A stretch of DNA of 64,000 bases from Fibrobacter sp. UWB10 (GTDB lineage: Bacteria; Fibrobacterota; Fibrobacteria; Fibrobacterales; Fibrobacteraceae), in NCBI RefSeq assembly GCF_900182935.1, contig NZ_FXUE01000003.1, positions 1-64,000 on the forward strand, written 5' to 3'. Below the pieces are notes generated by a model. That model was not told the DNA's origin, made no database searches, and saw only the letters and a program-made list of their open reading frames with translations. Shown here in pieces: positions 1-64,000 of the stretch; the stretch's first letter is position 1, and each line of letters opens with the position of its first letter. The translations under genes and the position numbers were made by a program.

Positions 1-413
1 CAGAAGCGATGCAGCTGCCTAGTGAGTGTAACACAAAAAGCTGTGCTGATTTGATTAAGCCTAATCATCAAGGAATTTGCCCGAACGGTTGGCGATTGCT
101 GACATACGATGATTATTACATCGTGGTTCATGCTGATGAGAATGTTGACCCCCTTGTGGAAGGGGTCCGCGCCAGGGCTTTCGGTGGGCACAATTACAGT
201 GGGTATAGCTTGATTGGGGCCGGATACAATTGGGGTTATAAGTTTAGTCGTAAAGATGAATCGACTTATTGGCATTATCCAGAAGAAGGACGTTCTAATG
301 ATGTGAATATCGCTTCTTTTGTTGGATACCAAACAAAAAGTTCGACTTCAAATAGTACTCAGGATACATACAAAACGAATGGTTTCTCTGTCCGTTGTGT
401 AATGGTTGAGTAA
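1..413 (+). CDS. C-terminal fragment of a Fibrobacter-type paralogous surface domain protein
   Basis: The reading frame is open from the left edge and ends at TAA 411-413, so only the C-terminal ~137 residues are visible. The fragment contains GICPNGWRLLTYDDY and ends in NGFSVRCVMVE. These are the hallmarks I recall for the lineage-specific 'Fibrobacter succinogenes major paralogous domain': an N-terminal G-(I/V)-CP-x-GW-(H/R)-LP-like block and a C-terminal SVRCV block. Such domains occur on secreted or surface-attached lipoproteins; their exact role is not known to me. Two cysteines (in CP and RC) could form a disulfide. The first ATG at 9 is internal and should not be taken as the start. 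A hairpin follows at 438-455. Confidence 0.75.
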   Translation, partial: EAMQLPSECNTKSCADLIKPNHQGICPNGWRLLTYDDYYIVVHADENVDPLVEGVRARAFGGHNYSGYSLIGAGYNWGYKFSRKDESTYWHYPEEGRSNDVNIASFVGYQTKSSTSNSTQDTYKTNGFSVRCVMVE

Positions 414-890
414 CCACCATTATCAATGTCTAAACAGAAATCACGTTAGTGATTTCCAATCCGTGTGGCCTTTTTAGCGTGCATCAAAGGAGGTCCCGGC
501 CTTCGCCGGGAAGACAACGGGAGAGGAATGCCCAAAGGCGGAGGAAAGTAAGTCGGCGAGCGAACATTAGAGGCCGAAGGCCGAATCCATGTGAGCGAGG
601 CGAGCTTATACTCATAGAGCATAACTCAACTAAGGCAACAAGTTGCCAAGTTTCGTTTACTTTCTGGAGCCGTGGGCTTTTTCGATCCGTGTGGCTCTTT
701 TGTAAAAAGAAATAAATTTTCGCGAAATTGGCAACAAAACGCCCTAAAAAAGCGTGTGTAGTACAGACAGTGGCTCTGTCTCATTACGGAATGTCCCGTG
801 ATGAAACGCTTAAAGGCTATAAATGATTAGAGAAAGTGTTGCTCATTTTCATTTTTATAATTATATTATAATTATCCAGAGGAAATCTAT
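414..890. other. Hairpin-rich non-coding stretch without a credible gene
   Basis: This 477-nt gap contains several short perfect hairpins: AAATCAC/GTGATTT at 438-455, CCCGGC/GCCGGG at 495-510 and GGCAAC/GTTGCC at 634-647. It also has two copies of ATCCGTGTGGC, at 459-469 and 685-695. One 88-codon frame exists (449-715) but it runs through the hairpins, is rich in Arg/Gly/Pro, has no ribosome-binding site and resembles no family I know, so I do not call it. The right end is AT-rich and carries the brnTA control region. Confidence 0.6.
857..875. promoter_or_regulatory. Perfect palindrome over the brnTA promoter, candidate BrnA operator
   Basis: Two 9-bp arms, ATAATTATA and TATAATTAT, surround one central T. 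The palindrome contains TATAAT-like hexamers and lies 15 bp upstream of the brnT ATG (891); an AGAGGA ribosome site is at 877-882. Type II antitoxins of the BrnA family are known to repress their own promoter, so an operator overlapping the -10 is expected. Binding itself is inferred. Confidence 0.5.
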
Positions 891-1205
891 ATGCAAGTAG
901 AATTCGTCTGGGATGACAAGAAAAATACATCAAATCAAAAGAAACATGGTGTTTCGTTTGAGGAGGCTAAAACCTGTTTCGAAGATGACCATGCAAGAGT
1001 TTTCTTTGATGTTGAACATTCTGCGCAAGAAGACAGGTCAATTCTTATCGGATTGTCAAATCAATTGAGGACTTTGGTTGTTGTATTTACAGAACGAAGC
1101 GGGATTGTTTCCGAACAGTTGATAAATCGCATCATCAGTGCCCGAAAAGCGACAAGAAAGGAATTTCAATATTATTGGAACGCAAGAAAAGGAGATTGCT
1201 TATGA
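891..1205 (+). CDS. brnT: BrnT-family toxin (DUF497)
   Basis: The 104-residue product matches the BrnT fold throughout. It opens with FVWDDKKNTSNQKKHGVSFEEA, the family's W-D-x-x-K-x-x-x-N-x-x-KH-x-V-x-F-x-E-A block (central part), has a middle DRSILIGLS segment and ends with RIISARKATRKEFQYY, the R-I-I-S-A-R-x-A-x-x-x-E box. BrnT toxins are RelE-like ribonucleases that stop translation by cutting RNA; BrnA neutralises them by forming a complex. The gene is preceded by AGAGGA and overlaps the next gene by the ATGA motif (1202-1205), so the two are translationally coupled. Toxin first, antitoxin second is the usual brnTA order. The pair sits beside tRNA-Pro remnants, a common place for such modules. 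Confidence 0.93.
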   Translation: MQVEFVWDDKKNTSNQKKHGVSFEEAKTCFEDDHARVFFDVEHSAQEDRSILIGLSNQLRTLVVVFTERSGIVSEQLINRIISARKATRKEFQYYWNARKGDCL

Positions 1206-1417
1206 AGAAGGAATATGATTTCTCAAAAATGAAGGCCAAGAAGAATCCTTATGCAAAGCTTCTCAAGAAACAAATAACCATAAGATTGAATTCTGATACA
1301 ATCGATTATTTCAAAAATATGGCTGCGGAACTCGGTATTCCGTACCAGGTACTGATTGATTCGTATTTGACGGATTGTGCGAATACGAAACGCAAACTGA
1401 ACATGAGTTGGAAGTAG
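1202..1417 (+). CDS. brnA: BrnA-type antitoxin
   Basis: The product has 71 residues. I chose ATG 1202 because AAGGAGA lies just upstream and it overlaps the brnT stop; the ATG at 1175 would give an unlikely 9-residue extension inside brnT. The N-terminus is basic (MKKEYDFSKMKAKKNPYAK), followed by KKQITIRLNSDTIDYFKNMA and an amphipathic helix ending around LIDSYLTDC. This is the ribbon-helix-helix pattern of BrnA/CopG antitoxins, where the QITIRL strand inserts into the DNA major groove. It should both neutralise BrnT and repress the operon through the 857-875 palindrome. Confidence 0.88.
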   Translation: MKKEYDFSKMKAKKNPYAKLLKKQITIRLNSDTIDYFKNMAAELGIPYQVLIDSYLTDCANTKRKLNMSWK

Positions 1418-1584
1418 GGGGCGGAATAGCGAGATTGCCGAAACGGTCTTGTTATTCCCGTTTCGCCCTTCGGGCTTGCCTGCAACTTTGTTGCAGGTCA
1501 AGGCTTCCGCTCAGCGTTTCACTTCGTTCACTTAGAGCGTAATCGAACTCACTTCGTGAGTTCTTCATCTCGCTCTATTTGCAA

Positions 1585-1626
1585 TAAAAAACGAAAGGAC
1601 ACCCAAATGGTGTCCTTTTCGTTTTT
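1585..1626. terminator. Terminator-like hairpin between the two tRNA-Pro tail copies
   Basis: GGACACC (1597-1603) pairs with GGTGTCC (1609-1615) around a CAAAT loop. The stem extends into A-rich and T-rich flanks, so it could end transcripts in either direction. It resembles the 1772-1809 hairpin in position relative to a tRNA tail. Confidence 0.7.
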
Positions 1627-1771
1627 ATCGGAATAGCGAGATTGACGCCTTCGGCGTCCGCGGCATCGGCTCTGTCATGACAGCCCGCGAGCGGTCTGTC
1701 GCGACGCTCGCCTCGCACGCTTTCGAACTCACGACTTCGTCGTTCGTTCTCAATCCCTCCAAATCCATATA

Positions 1772-1809
1772 AGACAAAAAAGACACCCTAGAAGGTGTCT
1801 TTTTGTCTT
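1772..1809 (-). terminator. Terminator of tRNA-Pro(CGG)
   Basis: AGACACC (1781-1787) pairs with GGTGTCT (1794-1800) with A/T-rich flanks on both sides. Read on the minus strand it starts two bases after the tRNA 3' end and finishes in a T-rich run, fitting a factor-independent terminator. Confidence 0.75.
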
Positions 1810-1810
1810 A

Positions 1811-1884
1811 TCGGAATAGCGAGATTCGAACTCACGACCTCTTGCTCCCGAAGCAAGCGCTCTACCAGGCTGAGCTATATTCCG
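1811..1884 (-). tRNA. tRNA-Pro, anticodon CGG
   Basis: The minus strand folds as a complete cloverleaf of 74 nt. The acceptor arm CGGAATA/TATTCCG is fully paired with discriminator A at 1811, the D-arm contains AGCTCAGCCTGGTAGAGC, and the anticodon arm has CTTGC/GCAAG around loop TTCGGGA (anticodon CGG). The T-arm carries GTTCGAATC. The 3' CCA is not encoded and must be added after transcription. This is the intact source of the two damaged tail copies to its left. Confidence 0.93.
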
Positions 1885-1897
1885 GTTCGGTGGTCCA

Positions 1898-1926
1898 ATA
1901 ATAGAAAAAAACGGAAAGAATTTAAA
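1898..1926 (-). promoter_or_regulatory. Candidate promoter of tRNA-Pro
   Basis: On the minus strand TATTAT (1898-1903) is separated by 17 bp from TTTAAA (1921-1926). The -10 box lies 14 bp before the tRNA 5' end, the same distance as in the better-matching tRNA-Ala promoter. The -35 match is weak (4 of 6). Confidence 0.4.
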
Positions 1927-1962
1927 GGGGAAAGGCGCAAAAAAATGAAAAAAATCGAATTT

Positions 1963-2433
1963 TTATTTCTTGGCGGGCTTTCTGGGGGCTTTTGTCGGGG
2001 CTGGGCGCGGTTTTCCGAGGATCATGATGCTCGATCCGGCGTTGTCGGGCTCGACTTTGTACAGCTGAATGCGGTTGCTCCATTCAGAACGCACCTTGCG
2101 ATCGATAATTCGCTTCACGTTGCCGTAGCTAGGATTCCCGCCGCCGTGGATGACCCTGAGAATCTTGAGGCCTGCAATCATCAGGTCATCGATGCGCCGT
2201 TCTACAGCTTCTGCGGCCTCGTCCGAGGTCATGCCGTGCAGGTCGATTTCGTCTTCGGGTACGGGCAGTTCCCAGGCGCTGGGGCTACGGCGCATCTTAC
2301 GCCCGCGCGGGGAGCGCGCGGGGCGTGCGGCGGCTTGCTCTTCGGCTGCCTTCTGCATTTCCTTGTCCTTGTCTTCCATGTGGTGGTTGTTAATCCACTG
2401 CAGTTGGAATTCTTCTTCTTCGTTTAGCGCCAT
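1963..2433 (-). CDS. Smr-domain protein
   Basis: The 156-residue product has a charged, low-complexity N-terminus (many Glu, Gln, Ala, then Arg/Pro to about residue 50). A C-terminal Smr domain follows, with the IDLHGMT motif at 63-69, a helix EAAEAVERRIDDLM, and VIHGGGNPSYGNVK from 94. The DLHG and HG-x-G signatures define the Smr (MutS2 C-terminal-like) nuclease/RNA-binding fold. The third position of the second motif is G where most relatives have K (HGKG). Stand-alone Smr proteins are variously tied to DNA recombination control or ribosome rescue; which applies here cannot be told. The C-terminal tail is rich in Pro and Lys. Confidence 0.88.
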   Translation of the reverse strand: MALNEEEEFQLQWINNHHMEDKDKEMQKAAEEQAAARPARSPRGRKMRRSPSAWELPVPEDEIDLHGMTSDEAAEAVERRIDDLMIAGLKILRVIHGGGNPSYGNVKRIIDRKVRSEWSNRIQLYKVEPDNAGSSIMILGKPRPAPTKAPRKPAKK

Positions 2434-2590
2434 GATTCTCTCTTTTTGCGGTAAAAAATAGATTTTTTTGCCGAAATTGCTGTTTTTGAATCCGTTTTTG
2501 CCTTCTAATCGTCAATTATTACAATTTTTTGCATTGAATTCAGGTTCTTTTTTCTTATATTGTAATAAAAAGTTGAGATTTTTGTAAAAA

Positions 2591-3424
2591 ATGAGCCGCT
2601 TCTGGAAAATAGCTACTCTTCTCCTGTTTTTGTCTCTTGTGGGTTGCAGTAAAACTGAAATTCCCGAAAACAGGGTGTTTTCTATTGACGACTTGGCGAA
2701 CAAAAAAGTAGGAGTTCTTGTCGGCACAACGGGCGAAATTTATGCCGCCGATTACGGTACCGATTCTACTCGACTCCATGCAGAAAAGTTTGAAACGCTG
2801 TCTCAGGCGGTGGACGCCTTGTTGGAAGGTTCCATTGATGCCGTGCTCACGGACGATGCTCCCGCCAAGGTTTTCGCCCGCAAAAATCCCTCGCTTAGAA
2901 TCCTGAACGAAGTCTTTAAAGAAGAATCGTATGCAGGCGTTGTCGCAAAAGAAAATATGGGCTTGCTGGATTCTGTGAACATCGCTTTGATTCAAATGCG
3001 TGCGATGGGCGTTTACGATTCGATTTTTGATGCCTATATCGGCGGACAATCCAAGTATCACGTTAAGACTGATTCGGTGACAGGTCCTGTTCTTAGAGTG
3101 GCGACCAATGCCGAATTCCCGCCGTTTGAATTTCGTTGCAAAAAACGCGGAATCGTGGGTATCGATATTGAAATTGCCCGTTATGTGGCCAATTATCTGG
3201 GCCGCAATCTCGAAATCATCGATATGGATTTTGACGATATTATTGATTCTGTGAAGGCCGGTAAAGCAGACCTCGGCCTTGCCGCTTTTTCGGTGACCGA
3301 AGAACGTGGGCAGATTGTCAATTTCACAGATCACTACGCCACGTCAAAAATCGTGATTATGGTGCGTAGTGGCGAAGAAGAATCGACTTTCCAGCGTATC
3401 AAGGATACGCTGCTGGGCGGCTAA
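2591..3424 (+). CDS. Amino-acid-type substrate-binding lipoprotein with permuted lobe order
   Basis: The product has 277 residues. Residues 1-18 form a lipoprotein signal ending LSLVGC (Cys19), so the protein should be anchored in a membrane facing the periplasm. It belongs to the family 3 solute-binding proteins (ABC importers for polar amino acids), but the halves are swapped. Residues ~34-150 (DLANKKVGVLVGTTGE, DAVLTDDA, then MGVYDSIFDAYIG) correspond to the second lobe and C-terminal helix of normal members. Residues ~168-260 (LRVATNAEFPPFEF, GIDIEIARYVANYLG, GLAAFSVTEERGQIVNFTD) correspond to the first lobe. The ligand Arg of the T-x-E-R motif is kept (R239). No permease or ATPase gene is adjacent. 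The stop overlaps the convergent acyltransferase gene by a few bases. Confidence 0.85.
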   Translation: MSRFWKIATLLLFLSLVGCSKTEIPENRVFSIDDLANKKVGVLVGTTGEIYAADYGTDSTRLHAEKFETLSQAVDALLEGSIDAVLTDDAPAKVFARKNPSLRILNEVFKEESYAGVVAKENMGLLDSVNIALIQMRAMGVYDSIFDAYIGGQSKYHVKTDSVTGPVLRVATNAEFPPFEFRCKKRGIVGIDIEIARYVANYLGRNLEIIDMDFDDIIDSVKAGKADLGLAAFSVTEERGQIVNFTDHYATSKIVIMVRSGEEESTFQRIKDTLLGG

Positions 3425-4251
3425 ACCCTAAAATTTCCGTGGTAATTCCAGCTCCACTGTTCGGGGTGTTCTGAAATCCACCGCTCCGTTTCTTTTGCAA
3501 TATTTTCGACGAGTTCTTCGGGATTGGTTTTGGGCGGGTAGACGCTTTCAAAACGGATAACGATTTGCCGCTTTGTGTTGGTCCACGTGCGGAACGTGAC
3601 GACGGAAGCTCCCATCTGGTTCAATTTTTGCGGGAGTCGTAAGTAGAGCGTGCTCGCTTGCCCAAAGAGTTCAACGGTGTTGCCTTTGGTGTTCTTGCCT
3701 TGGTCAAAAACCATCGCAAGGATTCCCTTGGTCTTGAACAAATCGCGAATGAGTTTGCCGGTTTCTTCGGGGTGATATTCGGTCAGGTGCGGGTCGCTGC
3801 GGAGTTCTTTGAGCACTTCGCGGAAATCCTCGTTGCCCACGGAATCGGTAATCAGGTGCACGTGTTCGCTGTAGCGGCAAAGAGCGCGGTGCAACAGTTC
3901 GAATGCGCCCTGGTGAATGCTGATGCCAGCAACAGGCCCGTGCTTTAGGGCTTCGCGAATGATTTCTTCGTTTTCGTAGACAATTCGGCTTTCGACGCTT
4001 TTAAAACGGGCGAGTCCGCGGTAAGAATCGAGCGCGTTCCAGAAGATTCCCTTGAACATGTCGCGTGCGCTTACGCTTGTTTTTAAATAGGCTTTCGCGT
4101 TTGCAAGGTGTTTTACCGTGCGCCCGTAAGCGCGCTTGGTATGTAGTGCCTTGTAGACGGGGAACGCAACTGCAAAAAGTGCCGAATAGAAAACATCCGG
4201 CACCCGAAGCAAACTATGAACAAGAATCTTATATGTCTTACTCTTCGTCAA
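3421..4251 (-). CDS. LpxL/HtrB-like lipid A acyltransferase family protein
   Basis: This 276-residue protein of the lysophospholipid acyltransferase superfamily has the catalytic H-x4-E box in SIHQGAFELLH and the family's C-terminal block HPEQWSWNYHGNFR (compare P-x-QW-x-W-x-H-x-R in LpxL/LpxM). The N-terminus carries one hydrophobic segment (VFYSALFAVAFPVY) that would hold it at the inner membrane. It would transfer a secondary acyl chain to lipid A or to another lipid. Its start overlaps the 3' end of the pyrophosphorylase gene upstream by 14 bp, which indicates one transcript. It is somewhat shorter than E. coli LpxL (~306 residues), and the exact acceptor is not determinable. Confidence 0.82.
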   Translation of the reverse strand: MTKSKTYKILVHSLLRVPDVFYSALFAVAFPVYKALHTKRAYGRTVKHLANAKAYLKTSVSARDMFKGIFWNALDSYRGLARFKSVESRIVYENEEIIREALKHGPVAGISIHQGAFELLHRALCRYSEHVHLITDSVGNEDFREVLKELRSDPHLTEYHPEETGKLIRDLFKTKGILAMVFDQGKNTKGNTVELFGQASTLYLRLPQKLNQMGASVVTFRTWTNTKRQIVIRFESVYPPKTNPEELVENIAKETERWISEHPEQWSWNYHGNFRV

Positions 4252-5575
4252 ATTCTAGAATATTTCTTCCGAGTTCTCGTTCGAATACGCGGCGGCTAAG
4301 CCCTTCGCCAGCGTAGCTCAGCGTGGGCGACACCTCGTAAAGCTTACCCGGCTTCACTTCGACATGAGCCTTGCGCAACCATTCGCGGTGAAGGCGACCA
4401 ATCATGGTGCGAGCCGTCTTCGGGCTGTCATTTCCTTCGGCGTTTTTCACGGGCGAGAATTCTTCTTCGCGAACCACACCAAACGGCATCATTGTGCCCA
4501 ATTGCGGGAATGCATCGAACAAGAACTGTTCGAACTTCCAGCACTTTTCGATACCGCAAACGGTCTTGCGGGCGGTGTGCCACGGGAGCTTGCTCGTCTG
4601 CAACTTGCGGAGACCTTCCGTTTTGAACAAGTGAATAGCGATGTTTCCGCCATCGAAAGTAAGGCTTCCGTCGGCATTCGTCATGTCGCGGTAGCTTTCG
4701 GGCAAGTCGCTGTATTCGACCACGCCGGGCTTGTTGTTCTGCAAGGCAAAAATGCCCACCTTTTCATTCGGGCCAGCCTTGTGCACCACCTTGGATGCAG
4801 ACATGCTGCGGCCTTCGCTTGCAAGTGCACCAACGAAAGCCGGATCGCAAATGCGGCAAAGTGCGTTATCGACGCTGTAAAGGAATACATAGCGAACGCC
4901 TTTTTCAATCAACCAAGCGAGAGTACCGCTCTGGGCGAGTGCTCTAAAGCACCCGCCATTGCCATCGGGTACCAAGGCCAAACGGTTGTTTTCGTCAACG
5001 ACGGCCTTCCCGTTCGGGTCAAGAGCGCAAATTGTGCCCTGTTCAAAGAATCGGATGTTTTCGCGGGCGTAACCGAAAAAGTTGTGTTCAGTAAAGAAGT
5101 TGACAGTCGCTTCGTGGTTCAGCGGGCTCGTCATAATGCACCACGGAATTGCATGACCCACTTGGGCGGCCAAGTTCTGCAAGCGTTCTGCCTGCAGCTG
5201 GAATAAGCTCTTGTGACTCGGAAGGCCGATATCGAACATGCCCTTCGGGCCATCGAAACCGAGGCGAGAACCTTGTCCGCCTGCAACGAGGAATGCGGCC
5301 ACCTGGCCCTTGCCCAAGAGAATTTCACCGGTTTCTTTCCAGAAGTCGTAACGTAAGTCGTCGGTTGCAATCTTGAACGGCATCGGCTTCAAGTCGCCCG
5401 AAACGTTGTCGTCGAGCGATGCGTTCGATTTTTCAGTATAAAGCGCTTTGAGTTCTTCCCAGTCTTGGGTAGAAATGTCGCGTTCTAAATTCTTGCGAGC
5501 GTCGCCGCTCAAAGATTCAAGTTTGGCGACCAACTCTTGCTGGCCCGCCGCATTCAAAGTTTCGATGATGTCCAT
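4238..5575 (-). CDS. Eukaryote-type UDP-N-acetylhexosamine / UDP-sugar pyrophosphorylase
   Basis: The product has 445 residues. The nucleotide-binding loop FLVAGGQGSRLGFDGPKG lies at 95-112, preceded by an N-terminal helical region and followed by the UDPGP-family fold (MTSPLNHEAT, ALVPDGNGGCFRAL, VDNALCRICDPAF). The reaction is UTP plus sugar-1-phosphate to UDP-sugar plus pyrophosphate. The GGQGSRLG loop is closer to the eukaryotic UDP-GlcNAc pyrophosphorylase (UAP1) group than to bacterial GlmU or GalU. GlcNAc-1-P is the most likely substrate, but other hexose phosphates are possible. The gene lies directly downstream of mraY (5 bp gap) and overlaps the acyltransferase gene, placing it in an envelope-precursor operon. 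Confidence 0.85.
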   Translation of the reverse strand: MDIIETLNAAGQQELVAKLESLSGDARKNLERDISTQDWEELKALYTEKSNASLDDNVSGDLKPMPFKIATDDLRYDFWKETGEILLGKGQVAAFLVAGGQGSRLGFDGPKGMFDIGLPSHKSLFQLQAERLQNLAAQVGHAIPWCIMTSPLNHEATVNFFTEHNFFGYARENIRFFEQGTICALDPNGKAVVDENNRLALVPDGNGGCFRALAQSGTLAWLIEKGVRYVFLYSVDNALCRICDPAFVGALASEGRSMSASKVVHKAGPNEKVGIFALQNNKPGVVEYSDLPESYRDMTNADGSLTFDGGNIAIHLFKTEGLRKLQTSKLPWHTARKTVCGIEKCWKFEQFLFDAFPQLGTMMPFGVVREEEFSPVKNAEGNDSPKTARTMIGRLHREWLRKAHVEVKPGKLYEVSPTLSYAGEGLSRRVFERELGRNILEFDEE

Positions 5576-5580
5576 ATATT

Positions 5581-6729
5581 CTACCTAATACCGAAGAAAA
5601 TCACCATGCTTACGATGAGCGCGAAGATGCTAATCAGGTGCATGCGCCACACGATTTTGGAATTCATGAGCGGCTTGCTCGGGAAACGGCCTTCCCACTT
5701 CTTTTGGTAGTGGTGGTGGAGCGGTGCGCAAAGGAAGATTCGCTTGCCTTCGCCGGTGGTTTTCTTGGTGAACTTGAACCAGCTAATCTGGAGCAAAACA
5801 GAGCAAGCCTCGGCGATGATGATGATGCACACGATGGGGAGGAAGAGCCCTGCCTGCACCAAGATGAACATAATGCCAATAGCGGCACCAAAGCCCACGG
5901 AACCGGCGTCGCCCATGTAGATTTCGGCCGGAGGGCTGTTGAACCACAAGTAGGCGAGGAGCGCTCCAGCAATCGACATGGCGAGCGGGAATAGTTCGTC
6001 GCAGCCCGGCAGATAAGGAACGCTCAGGTACTGGCTAAAGATAAAGTTGCCGCTTACGTAAGCCACAAGGCCCACGAAAATCATGCTCGAAAGAATGGGT
6101 ACAGAAACAAGGCTGTCGAGACCGTCAGTAAAGTTTGTACCGTTGGCCGAGGCGGCAATCACAAAAGTCATGAATCCAACGAAAATCCAGTTGGGCAGGT
6201 GAATCTGGAAAACGCTAATGGGGCAGAAGGGGATAGTCAGGTCGCCTTTGAGTTCGGGAATGAACTTATAGCAGAATATGGCAACGACCAGGCTAAACAA
6301 GAAATAGAGGAACAAACGAAGACTGCTGGAAATACCGTCGGCCTTGTCCATGTAGTCGGCGGCCTTGAGCTTGCCAAGCTTGATCAGGCGCTTGGCTTTG
6401 ACTTTCGCGATGTCGTCAATGGCGCCCACCGCAGAAAATGCTGCAAGCACAATCAGGGTCGAAATGGTATAGCCGTTCATCTTGCATACCAGGAGCGACA
6501 CGATTTCAACCACAACAACAAGAAGAAGACCGCCCATAATCGGGGGAGACTTGGATTTGCCGTCTTTATCGAAGTCAGAGGTCGCATCGAGGCTCTGGAG
6601 TTTTCGGATGTAAATCGGCATGAAGGTCATGACGAGAATGATTGAGAGCATGGCAGCTGCACCTGCGCGGAACAGACGGCCATCAAAAAGATCAATACTG
6701 GTTAAATGATAAAGCCACTGACAAAGCAT
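5581..6729 (-). CDS. mraY: Phospho-N-acetylmuramoyl-pentapeptide transferase
   Basis: The product is a 382-residue polytopic membrane protein. It has the MraY/WecA superfamily aspartates in AIDDIAKV (D105, D106), NFTDGLDSL (199-207) and MGDAGS (272-277). It also has the MraY-specific loop PLHHHYQKKWE (336-346), which separates it from WecA. It joins UDP-MurNAc-pentapeptide to undecaprenyl phosphate, giving lipid I on the cytoplasmic face. The usual R-x-x-GP-x-xH-x-x-K-x-GTPTMGG block is altered (DKDGKSKSPPIMGG). It is not inside a division/cell-wall cluster here; instead it heads a minus-strand trio with the pyrophosphorylase and the acyltransferase. Confidence 0.9.
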   Translation of the reverse strand: MLCQWLYHLTSIDLFDGRLFRAGAAAMLSIILVMTFMPIYIRKLQSLDATSDFDKDGKSKSPPIMGGLLLVVVVEIVSLLVCKMNGYTISTLIVLAAFSAVGAIDDIAKVKAKRLIKLGKLKAADYMDKADGISSSLRLFLYFLFSLVVAIFCYKFIPELKGDLTIPFCPISVFQIHLPNWIFVGFMTFVIAASANGTNFTDGLDSLVSVPILSSMIFVGLVAYVSGNFIFSQYLSVPYLPGCDELFPLAMSIAGALLAYLWFNSPPAEIYMGDAGSVGFGAAIGIMFILVQAGLFLPIVCIIIIAEACSVLLQISWFKFTKKTTGEGKRIFLCAPLHHHYQKKWEGRFPSKPLMNSKIVWRMHLISIFALIVSMVIFFGIR

Positions 6730-6786
6730 GTTGCAATAATAAAAAAATATAGGCGGATTCGCTGTAAAATTTCTAAATTATAGGGC

Positions 6787-7272
6787 ATGAGTGAATTCCA
6801 TATTGACTGCCCCCATTGCGGTACATCTTTCGACGCCCAGATTCAAGGTGATGGCGCCAACATGATGGTGTTTTGCTGCGCTCGCTGCAAAACACCTTTG
6901 ATGTATTACCATGGTGAGGTTGCTGAACTGGATCGTGACGAATTTGCAGGGCTGCGCCAAAAGCTGACCCGTGCAATTGACGCCGTTGTCAGCAACGGTG
7001 GTGCAATGGGTGCGGTGGCCGAGGCCCTCAAGAAGATGGTGGAAGCCTCCGAGGCTCTGGCCGAAGAACGCTCTGCCGAAAAAGGCGAAAGCCTGCCCAA
7101 CCCGCGTGAAGGTTCTGCCCCGTCGGAATTCGATGCCGCTGCTGAAAACATTGCCGGAGCGATTGCTTCGAATGAACCGGTCCAACCGGCAGTCATTTCG
7201 GACGATGTGCTTGCCGATTTGCAGAAAGACCTCGACGAACTCGATGTCGACAGCTTCTTGGATAAGCTGTAG
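6787..7272 (+). CDS. Zinc-ribbon protein of unknown function
   Basis: The 161-residue soluble protein begins with a zinc-ribbon made of C8-P-H-C11 and C31-A-R-C34. A helical region follows (RDEFAGLRQKLTRAIDAV, AEALKKMVEASEALAEER), then an acidic low-complexity tail ending DDVLADLQKDLDELDVDSF. The metal site is visible; I recognise no named family beyond it. The long predicted helix around residues 50-95 suggests coiled-coil assembly. The gene is divergent from mraY and is followed after 5 bp by a LysE-type exporter, probably on the same transcript, although no shared function is obvious. Confidence 0.7.
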   Translation: MSEFHIDCPHCGTSFDAQIQGDGANMMVFCCARCKTPLMYYHGEVAELDRDEFAGLRQKLTRAIDAVVSNGGAMGAVAEALKKMVEASEALAEERSAEKGESLPNPREGSAPSEFDAAAENIAGAIASNEPVQPAVISDDVLADLQKDLDELDVDSFLDKL

Positions 7273-7277
7273 TTCCT

Positions 7278-7886
7278 ATGCTTGAATTTTTCATTGCTGC
7301 GCTTGTGGTGGCGGTTGCTCCCGGCCCCGATAACCTGTTTGTGCTTGCGCAAAGTGCAACTCATGGTGCCAAAGCGGGTTTTTGCGTAATTTGCGGCCTT
7401 TGCACGGGTATTGTCATCCAGGTGACCTTGCTGGTGCTTGGTGTTTCGGCTTTAATTGCCGCAAGCCCGAAAGCGTTCTTTGTCATGCAGTGCCTGGGTG
7501 CGACTTACCTGCTTTATTTGGCGTACAAGAGTTTCCGGGTGCGTGCCGGAACCGTGAAATTAAATGAAAATGGCGAGCGTTTGCCTCTTCGCAAACTCTA
7601 CTTGCGCGGCATTATCATGAACATCACGAACCCGAAGGCGGTGTTGTTCGCGCTTTCGTTCATTCCGCCGGCTGTTAAAATGGATAGCCCGTTGAATCCG
7701 ACCGTTCAAATGGCGATTCTCGGGGCGGAATTTATTCTGGCGACTTTTATTGTGTTCGGCTCGGTAGCGCTTTTGGCGGGTGCCGTCAAGAAGTTTATGC
7801 TCAAGAGCCCGAAGGCGAACCGCAACCTCAATTGGTTCAGCGGTGTCGTATTCGTGCTTCTCGCAGTCGCGTTGTTCGCACTATAA
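7278..7886 (+). CDS. LysE/RhtB-family amino-acid exporter
   Basis: The protein has 202 residues and about six membrane segments. The family signature near the N-terminus is present as VAVAPGPDNLFVLAQSATHGAKAG, followed by the second-helix region CTGIVIQVTLLVLG and the middle ITNPKAVLFALSFIP motif (N-P-K-A). Members export amino acids or their analogues by proton antiport; the substrate cannot be read from sequence. Length is normal for RhtB-type members (~205). The 3' end overlaps the convergent nrnA gene by 6 bp. Confidence 0.9.
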   Translation: MLEFFIAALVVAVAPGPDNLFVLAQSATHGAKAGFCVICGLCTGIVIQVTLLVLGVSALIAASPKAFFVMQCLGATYLLYLAYKSFRVRAGTVKLNENGERLPLRKLYLRGIIMNITNPKAVLFALSFIPPAVKMDSPLNPTVQMAILGAEFILATFIVFGSVALLAGAVKKFMLKSPKANRNLNWFSGVVFVLLAVALFAL

Positions 7887-8840
7887 TTGCTTTTCAATCA
7901 GCTTCAGAATTTTTTCGATGGCCACTTCGGGGGCGTCGCTGGTGTCACCGCCGGCGGCTCGGGTGTGGCCGCCTCCGCCGAATTCCTTGGCGATAGCGTT
8001 TACGTCTACAAAGTAGTTGCTGCGGAGGCTGATTTTGTACTTCCCGTTTACGGGGTACAAAAGCAAGGCCACTTCGGTGCCGCCGACTTCGCGGATGGTG
8101 TCAATGACGGTGGAAAGTTCCACGGGCGTGACACCGAAGCGTTCCATGTCTTCGGGCGTGATGTAGCTGTAAACGACTTTGCCGCCCAAGCCGAGCTTGC
8201 ATTGTTGCATGGCATAGCCCGTAATGAGCGTCTGCTTGTAGGTGCGGGTGTAGTAAGTCTCGTTCACGATTTTTGCGAAGTCGACGCCAGCTTCAATCAA
8301 GTCACCCACCACCTGCATGGTGCGCTTGCCGGTGCAGCTGTACTTGAAGGCGCCGGTGTCGTGTACAATTCCGAGGTACAGGGAACTGGCGGTGTCGCGG
8401 CTGATTTTAGCCTTGTCGAGGTTTACGTATAGAACCTCGCTGGCGGAGCTTGCTTCGGGCTCTACCAGGTTCAGGGTGCAAAGATTCAGCGGGTTAGAAA
8501 TATGGTGGTCGATGTTGATGGTCTTCTTGGCGGCCTTGATACATTCGGCACCGCCTGCGCCTACGCGTTCAAAGCTTGGGGTGTCCATCAGGAATGCCAA
8601 GTCGTAAGGCTTGCCGCCATTGCTTTCGGCTGTCCAGGTGGATTGGGCATCGCTTGCCCCACGCAAAATCTTGTAGCTGTCGGGGAAGTTTTCAAGGTAC
8701 AGATCCACGCTAATGCCCGGATAGTTGTCCTTGATGTAGTTGTAAATGCCCGTGGTAGAACCCACGCAGTCGCCGTCCGGGCGCACATGCCCGAAAATGG
8801 CCACAGTCTTCGCTTCGCTTAATAATTCATCGATCTTCAT
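7881..8840 (-). CDS. nrnA: DHH-family oligoribonuclease / pAp phosphatase
   Basis: The 319-residue protein has the DHH phosphoesterase motifs in order: HVRPDGDCVGS (H18, D22, D24), FLMDTPS (D86), IDHHISN (111-113) and, in the DHHA1 half, FGGGGHTRAAGG. NrnA enzymes degrade 2-5-nt RNA remnants and dephosphorylate 3'-phosphoadenosine 5'-phosphate in the cytoplasm, using two metal ions. Length and motif spacing match NrnA rather than RecJ or GdpP (no PAS or membrane part). The gene is divergent from the HAD phosphatase gene across a 59-bp gap. Confidence 0.88.
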   Translation of the reverse strand: MKIDELLSEAKTVAIFGHVRPDGDCVGSTTGIYNYIKDNYPGISVDLYLENFPDSYKILRGASDAQSTWTAESNGGKPYDLAFLMDTPSFERVGAGGAECIKAAKKTINIDHHISNPLNLCTLNLVEPEASSASEVLYVNLDKAKISRDTASSLYLGIVHDTGAFKYSCTGKRTMQVVGDLIEAGVDFAKIVNETYYTRTYKQTLITGYAMQQCKLGLGGKVVYSYITPEDMERFGVTPVELSTVIDTIREVGGTEVALLLYPVNGKYKISLRSNYFVDVNAIAKEFGGGGHTRAAGGDTSDAPEVAIEKILKLIEKQL

Positions 8841-8899
8841 GCTAATGAATATAGCAATGAATAATGTGTAATGTGTGATGGTTTTCTATATTGCGTCGC

Positions 8900-9727
8900 A
8901 TGAAACTCCTTTTTACAGATCTTGATGGTACGCTCCTGACCGACGACAAGCAGATTCTCGATGTGGACATGAAGGCTATCGAGGGTATGCTTGAACGCGG
9001 GCACAAACTGGTGCTCTGCACCGGGCGTCCGCTCACGAGTGCAAAACAGCTTGCGCAAAAGTACGGCTTCGACAAGCCGGGCTTTTTCCTGGTGAGTTTC
9101 AACGGCGGGCTCATTTACGATTACGCCACCGAACAGTCTATTCTAACGCGTTACATCCCGGTAGAATCGGTCAAGTTCATTATGGATGCAGCTCACCGTG
9201 CGGGCATGCATGCGCACACCTACTCGGGCGACTTGGTGGTTTCGGAATACGAAACGGAACAGCTCAAAACCTACTGCCGGCTAATGAAGATGGATTACGT
9301 GGTCGTCAAGGATATTCGCGACTACTACGGCGAATTCATCAATGTGGTCGTCAAGCCGCCTATCAAGGTGAATATCATTACGCCTTTCGATCACGATAGC
9401 CTGCTGGATTTCCGCACCGAAATGCGCAAGACTACGGCGGGCAAACTCTTTGACGTGTTCAGCAAGCCTGAAATGCTCGAATTTTCGCACATGCAGTCTA
9501 ACAAGGGCGATGCGGTGCTGTTTATGGCCGATTTTTACAAGGTCCCGCTTTCGGACACTATTGCCGTGGGCGACGAAGAAAACGATTGCCCCATGATCGA
9601 GGCCGCTGGGGTGGGGGTGGCAATGCTGAATGCCTCTCCGGTTGCCAAAAAAGCTGCCAATTACGTGACTACGGTTGACAATAACCACGGTGGAATTGCT
9701 GAAGTTATTGAAAAATTCGTGATTTAG
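8900..9727 (+). CDS. Cof-type HAD-IIB phosphatase
   Basis: With ATG 8900 the product has 275 residues and starts MKLLFTDLDGTLL, placing nucleophile D7 and acid D9 in the normal position. A TTG at 8891 would add three residues without benefit. Other HAD motifs are LCTGRP (motif II Thr), the CNGD region replaced by SNKGDAVLF (motif III Lys) and AVGDEENDCPMI (motif IV acids). The Cof-type cap domain lies between. Such proteins dephosphorylate sugar phosphates, flavin or pyridoxal phosphates; the substrate here is unknown. The C-terminal helix AEVIEKFVI is typical. It appears to be a single-gene transcript. Confidence 0.88.
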   Translation: MKLLFTDLDGTLLTDDKQILDVDMKAIEGMLERGHKLVLCTGRPLTSAKQLAQKYGFDKPGFFLVSFNGGLIYDYATEQSILTRYIPVESVKFIMDAAHRAGMHAHTYSGDLVVSEYETEQLKTYCRLMKMDYVVVKDIRDYYGEFINVVVKPPIKVNIITPFDHDSLLDFRTEMRKTTAGKLFDVFSKPEMLEFSHMQSNKGDAVLFMADFYKVPLSDTIAVGDEENDCPMIEAAGVGVAMLNASPVAKKAANYVTTVDNNHGGIAEVIEKFVI

Positions 9728-9741
9728 GCATTTTTATCTCA

Positions 9742-9762
9742 AATATTCCAACTTGGAATATT
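9742..9762. promoter_or_regulatory. 21-bp perfect palindrome ahead of the FIST-GGDEF operon
   Basis: Arms AATATTCCAA and TTGGAATATT flank a central C, with no mismatch. The palindrome sits 15 bp after the HAD gene stop and about 80 bp before the FIST-GGDEF start. A run of eight T follows 8 bp downstream, so it could also belong to a terminator, but a one-base centre is poor for a hairpin loop and fits a dimeric repressor site better. Confidence 0.45.
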
Positions 9763-9840
9763 GGTGGTAATTTTTTTTGAACAAAAAAGTATTCTTTGGA
9801 GTATCTTCTATATAAATGTTATAGGGGATGCTCCAATTAT

Positions 9841-11718
9841 ATGAAACAATTTCAATTTGATTACCATAGCATAACTTCGCTGAAACGGGACCTTGACAAG
9901 ATTAGCCTTTGGTGCAAGTCAAGAGTGTTTTCTCATGTGGTATTTCAGATTTATTCCAATTCTATGGATAAGGGGCAAATTGATCTTGTCTGCGACGTTA
10001 TTTCGCAGAATTTCCCGGATTCCATTTACATGGGCTGCTCTACGGGCGGCAATATTGTAGATGGGCGAATGTCTAATGCCGAAATTTCGGTTATTTGTAC
10101 GATTTTTGAATATCCAACGACACAGCTGAAGTTGTTGCAGTATACCATTAGTGCAGATAATGTCGTTGATGTGGTTGAGAGCATAAAAGAAGAAATCAAG
10201 GCGAATCCATGGGCGAAGGCTGTTGAATTGCAACTGACGACTCTTGGTGTATCCATGACTCCGTTCTGCGATGCGTTCAAAGATGTGGATCCTTCGATTG
10301 CAATTTTTGGCGGTGGCGCCATTAATCCGAGTTTGACTAGTACAGAAACCTGCGTGTTTTCGAATGTGGGAGGGTATTCTGGAAAGGGAATGCTTGTTTT
10401 GTTGATGGGCGGTGATGACTTTTTTGTCCATACTTCTCACGTGATTGGCTGGAAACCCCTTGGCCGTGAATTTGTCGTGACTAAGGCTGTAGGCCCCGTG
10501 CTTTATGAATTGGATGGCATGCCTGCTTATGAAATTTATCATCGCTATTTGAATATTCCGAACGACGAACATTTTATTTATAACACGTTGGAATTCCCGC
10601 TGTTCTACAAGCGCAACGGAATCGATATCATGCGTTCGCCTGTGGCCTGTAATGAAGACGGTTCTGTGGTCATGTCGTCGGATATCGAAGAAGGCGTGAA
10701 AGTGCGCCTTGCCTATGGTGACCCGTGGACGATTCTTGCGAGTGTCCGGAAAGATGGCCGCGATGTCGGGGTGTTTAGCCCTGAAATTATCAAGGTCTTT
10801 TCTTGTGTGGTTCGTCGAATTTTCTGGGGCAAAGAAGAAATTAGCGGTGAAACGCTCCCGCTACAGAGCATTGCGTCTACTTCGGGCTTTTATTCCTCTA
10901 GCGAATTCTTGCGTACGGGCTGTTGCGTGAATCAGCATAATGCAACCCTTGTGATAGCGGGAATGCGCGAAGGCAGTGGCGGGGACCGTTACGATTTTGA
11001 AATGCCTCAGGAGGCTTTCTCGGGCAAGGTTTCCATGATTAACCGCCTGGCCACCTTTATTGACGTGACGGCTCAGGAACAAGCCGAAACTTATGCGAAA
11101 CTGCAGTTGACCTCTATTACGGATTCCTTGTCAGAGGTGTTTAACCGAGGTGAAATCCAACGCCGAATTACCAGATGTGTGGAATTAGGGCGGCCTGGTT
11201 GCCTGGTGATGCTTGATATCGATAATTTTAAACAAATTAACGATATCTGGGGCCACAAGGAAGGCGATGTTGTCATTCAAGAAATTAGCCATGTCTTGCG
11301 AAGGGTTGCCGATGAAACCGGTGTATCCGGGGTTGAAGCCGCCAATTTTGATATGGTTGATTTCCGGGCCATGTGTGCAAAGGAATTTGAACTTCATGGT
11401 GGTAATGCCTTGCGGCCTGTACCGGTAATTATGGATGTGAAATCTCCTATTGGCCGTTGGGGAGGCGAAGAATTCATGGTGCTTTTGCAGGATTCCTCGT
11501 TAAAAACGGCTATAGATTTTGCTGATAGGGTGCGTGTCGCGTTCAATGATATTACATTTGAAAAAGCTGGACGTCGTTCCGTGAGTGCCGGTGTAACCGA
11601 ACTTCGGAGGGGCGAAAGCGCTGATACCGCATTAGTTCGCGTCGATAAGGCTCTTTACAGGGCCAAGAAAAATGGCAAGAACTGCGTTGTGGTGTCTGAA
11701 GGAGAAAATGATGGATAG
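9841..11718 (+). CDS. FIST sensor - GGDEF diguanylate cyclase
   Basis: I chose ATG 9841 (625 residues); a TTG at 9796 would add 15 residues lacking homology. Residues ~15-215 form a FIST N-terminal domain (YMGCSTGGNIVDG, AIFGGGAINPSL) and ~220-400 a FIST C-terminal domain (IGWKPLGREFVVTKAVG, EFPLFYK, VRLAYGDPWTIL). FIST domains sense small ligands, often amino acids. Residues ~421-615 are a GGDEF domain with LDIDNFKQIND near 458 and an intact GRWGGEEF active site (541-545), so it should make cyclic-di-GMP. The spacing between these motifs is 82 residues instead of about 42, showing an insertion of some 40 residues. No RxxD inhibitory site precedes GGEEF. No membrane segment is seen. The next gene encodes the opposing phosphodiesterase and overlaps its end. 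Confidence 0.88.
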   Translation: MKQFQFDYHSITSLKRDLDKISLWCKSRVFSHVVFQIYSNSMDKGQIDLVCDVISQNFPDSIYMGCSTGGNIVDGRMSNAEISVICTIFEYPTTQLKLLQYTISADNVVDVVESIKEEIKANPWAKAVELQLTTLGVSMTPFCDAFKDVDPSIAIFGGGAINPSLTSTETCVFSNVGGYSGKGMLVLLMGGDDFFVHTSHVIGWKPLGREFVVTKAVGPVLYELDGMPAYEIYHRYLNIPNDEHFIYNTLEFPLFYKRNGIDIMRSPVACNEDGSVVMSSDIEEGVKVRLAYGDPWTILASVRKDGRDVGVFSPEIIKVFSCVVRRIFWGKEEISGETLPLQSIASTSGFYSSSEFLRTGCCVNQHNATLVIAGMREGSGGDRYDFEMPQEAFSGKVSMINRLATFIDVTAQEQAETYAKLQLTSITDSLSEVFNRGEIQRRITRCVELGRPGCLVMLDIDNFKQINDIWGHKEGDVVIQEISHVLRRVADETGVSGVEAANFDMVDFRAMCAKEFELHGGNALRPVPVIMDVKSPIGRWGGEEFMVLLQDSSLKTAIDFADRVRVAFNDITFEKAGRRSVSAGVTELRRGESADTALVRVDKALYRAKKNGKNCVVVSEGENDG

Positions 11719-13366
11719 CGTTGTCAAGCGAAAAATTGATTCCCTGTATGGGGCGTTCTCTGTTCTTGCAAACGGGGCGTATACTTATGTTACCGATATG
11801 AAGACCGATTGGACCCGTTGGTCTAAAGAGGCTGTTCACTATTTTGACTTACCAGATGAATATATGCAGGGGGTTGCCTATACCTGGATGGAAAGAATCC
11901 ATCCGGATGACCGAGCCGCCTATAAAGAAAACATTGATAAGGTTATGTCCGGCGAGACGAACGAACATAATCTTCAATACCGTGTGCTGACCAAAGATGG
12001 CCGCTACATTGTTTGCACATGCCGAGGTGTATTGCTCCGTAACGAAAATGGTACTCCGGACTACTTCGGCGGGATAATCAAGAATAATGACACCCTGAGC
12101 TATTTTGACGATGTTTCCAATATGAGAAGCCTTTATGGCTTTTTAGAAGACCTGCAGTCGACGAGTTGGCGTGGCGAAAGCTTGCAGATTATGATTTTGG
12201 GCATTAATGATTTTTCTCGCCTGAATGAAATTTACGGCTACACGTTCGGAAACCGCGTGCTCCAAGATTTTTCGAAGATGATTAAGGTCGAAGCTCATGG
12301 CATGGGCGATTGGTACCGAATGGATGGAACCAAGTTCGCCATCATCTGTAAGAAGGCTTCTGTCGATGACCTTCAGAATTTGTACAAACGAATTCAGTAC
12401 AATTCCTTGCACGAATTTAATGTGGACGGATCCCGCGTGGTTCTTTCGTTCGTAGCTGGCGCTGTTAATTTGGACAAATTTGATGTCAGCGTAGAAACGG
12501 TTTATTCTTGCTTGCGCTTTGCCTATTACGAATCCAAGAACAATCATTTGGGCGAGTTGTACGTTCTTAAGAACGATGTGAACGATGACAAGCGTTTTGC
12601 CATTGAACGAATCAATGTGATCCGCAACAGCATCGTGAACAATTGCGAAGGCTTCTACTTGTGCTACCAGCCGATTGTCGATGCAGACTCCGAAAAGATT
12701 ATCGGTGCCGAAGCCTTGATCCGCTGGAAAAACGATGAGTACGGCGTTGTCCCGCCTGTACAGTTTGTAGATGTTTTGGAACAAGATAACTTGTTCCCGG
12801 AACTGGGTAAATGGATTTTAAGAACCTCTATCAGAGATGCTAAAAAATTCCTAGATGCTTACCCAAACTTTGTAATCAATGTGAACCTTTCGTACACGCA
12901 GCTTGAAAAGCCGGACTTTGTCGAAAGTGTGCTTTATATTCTAGATCAAGAAAAGTTCCCGCCACAGAATTTGTGCTTGGAAATAACGGAACGCTGCCGC
13001 CTTTTGGACATGACGCTTCTGAAGGATATTTTCACACAGCTTCGTAATCGTGGTATCAAGGTGGCTCTTGACGATTTCGGCACAGGATTTAGCTCCATTG
13101 GCGTGTTGCGTGAAATCCCGGTGACCACGGTGAAAATTGACCGTAGCTTTGTCATGAATATCGAACAGGATCCTTCTGACCAGAAGACGGTACGTTTTAT
13201 TTCGGAACTGGCTGATTCCTTCTCGTCGTCGGTGACGGCTGAAGGTATCGAAACGCCTGAAATGCGTGAATTCTTGCTTCGCTTTAAAATCAAGAGCTTG
13301 CAGGGGTTCTATTATTCGAAACCGCTCCCTGTTGACGAGTTTATGGACAAATACGTGAATGTGTAG
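11711..13366 (+). CDS. PAS - degenerate GGDEF - EAL cyclic-di-GMP phosphodiesterase
   Basis: ATG 11711 has AAGGAG (11699-11704) at proper spacing, giving 551 residues; ATG 11708 is possible. Residues ~25-115 form a PAS domain of the PAC-containing type (WMERIHPDDRAAY, RVLTKDGRYIVC). Residues ~135-290 are GGDEF-like, but the active site reads RMDGTKF (203-209), so it cannot be a cyclase and may instead regulate. Residues ~310-550 are an EAL domain with all key residues: GAEALIRW (332-339), NVNLS, EITER, LDDFGTG (DD at 454-455), VKIDRSF, AEGIET and the QGFYYSKPL end. It should hydrolyse cyclic-di-GMP to pGpG. It overlaps the FIST-GGDEF gene by 8 bp, so synthesis and breakdown are co-expressed. 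Confidence 0.92.
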   Translation: MDSVVKRKIDSLYGAFSVLANGAYTYVTDMKTDWTRWSKEAVHYFDLPDEYMQGVAYTWMERIHPDDRAAYKENIDKVMSGETNEHNLQYRVLTKDGRYIVCTCRGVLLRNENGTPDYFGGIIKNNDTLSYFDDVSNMRSLYGFLEDLQSTSWRGESLQIMILGINDFSRLNEIYGYTFGNRVLQDFSKMIKVEAHGMGDWYRMDGTKFAIICKKASVDDLQNLYKRIQYNSLHEFNVDGSRVVLSFVAGAVNLDKFDVSVETVYSCLRFAYYESKNNHLGELYVLKNDVNDDKRFAIERINVIRNSIVNNCEGFYLCYQPIVDADSEKIIGAEALIRWKNDEYGVVPPVQFVDVLEQDNLFPELGKWILRTSIRDAKKFLDAYPNFVINVNLSYTQLEKPDFVESVLYILDQEKFPPQNLCLEITERCRLLDMTLLKDIFTQLRNRGIKVALDDFGTGFSSIGVLREIPVTTVKIDRSFVMNIEQDPSDQKTVRFISELADSFSSSVTAEGIETPEMREFLLRFKIKSLQGFYYSKPLPVDEFMDKYVNV

Positions 13367-13367
13367 G

Positions 13368-13385
13368 ATATAGTTCTTACTATAT
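13368..13385. promoter_or_regulatory. Short perfect inverted repeat between the EAL gene and the GT-C gene
   Basis: ATATAGT and ACTATAT are separated by TCTT and fill most of the 27-bp gap between the two genes. It may be a small operator or an RNA hairpin. No function can be assigned from sequence. Confidence 0.3.
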
Positions 13386-13393
13386 TTCTACGC

Positions 13394-15883
13394 ATGAAGA
13401 ATATTCTTGAACGTCTGGGCATTGGCCGCAGGCATTTTGCAGTAATTGGAATTACGCTTGCCGTTTTGGTAGTCGCATTCCTTATTTTCAACAACTTGAC
13501 CGTTTCGTATGCCCGTCGCTGGGATATTGATTGGGGCTATTACGCTATCCTTTCGACGTTCATTTTGCTGGTTGTTGGCGTCGCCGTCAACATTCCGGTC
13601 ATTGCGCAGGGGTGGAAAGGCTTTAAGCCGTCGGGCAAGAGCATTTGTGCTTTCGCTGGCATTGCGCTTGTATTTTCGGTGTTCATGTTCGGAAACATCA
13701 GTAACACGCACCGCGTGCTGAGTGATGAAACGAGCTGGGAGTCCATGGGACTCCAGATGTACTTTGAACATACGGGCGGTATCTGTAACGAAGGTGTATG
13801 GAGCAATGGGGTTCTTGATTGCAAGACCGAAGTGAACAACTTCAAGGGCAAGGCTCTCGGCTTTGTGTATTCCTTGGTGTTCAACTTTATGGAGCCTAAC
13901 CGCGATACGGCCTTGCTGGTGAACTACCCGTTCTATTTGCTCAGCCTATTGTTCTTCTTCTTTGCGCTTTCTAAGTGGTTCAAGAATGAATGGGCTGCGC
14001 TTGCGGCGACGGCGTTCTTGGGCGGTATGCCGATTTACTTGTTGCAGGCACGCTCTGCCTCGACCGAAGTTCTCTATATCTTCTTGCTTGCCGTACTGAT
14101 GGCGTGGTATGCTTTTGTGCCGGCAAATAAGGTGAACTGGAAACATTTCCTTTTGACGGTTCCTCTGCTCGGCTTTTTTGCGCAGACTCGCCAAGAGACC
14201 GTGTTTGCATTTATTCCGTTCGCCCTTTACTACTACAAGTATTTCTTTGAAAAGCCGCATAGGCTTCCGCTGTTTGTGGCTTCAGTGATTGCTGTGAGCT
14301 GGCCTTCGGTGAATACCATGGCGGCTTACCGTGGTTATGATTTCCAGGGCGGCGAACATGCGGCACATTCGTTAGAAAACTTCTGGTTTAACCTGAAGAC
14401 CAATATCGAAATCATGATGAACTTGGATCAGGATCCGTCGTTTGGCGGTATCATGCAGAATCCGTTCTACACGACTTTCACGATTATTTTGCTTGCGGCA
14501 ACGGCTTGGCTCCTGTTCCGTTTGATTTATTCCCGCAGGTATTGGCGCGGCGCATTGCTGGGCATTACGTTCTGCCTGCAGATTTTTGTGATTCTCTTGA
14601 ACGTGTCGGGTACGTTTACCATCGATATCAACCAGCGTTATGTGTTGGTGGCGCTCCCGCTGTTTGCGTTGATTATGGCGCTCGGTCTTTACGACGCCCT
14701 CGAATTTTCGACCAAGATGAAGCCCGATGCTGCTGGCAAGATTATTCTGGCTGTGGCAACGGCGTTATCGGTAGGCCTCATGATTTATCATGGCGACAGC
14801 TACCGTAACAACATGCTTTATTACAAGAATAAGCTCTTGGGTGAAGAAGATTACTTGGATAAGGCGCTTGAAAGCTATCCAAAGAATTCCATCTTTATTT
14901 ACGCTCGCCCCTGGCAGATGCTTGCTTCGGGCCATAGTTCCTTCAGTGAACGTTCCTTTATGAACTGGGACAACGAAACCTTTGCCAAGTGGCAGCAGGT
15001 GTCGGGCGGCAACATTTACATGGTGCGCGGTCAAGACGGCTATGGAGAACTGAACCGCAAGTCTCGCGTGGTGGGCTTCAAGACGACCGATCAGGTCGAT
15101 GAAATTTTGAAGGACTACAAGAGCGAACGAGTTCTGATTGAACCGAAACTGTTCGGATACCCGCTTGCCGTTTATAAGATTGCGGCAAAGAAGGGTGTGT
15201 CGACTTACTTGCAGAATTTCTTTGTGAGCGATATGGAAAACAATGCCATGGTCGTGAACAAGCGATTCCCCGAAACTATCACTTGCAATTATTCTCTGAA
15301 TGGCGAACTGCAAGAAGAATTGATGCTGTCGATGGAATCGGATACCTTGTTGCTGGATTCTTCCAAGATCCATGCAGGCATGAATCGCGTGACATTCGAA
15401 TGCATTATGCCGGATTCCGATACGCTGAAGCTGGCCAAGGATTTCTTTGTTGAATCTCCTGAGGTGGCATTGCTTTCGGAACTCAAGATGGATGGCTTTG
15501 AACAGGCTTGGGGCCAGCCGCAAAAGAATGCGTCGGTCGAACATCATAAGATTACGATTGACAAAGAAGTTTTCCGTTACGGAATTGGTTCGCATGCGCC
15601 GTCGTACTTAAGGTTTACACTCCCGCGTTCGTTCAACAAGTTCCATGCGACGATTGGTCTTGATGACGAAAGTGTCGGCGGTGATGGCGCCTCGTTCATT
15701 GTGATGGGCGATAACCGTGAACTTTTCCGCAGCAAGCGCTTGTATTCGACTGAAAAGCAGACGATTGCTGTTGATGTGACGGGCGTTCGCGTGCTTGAAC
15801 TTCGCTTGGATGAAGGCGACAAGCATGATAAGGACTATGACCACGGCGATTGGGCAAATGCTTGGTTGGAGGCTGTGCGTTGA
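13394..15883 (+). CDS. GT-C-type membrane glycosyltransferase with C-terminal NPCBM domain
   Basis: The product has 829 residues. The first ~480 residues hold about 11-12 membrane segments. After the third comes the loop VLSDETSWESMG, whose acidic pair fits the D-E/D-D site of the GT-C (dolichyl- or polyprenyl-phosphate-sugar using, PMT/ArnT-like) fold. LLQARSASTEVLYIFLLA and FFAQTRQETVFAF are typical following helices. A periplasmic region of ~350 residues follows. Its end (~700-829) is an NPCBM carbohydrate-binding module: FRYGIGSHAPSYLRFTLP, ATIGLDDESVGGDG, VLELRLDEG and HGDWANAWLEAV. The protein presumably glycosylates an exported substrate while holding glycan through NPCBM. The acceptor is unknown. 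It overlaps the next glycosyltransferase gene (TTGA), so the two are coupled. Confidence 0.8.
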   Translation: MKNILERLGIGRRHFAVIGITLAVLVVAFLIFNNLTVSYARRWDIDWGYYAILSTFILLVVGVAVNIPVIAQGWKGFKPSGKSICAFAGIALVFSVFMFGNISNTHRVLSDETSWESMGLQMYFEHTGGICNEGVWSNGVLDCKTEVNNFKGKALGFVYSLVFNFMEPNRDTALLVNYPFYLLSLLFFFFALSKWFKNEWAALAATAFLGGMPIYLLQARSASTEVLYIFLLAVLMAWYAFVPANKVNWKHFLLTVPLLGFFAQTRQETVFAFIPFALYYYKYFFEKPHRLPLFVASVIAVSWPSVNTMAAYRGYDFQGGEHAAHSLENFWFNLKTNIEIMMNLDQDPSFGGIMQNPFYTTFTIILLAATAWLLFRLIYSRRYWRGALLGITFCLQIFVILLNVSGTFTIDINQRYVLVALPLFALIMALGLYDALEFSTKMKPDAAGKIILAVATALSVGLMIYHGDSYRNNMLYYKNKLLGEEDYLDKALESYPKNSIFIYARPWQMLASGHSSFSERSFMNWDNETFAKWQQVSGGNIYMVRGQDGYGELNRKSRVVGFKTTDQVDEILKDYKSERVLIEPKLFGYPLAVYKIAAKKGVSTYLQNFFVSDMENNAMVVNKRFPETITCNYSLNGELQEELMLSMESDTLLLDSSKIHAGMNRVTFECIMPDSDTLKLAKDFFVESPEVALLSELKMDGFEQAWGQPQKNASVEHHKITIDKEVFRYGIGSHAPSYLRFTLPRSFNKFHATIGLDDESVGGDGASFIVMGDNRELFRSKRLYSTEKQTIAVDVTGVRVLELRLDEGDKHDKDYDHGDWANAWLEAVR

Positions 15884-16980
15884 AAGTTCTAGTCGCACCG
15901 CTTGATTGGGGACTTGGACATGCGACACGATGCGTGCCCGTGGTTCGAGAATTTCTGAATCAGGGAGCCGAGGTTGAACTTGCAGTTGTGCGTTCCAATG
16001 CGGCTTTACTGCGGAATATTTTTCCGGAACTTCGTCAGCGTTTGGCTCCGTCTTACAACATTGTGTACCCGAAGCATGGCTACAATATGGGCCTTTGGCT
16101 TGTAAAAAATGGCGCGCATTTGCGGACGGTCATGAATTACGAGCACAGCTTTGCTGAAGAGGTTGTGGATCGCTATCATTATGATGTGTTGGTGTCTGAT
16201 AACCGCTTTGGATTTTATAGCCGGAATGCGAAGTCGATTTACATGACTCACCAACGCCGGATTGCGTTTCCGCGCGTACTGTCGGCATTTGAACCGGTTG
16301 GAATGCTTTGGCATGCCTCTGTCATGAAGCGCTTTGATGAAGTCTGGGTGCCAGATGTGCCGGATCTCCCGGGGTATGCAGGAACGCTTTCGCATGTGAA
16401 AAAATGCCCCGTGCCTATTAAATATGTGGGTGCGCTTTCTCGCTTTGAAGGCGAAAAACTGACCGAGAAATCAGATGTCCGTTATCGATTTGTCGCTGTC
16501 GTTTCGGGTGTAGAACCTGCTAGAACTCGCTTTGAAGAATTGTTGCGCAAGACTCTTGTCAAGATTCCTGGTCGCCATGCGGTTATTCTTGGAAAGCCGT
16601 CTCTTGGCGTGAAAAGTTCTAACGAACAGAACTTGGATTTGTTTACGCATTTGCCCGATGAACAATTTGCTGCGGTCGTGAAAAATGCGGAATGGGTTGT
16701 TTCGCGCGGCGGTTACAGTACCGTGATGGATATGGCTGTCCTTGGCGCCCGTTGCGTATTCGTGCCGACTCCAGGGCAGTATGAGCAGATTATCTTGGGT
16801 CGCGATTTGGCCCACGAAGGCTATGCTGTTGCTATCGATGAATCCAAGTTGTCGACTGAAACCTTGCTTGCTGCGATTAGCGAAAAGGCCCGCGTAGCTC
16901 TTCCGAAACCCGAAGATGAAAATAACCTACTAAAGGATGCTGTTTATGCCGCAATTCATTCTCGCATTTCCTCTCACTAA
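15880..16980 (+). CDS. MurG-like GT28-family glycosyltransferase
   Basis: I place the start at TTG 15880, giving MKVLVAPLDWGLGHATRC (366 residues). GGAGG lies ~10 bp upstream and the start overlaps the preceding stop. An ATG at 15850 would add ten residues inside the previous gene. The N-terminal G-x-GHATR glycine-rich loop and the C-terminal WVVSRGGYSTVMDMA plus FVPTPGQYEQIILGRDL blocks are those of the GT-B family GT28 C-terminal domain (MurG, diacylglycerol glucosyltransferases). It would use a UDP-sugar. Its partner is the GT-C/NPCBM protein upstream, suggesting one surface-glycan task. It is not MurG itself, as cell-wall neighbours are absent and the N-terminal half differs. Confidence 0.8.
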   Translation: MKVLVAPLDWGLGHATRCVPVVREFLNQGAEVELAVVRSNAALLRNIFPELRQRLAPSYNIVYPKHGYNMGLWLVKNGAHLRTVMNYEHSFAEEVVDRYHYDVLVSDNRFGFYSRNAKSIYMTHQRRIAFPRVLSAFEPVGMLWHASVMKRFDEVWVPDVPDLPGYAGTLSHVKKCPVPIKYVGALSRFEGEKLTEKSDVRYRFVAVVSGVEPARTRFEELLRKTLVKIPGRHAVILGKPSLGVKSSNEQNLDLFTHLPDEQFAAVVKNAEWVVSRGGYSTVMDMAVLGARCVFVPTPGQYEQIILGRDLAHEGYAVAIDESKLSTETLLAAISEKARVALPKPEDENNLLKDAVYAAIHSRISSH

Positions 16981-17632
16981 AGAAATTAACGAACCGCTCG
17001 CTTTAACCGAAACCATGACGCTTGCCGCCGATGCAACGTCTGCAATCATTCCGGGTTGTAGCGTGATGTTTAAGGTTATCCGCAAGGAACGTGTGGCTGG
17101 CCTTGCCGATATTTTCAAGGAACATCAGGATATTTCTGCTGAAACCGCTGCGGCCATCGAAGCGCACAAGTCACTGCTGTTCTTGCTCGGCGAAGTCAAG
17201 AGCATAGAAGAAGTGACTCAGGTGAACTTGGCTGCGTTGAAAGTCTTTAATGCAGGCGCCCTTGGCGTTTATATGCAGCAGTCTGGTGCAGCATGGACGG
17301 CAGATGGTTTCCGTGAAGAAGTGGGTGATGGCGAATACCCGATGGATCCGTGGATTAATTTCGTGGAAGCGGGTGATACGATTTATACGCTCGGGCTTGC
17401 AACATTTGTGTTGCCGGATTTGTGCATCGCGGCTAGTGCCGAAGACCCGCAAGAAGCATTGCTGATGGCGGCAGATTCCTTGTTCGGCGATGGCGTTCCG
17501 GCAAAGTCTGGCTCCGAAGTGGACCTCGGCGAAGGCGTACATTACGTGCTCCGCGCCGAAGCCAAGAACCCGTTCCCGAAGGACGCCCCTGAATACAACA
17601 AGCAGGGAATCTTGAGGCTGATCAAAAAGTAA
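16946..17632 (+). CDS. Protein of unknown function, possibly DUF4261-like
   Basis: ATG 16946 (MPQFILAFPLTKEINEPLAL, 228 residues) has AAAGGA 8-9 bp upstream; an ATG at 16937 is also possible. The gene overlaps the end of the glycosyltransferase gene by 35 bp. The sequence is soluble and acidic. It contains AALKVFNAGALGVYMQQSGA followed by PWINFVEAGDTIYTLGLATF. This order recalls proteins with a DUF4261 domain, which carry an A-x-A/G-V-Y block and a T-L-G-L block, but I am not sure of that match. No catalytic residues can be named. A bidirectional terminator separates it from purC. Confidence 0.6.
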   Translation: MPQFILAFPLTKEINEPLALTETMTLAADATSAIIPGCSVMFKVIRKERVAGLADIFKEHQDISAETAAAIEAHKSLLFLLGEVKSIEEVTQVNLAALKVFNAGALGVYMQQSGAAWTADGFREEVGDGEYPMDPWINFVEAGDTIYTLGLATFVLPDLCIAASAEDPQEALLMAADSLFGDGVPAKSGSEVDLGEGVHYVLRAEAKNPFPKDAPEYNKQGILRLIKK

Positions 17633-17691
17633 ATGCAGACGGTAGGTGGTTTTGTTGCCACACGGATTTTATTTTCCTAACGGAAAATTTG

Positions 17692-17728
17692 AAAAAAAGA
17701 AACTGGTTTGAAGCCAGTTTCCTTTTTT
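17692..17728. terminator. Bidirectional terminator between the unknown gene and purC
   Basis: GAAACTGG (17699-17706) pairs with CCAGTTTC (17714-17721), with an A-run before and a T-run after. This serves the plus-strand gene ending at 17632 and purC ending at 17792 on the minus strand. Confidence 0.85.
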
Positions 17729-17747
17729 ATGATAGAGATAATCGGTC

Positions 17748-17790
17748 GGCGATATCACATTCTTGCTTATGCGATAGAGCCGAGCAGTCT
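17748..17790 (-). repeat. 43-nt 3'-UTR hairpin element, purC copy
   Basis: Read on the minus strand the element starts one base after the purC stop codon (17792-17794) and reads AGACTGCTCGGCTC, then a hairpin with arms ATCGCAT and ATGTGAT around AAGCAAGA, then ATCGCC. The same 43 nt with two changes lies one base after the argJ stop at 43084-43126. Both differences are G/A: one in the left arm (G-U versus A-U pair) and one in the loop, so the fold is kept. Confidence 0.85.
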
Positions 17791-17791
17791 C

Positions 17792-18676
17792 TTAAAGTTC
17801 GGGTTGCTTGCCGGTGAGGCGCACGAAGATTTCTTCGTACTTGGCGAGCGTATTCTTCACGACTTCAGGCGGAATTTCTGGACCCGGATAGGTCTTGCCC
17901 CAGTCGAGAGTTTCGAGCCAGTCGCGAACGTACTGCTTGTCGAAGCTTTCCTGGTTCTTGCCCACCTGGTACTTGTCTGCCGGCCAGTAGCGGCTGGAGT
18001 CCGGAGTTAGCACTTCGTCGATCAAGATGGTTTCGCCATCGATTTCACCGAATTCGAACTTGGTGTCAGCGAGGATGATGCCCTTGGAGGCTGCGTAGTC
18101 GCGGGCCTTCGTGTAGATGTCGAGGGACATGTCACGGAGCGTCGTTGCAACCTTTTCGCCAACGATATCGAAAGTCTGTTCGAAGCTGATGTTTTCGTCG
18201 TGACCAACGTCGGGCTTGGTGCTCGGCGTGTAGAGCGGCTTTTCGAGCTTCTGGCAGAGCTGCAGGCCTTCGGGGAGAACGTGACCGCAGATCTTACCGG
18301 TCTTCTGGTAGTCCTTCCAGCCAGAACCCACGATGTATCCGCGCACGATGCATTCCACGGAATGGCGGTTAGCCTTCTTCACGATCATGGAACGGCCGCG
18401 GAGGTAGTCGGCGTGCTTCTTGAGCACGGCCGGGTATTCGTTCACGTCGGCGGTGATGAGGTGGTTCTTCATGCCGAGGTGCTTGAACCAGAACAGCGAA
18501 AGCTGGTTGAGGATTTTGCCCTTACCAGGAATCGGGGTGGGGAGCACCACGTCAAAAGCGGAAAGACGGTCGCTGGCGACCATCAGGAAACTGTCGCCCA
18601 GGTCGTACATGTCACGTACTTTACCCTGGTGGAACAGCGGAACTTCGGTAATGGGGGTTTCGAATTTTAAGCTCAT
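17792..18676 (-). CDS. purC: Phosphoribosylaminoimidazole-succinocarboxamide synthase
   Basis: The product is 294 residues, the longer form of SAICAR synthetase seen in many bacteria and yeast. It opens with FHQGKVRDMYDLGDSFLMVASDRLSAFD (central GKVRD and SDR-x-SAFD motifs, ATP binding). It continues with VECIVRGYIVGSGWKDYQKTG, then DTKFEFGEIDGETILIDEVLTPDSSR, the metal and aspartate site. It catalyses ATP-dependent coupling of CAIR with L-aspartate in de novo purine synthesis. It stands alone, with other pur genes not in the window. The repeated 3'-UTR element follows its stop directly, then a terminator. Confidence 0.96.
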   Translation of the reverse strand: MSLKFETPITEVPLFHQGKVRDMYDLGDSFLMVASDRLSAFDVVLPTPIPGKGKILNQLSLFWFKHLGMKNHLITADVNEYPAVLKKHADYLRGRSMIVKKANRHSVECIVRGYIVGSGWKDYQKTGKICGHVLPEGLQLCQKLEKPLYTPSTKPDVGHDENISFEQTFDIVGEKVATTLRDMSLDIYTKARDYAASKGIILADTKFEFGEIDGETILIDEVLTPDSSRYWPADKYQVGKNQESFDKQYVRDWLETLDWGKTYPGPEIPPEVVKNTLAKYEEIFVRLTGKQPEL

Positions 18677-18742
18677 AGTAGCCCAAATATAGGAAAATAG
18701 TGGGCTGTTGGCACTATGCAGTCGGCAGGAAAAATGACCGGC

Positions 18743-19456
18743 TTACAGGTCTCTGTACTGCGAAAGCTTGCGCCCGCTGTTCAAGGCGGTGCGGATCAAA
18801 TCGTGGATTTTTTCGGTCCGGGCAGGGAAATCCACCGGGTGGAGAGCGATGCGGGGGAGCCCGACAGGAATCTTCAGGGCGAATGCGCCAAACTTGAAGG
18901 CGGCCTTGATCAAAAAGTCGGGAATGCCCGCGAAACTTGCGACAGGGGAGGCGTAGCGCTTGCCTTTGGCGGTCACCAGGGCGAAACGTTCTTCGTAGAG
19001 CATTTTTTCGGCGTGTACCTGGCTCGGCAGGAACTTGTTGCTGTACCAAGTCGGCGGAACAAATGCGGTGGGCTTTTCGGAGTCTCCGATTAATTCTTTC
19101 CAGGCGTCTAGTCCTAAGTGCAAAAGCCTGCTCGATTCAAATTCGCTAAGGCCTGCAAATTCGGCTTCGCCACCGGTCAGGTTCATTCCGATAAGGCCTG
19201 CGTAGCTGCGGCCCTGGCTGAATTCGGCTTGGTGCTTGTAGCCGTGGAGCGCGAGCTCGAATCCGTCTTCTTTAAGTTTCTGGAGTGTTTCGCGAAAGCC
19301 CTTGACCATGTCGGACGGGGCCTTTTCGGTATCCGGGATGACAAGCACGCTGAAAGGTCCCCCGGCAAGGTCCTTGAGTTCTTCAAGAATCGGGGCGACT
19401 TTCTGGTAGTTCCAGACGCTGAAATCGTGAAAGCACAAGAGAAATTTGCGAGCCAT
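18743..19456 (-). CDS. DUF2334-family polysaccharide-deacetylase-like protein
   Basis: The 237-residue protein starts KFLLCFHDFSVWNYQKVAPIL, where H-D corresponds to the first motif of NodB/DUF2334 proteins. It has FELALHGYKHQAEFSQGR (the H-G-x-x-H metal motif with Y-K between) and ends with IALHPVDF, the late catalytic His. The fold is a TIM-like barrel of carbohydrate esterase type. No signal peptide is present, so it likely acts in the cytoplasm or at the inner membrane face on a sugar-lipid precursor. The substrate is not known. It is divergent from uppP. Confidence 0.8.
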   Translation of the reverse strand: MARKFLLCFHDFSVWNYQKVAPILEELKDLAGGPFSVLVIPDTEKAPSDMVKGFRETLQKLKEDGFELALHGYKHQAEFSQGRSYAGLIGMNLTGGEAEFAGLSEFESSRLLHLGLDAWKELIGDSEKPTAFVPPTWYSNKFLPSQVHAEKMLYEERFALVTAKGKRYASPVASFAGIPDFLIKAAFKFGAFALKIPVGLPRIALHPVDFPARTEKIHDLIRTALNSGRKLSQYRDL

Positions 19457-19491
19457 GACTTTGAAGATAGTAATTTACTATCTTTCCCGTC

Positions 19492-20334
19492 ATGTTAGAA
19501 TCTATCATTCTCGGCCTGTTGCAGGGCCTCGCTGAATTCCTCCCCATTTCTAGCTCCGGCCATCTTGTGCTTGGGCACGAACTTTTAGGCATGAACGAAG
19601 CGGGCATGTTTTTCGACATCATGCTCCATGCCGGCACATTGCTTTCTATCTTCGTGGTGTTCCACAAGAAGATTACTGACATCATCGTGGGTTGCCTCCG
19701 CAGAAATCCGGACCAGCTCCGCGAAGCGGGCTACATTATTTTGGCTAGCATTCCGACGGCTTTGATTGGCCTCGGCTTCAAGGATGCCCTCGAAGGCCTG
19801 TTCGAAAATCCGCGTGCCGTGTGCGTCGCCGAACTCTTTACGGGCTTGCTCCTGTTTACCTCGCAGTGGGGCGCAACTGGAGCCAAGCATCCGGATAACG
19901 AAGGCGTCAAGATGAACTGGTGGCGTGCACTTGTGACCGGTACTGTGCAGGGCATTGCCTGCATTCCGGGCATCAGCCGCAGCGGTTCTACCATCAGCGC
20001 CATGATGTTCATGGGTGTGAACCGCAAGTACGCCGGCGAATTCAGCTTCCTCATGAGCATCCCTGCCGTGGGCGGTGCCGCACTCCTCGACTGCATCAAG
20101 TGGATCAAGTGCCAGTCCATGACTCCGGAAAAAGCACTCCTCGACCCGGAAAAGGCTTTGAAGTGTGCCGATGCCGGTGGCTTTACCCCCGAACTTTTGG
20201 TGGGCATGGTCGTGTCGTTTATCTTTGGCATTATCGCCCTCAAGTGGCTCATGACCTTCTTGCAGAAGGGCAAGTTCCAGCACTTCGCCTGGTACGTCTG
20301 GGCCGTGGGTATCCTCGGACTGATTTTTATTTAA
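19492..20334 (+). CDS. uppP: Undecaprenyl-diphosphatase
   Basis: The 280-residue, multi-spanning protein has the BacA/UppP signatures: GLLQGLAEFLPISSSGHL near the N-terminus (catalytic Glu and the S-S-S-G-H loop) and GIACIPGISRSGSTISAM in the second half (PGxSRSGxT, phosphate-binding Arg). It removes one phosphate from undecaprenyl diphosphate at the periplasmic side, recycling the lipid carrier for wall and O-antigen synthesis. The FLMSIPAVGGAALLD helix and length are normal. A strong terminator follows. Confidence 0.96.
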   Translation: MLESIILGLLQGLAEFLPISSSGHLVLGHELLGMNEAGMFFDIMLHAGTLLSIFVVFHKKITDIIVGCLRRNPDQLREAGYIILASIPTALIGLGFKDALEGLFENPRAVCVAELFTGLLLFTSQWGATGAKHPDNEGVKMNWWRALVTGTVQGIACIPGISRSGSTISAMMFMGVNRKYAGEFSFLMSIPAVGGAALLDCIKWIKCQSMTPEKALLDPEKALKCADAGGFTPELLVGMVVSFIFGIIALKWLMTFLQKGKFQHFAWYVWAVGILGLIFI

Positions 20335-20358
20335 TCAAAAGTTTTTTTGACGAAGTAG

Positions 20359-20386
20359 CCCGCGCTTTTAAGCGCGGGTATTTTTT
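20359..20386 (+). terminator. Terminator of uppP
   Basis: CCCGCGCTT (20359-20367) and AAGCGCGGG (20370-20378) form a perfect 9-bp stem with a TT loop, followed shortly by TTTTTT. It ends the uppP transcript before the convergent lipoprotein gene. Confidence 0.92.
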
Positions 20387-20414
20387 GTATTAATAAAACA
20401 ATTCTATCTGCGTA

Positions 20415-21257
20415 TTACAGATAATATATGGCATTCAAATGGACTTGCCAATAATTGCCCGAAAGACGGTTGGATACAATATCCTTAAAACCTGCGCCTA
20501 TACTCCATTTGGCAAAGTTATAGTTCAATTGGACATCTTGGATCATAAGCATCGGATAAAAGAACGTTGTGTTGTATCTTCCAAGATCATCCAAAAAGAG
20601 CCATGGAAAGTAAATTGAGGGAACGTAAGAAATCGTAAAATTCTTGATAAAGAAATTCAAGAATACTCCAATTTCAACGTTGCCGTGTCCTATATATTTA
20701 TCTTCTGCTTGAACGTACTCGGGATCATAATCGCCCTGCCAGGCATCCTTGTAAGTGTTCGGTGCGTCGACAGCAATCCCTTCATAATCCACCAATTCGA
20801 AGCTGGCGCTAAACAAAGCAAAAACGCCCACTTCCGAAATAGATGTATTTATCGAACTGAAAAAATCCACATAGGGATAAGGATACAATCCAAATCCAGC
20901 ACCCCATTCGTTGTCTTGAGCGGTACCATTAATTTCATGCCATTCCAGAAAATAACTGTAGAGTGGCAAATTATAAGTTATTCTCCCATCCATTGCAGGG
21001 AGTGTTGTGCTGTTATTCGCGCCCGCCTTTTGCGAATCGTTATGGATTTTACCCGAAAAAGATTTTTTTTGGCCTGCCCCGAAACCAGCCACTACGGCTT
21101 TCAATGTATCGCCTTTCCCGACATGTCGCATGGCGCCATGAATGCTCGGCGGAGGTTCAATATCGTAATCCCCCTTAGAAAGGGAAATGCCTGGTGAACC
21201 AAAACACCCTGTCAACACGAGCGAGAATAATAAAACAAAAAGCGTTCCAAATCGCAT
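20415..21257 (-). CDS. Putative outer-membrane lipoprotein of unknown function
   Basis: The product has 280 residues with a lipoprotein signal (MRFGTLFVLLFSLVLTGC, Cys18). The mature part alternates hydrophobic and polar residues with many Tyr, Phe, Trp and Gly (YPYPYVDFFSSI, GVFLNFFIKNFTISYVP, QVHLNAIYYL at the end), as in outer-membrane beta structures. It ends in an aromatic/Leu residue as barrel proteins do. I recognise no named family. The gene is divergent from htpG. Confidence 0.65.
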   Translation of the reverse strand: MRFGTLFVLLFSLVLTGCFGSPGISLSKGDYDIEPPPSIHGAMRHVGKGDTLKAVVAGFGAGQKKSFSGKIHNDSQKAGANNSTTLPAMDGRITYNLPLYSYFLEWHEINGTAQDNEWGAGFGLYPYPYVDFFSSINTSISEVGVFALFSASFELVDYEGIAVDAPNTYKDAWQGDYDPEYVQAEDKYIGHGNVEIGVFLNFFIKNFTISYVPSIYFPWLFLDDLGRYNTTFFYPMLMIQDVQLNYNFAKWSIGAGFKDIVSNRLSGNYWQVHLNAIYYL

Positions 21258-21324
21258 AATTTTTCCAGATAAGCGAACAGCAATATAAAAAAGGAAAATT
21301 TAACCCATCCCTCTCTCGTCTTGT

Positions 21325-21341
21325 TTGGCATGGTTCTTGCA
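21325..21341 (+). promoter_or_regulatory. Sigma-54-like promoter upstream of htpG
   Basis: TTGGCATG-GTTC-TTGCA matches the sigma-54 consensus YTGGCACG-N4-TTGCW with one mismatch, including the GG and GC dinucleotides at proper spacing. It would start transcription about 90 bp before the htpG ATG (21442). Confidence 0.6.
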
Positions 21342-21376
21342 GATACTAGTGCGAAAACAAAGCGAAAAGTAGATTC

Positions 21377-21393
21377 CGTTTCAAAATGAAACG
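21377..21393 (+). promoter_or_regulatory. Inverted repeat in the htpG leader
   Basis: CGTTTC (21377-21382) and GAAACG (21388-21393) flank AAAAT. The repeat lies between the putative sigma-54 promoter and the start codon, so it would be a small leader hairpin or an operator. It does not match the CIRCE sequence. Confidence 0.35.
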
Positions 21394-21441
21394 TAATTTT
21401 GCTGATTCGCTTCAAATTTTAACGATAAATGGAGATAAATA

Positions 21442-23328
21442 ATGGCAACAGAGAAGATGGAATTCCAGACCGAAGTTCGCGACATGCTGAACTTGATGAT
21501 CAACTCCCTTTATAGCAACAAGGAAATCTTCCTCCGCGAACTCGTTTCGAACGCGGCGGACGCCCTGGACAAGCGCCGTTTCCTCTCGCTTTCGAACGCC
21601 GACTTGCTTCCGCAGGGCACACAGCTCCGTATCGACCTTTCCGTGAACAAGGAAGGCAAGCGCATCGTCGTGGAAGACAACGGTATCGGCATGAACAAGG
21701 AAGACTTGATCAACTGCCTGGGTACCATCGCCCGTAGCGGCACCAAGAACTTCATCAAGAATCTGAAAGAAGGCGACAAGGGCAGCGTCGATCTCATCGG
21801 CCAGTTCGGTGTAGGTTTCTACTCCGTGTTCATGGTTGCGAAGAAGGTCGAAGTGTTGACATTGAAGGCCGGCGAAACTCAGGGCTATATGTGGTCCTCC
21901 GAAGGTACGGGCGAATTCGAAATTTCCGAAGCCCCGCGCGACAAGGTGGGCACCAAGATTACCTTGTACCTGAAGGATGACGAAGACGCCGAAGACTTTG
22001 CCAGCGAATGGAAAATCAAGGACATTGTCCAAAAGTACAGCGGCTTCGTGAGCTACGGCATCTACTTCCACCCGGAACCGACCAAGAACGACAAGGGCGA
22101 AATCGAAGAAAAGCCCGAAGAACGCCTGAACGAAAAGCAGGCTCTGTGGCGCCAGAGCGAAAAAGAAGTCACCGAAGAACAGTACAAGGATTTCTACAAC
22201 GTCATCAGCCACGAAGCCGACGAACCGGCCGCCTGGAGCCACAGCCACGCCGAAGGTTCCCAGGAATTCTGGAGCCTCGTGTACATTCCGTCCAAGGCCC
22301 CGTTCAACATCTGGCACAACGACGCATTGCACGGCCTCAAGCTCTATGTGAAGAAAGTCTTTATCATGGATGATTGCAAGGACTTGCTGCCGCCTTGGCT
22401 CCGCTTTGTGCGCGGCGTGGTCGATAGCGAAGATTTGCCGCTGAACGTGTCCCGTGAAATCTTGCAGAACAACAAGATCATCACCAACATCCGTAAGCAC
22501 GTCATTAAGAAGGTGCTCGATACCTTGCAGAACATGGCCGACAAGGATGCTGCTAAGTATAACGCCTGGTGGCGTGAACTCGGTATGGTCCTTAAGGAAG
22601 GCTTCTACATGAACTGGGAACATCTTGACGAACTCAAGAAGTTGCTCCGTTTCGAAAGCACCAAGACCGAAGGCGACGCTCTCGTGGGCCTCGACGAATA
22701 CGTGAAGCGCATGCCCGAAGGCCAGAAGGAAATCTACTACCTCATCGGCGACAAGAATGCCGTGAAGTCCAACCCGATGCTCGAAGCCTTCAAGGCCAAG
22801 GGCTACGAAGTCTTGCTCATGAGCGACGGCATCGACGAATTCATGATGTCTAGCCTCCAGGAATTCGGCGACAAGAAGTTCCACGACATCGCCCGCGGCG
22901 ATGTGGACTTCGAAAAGACCGAAGACGAAAAGAAGGCCGAAGAAGAAAACAAGGGCATCTTCAAGGGCCTCTGCGAAGACTTGCAGAAGGTCTTGGACGA
23001 AGACATCAAGGAAGTCCGCGTGTCTAGCCGCCTGAAGGATAGCCCCTGCTGCCTCGTGACCAGCGAAGACGCCATGAGCGCTCAGATGGAACGCATGATG
23101 AAAGCCATGGGCCAGAAGAACTTGCCGAAGAGCAAGCGCATTCTGGAAATCAACCCGACGCACCCGATTTGCGAAATGCTCAAGAAGAAAGCCGAAGCCA
23201 AGGAAGATCTTGGCGATTGGCCGAAGGCGCTCTACGGTCAGGCTCTGCTTGCCGAAGGCTCTCCGCTCCCGAACCCGGCTGAATACGTCGCCGCGATTAC
23301 CAAGTTGCTGACTGCAAGCGTGAAGTAA
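21442..23328 (+). CDS. htpG: Molecular chaperone HtpG (Hsp90)
   Basis: The product has 628 residues, typical for bacterial Hsp90. The ATPase domain (1-~230) shows FLRELVSNAADALDK, VEDNGIGMNKEDL, GTIARSGTKNF and GQFGVGFYSVFMVA, the GHKL ATP-binding motifs. The middle domain contains the catalytic Arg loop LPLNVSREILQNN, and the C-terminal dimerisation domain is complete. It refolds or holds client proteins in the cytoplasm using ATP. It is the only gene between two divergent/convergent membrane-protein genes. Regulation by a sigma-54-like promoter is suggested by the upstream sequence. Codon use is strongly biased, as for a highly expressed gene. Confidence 0.98.
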   Translation: MATEKMEFQTEVRDMLNLMINSLYSNKEIFLRELVSNAADALDKRRFLSLSNADLLPQGTQLRIDLSVNKEGKRIVVEDNGIGMNKEDLINCLGTIARSGTKNFIKNLKEGDKGSVDLIGQFGVGFYSVFMVAKKVEVLTLKAGETQGYMWSSEGTGEFEISEAPRDKVGTKITLYLKDDEDAEDFASEWKIKDIVQKYSGFVSYGIYFHPEPTKNDKGEIEEKPEERLNEKQALWRQSEKEVTEEQYKDFYNVISHEADEPAAWSHSHAEGSQEFWSLVYIPSKAPFNIWHNDALHGLKLYVKKVFIMDDCKDLLPPWLRFVRGVVDSEDLPLNVSREILQNNKIITNIRKHVIKKVLDTLQNMADKDAAKYNAWWRELGMVLKEGFYMNWEHLDELKKLLRFESTKTEGDALVGLDEYVKRMPEGQKEIYYLIGDKNAVKSNPMLEAFKAKGYEVLLMSDGIDEFMMSSLQEFGDKKFHDIARGDVDFEKTEDEKKAEEENKGIFKGLCEDLQKVLDEDIKEVRVSSRLKDSPCCLVTSEDAMSAQMERMMKAMGQKNLPKSKRILEINPTHPICEMLKKKAEAKEDLGDWPKALYGQALLAEGSPLPNPAEYVAAITKLLTASVK

Positions 23329-23339
23329 TCACACTACAG

Positions 23340-23374
23340 TGTCATCCTGAGCGACCTCAGGTCGCGAAGGATCT
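23340..23374 (+). repeat. Dispersed GTCATCCTGAGCG...CGAAGGATCT repeat
   Basis: GTCATCCTGAGCG is followed by the palindrome GCGACCTCAGGTCGC (23351-23365) and GAAGGATCT. From memory this hairpin-forming motif occurs, with a variable middle, in intergenic regions of many bacteria. Only one copy is present in this window. Confidence 0.55.
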
Positions 23375-23376
23375 AA

Positions 23377-23406
23377 AAAGACCGCGAATCAATCGCGGCC
23401 TTTTTT
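23377..23406 (+). terminator. Terminator of htpG
   Basis: CCGCGA (23382-23387) and TCGCGG (23393-23398) flank ATCAA, followed by CC and six T. An AAAAA tract before it may allow use from the minus strand too. Confidence 0.88.
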
Positions 23407-23424
23407 CGTTGTTCAAACTTATTG

Positions 23425-24504
23425 CTAGAACGATTCTCTCAAGTCAATCGTAATGCCGATATGCTTGCCGTCGACAAGCGAAATGTCTCCGCGGGCGTGT
23501 AGCTTTTCCGTTTTGTTGAGCGCGAGACGCCCGCCAAAGCCAACGGCGTAATGCACTTGCCGTTTGAAGAGCTCGCTAAAGTAGGGCGCCGATTGCAAGG
23601 TTTCGCCAAAGATAACGCCGGCGAATCGCCAGAAAAGCGGACGGCGGAGTTCCATTTGCCAAATTAGGGCCTGTGTGTCGCTCCAAATGCCGGATTCTAC
23701 GCCGCGGAAACGCTTGGTGCCGTCGGGGCCTGAAAGGCGTCCGAGAGGAACGTTGTCGCCGCGGCTTTGTTTTGCGTAAAGCCCAAGTGCGATGGAGGTT
23801 TCCCAAAACAGGGATGCATAGAACCTGGCGTCGAGCGTTTCGGTATGGAAGCTAAAGTCTCCGCCGAAAAAGATTTCTTCGAAGCTTGCGTAGTAGCCTT
23901 TGGTAGGCCAGTTGTCGTTGTCTTTTTTGTCGAGAACAAACAGGTAGCCACCGCCCAAATAAAAGCCGTCTTGATAATTCTTGGGAACATCGTCGCCGAG
24001 TTCGTTGTTGCGGGCTTCGCCTTCTAATACAACGCCGTAGCGCAAAGGAATGTTGTTCGGAATGCCGAAGTTCATTTCGAAGGGAATGCGGCTGTAGACA
24101 AAGGTGCTCTTGTATTCGTCAACCGGTTCAAAATCTCCGCGGGCGCCTCGTTCAAACAGCGAGTATTGCCACTTGTTCAAGTTGAGTTTTGCGGGAATGT
24201 GCAAGTGGTCGCCGAGTAGCCAAATGTTCGGGGCGTACTGGAATTGGAACTGTCCGCGCGTGGTTCCGCGTGCGATAAAGTCCATCGAAGAAATATTTAC
24301 TCCGTCTTGGAATGGTCTGAAGAATAAGACGAATACCGCACCATATTGGATTTTGGTTTCTTCAGTGTAGGCGCCAAAGGGCAGTACCGAGAATCGTTGG
24401 AAGTTGTCTCTGGTTGTCGTGTCGCTAGAAACGGCCGTGCTGTCTGCGGCGCGTGCGAAAACGGTAAGTGCAAGGCACACGATAATGGTGTTGAACAACT
24501 TCAT
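23425..24504 (-). CDS. Omp85-superfamily outer-membrane barrel without POTRA domains
   Basis: The 359-residue product has a Sec signal peptide (MKLFNTIIVCLALTVFARAA) and then a beta-rich body. The strands DNWPTKGYYASFEEIFFGGDF and KRFRGVESGIWSDTQALIWQMELRRPLF resemble the BamA/TamA barrel; RFRGV corresponds to the conserved V-R-G-F/Y loop. The end GITIDLRESF finishes in Phe, like Omp85 C-termini. The chain is too short to contain POTRA repeats, so it is a barrel-only family member with unknown cargo or lipid role. It stands alone, divergent from ettA. Confidence 0.75.
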   Translation of the reverse strand: MKLFNTIIVCLALTVFARAADSTAVSSDTTTRDNFQRFSVLPFGAYTEETKIQYGAVFVLFFRPFQDGVNISSMDFIARGTTRGQFQFQYAPNIWLLGDHLHIPAKLNLNKWQYSLFERGARGDFEPVDEYKSTFVYSRIPFEMNFGIPNNIPLRYGVVLEGEARNNELGDDVPKNYQDGFYLGGGYLFVLDKKDNDNWPTKGYYASFEEIFFGGDFSFHTETLDARFYASLFWETSIALGLYAKQSRGDNVPLGRLSGPDGTKRFRGVESGIWSDTQALIWQMELRRPLFWRFAGVIFGETLQSAPYFSELFKRQVHYAVGFGGRLALNKTEKLHARGDISLVDGKHIGITIDLRESF

Positions 24505-24630
24505 ATGACATAAGTATAGAAAACTTTTTTATTATATTTATGGAAAGAATCATTTGTCCCAACAATTTATAACCTCTCACCTCAAAGGACCTTTGGTCCG
24601 CGCTCACACCTCGAAGCGAAGCGAGCAAAT

Positions 24631-26325
24631 ATGGCCGAACAGAATAAAGCAGAAAAATTCGTTTTCTACATGTACAAAATGACCAAGTCCTATCCGCCTA
24701 ACAAAGAGGTGCTGAAGGACATTTCTTTGAGCTTCTACTATGGCGCAAAGATTGGTATTATCGGCCAGAACGGTGCCGGTAAGTCGACCCTCCTCCGCAT
24801 CATGGCGGGCATTGACAAGGAATTCCAAGGCGAAGCTTGGATTGAACCGGGTCGCACTGCTGGTTACTTGCCGCAGGAACCGCAGCTTGACCCGAACCTC
24901 ACCGTCAAGGAAAACGTGATGCAGGCGGTGGCCAAGAAGCAGGCAATTCTTGACCGCTTCAACGAAATCTCCATGAAGTTTGCAGAACCCATGGAAGACG
25001 ACGAGATGAACAAGCTCCTCGACGAACAGGCAAAACTTCAGGATATCATCGACGCGCAGGACCTGTGGAGCCTTGACCGCAATATCGAAATTGCGATGGA
25101 TGCTCTCCGCTGCCCGCCGGGCGACTGGCCGGTGACGAACCTTTCCGGTGGTGAAAAGCGCCGCGTGGCCCTCTGCCGCCTGCTCCTCGAAGAACCGGAT
25201 TTGTTGCTCCTTGACGAACCGACGAACCACTTGGATGCCGAAACGGTTGCCTGGCTCGAACGCCACCTCCGCGAATACAAAGGCTCCGTGATTTTGGTGA
25301 CCCATGACCGTTACTTCCTCGACAATGTGACGAACTGGATTCTGGAAATCGATCGCGGTCGCGGCATTCCTTGGGAAGGCAATTACGCCCAGTGGCTTGA
25401 CCAGAAACTTGAACGCATGAAGAACGAAGAAAAGGGCGAATCTGACCGTCAGAAGCGCCTCGCTCGCGAACAGGAATGGGTGAAGGCTTCTCCGAAGGCT
25501 CGCCAGGCCAAGAGCAAGGCCCGTTTGAAGGCTTACGAAGACTTGCTCGCCGAAGATTCTCGCGAACAGATCAAGGTGGCCCAGATTCATATTGCAAACG
25601 GCAAACGCCTTGGCGATATCGTGATTCAGGCGGAACACTTGCAGAAGGCCTTTGGCGACAAGGTGCTCTTCGACGATTTGAACTTCAGCCTGCCGCGTTC
25701 GGGCATCGTGGGTATTATCGGTCCGAACGGTGCGGGTAAGACGACTTTGTTCAAGATGATTATGGGTCAGGAAAAGCCCGATGCCGGTACGCTCAAGATT
25801 GGCGAAACCGTCGAAATCATCAGTATGGAACAGGGCCGCGAAAGCCTCGACGATTCCAAGACCGTGTGGGAAGAAATTACCGGCGGTAACGATGAAATCA
25901 TGGTGGGCGACCGCAAGATGAATGGCCGCGCCTACTGCGGACTCTTTAACTTCACTGGTGCTGCCCAGCAGAAGAAACTCACCGCGCTCTCCGGTGGTGA
26001 ACGCAACCGCGTGCTCATGGCCAAGAACTTGCAGAAGCCGGGCAACGTGCTGTTCCTCGACGAACCGACGAACGACTTGGACATCGAAACGCTGCAGGCT
26101 TTGGAACAGGCTATCCTCAAGTTCGCTGGCTGCGCCGTGATTATCTCCCATGACCGCTGGTTCCTGGACCGTATCGCAACCCACATCCTCGCTTACGAAG
26201 GCGATTCCAAGGTGGTGTGGTTCGAAGGCAACTGGAGTGAATACGAAGCCGATCGCCGCAAGCGTCTTGGCGAAGATGCGGACAATCCGAAGCCCATCAA
26301 GTACAAGACGCTCACGAGACAGTAA
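24631..26325 (+). CDS. ettA: Energy-dependent translational throttle protein EttA (ABC-F)
   Basis: The protein has 564 residues with two ABC cassettes on one chain and no membrane part. Walker A motifs are GQNGAGKST (first) and GPNGAGKTT (second); signatures are NLSGGEKRRVAL and ALSGGERNRVLM; Walker B sites are LLLLDEPTNHLDAE and VLFLDEPTNDLDIE. The 'arm' insertion and charged linker are of EttA type, and the C-terminal RRKRLGEDADNPKPIKYKTL resembles other EttA ends. EttA binds the ribosomal E site and gates elongation according to ATP/ADP ratio. Start ATG 24631 has only a weak purine-rich upstream sequence. Confidence 0.95.
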   Translation: MAEQNKAEKFVFYMYKMTKSYPPNKEVLKDISLSFYYGAKIGIIGQNGAGKSTLLRIMAGIDKEFQGEAWIEPGRTAGYLPQEPQLDPNLTVKENVMQAVAKKQAILDRFNEISMKFAEPMEDDEMNKLLDEQAKLQDIIDAQDLWSLDRNIEIAMDALRCPPGDWPVTNLSGGEKRRVALCRLLLEEPDLLLLDEPTNHLDAETVAWLERHLREYKGSVILVTHDRYFLDNVTNWILEIDRGRGIPWEGNYAQWLDQKLERMKNEEKGESDRQKRLAREQEWVKASPKARQAKSKARLKAYEDLLAEDSREQIKVAQIHIANGKRLGDIVIQAEHLQKAFGDKVLFDDLNFSLPRSGIVGIIGPNGAGKTTLFKMIMGQEKPDAGTLKIGETVEIISMEQGRESLDDSKTVWEEITGGNDEIMVGDRKMNGRAYCGLFNFTGAAQQKKLTALSGGERNRVLMAKNLQKPGNVLFLDEPTNDLDIETLQALEQAILKFAGCAVIISHDRWFLDRIATHILAYEGDSKVVWFEGNWSEYEADRRKRLGEDADNPKPIKYKTLTRQ

Positions 26326-26333
26326 TTAAAAAG

Positions 26334-26357
26334 GGCGGCCATCGAGCCGCCATTTTT
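26334..26357 (+). terminator. Terminator of ettA
   Basis: GGCGGC (26334-26339) and GCCGCC (26346-26351) flank CATCGA and are followed by ATTTTTAT. Confidence 0.85.
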
Positions 26358-26436
26358 ATATCTCGTTAAGAGAATCGATGTCCGCATTGGGAAAAGGAAG
26401 GTTTTAGGAGGGGCGGAGCCTCTCCTTGTCATAGAA

Positions 26437-26459
26437 CGATTTTCGTTAAGAAAATCGTT
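26437..26459 (-). terminator. Hairpin spanning the mqnE stop codon
   Basis: ACGATTTTC and GAAAATCGT pair around GTTAA, and the mqnE stop (26446-26448) lies in the loop. A related sequence, TCGTTAAGAGAATCGAT, is found 80 bp further on at about 26364. No strong T-run follows on the minus strand, so terminator function is uncertain. Confidence 0.4.
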
Positions 26460-27486
26460 CGTATAGTGCATCGCGTTCGACCGGTTCCAAGCTTTCGTTC
26501 AAGATAAGGCTCTTCATGCGCTCGGGGCTCATGCCCACGGGAACCGTGGCGCCGGCGGCGTGCGTAATCTTCTCTTCGATAATCGTACCGTCCAAATCCG
26601 ACGCGCCGGCGTGGAGCGCCTTCATCGCGGTCTCAATTCCCATCTGAATCCAGTACGCCTTAATGTGCGGGAAGTTGTCGAGAAAAAGTCTTGCGACAGC
26701 GACCGTGCGCAAAACGTCTTCTTCGCTGGTGATATTCGGAACAATCTTGTGCAACGCATTATGTTCTGGATGGTATACCAGCGGAATGAAGGCGAAAAAG
26801 CCCGGAGCTTCGTCCTGCAAATCGCGCAGCATTTTCATGTGGGCAATACGGTCTTCAATCTTCTCGATGTGGCCAAACAGCATGGTCGCATTCGTCGGAA
26901 TTCCAATCTTGTGGGCTGCGCGGTGAACGTCGAGCCATTCTTCGCCAGTTTCCTTGCCCGGGCAAATCTGGTCGCGAACATCTTGCACTAGAATTTCGGC
27001 ACCGCCACCGGGCAGAGCATCAAGGCCTGCTTCTTTCAGCGTGCTCATAATCTGCAGCGGAGTCTGACCTGAAATTTTCGCGAAGTGGCAAATTTCCACG
27101 GCGGTAAACGCCTTCAAGTTCACCTTCGGAAATTCCACGCGCAGCTTGCGCAGCATTTCGATGTAGTAATCGAACGGGTGATCCGGATGCAGACCGCCTA
27201 CAATGTGCAATTCGCGGGCGCCGCCCGCAATTGCTTCGGCAGCCTTGTTACGAATGGTATCGTAGTCCCAATCGTAAGCGGTGGGGCTGTCTTTCTTGAT
27301 TTTAGAAAACGCGCAGAACTTGCAGTGCAACACGCACACGTTGGTGTAGTTGATCTGGCGATTGTTCACCCAATACACGGATTTGCCGTGCCTGCGTTCC
27401 TTTTCGGCATTTGCGCGGGCACAGAGTTCGTCGAGCGGGGCGTTTAAAAACAAGTCTAGAGCTTCGGCTTCGGTCAGGCGTGCCAT
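26446..27486 (-). CDS. mqnE: Aminofutalosine synthase (radical SAM)
   Basis: The product has 346 residues. The radical-SAM iron-sulfur motif CVLHCKFC (C51, C55, C58) follows QINYTNV. Then come GGARELHIVGGLHPDHPFDYY and LKAFTAVEICHFAKISG, which match MqnE/MqnC-type enzymes, and ALPGGGAEILV. MqnE adds the enolpyruvyl-benzoate precursor to the adenosyl radical to form aminofutalosine in the alternative menaquinone pathway. GGLHP and FTAVEI favour MqnE over MqnC. The gene lies immediately after (1-bp gap) the M23 peptidase gene on the same strand. Other mqn genes are outside the window. Confidence 0.88.
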   Translation of the reverse strand: MARLTEAEALDLFLNAPLDELCARANAEKERRHGKSVYWVNNRQINYTNVCVLHCKFCAFSKIKKDSPTAYDWDYDTIRNKAAEAIAGGARELHIVGGLHPDHPFDYYIEMLRKLRVEFPKVNLKAFTAVEICHFAKISGQTPLQIMSTLKEAGLDALPGGGAEILVQDVRDQICPGKETGEEWLDVHRAAHKIGIPTNATMLFGHIEKIEDRIAHMKMLRDLQDEAPGFFAFIPLVYHPEHNALHKIVPNITSEEDVLRTVAVARLFLDNFPHIKAYWIQMGIETAMKALHAGASDLDGTIIEEKITHAAGATVPVGMSPERMKSLILNESLEPVERDALYERFS

Positions 27487-27487
27487 G

Positions 27488-29527
27488 TTACATCTCAGGG
27501 ATGTCTACGTTATAGCTTGCCTTGTGACCGGCTTCGTCCACAATCTTGATGGTGAAGGAACCTTCTTCGGGGAGCTGGGCTCCTTCAATCACGATTTCGC
27601 GCGGTTCAGAATCGTATTCGGCGGCGACCCATTTCTTGCCGACTTGCACCGTAATGGCGTTGCCGTCAGGAATGCCGTCGTACTTGAACAATACCGGAAT
27701 CTTGAGGGCCGGCTGGCGGACGCCGCTGATCATCATGTCAGACCAGTAGGGGAATCCAAGCGTCGGAGCTTCGGTGTTTTCGATGTTTGCGATGTCGCGA
27801 ATTTCGTTCATGGTAGCGCAGCGGTTCTTGCCCTTGGTCTGCTTGCTAAAGTAGAACCAGTTGCGGGTTGTTTCGCCGAGCCAGTAAAGCGGTTGATTGT
27901 TTTCCGGATTGTCGATGCAAACGGTCCAGTTGCCGAGCTGCATGCCCTTCGGATGGAATTCAAAGTAATCCAAGCTGTCGGTATGCGTGCGGGTAACTGC
28001 CAGAATTTTCTTGGTGGTGTCGCGGCCCGTCGGAATGCCGGTGAGCTTCTGTGTGATACCTACGTTTCCGACCTTGGTAGACCAGTTTACGCTTCTCTGG
28101 TACTGGTTGAAGGCGTAGAGTTCAATGCTTGCATCGGCTGCGACGCCGTCGCCCGTAGAACGAGAGTCAGCGGTGTAGTGGATGCTTGTCATTTCGGGGT
28201 AGATTTCAAGCAGGCGGCCAATCGTAATCGGTGCGGGCTTGAATGCCTTACACATGTCTTCTTCAATAATTTGGTCGCCGGTCATGGCGGTAAATTTCAT
28301 GCCGTTCTTGCAGCGGAACAAGTCAAGCATCGGACGGCTAAGGAACGTGAACAGCGGGGAAGCCTGATCCTTGTACAACTGCATGGGCTTGTCGCTCTTG
28401 CAGCGCGGGTGGAACGTGAACTTCTTGCTGACCTTGTTTCCGCTAAAGTCTTCGGCTTCGACGGTGTAGGTCGAAAGCGGAGCGAGCTTGGCGTTCACAA
28501 AATGCCAGTCGCCGGCGGTGTCTGCTTCTTCGGCCCACAGGAGCTGGTCGCGAATCAAGGACATCTTGCTGTAGCGCAGGGTGTCGAGAATTTCTTCAAA
28601 AATCTTTTCGTCGTAACGCCACACTGTAAGACGGCGTATAGACATCGGATTGTCCTTGGGCTCGCGGCTGTAGTCTGCAATCTTTACGGCCATGCTCAAG
28701 TTGAATTCGTTTTTCACCGGAGTTTCGACGCAGCCCTTGTTGATGGCTTCCGGGTTCGTGACGGCGAGGTGGTTGCCCTGCCACACGGCAATGCCGAAAA
28801 TCTGCGGTGCCAAAGTGTCGGTAATTACGACGCCTGCCTGCACGGGGTTCACGATGCGGTCGTTGTCCAAACGAACTTCCAAGTGCAAGTGCGGGTTACC
28901 AATGCCGGTGCTGCCCGAGAAGGTGAGCGTGTCGCCCTTCTTGTAGCTAGCGTTCGTCTTGATAGTGACGTCGTTCTTCTTGGAGGCATACTGTTTCTTG
29001 ATAATCTGGTCATCGAGCTTGCCAAAGCTGCTTTGGTGTGCGAATGCCCAGGTCTTGCCGCTGTTGCCCTTGAAGAGCATTAGCTTTCCGTAGTGGAACG
29101 GAGAAACTCGAAGTTCTACAACCTTGCCGTCTTCGGGTGCGTAAATGGGCCAGCCTTCTTCCATTTGTGTGGAATAGTCAAAGCCTGCGTGGTAACGCGT
29201 GCCACGGTTCTCGCCAAAGCTCGATGTCAGGTAAGCGTCGCGGTCGAACGGGCGGTAAGTCGGTTCGTCTGCTTTAAGAACCTTCTTTTGCGCCATGCCG
29301 TCGGCGTTATTGACTTTGTTCGCTTCGGCGCTTGCACCGAAGTTGTCGTTAGATACTTTTTCGCCGGATTGGGCCTTGATACAGTCTTCGTAAGCGAAGG
29401 CGTCCATGGTCTTTTCGTTGCATTCGGCGGCAAATGTGGAAGGCATCATGGCGAAACTTGCCATAGTACCCAAGAACATTCCCTTGCGGGTGATTTTAGC
29501 GAGTTTGTTCAAGATTGTAGTATCCAT
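27488..29527 (-). CDS. Secreted M23-family metallopeptidase with long C-terminal region
   Basis: I use ATG 29527 (679 residues, MDTTILNKLAKITRKGMFLG); an ATG five codons earlier is possible. A signal peptide ends near SFAMMPSTFAAEC. At residues ~95-240 the LytM/M23 domain shows RYHAGFDYSTQ (H-x3-D zinc motif) and GNPHLHLEVRLD (H-x-H). Between them lies a long loop. These enzymes cut peptidoglycan cross-links in the periplasm. The remaining ~430 residues are beta-rich and of no family I recognise. They may be a wall-binding or regulatory part and end IKIVDEAGHKASYNVDIPEM, reminiscent of an immunoglobulin-like strand pattern. All four metal ligands are present, so it should be active. Confidence 0.82.
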   Translation of the reverse strand: MDTTILNKLAKITRKGMFLGTMASFAMMPSTFAAECNEKTMDAFAYEDCIKAQSGEKVSNDNFGASAEANKVNNADGMAQKKVLKADEPTYRPFDRDAYLTSSFGENRGTRYHAGFDYSTQMEEGWPIYAPEDGKVVELRVSPFHYGKLMLFKGNSGKTWAFAHQSSFGKLDDQIIKKQYASKKNDVTIKTNASYKKGDTLTFSGSTGIGNPHLHLEVRLDNDRIVNPVQAGVVITDTLAPQIFGIAVWQGNHLAVTNPEAINKGCVETPVKNEFNLSMAVKIADYSREPKDNPMSIRRLTVWRYDEKIFEEILDTLRYSKMSLIRDQLLWAEEADTAGDWHFVNAKLAPLSTYTVEAEDFSGNKVSKKFTFHPRCKSDKPMQLYKDQASPLFTFLSRPMLDLFRCKNGMKFTAMTGDQIIEEDMCKAFKPAPITIGRLLEIYPEMTSIHYTADSRSTGDGVAADASIELYAFNQYQRSVNWSTKVGNVGITQKLTGIPTGRDTTKKILAVTRTHTDSLDYFEFHPKGMQLGNWTVCIDNPENNQPLYWLGETTRNWFYFSKQTKGKNRCATMNEIRDIANIENTEAPTLGFPYWSDMMISGVRQPALKIPVLFKYDGIPDGNAITVQVGKKWVAAEYDSEPREIVIEGAQLPEEGSFTIKIVDEAGHKASYNVDIPEM

Positions 29528-29604
29528 ACCACAAAAATACAAAATTATTACAAACTAGCGGGAGAGGTTGGCGCTTTTGCAGGTTTTATGTGATGTCTGA
29601 AAGG

Positions 29605-29640
29605 AATAAAAAAAGAACCGTTTGCTTTTGCAAACGGTTC
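29605..29640 (-). terminator. Terminator of tRNA-Ala
   Basis: GAACCGTTTGC (29615-29625) and GCAAACGGTTC (29630-29640) form a perfect 11-bp stem with a TTTT/AAAA loop. On the minus strand it begins nine bases after the tRNA and ends in seven T. Confidence 0.93.
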
Positions 29641-29648
29641 TTGTCTAG

Positions 29649-29721
29649 TGGAGCTAAGGAGAGTCGAACTCCTGACCTCCTGCATGCCATGCAGGCGCTC
29701 TACCAACTGAGCTATAACCCC
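29649..29721 (-). tRNA. tRNA-Ala, anticodon GGC
   Basis: The minus strand gives a 73-nt cloverleaf. The acceptor GGGGTTA/TAGCTCC has one G-U and one U-G pair, and the discriminator is A (29649). The D-arm has AGCTCAGTTGGTAGAGC, and the anticodon stem CCTGC/GCAGG encloses ATGGCAT (anticodon GGC). The T-arm is AGGAGTTCGACTCTCCT. CCA is not encoded. Confidence 0.94.
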
Positions 29722-29734
29722 GAAGGACGAGCCA

Positions 29735-29763
29735 AATATAGAAAAACTAATTTGACTTGTCAA
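29735..29763 (-). promoter_or_regulatory. Promoter of tRNA-Ala
   Basis: On the minus strand a perfect TTGACA (29758-29763) and TATATT (29735-29740) are 17 bp apart. The -10 ends 14 bp before the tRNA, leaving a leader of about 7 nt. Confidence 0.85.
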
Positions 29764-29809
29764 GGGTGGGTCATAAAAAAAAGTGAAATTTTTTTACGAC
29801 CCGATGTTT

Positions 29810-30355
29810 TTATGCCTTTTCGATCGTCACGGATTCGATAATCACGTCTTCGTACGGGGCGTCGCGGCGGTCGGTTTTGACGCCAGCGATTTCGTCGAGA
29901 ACTTCGAAACCTTCGTAAAGCTGACCGAATACAGAGTAGCCGTCAGCGGGGCCGGGGCCAACCTGGTCGTGGTCCAAGAAATGCACGTTGTCGCCGTGAA
30001 CAATAAAGAACTGGCTACCGATGGAGTTCGGCATAGCAGTCTTTGCCCAGCTCAGAGCGCCACGCATGTGGGTGAGACGCGGGTCATACTTGTCGCCAAT
30101 CGTGGTGCCGGGGCCCTTGGCAGAGTGGCCACCCGTGCCGTTTCTACGGGTAAAGTCACCGCCCTGGATCATGAAGTCCTTGATAATGCGGTGGAAAGGA
30201 GCGCCGTCATACTTGCCCTGCTTGGCGAGTTCAACGAAGTTCGTAGCGCATTCGCCAACGATATCTTCGAAAATGCGCAACTTCATGGTGCCGTGGTTTG
30301 TCTTCATGATGGCGATGGTTTCGCCTGCTTCCGGTTTACCCAACTGATTGAACAT
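29810..30355 (-). CDS. Cyclophilin-type peptidyl-prolyl cis-trans isomerase
   Basis: I chose ATG 30355 (MFNQLGKPEAGETIAI, 181 residues) because AGGAGA precedes it at good spacing. The longer frame to 30436 has no such site. The cyclophilin core is clear: NFVELAKQGKYDGAPFHRIIKDFMIQGGD (catalytic F-H-R and Q-x-GGD), GALSWAKTAMPNSIGSQFFI (S-Q-F-F-I) and YSVFGQLYEGFEVLDEI. No signal peptide is present, so it folds proteins in the cytoplasm. The strongly expressed single gene lies between tRNA-Ala and the divergent pyr operon. Confidence 0.94.
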   Translation of the reverse strand: MFNQLGKPEAGETIAIMKTNHGTMKLRIFEDIVGECATNFVELAKQGKYDGAPFHRIIKDFMIQGGDFTRRNGTGGHSAKGPGTTIGDKYDPRLTHMRGALSWAKTAMPNSIGSQFFIVHGDNVHFLDHDQVGPGPADGYSVFGQLYEGFEVLDEIAGVKTDRRDAPYEDVIIESVTIEKA

Positions 30356-30532
30356 AAAATCTCCTATTAATGTCCCGACAGGGCGCTGCCGGGGTTTAAT
30401 GTTTCTTTTCTTATATATACAAAAATATGGGGTCAATTTCTGTAATTAAAGGTGAAAAACCATAAAAAATGCTACATTCAAGTGTGAAAACTAAGGCAAG
30501 GCTGAAAACCTGTTACCTGAAACGATACCTAT

Positions 30533-31093
30533 ATGAAAGACAACTGCAAAAAGATCAGAGAATTGCTGTCTGCGCAGGCGATGGAATTCGCCCTCGACGA
30601 AATGGCGGCAAAGCTTGCCAAAATGCACCCGACTGCCGATGACATGGTGGTGCTCGGCATGGCAAGCCGCGGAATCCCTCTCGCCAAAAAGATTTGCGAG
30701 CGCTTAAGTCAAAAGTTTAACAAGACTGTCCCCATGGGAAGCCTCGATGCGACTTTCTACCGCGACGACTTCCATTATCGCACCCACATGGGTTCGAGCG
30801 AAATGCGCATTACTGAAATGCCCGCTTCGGTTGAAGGCAAAACGGTAATCCTCGTGGACGACGTGCTTTACACGGGCCGTTCGGTGCGTGCAGCCATGCA
30901 GGCTATCCTCGACCTCGGGCGCCCGGCCGCGATTCGCCTTTGCGTGCTTGTGGACCGCGGACACCGCGAACTCCCGATTGCACCCGATTGCGTCGGACTT
31001 ACGGTCGAGACTGCACAGGACCAGGAAGTCCGCGTGCAAATCGAACCGATTGACAAAGAAAATTCTGTATACCTCGTAGAGGTGGAGGCTTAA
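30533..31093 (+). CDS. pyrR: PyrR-type uracil phosphoribosyltransferase / pyr regulator
   Basis: The 186-residue protein of the phosphoribosyltransferase fold has the PRPP loop KTVILVDDVLYTGRSVRAAM and the PyrR features LGMASRGIPLAKKI, SLDATFYRDDF and VDRGHRELPIAPD. PyrR makes UMP from uracil and PRPP and, in many bacteria, binds pyr leader mRNA to cause attenuation. It is the first gene of pyrR-pyrB-pyrX with a 1-bp gap to pyrB. The leader (30437-30532) shows no obvious attenuator, so RNA regulation is not demonstrated. Confidence 0.92.
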   Translation: MKDNCKKIRELLSAQAMEFALDEMAAKLAKMHPTADDMVVLGMASRGIPLAKKICERLSQKFNKTVPMGSLDATFYRDDFHYRTHMGSSEMRITEMPASVEGKTVILVDDVLYTGRSVRAAMQAILDLGRPAAIRLCVLVDRGHRELPIAPDCVGLTVETAQDQEVRVQIEPIDKENSVYLVEVEA

Positions 31094-31094
31094 G

Positions 31095-32054
31095 GTGAGC
31101 GCACTTCAGATCAAGCACTTGTTTGGACTCCAGGGCGTGTCCAAGCAGGATATCCGTACCATTTTGGACAATGCCAAGCAGTTCCGCGAAATTTTGGAAC
31201 GCCCCATCAAGAAGGTCCCGTCTCTCCGCGGCCTTACGGTGGTGAACCTGTTCTTTGAAAACAGCACCCGTACGCGCACGAGTTTTGAACTCGCCGAAAA
31301 GCGCCTTTCTGCAGACACGGTGAACTTCGCAAGTTCTAATTCGAGCGTCAAGAAGGGTGAAACGCTGGTCGATACGCTCCGCAATATCGAATCGATGAAG
31401 ATTGATATCGTGGTGGTCCGCCACAAGGGGACGGGCGTTCCCAAGTTCCTCGCTGAACACAGCAACGCCATTATCGTGAATGCCGGCGATGGCGCTCACG
31501 AACATCCGACGCAGTCCCTCTTGGACATGCTCACGGTCGAAGAAAAACTTGGAACGCTTGAAGGCAAGAAGGTTGCGATTGTGGGCGATATTCGCCACAG
31601 CCGCGTGGCCCGCAGTAACATTTGGGGCATGACCACCATGGGTGCTCATGTGACGCTTTGCGGCCCGAGCACCTTGGTTCCTCGCAATACCGAACTTCTG
31701 CAGTATAAGGAACTGGCTGGCAGCGTCTCTTGGGAAACCGATGTCTATAAGGCAGTCGAAGACGCCGACGCCGTGATTGCGCTCCGCCTGCAAAAGGAAC
31801 GCATGGATGATGCACTCCTTCCGAGCATGCGCGAATACCGCAACTTCTTCGGTATCACCGAAAAGGTTCTTTCTGAAGCCAAGGACAAGGTCATCTTGAT
31901 GCACCCGGGTCCGATCAACCGCGGTGTGGAACTGGATAGCGATATCGCTGACGGTGAGCATTCCGTGATTTTGGATCAGGTGACAAACGGCGTTGCCGTA
32001 CGTATGGCTGTGCTTTACCTTTTGGCTGGAGGTCGTGCAAATGAAAATGCATAA
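31095..32054 (+). CDS. pyrB: Aspartate carbamoyltransferase catalytic subunit
   Basis: The start is GTG 31095, one base after the pyrR stop; the product has 319 residues. Carbamoyl-phosphate site FFENSTRTRTSFELAEKRL is followed by SSVKKGETLVDTLRNIE, HEHPTQSLLDMLT, VGDIRHSRVARSN and the aspartate loop region ending VILMHPGPINRGVE. It condenses carbamoyl phosphate and aspartate in pyrimidine synthesis. Length and the next gene (inactive dihydroorotase) fit the class A/PyrX type of ATCase seen in Pseudomonas, rather than the E. coli PyrBI type. It overlaps pyrX by 14 bp. Confidence 0.96.
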   Translation: MSALQIKHLFGLQGVSKQDIRTILDNAKQFREILERPIKKVPSLRGLTVVNLFFENSTRTRTSFELAEKRLSADTVNFASSNSSVKKGETLVDTLRNIESMKIDIVVVRHKGTGVPKFLAEHSNAIIVNAGDGAHEHPTQSLLDMLTVEEKLGTLEGKKVAIVGDIRHSRVARSNIWGMTTMGAHVTLCGPSTLVPRNTELLQYKELAGSVSWETDVYKAVEDADAVIALRLQKERMDDALLPSMREYRNFFGITEKVLSEAKDKVILMHPGPINRGVELDSDIADGEHSVILDQVTNGVAVRMAVLYLLAGGRANENA

Positions 32055-33327
32055 GGAATTGAATATCAAGAATGTCGTTTTCAAGAATGCGAAAGTCTGG
32101 AATGGCGACAACTTTGAAAACCGCGATGAATTTGCCGTTGTTCAGGGAAAAGATTTAGCTACTGAAGAATTTGACTGTAACGGTGCTCTGGTGATGCCTG
32201 CCTTGTTTGGCTTGGGCGTTGACTTTATGGAACCGCTGCGCGATGACGTCTACACGTTTGCTGATGGCCTCGATGCCTTGCACCGTGGTGGCTTTAGCGG
32301 CGCGTTGTACGAAAGTGCTGCCAATCCGATTGACGATGCTGACAAACTTTCGGCAATGAAGTTCCGCGTGAATTCGCCTGATTTGGAATACAACTTTGCT
32401 AACCGTTTCGACATCAAGTTCCTGGGCGCTTACAGCAAGGGCTTTGGTTCCGATAGTCTCGCCGAAATGATGGAACTTGCCGAAGACGATTCCGTTGCAG
32501 GCTTTGGCGATGGCGGCGAAGCAATTCCGTCGACTCGCTTTATTCGCCTTGCCATGGAATACGGCAAAATGACGGGCAAGCGTTTCTTCTTCCAGCCCAT
32601 GGACAAGTCGTTGCGCAAGCATGGCTGCGTTCACGAAGGTGCTTATTCCGACATGCTCGGCATGAAGGGAATCCCGCGTATTGCAGAAACCATTGCTGCC
32701 CATACGGTGCTTGAAATGGCTCGTTTCTTGCAGGTGCCTGTGCACTTTAAGCAGGTGACTTGCGGCGAAACGCTTGACCTTGTACGCGATGCCCGCAAGA
32801 AGGGTATCGATGTCACTTGCGATGTAGGCTTGTACCATTTGCTTCTGGATGATTCTTGCCTGGAAACTCTGGATTCCGCTTACCATATTCTGCCTCCGAT
32901 TCGTTCGGCCGCAGACCGCGAAGCTCTGTGGAAGGGAATTGAAGACGGTACGGTGAATGCAATCAGCATGAACCATACACCGGTGCTTGGGCAAGATACC
33001 GAAGTGAACTTTGAAGATTCTGTGCCGGGTGCACTCTCTCTTGAAATTGCTCTCCCTGCAATTTGGAATGATCTGAGTTCCAGAGTGGGAAATGCTCGTG
33101 CAATTGAACTGTTGTCGGATGCTCCGGCAAAGCTCGTTGGCGCAAAGTCTGCTTTTGATAAGAACTCCAAGAAAATGTCTGACTTGGTCGTTCTCGACCC
33201 GAACAAGACGCATGTGGTTACCAAGAAGGACTTTGCCGGACACGTGAGCAATTCTCCGTTGCTTGGCAAGACTCTTCAGTCTTCGATTCTTGGAACGTTC
33301 ATAAGCGGTGCATTGACCAAGTTCTAG
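32041..33327 (+). CDS. Dihydroorotase homologue lacking metal ligands (PyrX/PyrC'-type)
   Basis: ATG 32041 (428 residues) has GGAGG upstream. The sequence follows the dihydroorotase fold, but the active site is lost. The H-x-H strand, normally D-x-H-x-H-x-R-x-P, reads ALFGLGVDFMEPL, with both His replaced. The barrel-His region reads HFKQVTCGETLD and VTCDVGLYHLLLDD, and the usual D-H-A-P-H motif reads SMNHTPVLGQ with Asn for the catalytic Asp. In Pseudomonas a similar inactive PyrC' is an assembly partner of PyrB, and that role fits its position 14 bp inside the pyrB 3' end. A true pyrC should exist elsewhere in the genome. Confidence 0.85.
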   Translation: MKMHKELNIKNVVFKNAKVWNGDNFENRDEFAVVQGKDLATEEFDCNGALVMPALFGLGVDFMEPLRDDVYTFADGLDALHRGGFSGALYESAANPIDDADKLSAMKFRVNSPDLEYNFANRFDIKFLGAYSKGFGSDSLAEMMELAEDDSVAGFGDGGEAIPSTRFIRLAMEYGKMTGKRFFFQPMDKSLRKHGCVHEGAYSDMLGMKGIPRIAETIAAHTVLEMARFLQVPVHFKQVTCGETLDLVRDARKKGIDVTCDVGLYHLLLDDSCLETLDSAYHILPPIRSAADREALWKGIEDGTVNAISMNHTPVLGQDTEVNFEDSVPGALSLEIALPAIWNDLSSRVGNARAIELLSDAPAKLVGAKSAFDKNSKKMSDLVVLDPNKTHVVTKKDFAGHVSNSPLLGKTLQSSILGTFISGALTKF

Positions 33328-33336
33328 GGTCCTTAG

Positions 33337-34422
33337 ATGCTCGACCTTCTTAAAGGAATATCCGAATGGCTATCTGATTGGCTGCCTTTTTGGCCGTCCA
33401 AATTCCCGCCCGAACCGATTTATTTGGTTGGGATTGTGGGGTTCATTTGTTTATTCCTTGCTCTGATTGTGTTACTTCAAATTCGTCGTATCAACCAACG
33501 TCGTGATACAGAAGAAATGTTTGGCACTCAGGTCTTTGACGTGAAGGTTGCTGCGTTTGGTTTTTCGGACAAAGAAAAAAGAACTTTGGACAAAATAATC
33601 AGAATGTCATCCTTTGAAAACAAGGATGCCATTTTGAATTCGTCAGGGCTTTTCGAACAGGCTGTTTCAACGTTCTACGATGTTCGCAATGTGTTCGATG
33701 TTCGCGATGAAACCACTGAAGCTGTAGAGCGCTTGCGCAACAAGATGAACTTTACAGCGTCTAATCCTTTGTCTGAAATTTATTCGACCAGACAATTTAA
33801 TGTGGGTGACCGAATTGACATGCTCCCGGAAAACGGGACCTTGATCAAGAGGTCCGAGATAATTTGGCGTACCGAAAAGGAATGGGCAATCTCTTACGAT
33901 GGTAGTGACGGCCCGGCCAAGTCCTTTGTCGGACGAGACCTCCGCATCCGTTGGACTCGCCCGGACGATGCTATTTATTCGACGACACTTTCTATCCGCC
34001 GTTTAGACGATTCTGCAAATTTTGTTTTACATCATTCTTCAAGCTTGGACAAACGTCAGCTACGTCGCTGGGTTCGTGAACAGGTAGTTTTCCCGGTTAT
34101 CGCTGTTTTTGAAAATGGGGATACCTTGGGTGGTACTTTGCTGGACCTTTCTGCTGGCGGTATCATGATTGGGCTGCCTAAGGAGTGCTATCCTGGGCAG
34201 CACATGCGTATCCAGTTTGAGCTCCCGAGCTTCGGTGACGAAGACGTTGAAATTGAGATTTTGCGCAATTTGGGGCAGAAAAACAAGGATTTCCCCAACT
34301 ACTATTGCCTTACAGCATCTTTCCGTGGAAAGTTCGGTTGGACCCAGGAAAGGGTGCTTCAGTACCTGTTTGAGCTAGGTAAGTCGAAAAAACAGGCAAA
34401 AAAGTGGGTCAAACAGGCCTAA
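33337..34422 (+). CDS. Membrane-anchored PilZ cyclic-di-GMP receptor
   Basis: The 361-residue protein has one N-terminal membrane helix (residues ~28-48, IYLVGIVGFICLFLALIVLL), then a cytosolic region of ~90 residues and a YcgR-like N-domain (FNVGDRIDMLPENGTLIKRSEI). At ~240-350 lies a PilZ domain with RRWVREQVVFPV (the Arg-rich loop) and LLDLSAGGIMIGLP (D-x-S-x-x-G). Both cyclic-di-GMP-binding motifs are intact. It lies 10 bp after pyrX and ~100 bp before the pilM operon promoter, so it is probably co-transcribed from the pyr side while functioning with the pilus. Confidence 0.87.
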   Translation: MLDLLKGISEWLSDWLPFWPSKFPPEPIYLVGIVGFICLFLALIVLLQIRRINQRRDTEEMFGTQVFDVKVAAFGFSDKEKRTLDKIIRMSSFENKDAILNSSGLFEQAVSTFYDVRNVFDVRDETTEAVERLRNKMNFTASNPLSEIYSTRQFNVGDRIDMLPENGTLIKRSEIIWRTEKEWAISYDGSDGPAKSFVGRDLRIRWTRPDDAIYSTTLSIRRLDDSANFVLHHSSSLDKRQLRRWVREQVVFPVIAVFENGDTLGGTLLDLSAGGIMIGLPKECYPGQHMRIQFELPSFGDEDVEIEILRNLGQKNKDFPNYYCLTASFRGKFGWTQERVLQYLFELGKSKKQAKKWVKQA

Positions 34423-34458
34423 GTAGTTCATTTTCAATGACTTAGATTGATTTTTCTC

Positions 34459-34487
34459 TTGACATTCTCCTTTTATAAAGGTAGAAT
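34459..34487 (+). promoter_or_regulatory. Near-consensus promoter of the pilMNOPQ operon
   Basis: TTGACA (34459-34464), a 17-bp spacer and TAGAAT (34482-34487) match the housekeeping sigma consensus in 11 of 12 positions. It lies 34 bp before the pilM TTG start. Confidence 0.8.
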
Positions 34488-34520
34488 TAGTAAGGAAATG
34501 TTTTACAATCGGAGTTAACT

Positions 34521-35666
34521 TTGGCTTTAGGATTGATTTCTAAAATCCGTGGCTTGCGGGAGACTGTTGGTATTGATGTTGGTCATTACAGCATCAAGTA
34601 CGTGAAGGTCTTGCATGGCGCGAGCGGAAACAAGATTGTTATGGACGCCGACTTTGAACGCGTACCGGACGGATGCATCGTAAACGGTGAAATCCAGGTG
34701 CGTGAAGGGGATGCCCCGACCGATCAGGACGGCAAACGCGAAAAAGATGGTGCCGAACTGCTCGCCGAAGCAATGGCGAAGCTTCTGATTCGTCACCCGA
34801 TCGACGATTCCTGCGATATTGTCGCCTCGGTAAACTGTGGAGCTGGCGCCGGTGGTGTGCTGGTGGACCGAGTCTCTGTCAAAGTTCCGAAAAACGGTAA
34901 CGAAGCCGCTATTATTCTTCAGACCGCCCAGTCCCGTCCTCCCTTCGATGACCAGGATAACGTGATTGACTACGAAGTCTATTCTCGCGAAGGTGACGAC
35001 GTTAAAGTGAACGTGGTGGCCGCAAAGAGCGCGCTTTTGGACTCTTGGGCTCAGTTCTTCAATCGCCGTGGGCTCAAACTGTCGGCGCTGGATGTCGATA
35101 TTTTTGGTATGCTGAATGCATACATTGCAACAGTCGAAGACTCCGAAAAAGACAAGACCGTCGCAATCTTCAATATCGGTGAAAAGAAGATGAGTGTTGC
35201 CTTCGTGCAGGACGGCCAGTTCCATTCTATGCGTGCTATGGCCGGTGGTTCCTTGGATATGGTTATCAGTAAGACCTGCATGAACTTAGGTGTTGATTCA
35301 GAAAAATGTCACGAAATTTTAAGTAAGGGCGATCTGTCTGTGGTGGACGGGTTTTCTGAAGCAGAAGTTGAAGCTGCGCTCCGACTGGCATACGAGGACC
35401 TGATGGCGCAGATCGACATCGGTATCCGCTACTTCTCGTCTTCGGAAGATTCTAAACCGCTCGACAAAATCTTGTTGGGTGGAGGTGGAGCCGCCGCCCC
35501 TGGTCTGAAGGAATTCATCGCGGAACATTCCGGTATTGAAACTGATACGGTGAACCCGTTCAGGCTCGTGCCTTGTGATTCCAAGGTGTTTGGCGAAAGC
35601 GGGCTTTCTATTGCCTTGTCTAATATTTACGCCCCTGCGTTGGGCTTGGCGATGAGGAAATTCTAA
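34521..35666 (+). CDS. pilM: Type IV pilus inner-membrane platform protein PilM
   Basis: The start is TTG 34521 with GGAG at 34511-34514; the product has 381 residues. It has the actin-like ATPase fold: ETVGIDVGHYSIKYVKV (phosphate-1 loop), VAIFNIGEKKMSVAFVQDG (phosphate-2) and KILLGGGGAAAPGLKEFI (adenosine motif). PilM is cytoplasmic and binds the N-terminal tail of PilN, linking the pilus motor to the PilNOP ring. It is the first gene of an operon whose stops and starts touch (TAATG with pilN). It is slightly longer than E. coli/Pseudomonas PilM (~354), from an insertion around residues 50-75. Confidence 0.92.
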   Translation: MALGLISKIRGLRETVGIDVGHYSIKYVKVLHGASGNKIVMDADFERVPDGCIVNGEIQVREGDAPTDQDGKREKDGAELLAEAMAKLLIRHPIDDSCDIVASVNCGAGAGGVLVDRVSVKVPKNGNEAAIILQTAQSRPPFDDQDNVIDYEVYSREGDDVKVNVVAAKSALLDSWAQFFNRRGLKLSALDVDIFGMLNAYIATVEDSEKDKTVAIFNIGEKKMSVAFVQDGQFHSMRAMAGGSLDMVISKTCMNLGVDSEKCHEILSKGDLSVVDGFSEAEVEAALRLAYEDLMAQIDIGIRYFSSSEDSKPLDKILLGGGGAAAPGLKEFIAEHSGIETDTVNPFRLVPCDSKVFGESGLSIALSNIYAPALGLAMRKF

Positions 35667-36289
35667 TGGCGTCTACGAAAAAAGAATCCACAAGAAATGC
35701 CTTGGCCATTTCCATTAACCTGCTTCCTCCGGAATACCGCAAGAAGCAGAAAGACTTTACATGGATAACTGACCGTCGCATTATTTGGCCGACAGTTGGA
35801 CTGATTGTCGCAATTGTTGCCATTGTTATGCTGCAAGGTTATATCAGCGAAACCATTAGCGGCTTGAGCACCGAACTGACGCGTGTTCAAGAAGAAGTGG
35901 AACGCGAACGTCCGTTGCTTTCCAAGATCAGCGACTTGGAACAAAAGCAGGGCGTCATCAACACAAAGATCAATGCTCTCAAGTCGATTCAGGTGAGCAA
36001 GAAACGCTGGGTTATTTTGTTCGAAAACATCTCGTCTGTGCTTCCGCCCAACATGTGGCTCACAAGCATTAACCAGATGGGTGAATTCGATCTCGAAATG
36101 CGTGGTGTCACTTACGACTTTTCGGAAGTTGCCGAATACATGGTGAAACTCGAAAAGCAGGTGAGTGTCCAAACGGTTTCGCTGGTGACCATCTCGACCT
36201 CTAAACAGGACGGGAAAGAAGCCTATAGTTTCACCATCAAGATAGTCCTTAAACGGGACCTTGGTCTTGGGGAGGGTGATAATGGGTAA
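35666..36289 (+). CDS. pilN: Type IV pilus alignment protein PilN
   Basis: The 207-residue protein starts at ATG 35666, overlapping the pilM stop by one base. The short cytoplasmic N-terminus carries ISINLLPPEYRKK, the conserved INLLP motif that binds PilM. One membrane helix (WPTVGLIVAIVAIVMLQGY) follows, then a periplasmic coiled coil (LTRVQEEVERERPLLSKISDLEQ) and a ferredoxin-like domain (VTYDFSEVAEYMVKLEKQ). It pairs with PilO to form the inner-membrane alignment ring. Confidence 0.92.
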   Translation: MASTKKESTRNALAISINLLPPEYRKKQKDFTWITDRRIIWPTVGLIVAIVAIVMLQGYISETISGLSTELTRVQEEVERERPLLSKISDLEQKQGVINTKINALKSIQVSKKRWVILFENISSVLPPNMWLTSINQMGEFDLEMRGVTYDFSEVAEYMVKLEKQVSVQTVSLVTISTSKQDGKEAYSFTIKIVLKRDLGLGEGDNG

Positions 36290-36881
36290 GATAGATCTTA
36301 AAGACAAACGAAACGTCTATGCCATCGTCATTTGCCTTTTGATGATGGTAGCCGCACATCTAGTATATAACTATATGTGGGATCCGTTTACGTATCAGCG
36401 CGAAGCATTGGAACGTGATCTCCAGTCGGCTCAGGCTGAATTGGATAAGATTAACGCCAAGAAGCATCGTGTGGCTGAACTCGAAATGCAGCTTGTTCAA
36501 GCAGAGAAGGACTTTGAAAAGCTGAAGGAAATGTTCCCTGAAGAAGAAAAGGTTCCGCTGCGTTTGCAAGACCTTTATGCTGTGATTCGCAGCTCCATGG
36601 TTCAGATCCAGAAGTTCAACCCCGAAGGTCGTGCCGAAAAGGAACACTACGTCGAAAACCGTTATTCGATTGCGGTTAATTCGGGTTACCACATGTTGGG
36701 CTACCTGTTTGCAGAAATTGCAAACTTCAATTACCCGACGGCAATTACGAACCTTCGCTTGAACCGTTATTCGGGCATCAAGGCCGAAGTTGAAAAGTCT
36801 GAAACTCACGGTTGGACTCCGATTACTATGTCGGTGACGTTCAACCTGACGACATACACATCGAAAAAGGTAGGCAAATGA
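36282..36881 (+). CDS. pilO: Type IV pilus alignment protein PilO
   Basis: ATG 36282 has GGAGGG nine bases upstream and overlaps the pilN stop; the product has 199 residues. It has a short cytoplasmic tail, one membrane helix (VYAIVICLLMMVAAHLVYNY), a coiled coil (EALERDLQSAQAELDKINAKKHRVAELE) and a ferredoxin-like periplasmic domain (LQDLYAVIRSSMVQIQKF, YHMLGYLFAEIANF). This is the PilO pattern. It makes heterodimers with PilN and contacts the PilP-like fusion protein encoded next, whose start overlaps its stop (ATGA). Confidence 0.9.
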   Translation: MGKIDLKDKRNVYAIVICLLMMVAAHLVYNYMWDPFTYQREALERDLQSAQAELDKINAKKHRVAELEMQLVQAEKDFEKLKEMFPEEEKVPLRLQDLYAVIRSSMVQIQKFNPEGRAEKEHYVENRYSIAVNSGYHMLGYLFAEIANFNYPTAITNLRLNRYSGIKAEVEKSETHGWTPITMSVTFNLTTYTSKKVGK

Positions 36882-38716
36882 TGAAAATGAAAATTCTTCT
36901 TTTGTTGCTTGCCTTTACCGCATTTGCTAGTGCCGCCCAGATTAAGGATGTGCGTTTCGATTGCAATGCAAAGGGTTGCCAAGTGGTGTTCGCCTTTGCT
37001 TCTTCGCAGAACTTGCCGACATTCTTCCAGAAGTACGATGCGTCTTCTAAGAAGTTGACGGTTGGTTTCTCAGAAACGTCGTTCGCTCTTGGCGAAGGCA
37101 ATTACGATGTCGATGCGAATTCCAAGTTTGTGAAGTCCATGAGAGTTTACAAGGATGCATACAAGGGTGTGCCGTTCTTGAAAATTGAAATGGATGTGGG
37201 CGCCTCGATTAATTCTGACAAGAATGAAATCGCCTTGGACAAGTCCAACTTCTTGATTAAGCTCAAGAGCAAGGGCGGAAAGTCCTGGACGCTTTCGAAG
37301 CTTTTTGCAGACCGCAAGAAGGCTGCTGATAAGCTTGACAAGAAGGCCGCTGCCAAGGCTGCTCTTGAAGAGAAAAAGGCTGCCCAGAGGGCTGCTCTCG
37401 AAGAAAAGAAGCGCTTGGCCGAAGAAAAGAAGGCTGCTCAAAGACAGGCTCTTGAAGATAAGAAACGCTTAGCTGAAGAGAAGAAGGCCGCACAGAAGGC
37501 TGCTCTCGAAGAAAAGAAGCGTCTTGCCGAAGAAAAGAAGGCTGCAGAAAAGGCTGCCAAGGAACAGGCAAAGCTCTTTGCTGAACAGCAGAAGCAAATT
37601 GATAAGGCTGTTGCCGAAGGCGGTGTGATTTCTGCTCTGCTTCCGAAGCTTAAGGAAATGACGGTCCTCATTGGTTCTGGCATGGAACAGTTCCGTCTGG
37701 TTGCCGAAGAACCGATTGAAATCCGCAATGTGTCTACCATCGACAAGAACAATACGATTACGATTGGTCTTGCCGGCCCGCAGAAGTCGCCGGTGTTTAG
37801 AATTGGTGCCGGTTCTTTGGTCAAGTCTGTGACTTGGGGCGCTAACGGCCTTAAGGTTCAGCTGAAGGGTTCTATCCAGCCGGTCATCTTGGTGCAGGAC
37901 GGCGCATTCGTTATGCAGATTGCTGAAAAGGGCCTCAACAGAGATGGCTTTATGTTCTGGTCTGCACAGCCCAAGGGCATCTTCATTCGCGACTGGATGA
38001 AGGCTGTCGACGAAAAGCCGAACTTCGATGTCTTTGTCAAGAATCTTGATAAGGGCAGCAAGAAGATTATTTCTGGTTCCCAGACCTTCCACCTGCGCCC
38101 TGTCGTTCGCGAACTGATTGTGGTTGCCGACGAAACAGAATTCTATGCTGCTCCGAATGAAAATTCTCAGGTGATGCAGCGTCTTGTATTTGGCGACCGT
38201 TTGGTGAGCCTCGATATGAAGGGCTTGTATCGCAAGGTGCAGTATGGCAACAAGGTCGGTTATGTGGACCGCCGCGCTGTTGGATTCTTTGACGAACTTT
38301 CTTCTGTGCAAGAAGAACGCCTGAAACAGGTCGATAAGGATCGTGGCACAAATAATCTTTCGGCTAATTCGGCGATGATCGGAAGCCAGCTTGACGGTCT
38401 TTACGAAGATCGCGTTACCTATAGTTCCTTTGGCCGTCGCGACCCGTTTGTCGAAGTGGACGGCCTAGTCGAAGATGGTATCAATATCGACCAGGTTGAA
38501 CTGGTGGGTATCATTTGGGAATCGGATGTGCCGGTAGCCATTCTTGTTGAATCCAAGAATCCGTCTATTTCGTACACCGTCAAAGAAGGCGACAAGATTC
38601 TCAACGGTAAAGTACTTAAAATCACACAAACTGACGTTCTCTTCCTGATCCAGGAATTCGGGGTGAGCCGTCGCTACTCCATGGGTCTTCCCGATAAACT
38701 TGGGGGTCAAAAGTGA
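36878..38716 (+). CDS. Multi-domain pilus protein: AMIN-like, charged helix, SH3-like, PilP-like
   Basis: ATG 36878 gives 612 residues, against ~170-180 for a normal PilP. A signal peptide (MMKMKILLLLLAFTAFASAA) is followed by an AMIN-like beta domain (~20-135, AQIKDVRFDCNAKGCQVVFAF; LKIEMDVGA). A long charged helix (~145-245) contains three 18-residue repeats. Next are a beta-rich region (~260-405), an SH3-like domain (~413-470, TEFYAAPNENSQVMQRLVFG; GLYRKVQYGNKVGYVDRRAV) and a C-terminal PilP-like domain (~515-606, FGRRDPFVEV; VELVGIIWE; YTVKEGDKI). PilP joins the PilNO ring to the secretin. No lipobox Cys is present, unlike normal PilP. It overlaps pilQ by 4 bp. Confidence 0.82.
   Translation: MMKMKILLLLLAFTAFASAAQIKDVRFDCNAKGCQVVFAFASSQNLPTFFQKYDASSKKLTVGFSETSFALGEGNYDVDANSKFVKSMRVYKDAYKGVPFLKIEMDVGASINSDKNEIALDKSNFLIKLKSKGGKSWTLSKLFADRKKAADKLDKKAAAKAALEEKKAAQRAALEEKKRLAEEKKAAQRQALEDKKRLAEEKKAAQKAALEEKKRLAEEKKAAEKAAKEQAKLFAEQQKQIDKAVAEGGVISALLPKLKEMTVLIGSGMEQFRLVAEEPIEIRNVSTIDKNNTITIGLAGPQKSPVFRIGAGSLVKSVTWGANGLKVQLKGSIQPVILVQDGAFVMQIAEKGLNRDGFMFWSAQPKGIFIRDWMKAVDEKPNFDVFVKNLDKGSKKIISGSQTFHLRPVVRELIVVADETEFYAAPNENSQVMQRLVFGDRLVSLDMKGLYRKVQYGNKVGYVDRRAVGFFDELSSVQEERLKQVDKDRGTNNLSANSAMIGSQLDGLYEDRVTYSSFGRRDPFVEVDGLVEDGINIDQVELVGIIWESDVPVAILVESKNPSISYTVKEGDKILNGKVLKITQTDVLFLIQEFGVSRRYSMGLPDKLGGQK
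37391..37552 (+). repeat. Three 54-bp repeats encoding an 18-residue charged helix
   Basis: Units at 37391-37444, 37445-37498 and 37499-37552 encode (A/Q)ALE(E/D)KKRLAEEKKAA followed by two variable residues. Eighteen residues equal five helical turns. The alternating blocks of acidic and basic side chains are those of a single alpha-helix (ER/K) rod rather than a hydrophobic coiled coil. The DNA differs between units at synonymous sites, so the repeats are old. Confidence 0.85.
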
Positions 38717-40233
38717 AAAAGATGACAAAAATCCTTACTGTTCTTCTCTTGGTGGTGGGTCTCACTACTGCATGGAGCGCTCCTGCCGAAGGTTCGGTGC
38801 AAACCCCCAACAAGAAATTGTATGACTTCAGTTTCGTCGACATGAACTTCGAAGCCGTGTTTAGCTCGATCTCCGTGATTGCCGGTGTGGACATTATCCT
38901 TGCTCCCGAAGTCAAGGGTAAGACAAGCCTCAAGGTGACCAAGAAGACCTGGCAAGAAACGCTCGACATCGTTTGTAGCATGAACGACTTGACTTGGATC
39001 ATCGAAGACAAGTACATCTTGATCCAGCGCTCCGCAACTTATCAGGCAAAGCAGAAGAAGATTGCCGACGAAGAAGCCCAGGCTGAACAGAATGCACCGC
39101 TTGTCCGTAAGAACTTCCAGGTTCATCACGCCAAGGCCGAAGAATTGGTGAAAGTGCTTGAAAGCATGAAGTCTAACCGCGGCCGCATTACGACGGTGGA
39201 ACGCACGAACTCGATTATCGTGTACGATACCGACGGCAAGATCGAACAGATGGAAAAGGCTCTGACCGAACTTGACGTGGAAACGCTCCAGATTATGATT
39301 ACGGCAAAGCTTGTGGTCGTGAACAGCGAACGCGCTCGCGAACTCGGTGTGGACTGGACCGCAAGAATGGGTACGACTGCTCTGACTCCGGGTACGGTTA
39401 CGACTCCGCAGGGTAGCGGTGCAGGTGATTCCCGTACCAGTGCAGCCATTCATTCTCTGCCGAACGGCGGTGCTTCGCCGGCTGTGGGTTCTGCAACGAC
39501 TGCTATTACTGCTAGCCTGTTGGACAACAACTTGCAGATTGCTATTTCGAACATCATGGGTGACGCTTCTACTGAAGTGCTTGCTTCTCCGCAGGTTTCT
39601 ACGCTCGATAACACGGAAGCTCAGGTGTTCATGGGCGACAAGGTGTCTATCCGCGTGATTGACGATAGCGGCGAATCTTCGACTCAGCTCGTGGAAACCG
39701 GTATCAAGCTGACCGTGACTCCGCATGTTTCTGGCGACAACCGCATTTTGCTTGACCTGCATCCGGAAAACAACTCCTATGGCTATGATGAAAAGGGCCA
39801 GGTGGTGATCAGTACTCAGGAAGCCAAGACCAAGGTCGTGGTGGCTGATGGTGAAACGGTTGTTATCGGTGGCTTGACCCGTAACGAAAATACGGAAAGC
39901 GAATCCGGTATTCCGTTCCTCAAGGATATTCCGCTGCTGGGTAACCTCTTCAAGTACACCCGTAAGGCTGTTACCAAGCGTGACCTGATTATCTTCGTGA
40001 CTCCGCGAATCATTCGCAACTATGTGGGTTCTGTGGAGCTCTCTGAAGCTTCTGCCGATGTCAATGGAACTCCGACTGCAAAGAAGACTCAGACTTCTGC
40101 TGAACCGACGGACGGCGAAACTCCGATTGTGGAACCCAAGCCGAAGCAGGAACCTGCTCAGCAAAGATCTTCTGAACCGTCTGAAGCTCCGGCAGCCCCG
40201 GCTATCGAAGAAGATGAAGGCGGCTGGAATTAA
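38713..40233 (+). CDS. pilQ: Type IV pilus secretin PilQ, short form
   Basis: GTG 38713 overlaps the previous stop; the product has 506 residues. It has a signal peptide (MKKMTKILTVLLLVVGLTTAWSA), then a secretin/TonB short N-terminal domain (DFSFVDMNFEAVFSSISVIAG). Next come an N1 domain (VRKNFQVHHAKAEELVKVLES) and the secretin core with VLASPQVSTLDN, ETGIKLTVTPHV, VVIGGLTRNENTESESGIPFLKDIP and LLGNLFKY. The tail is Pro/Glu-rich. PilQ forms the outer-membrane pore. Normal PilQ begins with one or two AMIN domains; here none is present, while the preceding protein has one. A terminator follows. Confidence 0.94.
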   Translation: MKKMTKILTVLLLVVGLTTAWSAPAEGSVQTPNKKLYDFSFVDMNFEAVFSSISVIAGVDIILAPEVKGKTSLKVTKKTWQETLDIVCSMNDLTWIIEDKYILIQRSATYQAKQKKIADEEAQAEQNAPLVRKNFQVHHAKAEELVKVLESMKSNRGRITTVERTNSIIVYDTDGKIEQMEKALTELDVETLQIMITAKLVVVNSERARELGVDWTARMGTTALTPGTVTTPQGSGAGDSRTSAAIHSLPNGGASPAVGSATTAITASLLDNNLQIAISNIMGDASTEVLASPQVSTLDNTEAQVFMGDKVSIRVIDDSGESSTQLVETGIKLTVTPHVSGDNRILLDLHPENNSYGYDEKGQVVISTQEAKTKVVVADGETVVIGGLTRNENTESESGIPFLKDIPLLGNLFKYTRKAVTKRDLIIFVTPRIIRNYVGSVELSEASADVNGTPTAKKTQTSAEPTDGETPIVEPKPKQEPAQQRSSEPSEAPAAPAIEEDEGGWN

Positions 40234-40264
40234 TCTAGTTCACAGAGCTTAGAACTTAGAGCTT

Positions 40265-40300
40265 AGAAAAAAGCCTCGAACTTTGTTCGAGGCTTTCTAA
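40265..40300. terminator. Bidirectional terminator between pilQ and holA
   Basis: GCCTCGAA (40273-40280) and TTCGAGGC (40286-40293) flank CTTTG, with A-run and T-run sides. It is surrounded by short direct/inverted repeats of (A/C)TTAGAACTT / AAGTTCTA. Confidence 0.85.
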
Positions 40301-40325
40301 GTTCTACCAACTAAGTTCTAGCGAG

Positions 40326-41297
40326 CTATCTCACCACGAGTGCGGCGAGGGCGAGTTCTTGACTGGTAACGGTCCAGCTACTGCTCTTGAATTCGTAATT
40401 GAGGTCGGCAAGGCGGCGAATTACGCGACAGAGGAGCGGTTTGCCCCAACGGCGGCAACATTCAGCGGCATTGCCTTGCTTGCAGAACATGAAATAGTTC
40501 TTGCCGATTGCCTGCGCTGCATCTTCGGCGCTCATCTTCTTGGCGGTAAGCGACATGAAGTTGAGCAAGTCTACGGCGTGGCTGTAAAGGGCATTTACGA
40601 TGCGGATGGCGTCGTTGTCCTTGTTGCCGTAAAGAATTTCGTGCAGCTTGCGCGTATAGCCTACGGCATCACGCATCCCAAAATAGTTCAGAATTTCGTA
40701 AGGCGGGATTTCGCGGCGGGGCGTAATCAAAGTCTTAACGAGGTCGAACGTGATTTTTGGACAGTCCGGTTCGTAAATCAAGACCTTTTCCAGTTCTTCG
40801 CAAACGAGCTTGGTGTTGGTGCCCAAGGCGTCGGCCAGGTACTGGCTGGCGGCGGGCTCGATCGGCTTTCCGAAGTGAGCGGGTACGTTCGATGCAATCC
40901 ATTCTTGCATCTTGTACTGCTTGGGTTCTTCGTACTTTTCGATTTTGCCGACCTTCTGCAGGATTTTGTAGAGTTCCGAATTCGCGCGGAGTTCGTCAAA
41001 GTCGAGCAGGAGTTTGCAATCGGGGGCGTCCTTGAGCCAGCGGGCGAGAGCCTTGGTTTCATCGGCCTTCATGGCGTCGGCATTGCGGACGACCACTGCC
41101 TGTTCTGGTGCAAACATAGAGACGGCGCCGCAGCTTTCCATAATGAGCCCGGCAACCGATGGAATGTTTGTATCAGAGGCATACACGACCTGCTTGGATA
41201 GCGGGTCGTCTTTGCGGTCTCCGAGAGAGTCTGTCAGGAACTTGTCGACCTGCTTATCCTTGGAGAACTGGTCTTTGCCGATGAGGGCTAGAATCAT
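40326..41297 (-). CDS. holA: DNA polymerase III delta subunit
   Basis: The 323-residue protein matches the HolA clamp-loader subunit. The N-terminal region has LIGKDQFSKDKQVDKFL (in place of a degenerate Walker site). It is followed by AVVVRNADAMKADETKALARWLKD, LLLDFDELRANSELYKILQK and an all-helical collar domain (SQYLADALGTNTKLVCEELEKVLIY, RRWGKPLLCRVIRRLADL). Delta opens the sliding clamp. It is encoded 3 bp after greA on the same strand, so the two are one operon. Confidence 0.88.
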   Translation of the reverse strand: MILALIGKDQFSKDKQVDKFLTDSLGDRKDDPLSKQVVYASDTNIPSVAGLIMESCGAVSMFAPEQAVVVRNADAMKADETKALARWLKDAPDCKLLLDFDELRANSELYKILQKVGKIEKYEEPKQYKMQEWIASNVPAHFGKPIEPAASQYLADALGTNTKLVCEELEKVLIYEPDCPKITFDLVKTLITPRREIPPYEILNYFGMRDAVGYTRKLHEILYGNKDNDAIRIVNALYSHAVDLLNFMSLTAKKMSAEDAAQAIGKNYFMFCKQGNAAECCRRWGKPLLCRVIRRLADLNYEFKSSSWTVTSQELALAALVVR

Positions 41298-41300
41298 AGC

Positions 41301-41765
41301 TTACTTGAAGTCGACGATTTCGAAGCGGTTTTTGCCCTTCGGGGTTACAACTTCGACGATTTCGCCCTTCTTTTTGCCCATGAAGGCAGAACCCATGGGG
41401 CTCTTGAAACTGATCTTGCCGTTCATCGGATCGACGCCTTCGGGGCTCACCAGCTGATAGACCACTTCCTTCTTGGTAGCGAGGTTTTTAGCGGTGACGG
41501 TAGCGCCAAAGCGGACGGTGTCGGAGTTAGCGTCAAATTCAACGATAATTGCATTAGAAATCTGGTCTTCCAGCTTGGGAATTTCCAGATCGATATGAGC
41601 CAGCATTTCCTTGGCGGCGTGGTATTCAGCGTTTTCGCTCAAGTCGCCTTGCTTGCGGGCTTCTTCCATTTCATCTACAACGCGGGGACGTTCGACCTTT
41701 TTGAGGAAGGTGTAACGTTCAACCAATTTGTCGTAAGTTTCTTTAGTACAGGGTGTTTTAGCCAT
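41301..41765 (-). CDS. greA: Transcript cleavage factor GreA
   Basis: The 154-residue product has the N-terminal coiled coil (YDKLVERYTFLKKVERPRVVDEMEEARKQGDLSENAEYHAAKE, of which GDLSENAEY carries the catalytic acidic tip). The C-terminal FKBP-like domain shows FGATVTAKNLATKKEVVYQL and GSAFMGKKKGEIVEVVTPKG. It inserts into the secondary channel of RNA polymerase and triggers cleavage of backtracked RNA. Length is normal (158 in E. coli). It precedes holA. Confidence 0.97.
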   Translation of the reverse strand: MAKTPCTKETYDKLVERYTFLKKVERPRVVDEMEEARKQGDLSENAEYHAAKEMLAHIDLEIPKLEDQISNAIIVEFDANSDTVRFGATVTAKNLATKKEVVYQLVSPEGVDPMNGKISFKSPMGSAFMGKKKGEIVEVVTPKGKNRFEIVDFK

Positions 41766-41864
41766 GACCTTAAATTAGAATTTTTTTGTGGAGCAGAAGC
41801 GGGGGCTGTTCAACATTGTTGCATTTTTCTATAATTTATGACGAAGAAAACAATAGGAGATTCT

Positions 41865-43082
41865 ATGTACACTGTATTGGAAAAAGGCGGCGTTTGTTCC
41901 CCGAAGGGATTCACCGCATCTGGTATTTGTGCAGGCATTAAGGCCAGTGGTAACGCTGACATGGCTCTTTTGAAGAGCGAAAAGGCTGCACGTTGCTTTG
42001 CCGTGTTTACAACGAACAAGGTGAAGGCTGCTCCGGTGCTTTATGACAAAGCTGCTCTTGAACATGCCCACTTTGCTTCTGCTGTTGTGGTGAACAGCGG
42101 TAACGCAAACGCCTGTACCGGCGAACAGGGCCTGCGCGATGCAGAACGCATGGCTGTCCTTACCGAAGAAGCTTTGAAGCTTACTCCGAAGAGCGTGCTC
42201 GTTTGCAGCACCGGTGTGATTGGCCACCTGATGCCGATGGATAAGATTGAAGCCGGTATCCCGAAGCTTGTTGAAAAGCTCCACGCCGACGCTTCCGAAG
42301 AATTTGGCCGTGCCATTCTGACGACTGACCTTGCGCTCAAGAGCCATGCCGTTGAAATCCAGACCGAAAAGGGTGTGGTGACGATTGGTGGCGCCTGCAA
42401 GGGTTCGGGCATGATTCACCCGAACATGGCCACGATGCTTGCCTTTATTACCACTGACCTTGCTTTGCCGATTGATTTCTTTGCTGAATTCCGCGCCGAC
42501 ATCGCTGATTCCTTCAATGCGATTACGGTTGATGGCGATACCAGCACGAACGACACTTGCATTCTCTTGGCTAACGGCATGAGCGGCCTCAAGTACGAAG
42601 ACTTGACGCTCTCTGAACAGGGTGAATTCCGCGCAGCATTGATGCTCGTGATGAAGGAACTGGCTAAGGATATCGTTCGCGACGGCGAAGGTGCAACCAA
42701 GCTGATTGAACTCTGCATCGAAAAGGCCGAAAGTCACGAAGAGGCTTTGCGCATGGCCCGCTTCATTGGTACGTCTAACTTGGCTAAGTGCGCTATGTTC
42801 GGCGAAGACCCGAACTGGGGTCGCATTTTGAGCAGCGCTGGTTCCAGCGGCTGCAATATGATCGCCGAACAGACGGACCTTTTCTTTGGCGACGTGCAGG
42901 TGCTTTCTAATGGCCGCCCGGTACAGCTCGACGAAGAACAGACCAAGGCTCTGCGTGCGGTAGTCCGCCAGCGTGAATACAAAGTAACGCTCGTTCTTAA
43001 CATTGGTCATGCTAGCGCTAGCGCATTCACTTGCGACTTGAGCTACGACTACGTTAAGATCAACGCTGAATACACAACGTAA
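41865..43082 (+). CDS. argJ: Bifunctional glutamate N-acetyltransferase / N-acetylglutamate synthase ArgJ
   Basis: ATG 41865 follows AGGAG at ideal spacing, giving 405 residues; the upstream ATG 41838 would add nine residues. Motifs are FAVFTTNKVKAAPV, VVNSGNANACTGEQG, STGVIGHLMPM and KGSGMIHPNMATMLAFITTD, where the Thr of MATML is the autoproteolytic cleavage site and nucleophile. It continues with VDGDTSTNDTCILLANG. The precursor splits into alpha and beta chains. It recycles the acetyl group in ornithine synthesis. It is monocistronic, and the repeated 3'-UTR element begins one base after its stop. Confidence 0.97.
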   Translation: MYTVLEKGGVCSPKGFTASGICAGIKASGNADMALLKSEKAARCFAVFTTNKVKAAPVLYDKAALEHAHFASAVVVNSGNANACTGEQGLRDAERMAVLTEEALKLTPKSVLVCSTGVIGHLMPMDKIEAGIPKLVEKLHADASEEFGRAILTTDLALKSHAVEIQTEKGVVTIGGACKGSGMIHPNMATMLAFITTDLALPIDFFAEFRADIADSFNAITVDGDTSTNDTCILLANGMSGLKYEDLTLSEQGEFRAALMLVMKELAKDIVRDGEGATKLIELCIEKAESHEEALRMARFIGTSNLAKCAMFGEDPNWGRILSSAGSSGCNMIAEQTDLFFGDVQVLSNGRPVQLDEEQTKALRAVVRQREYKVTLVLNIGHASASAFTCDLSYDYVKINAEYTT

Positions 43083-43083
43083 C

Positions 43084-43126
43084 AGACTGCTCGGCTCTAT
43101 CACATAAACAAGAATGTGATATCGCC
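43084..43126 (+). repeat. 43-nt 3'-UTR hairpin element, argJ copy
   Basis: The element starts one base after TAA 43080-43082: AGACTGCTCGGCTCT, hairpin arms ATCACAT and ATGTGAT around AAACAAGA, then ATCGCC. An outer GGC/GCC pair may extend the stem. It is 41/43 identical to the copy after purC (17748-17790, minus strand). Flanking sequences beyond the element are unrelated. Confidence 0.85.
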
Positions 43127-43141
43127 TCGCTCTCGCAACCA

Positions 43142-43166
43142 CGCCTAGTCAATACTAGGCGTTTGT
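43142..43166 (+). terminator. Probable argJ terminator
   Basis: CGCCTAGT (43142-43149) and ACTAGGCG (43154-43161) flank CAAT and are followed by TTTGTTG. The stem is strong but the T-run is short. Confidence 0.6.
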
Positions 43167-43226
43167 TGCTCACGGAATCCTTAAAATCCTTAAGGCTTTG
43201 TTTTCTAGCGTGAACAACATTTAGTA

Positions 43227-43254
43227 GAAAATCCTGCTTTCGGGCGGGATTTTC
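43227..43254 (+). terminator. Hairpin upstream of the alcohol dehydrogenase gene
   Basis: GAAAATCCTGC (43227-43237) pairs with GCGGGATTTTC (43244-43254), one pair being T-G, around a TTTCGG loop; TTGTATTTTT follows. It may be a second argJ terminator or a leader hairpin of the next gene (ATG 43286, with AGGAG at 43267-43271). Confidence 0.6.
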
Positions 43255-43285
43255 TTGTATTTTTAGGAGAAACAAGAGGATAAAC

Positions 43286-44464
43286 ATGGATAATTTCAAC
43301 TTCTACAGCCCCACAGAATTCGTATTTGGCATGAACCGCGAAAATGAATGCGGTGAACTCGTTAAAAAGTATGGTGGCACCAAGGTGTTGATTCATTACG
43401 GTGGGGGCTCTGCGGTGCGTTCGGGCTTGATTGACCGCGTGAAGGCATCGCTCGATGCTGCAGGAATTCCGCATGTGGAACTCGGCGGCGTGAAGCCGAA
43501 CCCGCACGATTCGCTCGTGTACAAGGGTATTGAAATTGTCCGCGAAAATGGGATTGATTTTATTTTGGCGGTGGGCGGCGGCTCCACGATTGATAGCTCC
43601 AAGGCCATTGCGATGGGGGTTCCTTATAAGGGCGATTTCTGGGATTTTTACGAGGGCAAGGCTTCGGCTGCATGTGCGCTCCCGATTGGCGTGGTGCAGA
43701 CCATTGCGGCGGCCGGTTCCGAGGGCAGCGGCGATTCCGTGGTGACCAGGGAAGATGGCATGCTCAAGCGCGGTGCAAGCAGCGAACATATTCGCCCGAA
43801 GTTCGCGGTGCAGAATCCGGCGCTCCTTTGCACGTTGCCTGCTTACCAGACTGCTTGCGGCATTACCGACATTATTGCCCACATTTTTGAACGCTATTTC
43901 ACGAATACGCTCGAAGTCGAAACCACAGACCGTCTTTGCGAAGGCCTGCTCTTGGCCATGCTCAAGGAAGGCCCGCGCGCCATTGCCGACCCGACCAATT
44001 ATCAGGTTCGCGCCAACATCATGTGGGCGGGTACGGTAGCCCACAATGATATTGTGGGCTGCGGGCGCAGTCAAGACTGGAACAGTCACGCCATCGAGCA
44101 TGAACTTTCGGCACTTTACGACTGCGCCCATGGCGCGGGTCTCGCTGTCATTATGCCGGCATGGATGGAATACGTAGTCGACCATAACGTGATGCGTTTT
44201 GCGCAGATGGCGACGCGTGTTTTCGGCTGCCAGATGAATTTCGAAAACCCGAAGGCGACTGCCCTTGAGGGCATCAAGGCTTTCCGCAAGTTCCTGCATT
44301 CTATCGGTATGCCCATCAACTTTGCAGAACTCGGCGCCAAGGAAGAAGATATCCCGAAACTGGTTGAAAAGCTCAATCCTGGTGATGGCTGGGGCTTTGT
44401 TCCGCTCAAGGCGAAGGATGTGACCGCGATTTACACCATCGCTGCGCACGCCTCTCTCGAATAG
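43286..44464 (+). CDS. Iron-containing alcohol dehydrogenase (YqhD/BdhA-type)
   Basis: The 392-residue protein opens with FNFYSPTEFVFG, as in the YqhD/butanol-dehydrogenase branch of group III alcohol dehydrogenases. It has VLIHYGGGSAVRSGL, LAVGGGSTIDSSKAIA (NAD(P)H pyrophosphate loop), and metal-site residues in GITDIIAHIFE (Asp, His), SHAIEHELSALYDCAHGAGLA (two His). The usual metal is Fe or Zn. It reduces aldehydes with NADPH in relatives such as E. coli YqhD. In a fermentative organism this may serve aldehyde detoxification or alcohol formation. The next gene follows after 20 bp. Confidence 0.93.
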   Translation: MDNFNFYSPTEFVFGMNRENECGELVKKYGGTKVLIHYGGGSAVRSGLIDRVKASLDAAGIPHVELGGVKPNPHDSLVYKGIEIVRENGIDFILAVGGGSTIDSSKAIAMGVPYKGDFWDFYEGKASAACALPIGVVQTIAAAGSEGSGDSVVTREDGMLKRGASSEHIRPKFAVQNPALLCTLPAYQTACGITDIIAHIFERYFTNTLEVETTDRLCEGLLLAMLKEGPRAIADPTNYQVRANIMWAGTVAHNDIVGCGRSQDWNSHAIEHELSALYDCAHGAGLAVIMPAWMEYVVDHNVMRFAQMATRVFGCQMNFENPKATALEGIKAFRKFLHSIGMPINFAELGAKEEDIPKLVEKLNPGDGWGFVPLKAKDVTAIYTIAAHASLE

Positions 44465-44484
44465 CTTGCAGTTTGGTCTAGCGT

Positions 44485-45498
44485 ATGAAAGCTTTATTCA
44501 TCGGCGGTACAGGAACTATCAGCATGGCCATCACGCGGCTTGCTGTGGCCCAGGGCTGGAAACTCTACCTGCTCAATCGCGGAAACCGCCCTGCAGAAGA
44601 CATTCCTGCGGGAGTCGAAATCATTCAGGCAGATATCTACGACGAAGCTGCTGTTGCTGAAAAAATCAAGGGCATGCAGTTCGATGTGGTCTGCGACTTC
44701 ATCGTATTTCATCCGAGTGCGCTTGAACGCGATTACCGCTTGTTTAAGGATAAAACCAAACAGTTCATGTACATCAGTTCTGCGAGCGCTTACCAGAAAC
44801 CGCTTTCGGATTATCGCATTACCGAGGGCACGCCTCTCGCGAATCCGTACTGGGAATATTCCCGCAACAAGATTGCGGGGGAGGAATTCCTAATGCGCAA
44901 GTACCGTGAGGACGGTTTCCCGATTACGATTGTGCGCCCGAGCCATACCTACGATGAACGCCACATTCCACTGGGCGTTCACGGCAAAAACGGTAGCTGG
45001 CAAGTTGCAAAGCGCATGCTCGAAGGCAAGCCCGTCATCATTCACGGTGACGGCACGAGCCTTTGGACCATGACTTTCAACACTGATTTTGCCCGCGGCT
45101 TTGTGGGCCTGATGGGCAATGTGCATGCTATCGGTGAATCGTTCCAGATTACAAGCGACGAAACGCTCACCTGGAATCAGATTTACAAGGCGGTTGCCGA
45201 CGCCCTCGGTGTTGAACTCAAGCCGTATTACGTGTCTTCGCAGTTCCTTGCAGACGTAAGTGATTACGATTTGCTCGGGAGTCTGATTGGCGACAAGGCG
45301 AATTCCGTGGTGTTTGACAATTCCAAGCTCAAGCGCGCTGTGCCGACTTTCCGTACCGAGGTCCGTTTTGACCAAGGAATTCGCCGCACGATTGACTATG
45401 TGCTTGCGCATCCGGAATTCCAGAAGGAAGATCCCGAATTCGATGCTTGGTGCGATAAAGTGATTGTGACGCTGGAAACCGCGAAGAAATCTTTTTAA
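44485..45498 (+). CDS. NAD-dependent epimerase/dehydratase-like SDR protein
   Basis: The 337-residue extended short-chain dehydrogenase/reductase has the dinucleotide loop MKALFIGGTGTISMA (G8, G9, G11-type), the active-site serine region MYISSASAYQ and the Y-x3-K pair in YWEYSRNKIAGEEF. PITIVRPSHTYDERHIP is the usual following strand. It resembles NAD-dependent epimerases and the chloroplast CSP41/mRNA-binding branch. The substrate is unknown. The ATG at 44485 follows the alcohol dehydrogenase gene closely, suggesting co-transcription. Confidence 0.85.
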   Translation: MKALFIGGTGTISMAITRLAVAQGWKLYLLNRGNRPAEDIPAGVEIIQADIYDEAAVAEKIKGMQFDVVCDFIVFHPSALERDYRLFKDKTKQFMYISSASAYQKPLSDYRITEGTPLANPYWEYSRNKIAGEEFLMRKYREDGFPITIVRPSHTYDERHIPLGVHGKNGSWQVAKRMLEGKPVIIHGDGTSLWTMTFNTDFARGFVGLMGNVHAIGESFQITSDETLTWNQIYKAVADALGVELKPYYVSSQFLADVSDYDLLGSLIGDKANSVVFDNSKLKRAVPTFRTEVRFDQGIRRTIDYVLAHPEFQKEDPEFDAWCDKVIVTLETAKKSF

Positions 45499-45525
45499 CC
45501 TCGAAATATAAACTACATTTGAACT

Positions 45526-46332
45526 ATGAAAAAACATTTGTTCAAATGCGTTTTTAGTTTTTTTGTTTTAGCTGAGTTAATCATTACTTTTGTGGCTTGC
45601 GGAGATAATACAAGTTCTGCAAGTTCTAGAGACGATTGCCCTGAAAATTATATTTGCGATACAATCTACACCGATGTGAGGGTCTATAGCTTTGTTTACT
45701 ATGTGGGCAAAGATTCCCTAGATACGGTGACGGCGACAACGGATAGGATGACTTGTGATATCGAGGATGATAATTTTCATTGTTCCTTGATGTTTATTCA
45801 TGGGTGTTTTTCCTATAGTTATAGCGTGGCAAGCGCAAATGGTATCGTAAAGGATTCTGCCAAGCATTTAACGGTAAATGTGACGCGAGTCGACACGACC
45901 TACATCAATTATGGCAAAAAACGCTTGATTGATTACGTGCCGGCCTATGTTGAAGTTCCCAAGTTGTCGGAAAAGAAATTGCAAGACTTGTTCGACACGT
46001 TGATACTCAAGCCCTATGATAGCAAGTATTATTCCTATTATGGGCATACAGATCATTTCTTGAGCAACTATTATATTGATGGCAAAGACTTGCCCGATGG
46101 ATTTGGAGTTTCTTCTAATACGGAAAGGATTGTAACGCTTTTAGGTTGTGGGGATACCACTTATACGAATTATCCGCTGATACCTAAAGATATAGAAACT
46201 CGTTTGTACATGTTTCTTGAAGAACCGCTAGAAAAGGATACCACGATTACGTGGATGGCATATTACACCGATATGTACGGTGTCGAGGATTCTTTAGAAG
46301 TGACGACTTTCGTTACGATGGAAGAGGATTAA
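45526..46332 (+). CDS. Secreted lipoprotein of unknown function
   Basis: The 268-residue product has a lipoprotein signal with Cys at about residue 25 (LIITFVACGDN). A Ser-rich linker (TSSASSRDDC) follows, then a beta-rich, Tyr- and Asp-rich mature part. Lipoproteins of this kind with ACG-D-N/S and Ser-rich linkers are common in Fibrobacter from memory. Several Cys (CPENYICD, MTCD, HCS, HGC, LGCGD) could form disulfides in the periplasm. AT-rich codon use differs from neighbouring housekeeping genes. No family recognised. Confidence 0.7.
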   Translation: MKKHLFKCVFSFFVLAELIITFVACGDNTSSASSRDDCPENYICDTIYTDVRVYSFVYYVGKDSLDTVTATTDRMTCDIEDDNFHCSLMFIHGCFSYSYSVASANGIVKDSAKHLTVNVTRVDTTYINYGKKRLIDYVPAYVEVPKLSEKKLQDLFDTLILKPYDSKYYSYYGHTDHFLSNYYIDGKDLPDGFGVSSNTERIVTLLGCGDTTYTNYPLIPKDIETRLYMFLEEPLEKDTTITWMAYYTDMYGVEDSLEVTTFVTMEED

Positions 46333-46360
46333 ATCGCTTTTTTTAGAAGGCTTTGACTGC

Positions 46361-48742
46361 TTATCTTGAAAGTTCTACGGCGTAGTCAGCGGCGTTCACG
46401 AAGTCTTGTGCATGCTCGATGGCGATGACGGTGTGGCCCGCTTCGGTGAGGCCGCGAATCAGGTCGAGTAGGTGCTGGATGTCCTTTTGATGGAGACCAC
46501 GTGCGGGTTCGTCGAAAAGGAATAGCGTATTCGGCGCCTTCGCGCGAGCGAGGGCGATGGAAAGACGCAAGCGTGCGCGTTCACCGCCGGAGAGGTGCGT
46601 CGTAGTCTGTCCGAGTTTCAGGTAGTCGAGGCCCGTATCTACAAGCGGTTTGAGCTTGTCGGCGAAAGGCTTCATATTAATGAACAATTTGTAGGCGTAG
46701 CCGACTTCTAGGTCATAGATGTCGGCGATGGAAAGCGACTTGAAGCGGACTTCGAGAATTTCATCTTTGAAACGTCTGCCGAGGCACACGGGGCATTCGG
46801 ATTCTTCGTAGCCCGCGGGGTCGAGGATGACGCCTTCGCCCTTGCAGTTTTCGCAGCGGCCTCCGGGGGCGTGCGTCGCGAACTTGGCGGCGGTGTAGCC
46901 GCGGACCTTGCTCTCGGGAAGTTTTGCGAATAGGTCGCGGAGAATCGTGTTCAGGTTGATGGCCGAGGCGACGGTACTGCGTCGGTTCCCGTGGAAGTCA
47001 CCTGTCGAAAGAATCGATAGCGCCTGGATGCCGAGGCTTCCGAATTCTCCCTTGGTAGCACGCGGCGCCAAGTTCCTGAAGAAAATCGTAGACTTGCCGC
47101 TACCGCTCTGACCCGTGATGACGCTGAACTTTTGCACCGGGAAATGTGCGGTGACCGGCTTCATATCGAACATCGCGAAGTTCTCAACATCGATAGTCGC
47201 GGTTTTCTTCTTTGGATCCTTCGACGTTCTCTCGTCTCTCGTCTTTCGTCTCTCGTCTAGTAACTTGATCCAATTCCCTGTGGGCGATGCCGGGTTGCCG
47301 AGAACTTCTTTCGCAGTTCCTTGCAACAATATTTCGCCGCCTTTTTCACCTGCGCCAGGCCCCATTTCAATAATCCAGTCGGCTTTCTTGATGAGGGCGG
47401 GATTGTGGTCGATGAGCACAAGCGTGTTTCCACGGGACTGAACCTTCTTGAGGACTTTCCAGAGGGCTTCGACATCGCTCTGGTGCAAACCGCTGGCGGG
47501 TTCGTCGAGGACTATCAAGAGATTGTTCAAGTGCCCGGTGCTGAGGCTCGAAAGCCGAAGTCTTTGGACTTCGCCACCCGATAGGGTGGCGCCTGCACGC
47601 CCTGCCGTAAGGTAGCCGATATCAAGGTCGACAATCGCCTGAATACGGTCTACGAGCGTGCGGAATGCGGGTTGCTGCTTTGCCGACAGTCGATTGTCGA
47701 ACAGGGTGTGCAGCCGGCTTTCGAGTTCCGCGAAAGGCGTGCTTAAAATGTCTTGCCAAGTGGTACGGATTTTGCGCGGCTCATCTTCGCTTGAAATGCT
47801 TTCAATCGCCGCGTTCAAAAAATTCTGCTTGAGTCGAAGTCCCTTGCAATCCGGGCATTCTTCGCTGTTGTCGCCGTCTTCGATGATTCCGGTGCCGCCA
47901 CATTTTTCGCAAACGCTCGTGCGGGAATACGGCGACAAGTCTTCAGGTGCGAGCGGTCTAGAAAGCTGTGCCCCATGTTCCGGGCAGCGCGGCACCGTGC
48001 TGAAAAGTTTGCGGCTCCCGTTGATGTCTAGAATCAATTCGCCGTGTGTGAGCTTCAAGACTCCATCGACTGCTTCGGCAATGCGGGTGCGCGTGTTCTC
48101 GCGAACAATCACGCGGTCCACGACAATAAAGAATTCCTTCGGGACAATCTTCTTTTCGTTTTCAGTCAAGTCTGCAAGCGAATAGCTGACATCATCTGCC
48201 ATGGCGCGCGTAAAGCCTTGCGCCAGGAACACCGCCGCCAACTTATCGAGGTTCGCGCGTTTCTCGGCGTCAACTCTTGCAAAGAACTGCAACTTGCTCC
48301 CTTGCGGCAAACTCGCAATTTCGCGAATCATGTCTTCGCGGCTCATGCTTTCCATGGGCTTTCCGCAAACGGGGCAAGCGGGCTTCGCATATGCCGCAAA
48401 CAAGGCGCGTAAAGTCGAATCGCATTCCGAAATGCTCAAGGCGTAAGCCTTTGCTGGCGTTTCACCGTGGCTTGGGCCAACGGCTAGGCTTGCGGGTAAA
48501 CCTTCGGCGCTATCCAGCGGAATAATGCGACGACCGCCTAGTAGTTCCGCCGCAAACGGCGAAAGCGTTTCCAAATAGCGGCGCTTGGATTCCCCGTGCA
48601 GGGTGTCAAGCACAAGCGTCGACTTTCCGCAACCCGAAGGTCCGCATACCACAGAAATCTTGCCCAGCGGGAACTGGGCATCGATATTCTTCAGGTTGTG
48701 CAGCCTGCAGCCGCGTACGGATATGAAACTTAAACCAGCCAC
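46361..48742 (-). CDS. UvrA paralogue (short excinuclease-A-like ABC ATPase)
   Basis: The product has 793 residues versus ~940 for housekeeping UvrA. It keeps both ABC modules: Walker A CGPSGCGKSTLVLDTLHGES and TGQSGSGKSTIFF; signatures ATLSGGEVQRLRLSSL and HLSGGERARLRLSIA; Walker B LLIVLDEPASGLH and LFLFDEPARGLH. Zinc modules are seen as CPVCG, CEKCGG...CPDCKG and CENCKGEG...CPVCLG. The UvrB-interaction domain looks reduced. Such UvrA2-like proteins are linked to DNA-drug tolerance; the exact role is open. The linker after the first module (DERRKTRDERTSKD) is encoded by a 7-bp tandem repeat (47230-47257). Confidence 0.85.
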   Translation of the reverse strand: MAGLSFISVRGCRLHNLKNIDAQFPLGKISVVCGPSGCGKSTLVLDTLHGESKRRYLETLSPFAAELLGGRRIIPLDSAEGLPASLAVGPSHGETPAKAYALSISECDSTLRALFAAYAKPACPVCGKPMESMSREDMIREIASLPQGSKLQFFARVDAEKRANLDKLAAVFLAQGFTRAMADDVSYSLADLTENEKKIVPKEFFIVVDRVIVRENTRTRIAEAVDGVLKLTHGELILDINGSRKLFSTVPRCPEHGAQLSRPLAPEDLSPYSRTSVCEKCGGTGIIEDGDNSEECPDCKGLRLKQNFLNAAIESISSEDEPRKIRTTWQDILSTPFAELESRLHTLFDNRLSAKQQPAFRTLVDRIQAIVDLDIGYLTAGRAGATLSGGEVQRLRLSSLSTGHLNNLLIVLDEPASGLHQSDVEALWKVLKKVQSRGNTLVLIDHNPALIKKADWIIEMGPGAGEKGGEILLQGTAKEVLGNPASPTGNWIKLLDERRKTRDERTSKDPKKKTATIDVENFAMFDMKPVTAHFPVQKFSVITGQSGSGKSTIFFRNLAPRATKGEFGSLGIQALSILSTGDFHGNRRSTVASAINLNTILRDLFAKLPESKVRGYTAAKFATHAPGGRCENCKGEGVILDPAGYEESECPVCLGRRFKDEILEVRFKSLSIADIYDLEVGYAYKLFINMKPFADKLKPLVDTGLDYLKLGQTTTHLSGGERARLRLSIALARAKAPNTLFLFDEPARGLHQKDIQHLLDLIRGLTEAGHTVIAIEHAQDFVNAADYAVELSR
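47230..47257. repeat. Heptanucleotide tandem repeat inside the UvrA paralogue gene
   Basis: Four 7-bp units read TCTCGTC, TCTCGTC, TTTCGTC and TCTCGTC on the plus strand. They encode part of the basic/acidic linker between the two ABC modules. Seven is not a multiple of three, so gain or loss of one unit would shift the frame. Confidence 0.85.
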
Positions 48743-48749
48743 TAGTTAC

Positions 48750-48820
48750 CCAGTTGGTAATGTGTAGTGTGGAATGTGTAATGTGAAATGGATGACTTCA
48801 CATCTCACACTTCACATTTT
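48750..48820. repeat. Cluster of AATGTG-type short repeats
   Basis: Between the beta-barrel gene and the UvrA paralogue, (A)ATGTG(T/A)A motifs repeat (AATGTGTAGTG, AATGTGTAATGTG) and are followed by their inverses (TTCACAT, TCACACTTCACATT). AATGTGTAATGTG also occurs at about 8862-8874 between nrnA and the HAD gene. The function is unknown. Confidence 0.6.
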
Positions 48821-49405
48821 TTATTCTCTGATGGTAAATCTCAGTTCGCCAAACGGGGTGCAGAAATCCAGGTTCTCGAGGTTGTTGGTTTCGATACCCG
48901 TGAACATGCGGTAACCGCCACCAATAGAGATTTCGAGCATCTTCGTGACACGATAGTTAAAGTGCACTGCCATGTCGGCGGTAAAGAAGTAATCTTCGGA
49001 TTCAAAAGCTTCGTCGTCCGGTTCCATCACATAGAGGGCACCGCCACCGATTTGAATAGGAACAGAAATGGAAAAGTCATTGACACGCACCGGGAACAGT
49101 TCCACGAAACCGCCTACAGACATATATTTGATCATCTGCTTTTCGGACACGTTATAGTTGCGCACGTCACTCAAAAGTCTAGACACCCAGACACCTGTGG
49201 AAAGCAAAGGATTGAGGTCCAGACCGATGCGGAGGTTTGCAAAAATCGCCCCATCGTCGGCCACGAGTACGTTACCGCCGCTCACGCCAATGAACGCCTT
49301 CAGACCTCCATTGGATTTTTCTTCAGGCGTGAACTGTACGCTTTGCAGTTCAGCGCTTGCAAAAGCGGTGAGGACTATCAGGAAAACAAAGATTTTCTTT
49401 ATCAT
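48821..49405 (-). CDS. Small outer-membrane beta-barrel protein
   Basis: The 194-residue product has a Sec signal (MIKKIFVFLIVLTAFASA). The mature part has alternating beta strands with many Gly and aromatics (LKAFIGVSGGNVLV, VHFNYRVTKMLEISIGGGYRMF) and a C-terminal FGELRFTIRE. It resembles small OmpA/OmpW-like barrels of eight strands, but I cannot name a family. It is followed at 71 bp by the UvrA paralogue gene on the same strand. Confidence 0.65.
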   Translation of the reverse strand: MIKKIFVFLIVLTAFASAELQSVQFTPEEKSNGGLKAFIGVSGGNVLVADDGAIFANLRIGLDLNPLLSTGVWVSRLLSDVRNYNVSEKQMIKYMSVGGFVELFPVRVNDFSISVPIQIGGGALYVMEPDDEAFESEDYFFTADMAVHFNYRVTKMLEISIGGGYRMFTGIETNNLENLDFCTPFGELRFTIRE

Positions 49406-49549
49406 TTTATACCTCGTTTTGTATAAAATTTACTAAATGAATTCAAGCGGGGCGTTACGGGGCCGGTGATTGAGGCCCTGTTTGAGGGGGTTGTGTATGA
49501 CCCGGCTGAGTCGGGGCTGAAACTAGGGGGAGACATCCCCCTTTAAAAA

Positions 49550-50536
49550 TTAAAGGCGGTCCTTGGTCATGTTCAGGCCTTCAGCAGGGCTTCCTTCCCA
49601 GTTCCAGATGCGGTCCTTGGATTCGGGCCAGGTGCAAATCGTCCACACCACGGAATTACCGCAAAGGACTATGGTCCAAATACCGAAAACCAAGAAAAGA
49701 ATGAGAGGAATGAAGGCGAGCGATCCGTAGAAAATAGACATACGGGTCACGAGCATGGTCTGGATAAGCATCAGGATTTTTACGTAGATGATGATGCAAA
49801 TCCATGCAAGAACGGTAATGCCGATGGAGGAAACAAGCAACTTCTTCTTGGTGTAGTTCTTGGGGTCCGGTCTTGCGGGGAGCGCGTATAGGGTCAAGAA
49901 AATAACCAGGAGGAATGCACCATGGAATGTCAGGTACCAGAAGGCATTAATAAGCCTCTTGAGTACCGACGGGTCAAAGTGCAATCCGTCGACCACAATG
50001 ACTGAAAGCGCGTTCTGGAGGTAGTTCACGAAGCCGGCATAAAGACCGATAATGCCTGCAAAGATAAGCAGAAGTGGGGTATAGATGCGAATCTGCTTGT
50101 GCAGCGGACGAGACACTTTGTTTTCCCACACTACATTAAAGTTCGATTCCAAGCTGCCGAAAGCGAGAATGAACGTGATGAAAAGACCCATGGCACCGAT
50201 AAATCCGAGCTTACCGATAGGCACGTGTTCTGCGTTCTTCACGATGGTGATAATCGGGTCGACAGGCCAGTCGAGATCCAAGAACGTGAGCAAGTGCGGC
50301 AGGTAGTCCGAGAAAAAGTTACCGAATCCGACCGCGATTGTAATCGAGGTCAAAAGGATCAGGAGCGGCACCACAGCCAAGAACGTCGTATAGGTAAGGG
50401 CTGCAGCACGGGTAAGTCCATGGAAGTACAAGAAGGACTTGCCTGCAATGATGGCAACCTTTACGGGTGTGACAGAACGTTCGGCTATATAGTCGAACAT
50501 CCTTTCCCAAGAAAAATCTTTAAACCAGTTTGGCAT
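49550..50536 (-). CDS. YihY/BrkB-family inner-membrane protein
   Basis: ATG 50536 gives 328 residues (MPNWFKDFSWERMFDYI); the codon before it is TTG and not needed. Six membrane segments are visible. The family pattern is present: FHGLTRAAALTYTTFLAVVPLLILL (A-x-x-L-x-Y-x-x-x-x-x-x-x-P) and LVTRMSIFYGSLAFIPLILFLVF (the Y-G-x-x-x-x-x-P block). YihY proteins were once thought to be ribonuclease BN; their function remains uncertain, with a transport role suspected. It is preceded by the porin gene? No: the porin gene ends at 50546, 9 bp before this start, so both are probably on one minus-strand transcript. Confidence 0.87.
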   Translation of the reverse strand: MPNWFKDFSWERMFDYIAERSVTPVKVAIIAGKSFLYFHGLTRAAALTYTTFLAVVPLLILLTSITIAVGFGNFFSDYLPHLLTFLDLDWPVDPIITIVKNAEHVPIGKLGFIGAMGLFITFILAFGSLESNFNVVWENKVSRPLHKQIRIYTPLLLIFAGIIGLYAGFVNYLQNALSVIVVDGLHFDPSVLKRLINAFWYLTFHGAFLLVIFLTLYALPARPDPKNYTKKKLLVSSIGITVLAWICIIIYVKILMLIQTMLVTRMSIFYGSLAFIPLILFLVFGIWTIVLCGNSVVWTICTWPESKDRIWNWEGSPAEGLNMTKDRL

Positions 50537-50545
50537 CAAAACGGA

Positions 50546-51604
50546 TTACTTGATGGTGCTGGTCAGGCGGAAGGCGAGACCTACATCGCTCAGTTCGTTT
50601 TCGCTATAGACGCTGAATTGAATCTTGGACTTGCCGATGCTCTTGACATAAGCGACGGTCCATGCCCAGTCGTCGTAGGTGCCCTTCGGGGCGCCATAAA
50701 GGTTGTCGCGCTTGTTGATGTATTCCCATTCAACCATGAGGTGGCTCATGATGGTGCTCAGGATCTTGCTGTCCGGGGCAAAATCGAGACCCAGGTAGAA
50801 CGGCTGGTAATAGATGCCCGGCTGGAAGTACTTGGATTCGGGAGCGAGATAGTTGTCTGCGCCGGTATCCAGGTCGTCATCTTGCGTGTAAATGCAGGCA
50901 TATTCACCATAGGCACGGAGGATCGGGAGAAATTCGTAGCTGGCGTAGGCGGCAAGACGGTGAGTCACGTAGGCCGTGTTCTGCACGACGTCAACCAGGT
51001 TTGCACGGTAGGCAACCTTGACTTCGAGCGGGAAGGTGAACTTCATGTCGTCTTCGATACGAACATAGCCCTGGTTTGCGGTTCCGTTCTTGGCGGCAAC
51101 CATGGCGTTCAGTTGATTGAGGCCGCTCTTCCAGCCGAGTTCGACAGCGTTGTGGCTATAATCGCGCATCCAGAGGCCGCGCTTGGTCAAATCCTTGTCG
51201 ACATAGGTACCGAAGTTGGTAGACTGCGACCAGTCGGTCTTCCAGCGACCGATCTTCAAATTCATCTGGTTGTTTTCGTTAAGAGCCCACTTGTAGTTTA
51301 CCCAGTAGAGGTCGGCCAGAATTTTGTCGTAGTAGGTGACCTTACCGTCGCCGTCCTTGACCTTGTTGCCGAATTCCGGGGCAAAAATACGGAGCATGAT
51401 CGTACCGTCCAGGTTTTCGCTCTTGTACTGGCCACCGATGTTGGCACGAATCCAGCCGCTGCTGAAGTTGTTGTCATCGTCGGCGATGGACTTGGTGGCC
51501 TGGGTCTGTACGTTACCCTTGAGGGCCATATTGTCTGTGAGATCTCCGGCAAATGCCGAAATGCTCATGGCAAGGGCGGCCACTGCGATTTTCCTGAACT
51601 TCAT
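50546..51604 (-). CDS. Porin-like outer-membrane protein
   Basis: ATG 51604 is preceded by AAGGAG, giving 352 residues; the frame extends much farther upstream but without any ribosome site, and the signal peptide MKFRKIAVAALAMSISAFA begins here. The mature chain begins GDLTDNMALKG and consists of amphipathic strands (WIRANIGGQYKSENLDGTIMLRIF, MNLKIGRWKTDWSQS, VEWEYINKRDNLYG) ending in GLAFRLTSTIK. The pattern of ~16 strands fits a general or sugar porin. The strand LKIGRWKTDW resembles porins that have a G-R-x-x-x-x-W plug region. Strong codon bias suggests high expression. Confidence 0.78.
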   Translation of the reverse strand: MKFRKIAVAALAMSISAFAGDLTDNMALKGNVQTQATKSIADDDNNFSSGWIRANIGGQYKSENLDGTIMLRIFAPEFGNKVKDGDGKVTYYDKILADLYWVNYKWALNENNQMNLKIGRWKTDWSQSTNFGTYVDKDLTKRGLWMRDYSHNAVELGWKSGLNQLNAMVAAKNGTANQGYVRIEDDMKFTFPLEVKVAYRANLVDVVQNTAYVTHRLAAYASYEFLPILRAYGEYACIYTQDDDLDTGADNYLAPESKYFQPGIYYQPFYLGLDFAPDSKILSTIMSHLMVEWEYINKRDNLYGAPKGTYDDWAWTVAYVKSIGKSKIQFSVYSENELSDVGLAFRLTSTIK

Positions 51605-51688
51605 GTTTACTCCTTGGAGGGTTTTGTTTTTCGTGTCCAAATTTAGAAATAATTTTCTAAATTTCGGCCCGCTTTTAAGGAGTGTTCC

Positions 51689-52423
51689 GTGAAATTGTTT
51701 CATTTTTGCTTTTTTTACGTTTTTTTCGCTGTTTTGTGTGTAAATCTTTTGGCCAAACCTGCTTGGGCTCGCGATATTCTCCCCAATAAGACACATGCTG
51801 TGCTTACAGTGACATACACCAATAATGACGATGTCCCCCAGGCGCATAAAAAACTTTCGTTTGTTGGCCAGAACAATCCTAATAATAAATTGACTGTTAC
51901 GACCGATGCCGAAGGCGAAGCAACATTCCATATTCCGCGTGAAGATGCTTATTCGATTTTCTGTGAAAGCGTGACTGGGCCTTTTGAATGTGGCTCTACT
52001 CCTTATGTGTCTCTCACGGCAAGTACGGGTGGCATGACGGTTGTTTTCGACGACACGCGAGTCGAATTGGTCGGTGTGAATTTTAAGGCGGGAAGCGCTG
52101 AACTGGAATCGCAGTCCATGGAAATTCTGGATAAGGCTGTTGAAGGCCTAAAAAGAAATCCCGATGCCCGTATCGAAATTCAGGGACATACCAGTTCCGA
52201 AGGCGGCGATGCGTTTAACCAGACGCTTTCTGAACAGCGCGCTTACACGGTATTCCTTTACATGGTTGAACACGGCATTGACCGCGGTCGCCTTTCGGCA
52301 AGCGGTTACGGCTCTAGCCAGCCGAGGGCATCGAATGCCACTGAAGCGGGTCGCATTAAGAACCGCCGCATTGAACTTCGCGTATTGAACGAAAACGAAG
52401 TTCCTGTAGAATACGTCAATTAA
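51689..52423 (+). CDS. OmpA-family peptidoglycan-binding protein
   Basis: GTG 51689 has AAGGAG 6-7 bp upstream; the product has 244 residues. A signal peptide (FVFFAVLCVNLLAKPAWA region) is followed by a beta-sandwich-like domain (~30-125; LTVTYTNNDDVPQ, LTVTTDAEGEATFHIPRE). An OmpA C-terminal domain (~128-240) follows: VGVNFKAGSAELESQSMEILD, IEIQGHTSSEGGDAFNQTLSEQRA and GRLSASGYGSSQP, then RIKNRRIELRV. The D of the diaminopimelate-binding motif (N-x-x-L-S-x-x-R-A) is partly kept. It anchors the outer membrane to the wall. It is divergent from the porin gene. Confidence 0.85.
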   Translation: MKLFHFCFFYVFFAVLCVNLLAKPAWARDILPNKTHAVLTVTYTNNDDVPQAHKKLSFVGQNNPNNKLTVTTDAEGEATFHIPREDAYSIFCESVTGPFECGSTPYVSLTASTGGMTVVFDDTRVELVGVNFKAGSAELESQSMEILDKAVEGLKRNPDARIEIQGHTSSEGGDAFNQTLSEQRAYTVFLYMVEHGIDRGRLSASGYGSSQPRASNATEAGRIKNRRIELRVLNENEVPVEYVN

Positions 52424-53253
52424 TTCTTTCGGAAGCCGTCGTCGGAAAGGATAATCCGACCTTCGCGGAAAAGCGTACCAAGAATTTTCTTGAAGGTCTT
52501 CTTGGACATGCCGAATTCGCGGCGGATTTCTTCGGGATCGCTGTGGTCGCCGTACGGCAAGAATCCGCCCGCTTCTTCGAGCTTTTGCATAATAGCGGCG
52601 GGGCTTTCGCTCTTCATGATTCCCTTGTAGCCCACGGGAGTGAGGTTCAAGGTAATCTTGCCATCTTCGGTAAAGCGCTGGATATAGCCTGCCATGGTGT
52701 CGCCGATATAAATGCGCGGCGTATTGGGCGTAATCATAAGGCGGCCCGTGTAGCGGTAGTCCACCAAAAAATCGATATGGTCGCGGGTAACTTCGTAGGC
52801 GGCGAGCTGTACCTTTTGACCCAGGTGCAGTTCCGAAGTGTCGGGGTCCAAGAAACTCTTGATTTTTTCGGTCGCGACAATGCGGTTGCTCTTGTCGTCT
52901 TCGAGAATGAATACGACGCAACGGTCTCCGCGGCGGAGTTCACCGAGCTGCTGCTTGTAGGGGAGGAACAAGTCCTTGTTCAGACCCCAATCCAGGAATG
53001 CGCCAAAGCGGTTTACGTCCTTGACTTCGAGCACGGCAAATTCGCCGACAGTTGCGTAGGGCTTGTCGAGCGTTGCAATGGGGCGGTCTTCTGAATCGGT
53101 ATAGACAAATACGTCAAGAACTTCGCCTTCTTGGAGGCTGAATTCTTCTTTTTTGCCGGGGAGCAGTACGCGTCCGCCGGTTTCTAGTTCCAGGTAATAG
53201 CCCTGGGGCATGATTTCTTCTACTCGGGCGCGGTTAAATTTGCCTAATTCCAT
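52420..53253 (-). CDS. cvfB: S1-like RNA-binding protein CvfB
   Basis: ATG 53253 (MELGKFNRARVEE, 277 residues) has AAGG upstream; the longer frame begins nine codons earlier. It has tandem S1-like domains: GYYLELETGGRVLLPGKKEEFSLQEGEVLDVFVY, FAVLEVKDVNRFGAFLDWGLNKDLFLPY and IDFLVDYRYTGRLMIT (short extracts). It ends with a winged-helix DNA/RNA-binding part (EEIRREFGMSKKTFKKILGTLFREGRI). CvfB family members bind RNA and affect virulence gene expression in Staphylococcus; in this organism the role is unknown. Its 3' end overlaps the OmpA gene by 4 bp, convergently. Confidence 0.88.
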   Translation of the reverse strand: MELGKFNRARVEEIMPQGYYLELETGGRVLLPGKKEEFSLQEGEVLDVFVYTDSEDRPIATLDKPYATVGEFAVLEVKDVNRFGAFLDWGLNKDLFLPYKQQLGELRRGDRCVVFILEDDKSNRIVATEKIKSFLDPDTSELHLGQKVQLAAYEVTRDHIDFLVDYRYTGRLMITPNTPRIYIGDTMAGYIQRFTEDGKITLNLTPVGYKGIMKSESPAAIMQKLEEAGGFLPYGDHSDPEEIRREFGMSKKTFKKILGTLFREGRIILSDDGFRKN

Positions 53254-53375
53254 GGGGACCTTCCGTTCATTTTTACCCAAAATTAGAAAATGTGAGAAAA
53301 ATAAGGGACGAAATCAGACTGTTTTCCCGATTTTGGCGTATAGAAGGTATAACCACTCTCTAAAAAGGATACGCC

Positions 53376-54080
53376 ATGAATCAAAATACAATGATGCTTC
53401 ACGAAAAAATGTCGACTCGTTACTTACCGCGCGAAAAAATCGAAAAGTTCGGGGCTTCAGCACTCACGAACGAAGACCTGCTCGCCCTGATTTTGGGGAG
53501 CGGGAACCAAGACTGCAATGTTTTTGAACTGTCGCGGCGCCTTTCGGACTTTCTTTCGAACCAGACTCAGGTGCCGACACTTGCCCAAATTCGGGAAATT
53601 CGCGGCCTTGGCAAGGTGAAGGCGGCACAGGTGCTTGCCTGTTTGGAACTTTCGGGGCGCTATATCTTGAGCAACAAGTCAAATCCGATTGTTTCGCCAG
53701 AAGACCTTGTGTCTAGGTTATCGTTCTTGAAATACGAGGAGCAGGAACACTTGGTAGTGGTTACGCTCAATTCGGTGAATGGCGTGATTCGTGTTCATGA
53801 AATTACGACGGGGCTTGTCAACAAGACTCCGGTACACCCGCGCGAGGCCTTTGCAAAAGCGATTGAAGACCGTGCTGTTTCAGTTGTGTTTGCACACAAT
53901 CACCCTTCTGGATCTGTCGAGCCGAGTCTCGATGACATGGCGATTACGCGGGTTCTCTGTGCTTCGGGGCGAATTCTTCAGATTCCGGTGCTCGACCATA
54001 TCATTGTGGGCAAGGGCGGCTTTACGAGCATTTGCAGAAAAAATCCGGAGCTGTTCGAGAAAACGTTCTGCCCGGTTTAG
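53376..54080 (+). CDS. radC: RadC-family JAMM protein
   Basis: The 234-residue product has an N-terminal helix-hairpin-helix part (ALTNEDLLALILGSGNQDCN; IREIRGLGKVKAAQVLACLEL). A C-terminal JAMM/MPN domain (~125-232) follows with FAHNHPSGSVEPSLDDMAITR, giving the metal ligands H-x-H and D. RadC proteins were once thought to act in DNA repair; that is disputed, and some act with mobile elements or natural transformation. The metal site is complete. The gene lies alone upstream of the large OmpA gene. Confidence 0.93.
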   Translation: MNQNTMMLHEKMSTRYLPREKIEKFGASALTNEDLLALILGSGNQDCNVFELSRRLSDFLSNQTQVPTLAQIREIRGLGKVKAAQVLACLELSGRYILSNKSNPIVSPEDLVSRLSFLKYEEQEHLVVVTLNSVNGVIRVHEITTGLVNKTPVHPREAFAKAIEDRAVSVVFAHNHPSGSVEPSLDDMAITRVLCASGRILQIPVLDHIIVGKGGFTSICRKNPELFEKTFCPV

Positions 54081-54174
54081 GTTTCTAGCCTACAAAATTC
54101 ATGATATTACAAAAATGTTACAAAGTGCTGGTTGTGTGATTCTCAAGGGGTTTTTCAAAAAAAAACGCATTTTT

Positions 54175-54204
54175 TTGTTGCTTTTTTGAGTAATAAGTTA
54201 TATT
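54175..54204 (+). promoter_or_regulatory. Candidate promoter of the large OmpA gene
   Basis: TTGTTG (54175-54180), an 18-bp spacer and TATATT (54199-54204) lie 57 bp before ATG 54261; AAGGAG is at 54250-54255. The match is moderate. Confidence 0.4.
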
Positions 54205-54260
54205 TACAATAGTAGAATCGGGTGGCTTTGTTTGGTAGTCGCCCATTATAAGGAGATGCT

Positions 54261-56984
54261 ATGAATAAGGTAGCTATGGGCCTTGCCCTTGCTTTGGCGG
54301 CTTCCGCCTTTGCTGGTCATCCCCAGACGATAAACAAGGAAGGCTTTGTGGGTGTGAATAAGACCCAGTCTGCTCAGTCCCTTGGCCATTCCAAACTAGT
54401 GTTTACCCTTTTGGGCGATATGACCTTCGGTAACGACATGTTCCCGAATAACGATAATGGTATAGCTCTAAAAGAAAGTTATGCTGATGCTGATATGACT
54501 AATGGCTATATGTATGGGCTAGAACGTGATGCAGAAGTGAAGGACTTCTTGGGTGCTTCTGCTTATGTCGGCTTTGCCATTGGCATTTGGCACTACTTTG
54601 ATTTGGGCTTTACCTTGCCGGTTTACTATGACCAGTTTACCGCCGAAGACATCAATCATAACGGCGTTATTTCCAATACGAAGGTTGGATATATTGGTAA
54701 CCTCAAGGCCGATTTGAAGGCTCGTTTCCCGCTTCCTGAAGACCAGGTGTTCGATATCGCTGTGTTTGGCGGTCTTACCTTTAAGACGGCAAATGCTGAA
54801 AAACAGGGTCTCTGGATTCGTGAACCGGAATACATCAACAAGACAAACGGCGTTGCTTCTCCGTTTGGTATAAATGCGATGACCCTTAAGGGTGGCCTTG
54901 CTATCACAATGGATATTAGTAAGCTCGATGGCGGTGATGGTGTTCCGTTATTGTTGCACTTGAATGGTGGTTATCGCTATGTGATGAGCGATGAATATAT
55001 GTCGCTCCCGTTCATGAGTGCCGCCGCTGAAATCTACTTTATGGATTTCATGTCGCTGTTTGCTGAATTCTATTGGGATATCCAGACGGATGACCTTGTG
55101 TCTTGTCAGTTGGATAAATTTAGCGGACTGAAGGTTTGTGGTGAACAAACTGACAAGCTTGACATGATGCAGTTGACAACTGCCTTGGTGTTCCACTTGC
55201 CGGTGGGCGTTGATATCCACATGGGTGCATCTTTCTACCTGGGCGGCGACAAGTATTTGAATGATGTCGAAGTCCTGAGAGATGGTGACCGTAACGGAAG
55301 CTTCACTTATGTGAACGGGATTAATGAATCCGGCATGTATGACCTTAATTTGTATGAATACGCTGACAAGGACGCCGTTCGTGCTGATCGCATTCGCGTG
55401 AACCCGAATCTTGCGATTTATGGCGGTATCACTTGGAGCGGCTTCCTGCTTGCTCAGGACCGCGATGGCGATGGCATTACGGATGACGAAGACAAGTGCC
55501 CGGACGATATCGGTCACCGCTTGAATCAGGGCTGCCCGCTGGGTAATCCGGATGCCGACGAAGACGGCGTTTGCGATGCCTGGGTTGCCGAAAAGGGCTT
55601 TGAATCTGAATTTGCTGAAGTTTGCGAAGGCGTTGATGAATGCCCGAACGAAGCAGGCGAAGGCGACGACGGTTGCCCGCTTGACAATCCGGATGCTGAT
55701 GGTGATGGCGTTTGCGATGCCTGGGTATCTCAGAAGAAGATGCTCAAGAAGTTTGCGAACGTTTGCGAAGGCATTGACGATTGCCCGGCTCAGGCTGGTT
55801 CTCCGGCATTCAATGGTTGCCCGACTAAGCAGCCGGACCCGGATGGTGACGGTCTCTGCTCTCCGTGGATTACCGATGAAGGTGTCATGAACGAATTCGC
55901 CGACATCTGTAAGGGTTACGACATGTGCCCGGGTGAAGCTGGTTCTGCCGCTAACAAGGGTTGTGCATGGGATGATCCGGATGCCGATAACGACGGCCTC
56001 TGCGACCCGTGGGTAACCGAAAAGAAGATGGGCTTCTACTTCGAAAAGGCTGCTGAAGACGAAGCAATGGCTAAGGAATGGTTCATTGACAAGTCTTGTA
56101 AGGGTATCGATAAGTGCCCGACCGAACTCGGCCCGGCAACGAATGAAGGCTGCCCGCTCGGCAACCCGGATACTGACCAGGATGGCCTCTGCGATCCGTG
56201 GGTGACCGAAAAGAACATGCTTGACCAGTATGAAGGTATCTGCGCTGGCGTTGACAAGTGCCCGACCGAAGCCGGTGAAGCATTTGCTCAGGGTTGCCCG
56301 ATGGAAAGCCCGGACCCGGATGGTGACTCCCTCTGCTCTCCGTGGGTTACCAAGCAGAAGATGCTTGACCAGTTCAAGGAAATGTGCCGCGGCTACGACC
56401 GTTGCGAACTCGAAGCTGGTCCTGAATGGAACAAGGGTTGCCCGATTGAAGATGATCCGGACCCGGATAAGGACGGTGTCTGCTCTGAATGGGTTGCAAC
56501 CAAGAAACTCCAGAAGGAATTTGAAAGCGTCTGTACCGGTATCGACCGCTGCCCGGATGAACCGGGTGACGACGGCCATGGTTGCCCGAAGAAGGCTGCT
56601 GAAAAGCTCGATGGCGTGACCTTCAAGAGTGGTAAGGCTACCTTGGAAAGCAACGCACGCAAGATCCTCCAGGGTGTCGCCAAGAAGCTCGTCGAAGACG
56701 ACAGCTATAAGGATCTGAAGATTGTGATCCAGGGTCACACCGACAACGTGGGTAAGGAAAAGACCAACCAGAAACTTTCCGAAAACCGCGCTAAGGAAGT
56801 GATGAAGACCCTCACCAAGGCTGGCGTGAAGAAGGATCGTATCAAGGCTATCGGTATGGGCTCTAGCTGCCCGATCGATGACAACAGCACTGCTGAAGGC
56901 CGCGAAATGAACCGCCGTATCGAAATGCACTTCGTAACGCCGGATAACGACGGTACTCAGTGCGAAAGCAACTTGGTGCAGTAA
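54261..56984 (+). CDS. OmpA-family outer-membrane protein with modified thrombospondin type-3 repeats
   Basis: The product has 907 residues. A signal peptide MNKVAMGLALALAASAFA is followed by a beta-barrel part (~20-395; LVFTLLGDMTFGNDMF, GFAIGIWHYFDLGFTLPVY, YGGITWSGFLLAQ). One normal thrombospondin type-3 repeat comes next (RDGDGITDDEDKCPDDIG), then seven long repeats of ~48 residues with four Cys each. An OmpA C-terminal domain follows (~785-907; VTFKSGKATLESNARKIL, VIQGHTDNVGKEKTNQKLSENRA). It links the outer membrane to peptidoglycan, with a Ca2+-dependent rod between. Strongly biased codons suggest that it is a major protein. A terminator follows. Confidence 0.92.
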   Translation: MNKVAMGLALALAASAFAGHPQTINKEGFVGVNKTQSAQSLGHSKLVFTLLGDMTFGNDMFPNNDNGIALKESYADADMTNGYMYGLERDAEVKDFLGASAYVGFAIGIWHYFDLGFTLPVYYDQFTAEDINHNGVISNTKVGYIGNLKADLKARFPLPEDQVFDIAVFGGLTFKTANAEKQGLWIREPEYINKTNGVASPFGINAMTLKGGLAITMDISKLDGGDGVPLLLHLNGGYRYVMSDEYMSLPFMSAAAEIYFMDFMSLFAEFYWDIQTDDLVSCQLDKFSGLKVCGEQTDKLDMMQLTTALVFHLPVGVDIHMGASFYLGGDKYLNDVEVLRDGDRNGSFTYVNGINESGMYDLNLYEYADKDAVRADRIRVNPNLAIYGGITWSGFLLAQDRDGDGITDDEDKCPDDIGHRLNQGCPLGNPDADEDGVCDAWVAEKGFESEFAEVCEGVDECPNEAGEGDDGCPLDNPDADGDGVCDAWVSQKKMLKKFANVCEGIDDCPAQAGSPAFNGCPTKQPDPDGDGLCSPWITDEGVMNEFADICKGYDMCPGEAGSAANKGCAWDDPDADNDGLCDPWVTEKKMGFYFEKAAEDEAMAKEWFIDKSCKGIDKCPTELGPATNEGCPLGNPDTDQDGLCDPWVTEKNMLDQYEGICAGVDKCPTEAGEAFAQGCPMESPDPDGDSLCSPWVTKQKMLDQFKEMCRGYDRCELEAGPEWNKGCPIEDDPDPDKDGVCSEWVATKKLQKEFESVCTGIDRCPDEPGDDGHGCPKKAAEKLDGVTFKSGKATLESNARKILQGVAKKLVEDDSYKDLKIVIQGHTDNVGKEKTNQKLSENRAKEVMKTLTKAGVKKDRIKAIGMGSSCPIDDNSTAEGREMNRRIEMHFVTPDNDGTQCESNLVQ
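55540..56605 (+). repeat. Seven ~144-bp coding repeats with Ca-binding and Cys motifs
   Basis: Each unit has the order (N/D)PDxDxDG(V/L)C, then (D/S)xW(V/I), a ~20-residue amphipathic helix, C-x-G-(I/V/Y)-D-x-C-P, and G-C-P/A. Six of the seven units are 47-49 residues; the fourth has an extra ~14 residues (AAEDEAMAKEWFID). The Asp pattern is that of thrombospondin type-3 calcium sites, but the helix and the Trp are not. Confidence 0.85.
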
Positions 56985-57009
56985 TCAATCTGTAAAACGT
57001 TGAAATTAT

Positions 57010-57038
57010 CCCCGACCCGGTAGGGCCGGGGATTTTTT
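57010..57038 (+). terminator. Terminator of the large OmpA gene
   Basis: CCCCG and CCC (57010-57018) pair with GGG and CGGGG (57023-57031) with one internal mismatch, followed by ATTTTTTG. Confidence 0.87.
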
Positions 57039-57133
57039 GTGTAGTTTTGGTAACAATGAAAAACGAAATATTTTAGGTCTTTTTCGGATTTCTTTTATTA
57101 GATTTTTTTTTATAAGGGAGCCTGAGGTTTATA

Positions 57134-58852
57134 GTGGATAAACGTCGGAAAATATTGACTTGTATACTCGCCATTGCGTTGATTTTTATAATCAACATGG
57201 GTGTTGCGAATATTCTCAAGCAAGGCAAATGCGAATCCATCCTGAATCTGGATGAAGGCTGGACGCTTATTTTCCATGGCGACACGACTGAAATTCCCTC
57301 TATCAAAGATTTTGCGTTTGAAGACCATAGCATAAAAAGAGGCGATTCCGTTATCTTGAGGCGGCGACTCGGAACGAATTTTCCGGAAAACCCGGTGCTG
57401 CGTTTTGAAACCTACCATGCTTTTGTCGAAGCTTACCGTGAAAAATCCTTGCTGTATTCAAGCGGTCAAAAGGATTTCAAGGAAGGAAACATTGTTGGAA
57501 GCAGTCTCCATTTTGTGTATTTGGGTGTTGTTCTGTATAAGAACAAGATGTTTGAGCTCCGGTTCCATATGGCAGAAGACGATGCGTGGGACGCTTTGCC
57601 GATAATGGAGGTGTTGCCGGCTCGGTATGCTTATGGGGATTTCTTTGCTAGACATTCCATGCCTTTGGCTGTAGGGGTGTTTTCGCTTTTATTTGGGTCT
57701 TTGTCCCTGTTCTGTTGCTTGGGCGCATTCTATTATAGAATGAAATTTTTCCGTATCCTGATGACGGGGATACTTTCTTTTTGCTTGGGCTTGTGGACGA
57801 TATGTTATACGAGGGTAATCCAAATCTTTTCGCTTGATTTTTCGTTCAATACTTGCCTAGAATATATATGCCTTTATTCGGCCCCAATTCCGTTGTGCTT
57901 GTTGTTGTTGCATATGCATTACAAAAAGATTAGTAATGTGCGCTGGTGGGGGTTGTTCATTATTACTGCCGTAGGCATCGTTCTTCTTGTAACGACTACC
58001 ATTTTGAATGGAACGCATATATTGCGTTTCCCCAGGACATTGTGGGTCTTCCATCTTTATGCGATGATTGGACTGGGCTATATGATTTGTACGGGAATTC
58101 TATATAACCGTCATTTCGATACCCCGGGTAAAATCCTTTCGGCCGGAGTATCTGTATTCGGTGGCTTTGCGGTGATAGACCTTGTCCGTTTTTACGTGGC
58201 CAAGTATATACATATGGAACATTCCGTTCTCGAAATGACGTTGCTTCCGATTGGAACGTCTGCGTTTGTATTGCTGCTTGTGCTGAGTTATTTAGTTTAT
58301 ATATACCAGCTGCTTACGGAAAAGGCTGAAAAAGATGCCTTGTCGGAAATTGCTTACAAAGATGCACTCACCGGGCTATATAATCGAACCAAGTGCTTGC
58401 AGATTTTTGGAGTGCTCGATAAAGGCGATAGCGACTACGCTATTGTGAGTTTTGACATGAATGGCTTGAAACTCGTGAATGACAATCATGGTCACAGAGC
58501 TGGCGATAAGTTGATAAAGGCTTTTGCCGAAGTGCTTAAGGAAGCCTTTATGGGAATCGGTTCGGCTATTCGTGTCGGTGGCGATGAATTCTTGGTGATT
58601 GTGCGTAACGAACATGTCGAAGATGTAAAGGAATCCCTAGTGATGATGGCGGACCTGCAGAAGGAACGTAGCGCGAAGTTGCCGATTCCGCTGGAAGTAG
58701 CTTATGGCATTGCCTATAGGCATGAACTTTCAAAGGGCATGGCTGGCTCCGAGGTTCGCAAACTAGCCGGAACGGAAGACGTATACCATTTGGCCGATGA
58801 GCGTATGTACGCCATGAAAGTGTCAATGAAATCGGATTTGGTAAGGAAGTAG
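57134..58852 (+). CDS. Membrane GGDEF diguanylate cyclase, copy 1
   Basis: GTG 57134 gives 572 residues. An N-terminal membrane helix (ILTCILAIALIFIINMGVA) is followed by a periplasmic beta domain (~35-165; DEGWTLIFHGDTTEI, FVEAYREKSLLYSSG), then about seven membrane helices (~175-395). This is the 7TMR-DISM-type sensor plan. The GGDEF domain follows (~415-570) with DALTGLYNRTKC, FDMNGLKLVNDNHGH and the intact AIRVGGDEFLV site. No RxxD inhibitory site is seen. It should make cyclic-di-GMP in reply to a periplasmic signal. It is a clear paralogue of the protein at 60455-62176, with similar length and order of motifs. Confidence 0.88.
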   Translation: MDKRRKILTCILAIALIFIINMGVANILKQGKCESILNLDEGWTLIFHGDTTEIPSIKDFAFEDHSIKRGDSVILRRRLGTNFPENPVLRFETYHAFVEAYREKSLLYSSGQKDFKEGNIVGSSLHFVYLGVVLYKNKMFELRFHMAEDDAWDALPIMEVLPARYAYGDFFARHSMPLAVGVFSLLFGSLSLFCCLGAFYYRMKFFRILMTGILSFCLGLWTICYTRVIQIFSLDFSFNTCLEYICLYSAPIPLCLLLLHMHYKKISNVRWWGLFIITAVGIVLLVTTTILNGTHILRFPRTLWVFHLYAMIGLGYMICTGILYNRHFDTPGKILSAGVSVFGGFAVIDLVRFYVAKYIHMEHSVLEMTLLPIGTSAFVLLLVLSYLVYIYQLLTEKAEKDALSEIAYKDALTGLYNRTKCLQIFGVLDKGDSDYAIVSFDMNGLKLVNDNHGHRAGDKLIKAFAEVLKEAFMGIGSAIRVGGDEFLVIVRNEHVEDVKESLVMMADLQKERSAKLPIPLEVAYGIAYRHELSKGMAGSEVRKLAGTEDVYHLADERMYAMKVSMKSDLVRK

Positions 58853-58878
58853 GACCGGGGATTTTTATATTAGGGTTT

Positions 58879-59118
58879 ATGACTAAACTCGATGAAATTC
58901 TCCAGTCCCTTGATGCCTCCAACCACGATCTCGTGGAAATGCTCCCGGCAAATTTGAATCATAAAATGGTGCAGAAGGCTCGCCTCGGCAAAAAGCCTGT
59001 GCCCAAGCATACCCAAGACCTCATTTTGCAGGCCGTTAACGCCCTTTTGCGCGAAAAAGCGGTTACCGAAGACAAAAAGGTGAAGCAGTACAAGCGCGTC
59101 GAAATATTCGGGGAATAA
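58879..59118 (+). CDS. Small basic protein with helix-turn-helix-like segment
   Basis: The 79-residue product has MTKLDEILQSLDASNHDLVEML, then LNHKMVQKARLGKKPVPKHTQDLILQAVNALL, which resembles the last three helices of Cro/XRE-type DNA-binding domains (K-x-V-x-K-A-R-x-G-K-x-P-x-P-x-x-T, then I-x-x-A-x-N). The C-terminus is very basic (KKVKQYKRVEIFG). No named family is known to me. It lies 19 bp before thyA on the same strand and might be a local regulator. That it is real is supported by a coding-like composition and tight spacing. Confidence 0.6.
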   Translation: MTKLDEILQSLDASNHDLVEMLPANLNHKMVQKARLGKKPVPKHTQDLILQAVNALLREKAVTEDKKVKQYKRVEIFGE

Positions 59119-59137
59119 CTTTTATTAAATTACTCAT

Positions 59138-59950
59138 ATGCAACAATATTTAGACTTGCTCAAGGATATTTTGGAAAATGGGGTGGACCGTTCTGACCGT
59201 ACGGGTACGGGAACGCGCTCTGTTTTTGGCCGCCAGTGCCGTTATGATTTGTCCAAGGGATTCCCTTGCTTGACTACGAAAAAACTTCACCTTCGCTCGA
59301 TTATCCATGAATTATTGTGGTTCTTGAAGGGTGATACGAACATTAAGTACTTGCATGACAACAAGGTGACCATTTGGGACGAATGGGCCGATGAAAACGG
59401 CGACCTGGGTCCGGTTTACGGTCACCAGTGGCGTAGCTGGCCGACCCCTGATGGTGGACATATCGACCAGATTCAGAATTTGATTAACAGCCTCAAGAAC
59501 AATCCGGATTCCCGCAGGCACCTGGTGTGCGCATGGAATGTGGCCGAAGTCGACAAGATGGCCTTGCCGCCTTGCCACTGCCTGTTCCAATTTTATGTGG
59601 GCGGTGTAGGTGCATCGGGTAAGCGTAAACTGAGCTGCCAACTGTACCAGCGCAGTGCCGATACGTTCCTCGGGGTGCCGTTCAATATCGCATCTTATGC
59701 GCTGTTGACTTTGATGCTTGCTCAGGTTTGCGATTATGAACCGGGCGAATTCATTCATACCTTGGGCGACACGCACCTGTATTCGAATCATTTTGAACAG
59801 GCCCGCGAACAGTTGACGCGCACGCCGCGCAAGTTGCCGACCATGAAGTTGAATCCGGCAATCAAGGACCTGTTTGAATTCAAGTTTGAAGATTTTGAAC
59901 TGGTCGATTACGATCCGTGGCCGACGATTAAAGCACCGATTGCGGTGTAA
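59138..59950 (+). CDS. thyA: Thymidylate synthase
   Basis: The 270-residue product matches Thy[54 protein letters not shown], the catalytic Cys in [14 protein letters not shown], the phosphate Arg pair in [16 protein letters not shown] and [20 protein letters not shown], ending [12 protein letters not shown]. It methylates dUMP to dTMP using methylene-tetrahydrofolate. It lies 18 bp before folA, which regenerates tetrahydrofolate, the classical pairing. Confidence 0.98.
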
Positions 59951-59968
59951 TCGAAGGGGGAGGCAAAG

Positions 59969-60454
59969 ATGCTGATTTCTGCAATTGTTGCAATTTCTCA
60001 GAATAATGTGATCGGTCGCGACGGTCACTTGCCTTGGCATTTGTCCGCTGACCTCAAGCGTTTTAAGGCGATTACGACTGGGCATTCTATTGTTCTTGGT
60101 CGCAAGAATTACGACGATATCGGACGCCCGCTTCCGAATCGCACGAATTACGTGCTTACGCGCAATCCTGCATTCGAAGCTCCGGGCTGCGTTGTCTGTA
60201 GCAATCTTTCGCAGGCGATAGAATCTGCTCGCGCCGCCCATGAAACAGAATGCTTTATTATTGGCGGCGCGGCGGTTTACCGCGAAGCCATGCCCCTAGT
60301 GCAAAAGCTTTATGTGACTCGCGTGCTGGCCGATGTAGACGGCGATGTACTGTTCCCGGAATGGGGCGATGGCTGGCACAAGGTAAGCGAAGAACGCTTT
60401 GAAGCCGACGAAAAGAACGATTATCCGACCACATTTGAAGTCTGGGAGCGCTAA
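59969..60454 (+). CDS. folA: Dihydrofolate reductase
   Basis: The 161-residue protein has MLISAIVAISQNNVIGRDGHLPWHLSADL, with the substrate Asp replaced at its usual place by the later residues (LPWHLSADLKRFK as in most DHFRs), HSIVLGRKNYDDIGRPLPNR (NADPH loop) and ECFIIGGAAVYREAMPLVQKLYVTRV. It reduces dihydrofolate produced by ThyA. GAGGCAAAG precedes the start. The stop TAA is immediately followed by the TTG start of the second GGDEF gene. Confidence 0.95.
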   Translation: MLISAIVAISQNNVIGRDGHLPWHLSADLKRFKAITTGHSIVLGRKNYDDIGRPLPNRTNYVLTRNPAFEAPGCVVCSNLSQAIESARAAHETECFIIGGAAVYREAMPLVQKLYVTRVLADVDGDVLFPEWGDGWHKVSEERFEADEKNDYPTTFEVWER

Positions 60455-62176
60455 TTGGTAGACCCTGTAAAAATTCACAAGCAGTATATATTTGTGACGT
60501 CGGTTTTCGTCGTCGCGATACTATTATTGTTTGTCATTTTTATGGGTGCGGTGCGCTCCAATGGGGTTTCTCCGCAACAAGTTCGCTTTGATAAAGGCTG
60601 GACCGTTACATACAAAGGTGAAAAAACTCCGATTGTGTCTTTAAGGAACTTCACGTTCCCCAAGAGACTGATGACCGGCGATACCCTTATATTGGAAGGT
60701 TCTGTTCCCGCAAATTCTCCAATTGCGCATCCGGTGTTTAGGTTTAAAACGAACCATTGCGCGGTTGAAGTCTTTGAAAACGGAAAGAGTTTGTATGAAT
60801 ATGGGAAAGATAGCGATTTCCCGGGAAGCGGCTACCATTATGTTTACTTGGATCCAAGCGATGTCCAAAAACTGAAAGTAGTTCTTGTTGAAAAAGTCGA
60901 CAATAGAATCGTTCACATTTCGAATTATTCGCTCTTGCCTGGGAAATATGCCTTAAGCGATTATTCGTCGAGACATATTTTTGCTCTTGTCATCGGTATA
61001 TTCCTGATTCTGTTTGGTGGAATTGCTGTTTTGATAGGATTTATCATGCGGATTTACGGAGTCAATTATTTCCGTCTGCTGATGATTGGAGCCCTGTCGT
61101 TTACGTTTGGCGTCTGGACGATGTGCTATACGAAACTCATCCAGTTGGTGTCTTTCAATTTGACTCTCAACACGACGCTTGAATATTTGTGCCTTTATTT
61201 CTCGCCGCTTCCGTTTACGTTGTTGCTTTGGAATATGCAGCGTATGCATCTCGGTCGCCAGAAAACCCTGGTGATGAAGTTTTTGGTGGGCTACGAAATC
61301 GCTTTCATGACAGTGACTTCGTTCCTTCATTTTTCGGGCCTGTGCGATTTCCCGAAAACCTTGGTGTTTTTCCATGCCTCGGTATTTGCAGGCTTGATTT
61401 ACTTTGTTTTTGCCGGCTTTCTCTACAACAAGAAAATGGATATATCCGGAAAGCTTCTTACGCGAGGGGTGCTGTTCTTTGCGATATTTGTTGTTCTGGA
61501 TTTGATTCGCTTTAATATTGCCCGCTTTGTGTCAGTAGATATTCCTTTGTTGGATTCAACTTGGACGCCTGTTGGTATGCTTGGCTTTGTGCTTTTGCTT
61601 GTCCAAAGCTATATCGTGTACCTGATTTACATTCTGGAAGATCGTGCTGAAAAGGGAATTTTAGCGACTATGGCATTCTTGGATGCTTTGACGGGACTTT
61701 ATAACCGAGCCAAGTGCCAGCAAATTTTTGAAATTCTCGACAAGAATTTTGGCGATTATGCCATTGTCAGTATTGATATGAATGGTCTTAAGGCCGTGAA
61801 TGACAAGTATGGCCATAACGAAGGCGATAAACTCATTAAAGCGTTTGCCGAGGTCTTTAAAGAAGCTTTTGCTGGAATTGGAACTGCCATTCGTGTGGGT
61901 GGTGATGAATTCATGGCTATTGTTCGTAGCGAACATGTGGCCGATGTTTCGGATGCGATTACTAAAATGAAAGATCTTCAGAGTGCTCGTAGCGAAGAAC
62001 TGCCTGAACCTTTGAATTCGGCGTATGGCGTTGCCTATAAGCATGAATTCTTGAAAAACGGGTTTAGCATTGTTGAAGAAAACCGTATTGAGGCCGAAAA
62101 AGTCTATCATTTGGCCGATGAACGCATGTATGCCATGAAAGCTTCGATGAAGTCGAAATTGGCACGGAAAGAATAG
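60455..62176 (+). CDS. Membrane GGDEF diguanylate cyclase, copy 2
   Basis: TTG 60455 directly follows the folA stop; GGGAG lies ~10 bp upstream. The product has 573 residues with the same plan as copy 1. A membrane helix (FVTSVFVVAILLLFVIFMG), a periplasmic domain (DKGWTVTYKGEKTPIVSLRNF; NHCAVEVFENGKSLYEYG), seven membrane helices, then a GGDEF domain (DALTGLYNRAKCQQIFEILD; IDMNGLKAVNDKYGHNEGD; AIRVGGDEFMAIV) are seen. It ends YHLADERMYAMKASMKSKLARK, nearly the same as copy 1. The active site is intact. Differences are largest in the periplasmic domain, so the two likely sense different signals. Confidence 0.88.
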   Translation: MVDPVKIHKQYIFVTSVFVVAILLLFVIFMGAVRSNGVSPQQVRFDKGWTVTYKGEKTPIVSLRNFTFPKRLMTGDTLILEGSVPANSPIAHPVFRFKTNHCAVEVFENGKSLYEYGKDSDFPGSGYHYVYLDPSDVQKLKVVLVEKVDNRIVHISNYSLLPGKYALSDYSSRHIFALVIGIFLILFGGIAVLIGFIMRIYGVNYFRLLMIGALSFTFGVWTMCYTKLIQLVSFNLTLNTTLEYLCLYFSPLPFTLLLWNMQRMHLGRQKTLVMKFLVGYEIAFMTVTSFLHFSGLCDFPKTLVFFHASVFAGLIYFVFAGFLYNKKMDISGKLLTRGVLFFAIFVVLDLIRFNIARFVSVDIPLLDSTWTPVGMLGFVLLLVQSYIVYLIYILEDRAEKGILATMAFLDALTGLYNRAKCQQIFEILDKNFGDYAIVSIDMNGLKAVNDKYGHNEGDKLIKAFAEVFKEAFAGIGTAIRVGGDEFMAIVRSEHVADVSDAITKMKDLQSARSEELPEPLNSAYGVAYKHEFLKNGFSIVEENRIEAEKVYHLADERMYAMKASMKSKLARKE

Positions 62177-62240
62177 TTTTTTTTGATATTTTCTATCCTC
62201 TTTCGATTCCCGTCTTTCGTCTTTAATATATATTAAAGAC

Positions 62241-63548
62241 ATGCTAGACTTTAACGTTTTTTATCGTTTGGCGGCTGCGATTGGCATTGGCCTGATTATT
62301 GGCCTGCAGCGCGAGCACACTTATTATGACCAGTCGGATAGACATCCGGCCGGTGTTCGTACTTTTACCCTTGTTGGGCTTGCGGGTGCCATGGCGGCAC
62401 TCCTTTCGGACCAAATGGGTGGTGTAGCGCCTTTTATTACCGGATTTGTTGTTGTGGGCATGCTTTTGATGGCCATGCATGTGTCTTTTGCGATTGGTCA
62501 TCGTAAGCAAGATGATTCTACTGCGGGTCATTTGCCCGGTGGCGATGGCATTACCACAAGCGTTGCGGTTGTGATTGTGTATTTGCTCGGCGGTATTTGC
62601 TGGTACGGACGCTTGCTAGAATCTTGCGTGATTGTGGTAGTGATTCTCTGGGTGCTTTCGGCAAAGGAGCAGTTGCATACTTTCGCGCAAAAGCTTTCCA
62701 AAGAAGATATTTTGGCGACGGTCAAGTTTGCGGTGATTTCGGCTTTGATTTTGCCGTTCTTGCCGAACCAAGCTTACGGCCCTGCTGGGCTTGAAGTATT
62801 GAACCCGCATACGATTTGGCTGTTTGTGGTGTTCATTAGCGGTATCGGTTTTGTTGGCTATGTGCTCATTAAACTGGTGGGCCCGGGCAAAGGCATTTGG
62901 CTTACGGGTTTGCTGGGTGGCCTTGCCAGCAGTACAGCGTTGACCTTGAATTTGGCCGGGCGCAGTCGTGAAAACGAGGATTACGCGTCTGACTTTACGC
63001 TTGGTATTGTGCTGAGTTGGGCGGTGATGTATGTGCGCCTATACCTGATTTGCATTTTCTTGAGTGGCGCACTTGCGGCACCGCTTGCTTTGCCGCTGTT
63101 GTTGCCCGTGGTTCCTGCGCTTGGGTATGCGCTGTTCCTCAAGATTCGCGAGTTCCGTGACCACAAGCAAAAGTCTTCGGATTTTTCGAACCCGTTCAAG
63201 CTTTTGCCGGCGATTAAGTTTGGCGTGATTTTTACCTGCGTGATGTTTATCGCCAATGCGGCTCGCGTGTATTTGGGCGCCGGCGCGCTGTTGGCCTGTA
63301 GTTTTTTGGGAGGCGCCGCCGAAATGGATGCGGTGGCATTCTCGGTAATCGATATGAACTTGAAGGCCGGACTCCCGGTGCGTGAATTGGTGCTGGCGCT
63401 GTTGTTTGCAAGCCTCGCCAATACAATCACGAAGGGCGGCATGGTGATTTTCTTGGGTGCAAAGGCGATGCGTCGTCCGATTTTGCCTGCTGTAATCTTG
63501 ATTTGCTTGGTGACGGCAGGTTTGATTGGATATTATGCGGTCTTATAA
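62241..63548 (+). CDS. MgtC/SapB - DUF4010 membrane protein
   Basis: The 435-residue protein has about 12 membrane segments. The N-terminal ~140 residues match MgtC/SapB: YRLAAAIGIGLIIGLQREH, HPAGVRTFTLVGLAGAMAALL. The rest matches DUF4010: LPNQAYGPAGLEVLNPHTIW, FISGIGFVGYVLIKLVG, GLLGGLASSTALTLNLAGRSRE. Members occur widely and may move ions; no substrate is established. The ATG at 62241 follows an AT-rich spacer. The thiD gene begins 13 bp later and is probably co-transcribed. Confidence 0.88.
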   Translation: MLDFNVFYRLAAAIGIGLIIGLQREHTYYDQSDRHPAGVRTFTLVGLAGAMAALLSDQMGGVAPFITGFVVVGMLLMAMHVSFAIGHRKQDDSTAGHLPGGDGITTSVAVVIVYLLGGICWYGRLLESCVIVVVILWVLSAKEQLHTFAQKLSKEDILATVKFAVISALILPFLPNQAYGPAGLEVLNPHTIWLFVVFISGIGFVGYVLIKLVGPGKGIWLTGLLGGLASSTALTLNLAGRSRENEDYASDFTLGIVLSWAVMYVRLYLICIFLSGALAAPLALPLLLPVVPALGYALFLKIREFRDHKQKSSDFSNPFKLLPAIKFGVIFTCVMFIANAARVYLGAGALLACSFLGGAAEMDAVAFSVIDMNLKAGLPVRELVLALLFASLANTITKGGMVIFLGAKAMRRPILPAVILICLVTAGLIGYYAVL

Positions 63549-63561
63549 AAAAGGATAGGGT

Positions 63562-64000
63562 ATGGGTGAAAAACTGATTCACGCTTTGACAGTGGCAGGC
63601 TTTGACGGCTCGGCGGGTGCAGGCTTTGTGTCTGACATTAAGACAATGGCTCATTTTGGCGTGTATGGCCAAGCGGTCTGCACGGCGCTCACGCAGCAAA
63701 ACGAAGAAGAATTCGTTGCGCCTGGCTGGGTGATTTGGGACCGTATCGAAGCTCAGCTTGAAACTCTCTTTAAAAAGCATACTTTCAAGTTCGTGAAAAT
63801 CGGGCTTGTCGAAAAGGCCCGCACCTTAAATCGCATTGTAGACTTCGTGCGAGCAAAGTCTCCGGATGCATTCATTGTGTGGGATCCGATTGCAAGTGCA
63901 AGCGCTGGGTTCCACTTTATGCGCGATGCCGAAAAGTTCTTGCCAATCATGAAGTCGATTGACTTGGTCACGCCGAACCAAGATGAATTTGCCTACTTGG
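63562..64000 (+). CDS. thiD: Hydroxymethylpyrimidine/phosphomethylpyrimidine kinase, N-terminal part
   Basis: ATG 63562 has AAGGATAGGG upstream; the frame is open to the right edge (146 codons). The visible part begins MGEKLIHALTVAGFDGSAGAGF, the ThiD nucleotide/substrate loop (G-x-D-x-S-G-G-A-G, here with Ala for one Gly), followed by DIKTMAHFGVYGQAVCTALTQQN, KIGLVEKARTLNRIVDF, IVWDPIASASAG and DLVTPNQDEF. It phosphorylates the thiamine pyrimidine twice. The Gly-to-Ala change (DGSAGAG) and FDGSAGAGF deserve note but are tolerated in relatives as far as I can recall. The C-terminus lies outside the window. Confidence 0.88.
   Translation, partial: MGEKLIHALTVAGFDGSAGAGFVSDIKTMAHFGVYGQAVCTALTQQNEEEFVAPGWVIWDRIEAQLETLFKKHTFKFVKIGLVEKARTLNRIVDFVRAKSPDAFIVWDPIASASAGFHFMRDAEKFLPIMKSIDLVTPNQDEFAYL

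Follow-up and report, generated by a model that had tools for sequence, protein, structure and literature searches.

RtT-like tandem units carrying tRNA tails behind tRNA-Pro(CGG) and other tRNA genes of Fibrobacter

The tRNA-Pro(CGG) locus and its two repeat units

The window, meaning the whole analysed stretch of 64,000 nt from contig NZ_FXUE01000003.1 of Fibrobacter sp. UWB10, carried an intact tRNA-Pro(CGG) gene at 1811–1884 on the minus strand, which was identified by ARAGORN and by Rfam RF00005 (68.2 bits). At the Rfam gathering threshold, tRNAs were the sole matches in the window. Exact sequence search placed the 15-nt tail of this gene (CGGAATAGCGAGATT) at three positions, 1422–1436, 1629–1643, and 1812–1826, as the preliminary description had stated. 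The original copy within the gene (1812–1826, minus strand; AATCTCGCTATTCCG) runs from the T-loop to the acceptor 3' strand, and the exact 15-mers at 1629–1643 and 1422–1436, both on the minus strand, are the tail copies of the units termed A and B, respectively. No further exact copy occurred in the 3.48 Mb genome, and all three lie at the tRNA-Pro(CGG) locus; the calculated chance expectation was approximately 0.007, and the reversed-pattern control gave zero matches.

The T-loop continuation of the copy at 1629 (TTCGAACTCACGACTTC) picked up again at 1722, and that of the copy at 1422 (TCGAACTCAC) at 1543. The hairpin inserts splitting the T-arm from the tail measured 79 nt in unit A and 106 nt in unit B, in agreement with the earlier estimates of about 80 and 107 nt, and the break point in both was after T-loop A58 (TTCGA^AATC). 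One terminator-like palindrome was located directly behind the tRNA (1769–1811, minus strand; inverted-repeat arms 1769–1780 and 1800–1811) and another behind unit A (about 1579–1633, minus strand; inverted repeat I1). The minus-strand order was tRNA, terminator, unit A, terminator, unit B, with tail-to-tail spacings of 183 and 207 nt. The tRNA origin of the tails, their T-loop break point, the separating hairpins, and the order of the parts had all been described correctly.

Read on the tRNA strand, the general unit consisted of a partial reverse-complement copy of the tail, a T-arm-copy hairpin (..GTTCGA), a hairpin core, which in most units includes CCCGAAGGGC, and the exact tail, often followed by a terminator; the 5' reverse-complement tail was degenerate in several genomes. 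In unit B, sequence and fold revealed the near reverse complement of the tail, AATAGAGCGAGAT (1567–1579, minus strand), as the 5' strand of the closing helix, followed by a perfect hairpin GAACTCACGAAGTGAGTTC plus GA (1543–1563, minus strand), whose 3' strand is the T-arm copy GTGAGTTCGA. Its core, termed M-B (1435–1542, minus strand), comprises three hairpins and CCCGAAGGGC and lies after T-loop A58; it was matched by covariance model R1 with 67.2 bits (E = 3.5e-14), unit B itself being in the training set of that model. Unit A shares this frame but contains another core, M-A, in place of CCCGAAGGGC. Its T-arm-mimic hairpin (1722–1750, minus strand; direct repeat D2, 17 nt, 94%, and fold) ends in the T-arm copy GTCGTGAGTTCGA, and its core (1642–1722, minus strand), a palindromic element in the T-loop, was recognised by covariance model R2 with 87.9 bits, a model built partly from this copy. 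Compared with shuffled sequences, the fold of unit B was pronounced (z = -6.8) and that of unit A moderate (z = -2.7). As RNA, a unit would form a minihelix that resembles the T-stem and some of the acceptor and in which about 100 nt of structured sequence take the place of the T-loop.

The core of unit A looks like a dispersed M-A repeat placed in the T-loop position. M-A is a palindromic element of 81 positions with a variable outer stem; 39 copies were present in the genome, including the one at window 1642–1722, and 9–110 copies per genome searched were dispersed through the genus. Several M-A copies stood directly behind a stop codon. Another hairpin-rich intergenic stretch was seen at 480–620 of the window, and similar sequence, reversed, lay behind a tRNA-Val(GAC) gene (L048).

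Beyond the element, the convergent neighbours were a brnT toxin gene (891–1205, plus strand; PF04365, E = 2.3e-26) and a brnA antitoxin gene (1202–1417, plus strand; PF14384 and PF12441 above cut-off), which stops 5 nt short of the last tail. The brnTA module and truncated-looking surroundings had been taken as fitting an integration scar. However, both genes exceeded the Pfam cut-offs over most of each model and nothing looked truncated, the sole cut-off feature near brnTA being the start of the contig at window position 1. A Fib_succ_major-like fragment at 9–413 scored below the Pfam cut-off.

Distribution and inheritance of the units within the genus

The broken tails are units of a structured, tRNA-mimicking repeat family that occurs after the same five tRNA genes throughout the genus. 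Covariance model R1 of the core located units in the genus (Fibrobacter-like genomes) behind tRNA-Pro(CGG), Pro(UGG), Ser(CGA), Gly(GCC), and Gly(CCC), each unit bearing the T-arm and tail of its own tRNA. Across the whole UWB10 genome, R1 gave six matches, all behind tRNA genes. Since R1 was trained on 21 sequences, several from this genome, the informative part of that result is the absence of matches elsewhere in the genome. Frames with their own tail and T-arm were present in this genome at Pro(UGG), Ser(CGA), Gly(GCC) (twice), and Gly(CCC), and also at Arg(UCU), where the core was of the M-A type. As a separate observation, tRNA-Arg(ACG) at L075 (G000:C2 near 126135) was followed 174 nt on by an uninterrupted copy of T-arm and tail that lacked a core.

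R1 matches were obtained in 35 of 37 genomes of the genus and in none of the 24 genomes of other Fibrobacterota. Likewise, no tail copies were found behind 33 tRNAs of two non-genus Fibrobacterota genomes. Among 60 regions fetched from relatives, which represent R1 matches away from tRNA-Pro(CGG), 58 contained Pro(UGG), Ser(CGA), Gly(GCC), or Gly(CCC), and the two exceptions have a contig cut close by. The first core began 71–90 nt behind the tRNA in 53 of the 79 tabulated R1 matches; the remainder were mostly second or later units, or lay inside interrupted tRNA copies. The number of units per locus ranged from one to several.

At the Ser(CGA) and Pro(UGG) loci, the best tail copy resembled the local tRNA more than any other type in 34 of 37 cases. 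The same comparison gave 11 of 24 for the Gly tRNAs, a poor separation that reflects how much alike the two Gly tails are. Certain lineage-specific tRNA variants recurred within the unit, such as ACCCCTCTC and ATCCCTCACCCT at Ser(CGA) loci; others, such as those of Pro(UGG) in L127, L138, and L143, were absent from it. The nearest relative of a unit in another genome was at the same tRNA type for 116 of 118 units, with about 26 expected; the units are inherited by locus. Free mobility between tRNAs was ruled out by the same nearest-neighbour analysis.

Full-length tRNA-like genes with a core in the T-loop were also present in some relatives, upstream of the intact gene. They resembled tRNA-Pro(UGG) in L165 (two copies) and L128, and tRNA-Ser in L145, L141, and L150. 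As read by eye, two interrupted Pro copies had a second insert in the anticodon loop, and in the interrupted Ser copies the anticodon arm was altered and showed no obvious anticodon. The 5' part of one L165 copy was a weak tRNA match in Rfam, at 31.5 bits. A further module, CGTGAGCAA..hairpin..GGTTGCGAGAG.., was seen in the tRNA anticodon loops of L128 and L165, as well as behind tRNA-Cys in L084 and in L197, sometimes with other modules nested inside.

Comparison with RtT/RttR and other repeat classes

The units are very probably RtT-type tRNA-trailer elements. In the E. coli K-12 tyrT-tyrV region, six exact 19-nt tails were found, two of them within tRNA genes and the remaining ones at the ends of repeats, each of which reads GGGGAAGG(A/G)TGAGAA, T-arm-copy hairpin, hairpins, CCCGAAGGG, tail. 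RtT/RttR (RF00391, tyrT-tyrV-tpr) and the Fibrobacter units share this order of parts, namely the reverse-complement tail, the TGAGAA junction, the T-arm hairpin ..GGTTCGA, the hairpins, CCCGAAGGG, and the exact tail. In both, exact copies of the tRNA 3' end (15 nt, three times, at Pro(CGG); 19 nt in E. coli) form a tandem array of about 180 nt per repeat behind a tRNA, with a spacing of 178 in E. coli compared with 183–207 nt here. The closing helix formed with the reverse-complement tail, the T-arm-copy hairpin, and the CCCGAAGGG hairpin could be recognised in unit B and most relatives. In contrast to RtT, the Fibrobacter units occur at five other tRNAs (Pro, Ser, Gly), each with its own tail, have longer perfect hairpins in the core and a terminator-like palindrome before each unit, and in some relatives are accompanied by full-length tRNA genes whose T-loop is broken at the same position.

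The Rfam RtT model, which is independent of these sequences, gave 11 weak matches in nine genomes of the genus, each at an R1 unit, and no match in 14 related genomes outside the genus. The gathering score of 45 bits was reached in 0 of 37 genomes; the best score was 33.0 bits in this genome, at the Ser(CGA) unit, and 37.6 bits in the genus. Conversely, R1 scored the E. coli repeats at a low 12.2 bits. Because each model is weak on the other's repeats, the relation to RtT rests on shared architecture and motifs, and this resemblance may reflect either homology or convergence.

A scan of 84,980 genomes with one degenerate pattern gave at least 120 stretches, with about 4 calculated by chance. 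Among the matches listed there were 80 loci, many of them enteric and not independent, and 64 of these had a same-strand tRNA within 1.2 kb upstream, distributed as 38 Tyr, 13 Ser(GGA), 9 Pro, and 4 other Ser. Among the same listed matches, the first unit lay 48–71 nt from the tRNA, and tails were identical at 12 of 12 positions in 47 of 56 evaluated. Part of this breadth already lies within the known RtT family, since three Ser(GGA) loci (L323, L335, and L337) and a Ser(GCT) locus (L277) have units that the Rfam RtT model recognises at gathering. Alignment of the units across phyla left their hairpins out of register. The matches at L267, L290, and L298 look like chance, and L314 (labelled Treponema) and L333 (Chryseobacterium), which carry Fibrobacter-like and enteric-like units, are probably mis-binned or contaminating contigs.

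Other known systems share individual traits with the units. Like REP/BIME sequences, they are intergenic palindrome mosaics, and the M-A module is dispersed. Unlike REP/BIME, the M-B core in this genome is confined to tRNA genes, and a consistent Y1 transposase partner is lacking. The REP transposase (PF01797) was considered as a partner and rejected, its occurrence being patchy, with one copy in this genome and absence from most unit-bearing genomes of the genus. Intervening sequences of rRNA (IVS) are palindromes inserted into structural RNA genes at a loop. The units are likewise palindromic and loop-inserted, but differ in having an intact tRNA gene retained beside them and, usually, no tRNA 5' half of their own. 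Remnants of attR at tRNA genes have exact copies of the tRNA 3' end in common with the units, which are set apart by the structured T-loop insert, the T-arm copy, the lack of a nearby integrase, and their inheritance by locus.

RtT, still little understood, is known mainly as a peculiarity of the tyrosine tRNA locus in E. coli. The openly accessible literature on rtT and on Fibrobacter non-coding RNA or palindromes yielded little. In the table of one biofilm screen, RttR is entered as without effect (PMC4606813). The recurrence of the RtT design in a different phylum, behind tRNAs for Pro, Ser, and Gly, turns RtT into a comparative problem, in which the kept features (T-arm copy, tail, CCCGAAGGG, and distance to the tRNA) can be told from the free one (core sequence), and it opens RtT-type function to tests in more than one organism. 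It also cautions that repeated tRNA tails need not be integration scars.

Covariation and competing explanations

In our reading, the two broken tails of the tRNA-Pro(CGG) locus are two tandem RtT-type tRNA-trailer units that act as mimics of the tRNA 3' end, an explanation to which, taken whole, a probability of roughly 0.6 was given. Read-through transcription of the tRNA would yield the unit, on which proteins for tRNA 3' processing or RNA binding would act, by analogy with the RttR small RNA of E. coli, and the arrays would grow and shrink by tandem duplication. Read-through would be needed because a terminator-like palindrome separates the tRNA from the unit, and the strength of that palindrome counts against it. 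The part of this explanation in which the units act as RNA is put forward tentatively, at somewhat under even odds. Mimicry of the tRNA 3' end in RNA was judged the most likely function, with a DNA-level role as its main rival, given that RttR, the relative in E. coli, carries a small-RNA annotation and that the constant parts of the unit are the T-arm and the tail. A two-sided 3'-UTR role for all units was also considered; it fails for some loci since a crude ORF count gave co-directional downstream genes at 15 of 42 loci, the other 27 being convergent.

The base pairing of the core bears on the choice between RNA and DNA. In 90 distinct cores, 93.4% of cells were standard pairs, and 24 of the 26 core pairs showed compensatory double changes. 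Fitting the alignment to the model biases this result towards the structure, but pairing fell to 30–46% in a control with slid partners, which is a large difference. Core helix H2 contained 8 G-U and 6 A-C among 797 cells, compared with 61 G-U and 2 A-C among 732 cells at the acceptor and T-stem positions of the tRNAs in the fetched loci. This scarcity of G-U is odd for a purely RNA-level structure and suggests, without amounting to proof, upkeep at the DNA level or on both strands. The 25 distinct H2 stems from outside Fibrobacter gave 191 Watson-Crick, 0 G-U, and 2 A-C pairs, obtained with a stem finder biased against G-U. The M-A stems look more RNA-like, with 19 G-U and 3 A-C in 12 sequences. 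The same family could accordingly be viewed as hairpin-forming DNA, selfish or structural, with its tRNA tail copied from the local gene and its palindromes kept perfect by template switching or because they are recognised as single-stranded hairpins. In addition to the paucity of G-U, such a role would accommodate the terminator preceding the unit and the occurrence of M-A both dispersed and inside units, and C-GAA-G triloops are very stable in DNA. Against it stand the lack of spread between tRNA loci, the absence of Y1 transposases from most genomes of the genus with units and M-A copies, and the annotation of RttR as RNA, and we regard it as a serious though unlikely alternative.

Two further explanations fare worse than the mimicry of tRNA 3' ends. 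The units might be neutral: functionless tandem copies of the tRNA 3' end with its terminator, into which local palindromic repeats have settled. The variation in copy number from one to several would agree with this, as would the 175-bp rtT copy-number change that distinguishes two Salmonella Paratyphi A strains (PMC2658671). Yet structure and position of the units are kept genus-wide while core sequences have widely diverged, with pervasive compensatory change, and units of this design are found again in other phyla, which leaves neutrality quite improbable. The preliminary description had favoured scars of tyrosine-recombinase islands, in which the tRNA end is restored and old tails are left behind. 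This could not be sustained and is considered highly improbable, although tRNA 3' ends are classic integration sites and, at L295, where a tRNA 3' half adjoins a unit, the sequence upstream of that half reads like the start of an integrase. The units recur at the same five tRNAs, contain T-arm and reverse-complement copies and a conserved structured core in the T-loop that recombination would not be expected to produce, and are inherited by locus. Moreover, no integrase gene or island was present at the unit loci compared, our own contig ending 1.4 kb beyond the last tail. Matches to PF00589 were far from these loci: in this genome the nearest Phage_integrase gene was about 83 kb from any unit on the same contig, and in nine relatives the nearest integrase-unit pair, as judged by eye, was about 29 kb apart (G004 C1), followed by 56 and 79 kb, most integrases being on contigs other than those with units. 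The earlier alternative of a small palindromic element preferring this T-loop came closer; what it missed is that insert, T-arm, tail, and reverse-complement tail form one RtT-like unit. Islands may use such tRNAs too, and in L295 and L292 a unit is preceded by a tRNA 3' half for which no 5' half was detected, a possible island junction.

A broader proposal is that all these elements belong to one widespread bacterial class, self-built from the 3' half of the tRNA they follow, with the copy kept matched and upheld as perfect DNA hairpins, the interrupted full-length tRNA genes representing its more complete form; in this full extent it is speculative and would more probably prove wrong. In the non-enteric units of L292, L295, L335, L273, and L277, hairpin loops with GGA (AGGA, CGGGA, CTGGA) were seen, which may recall CsrA-type binding loops.
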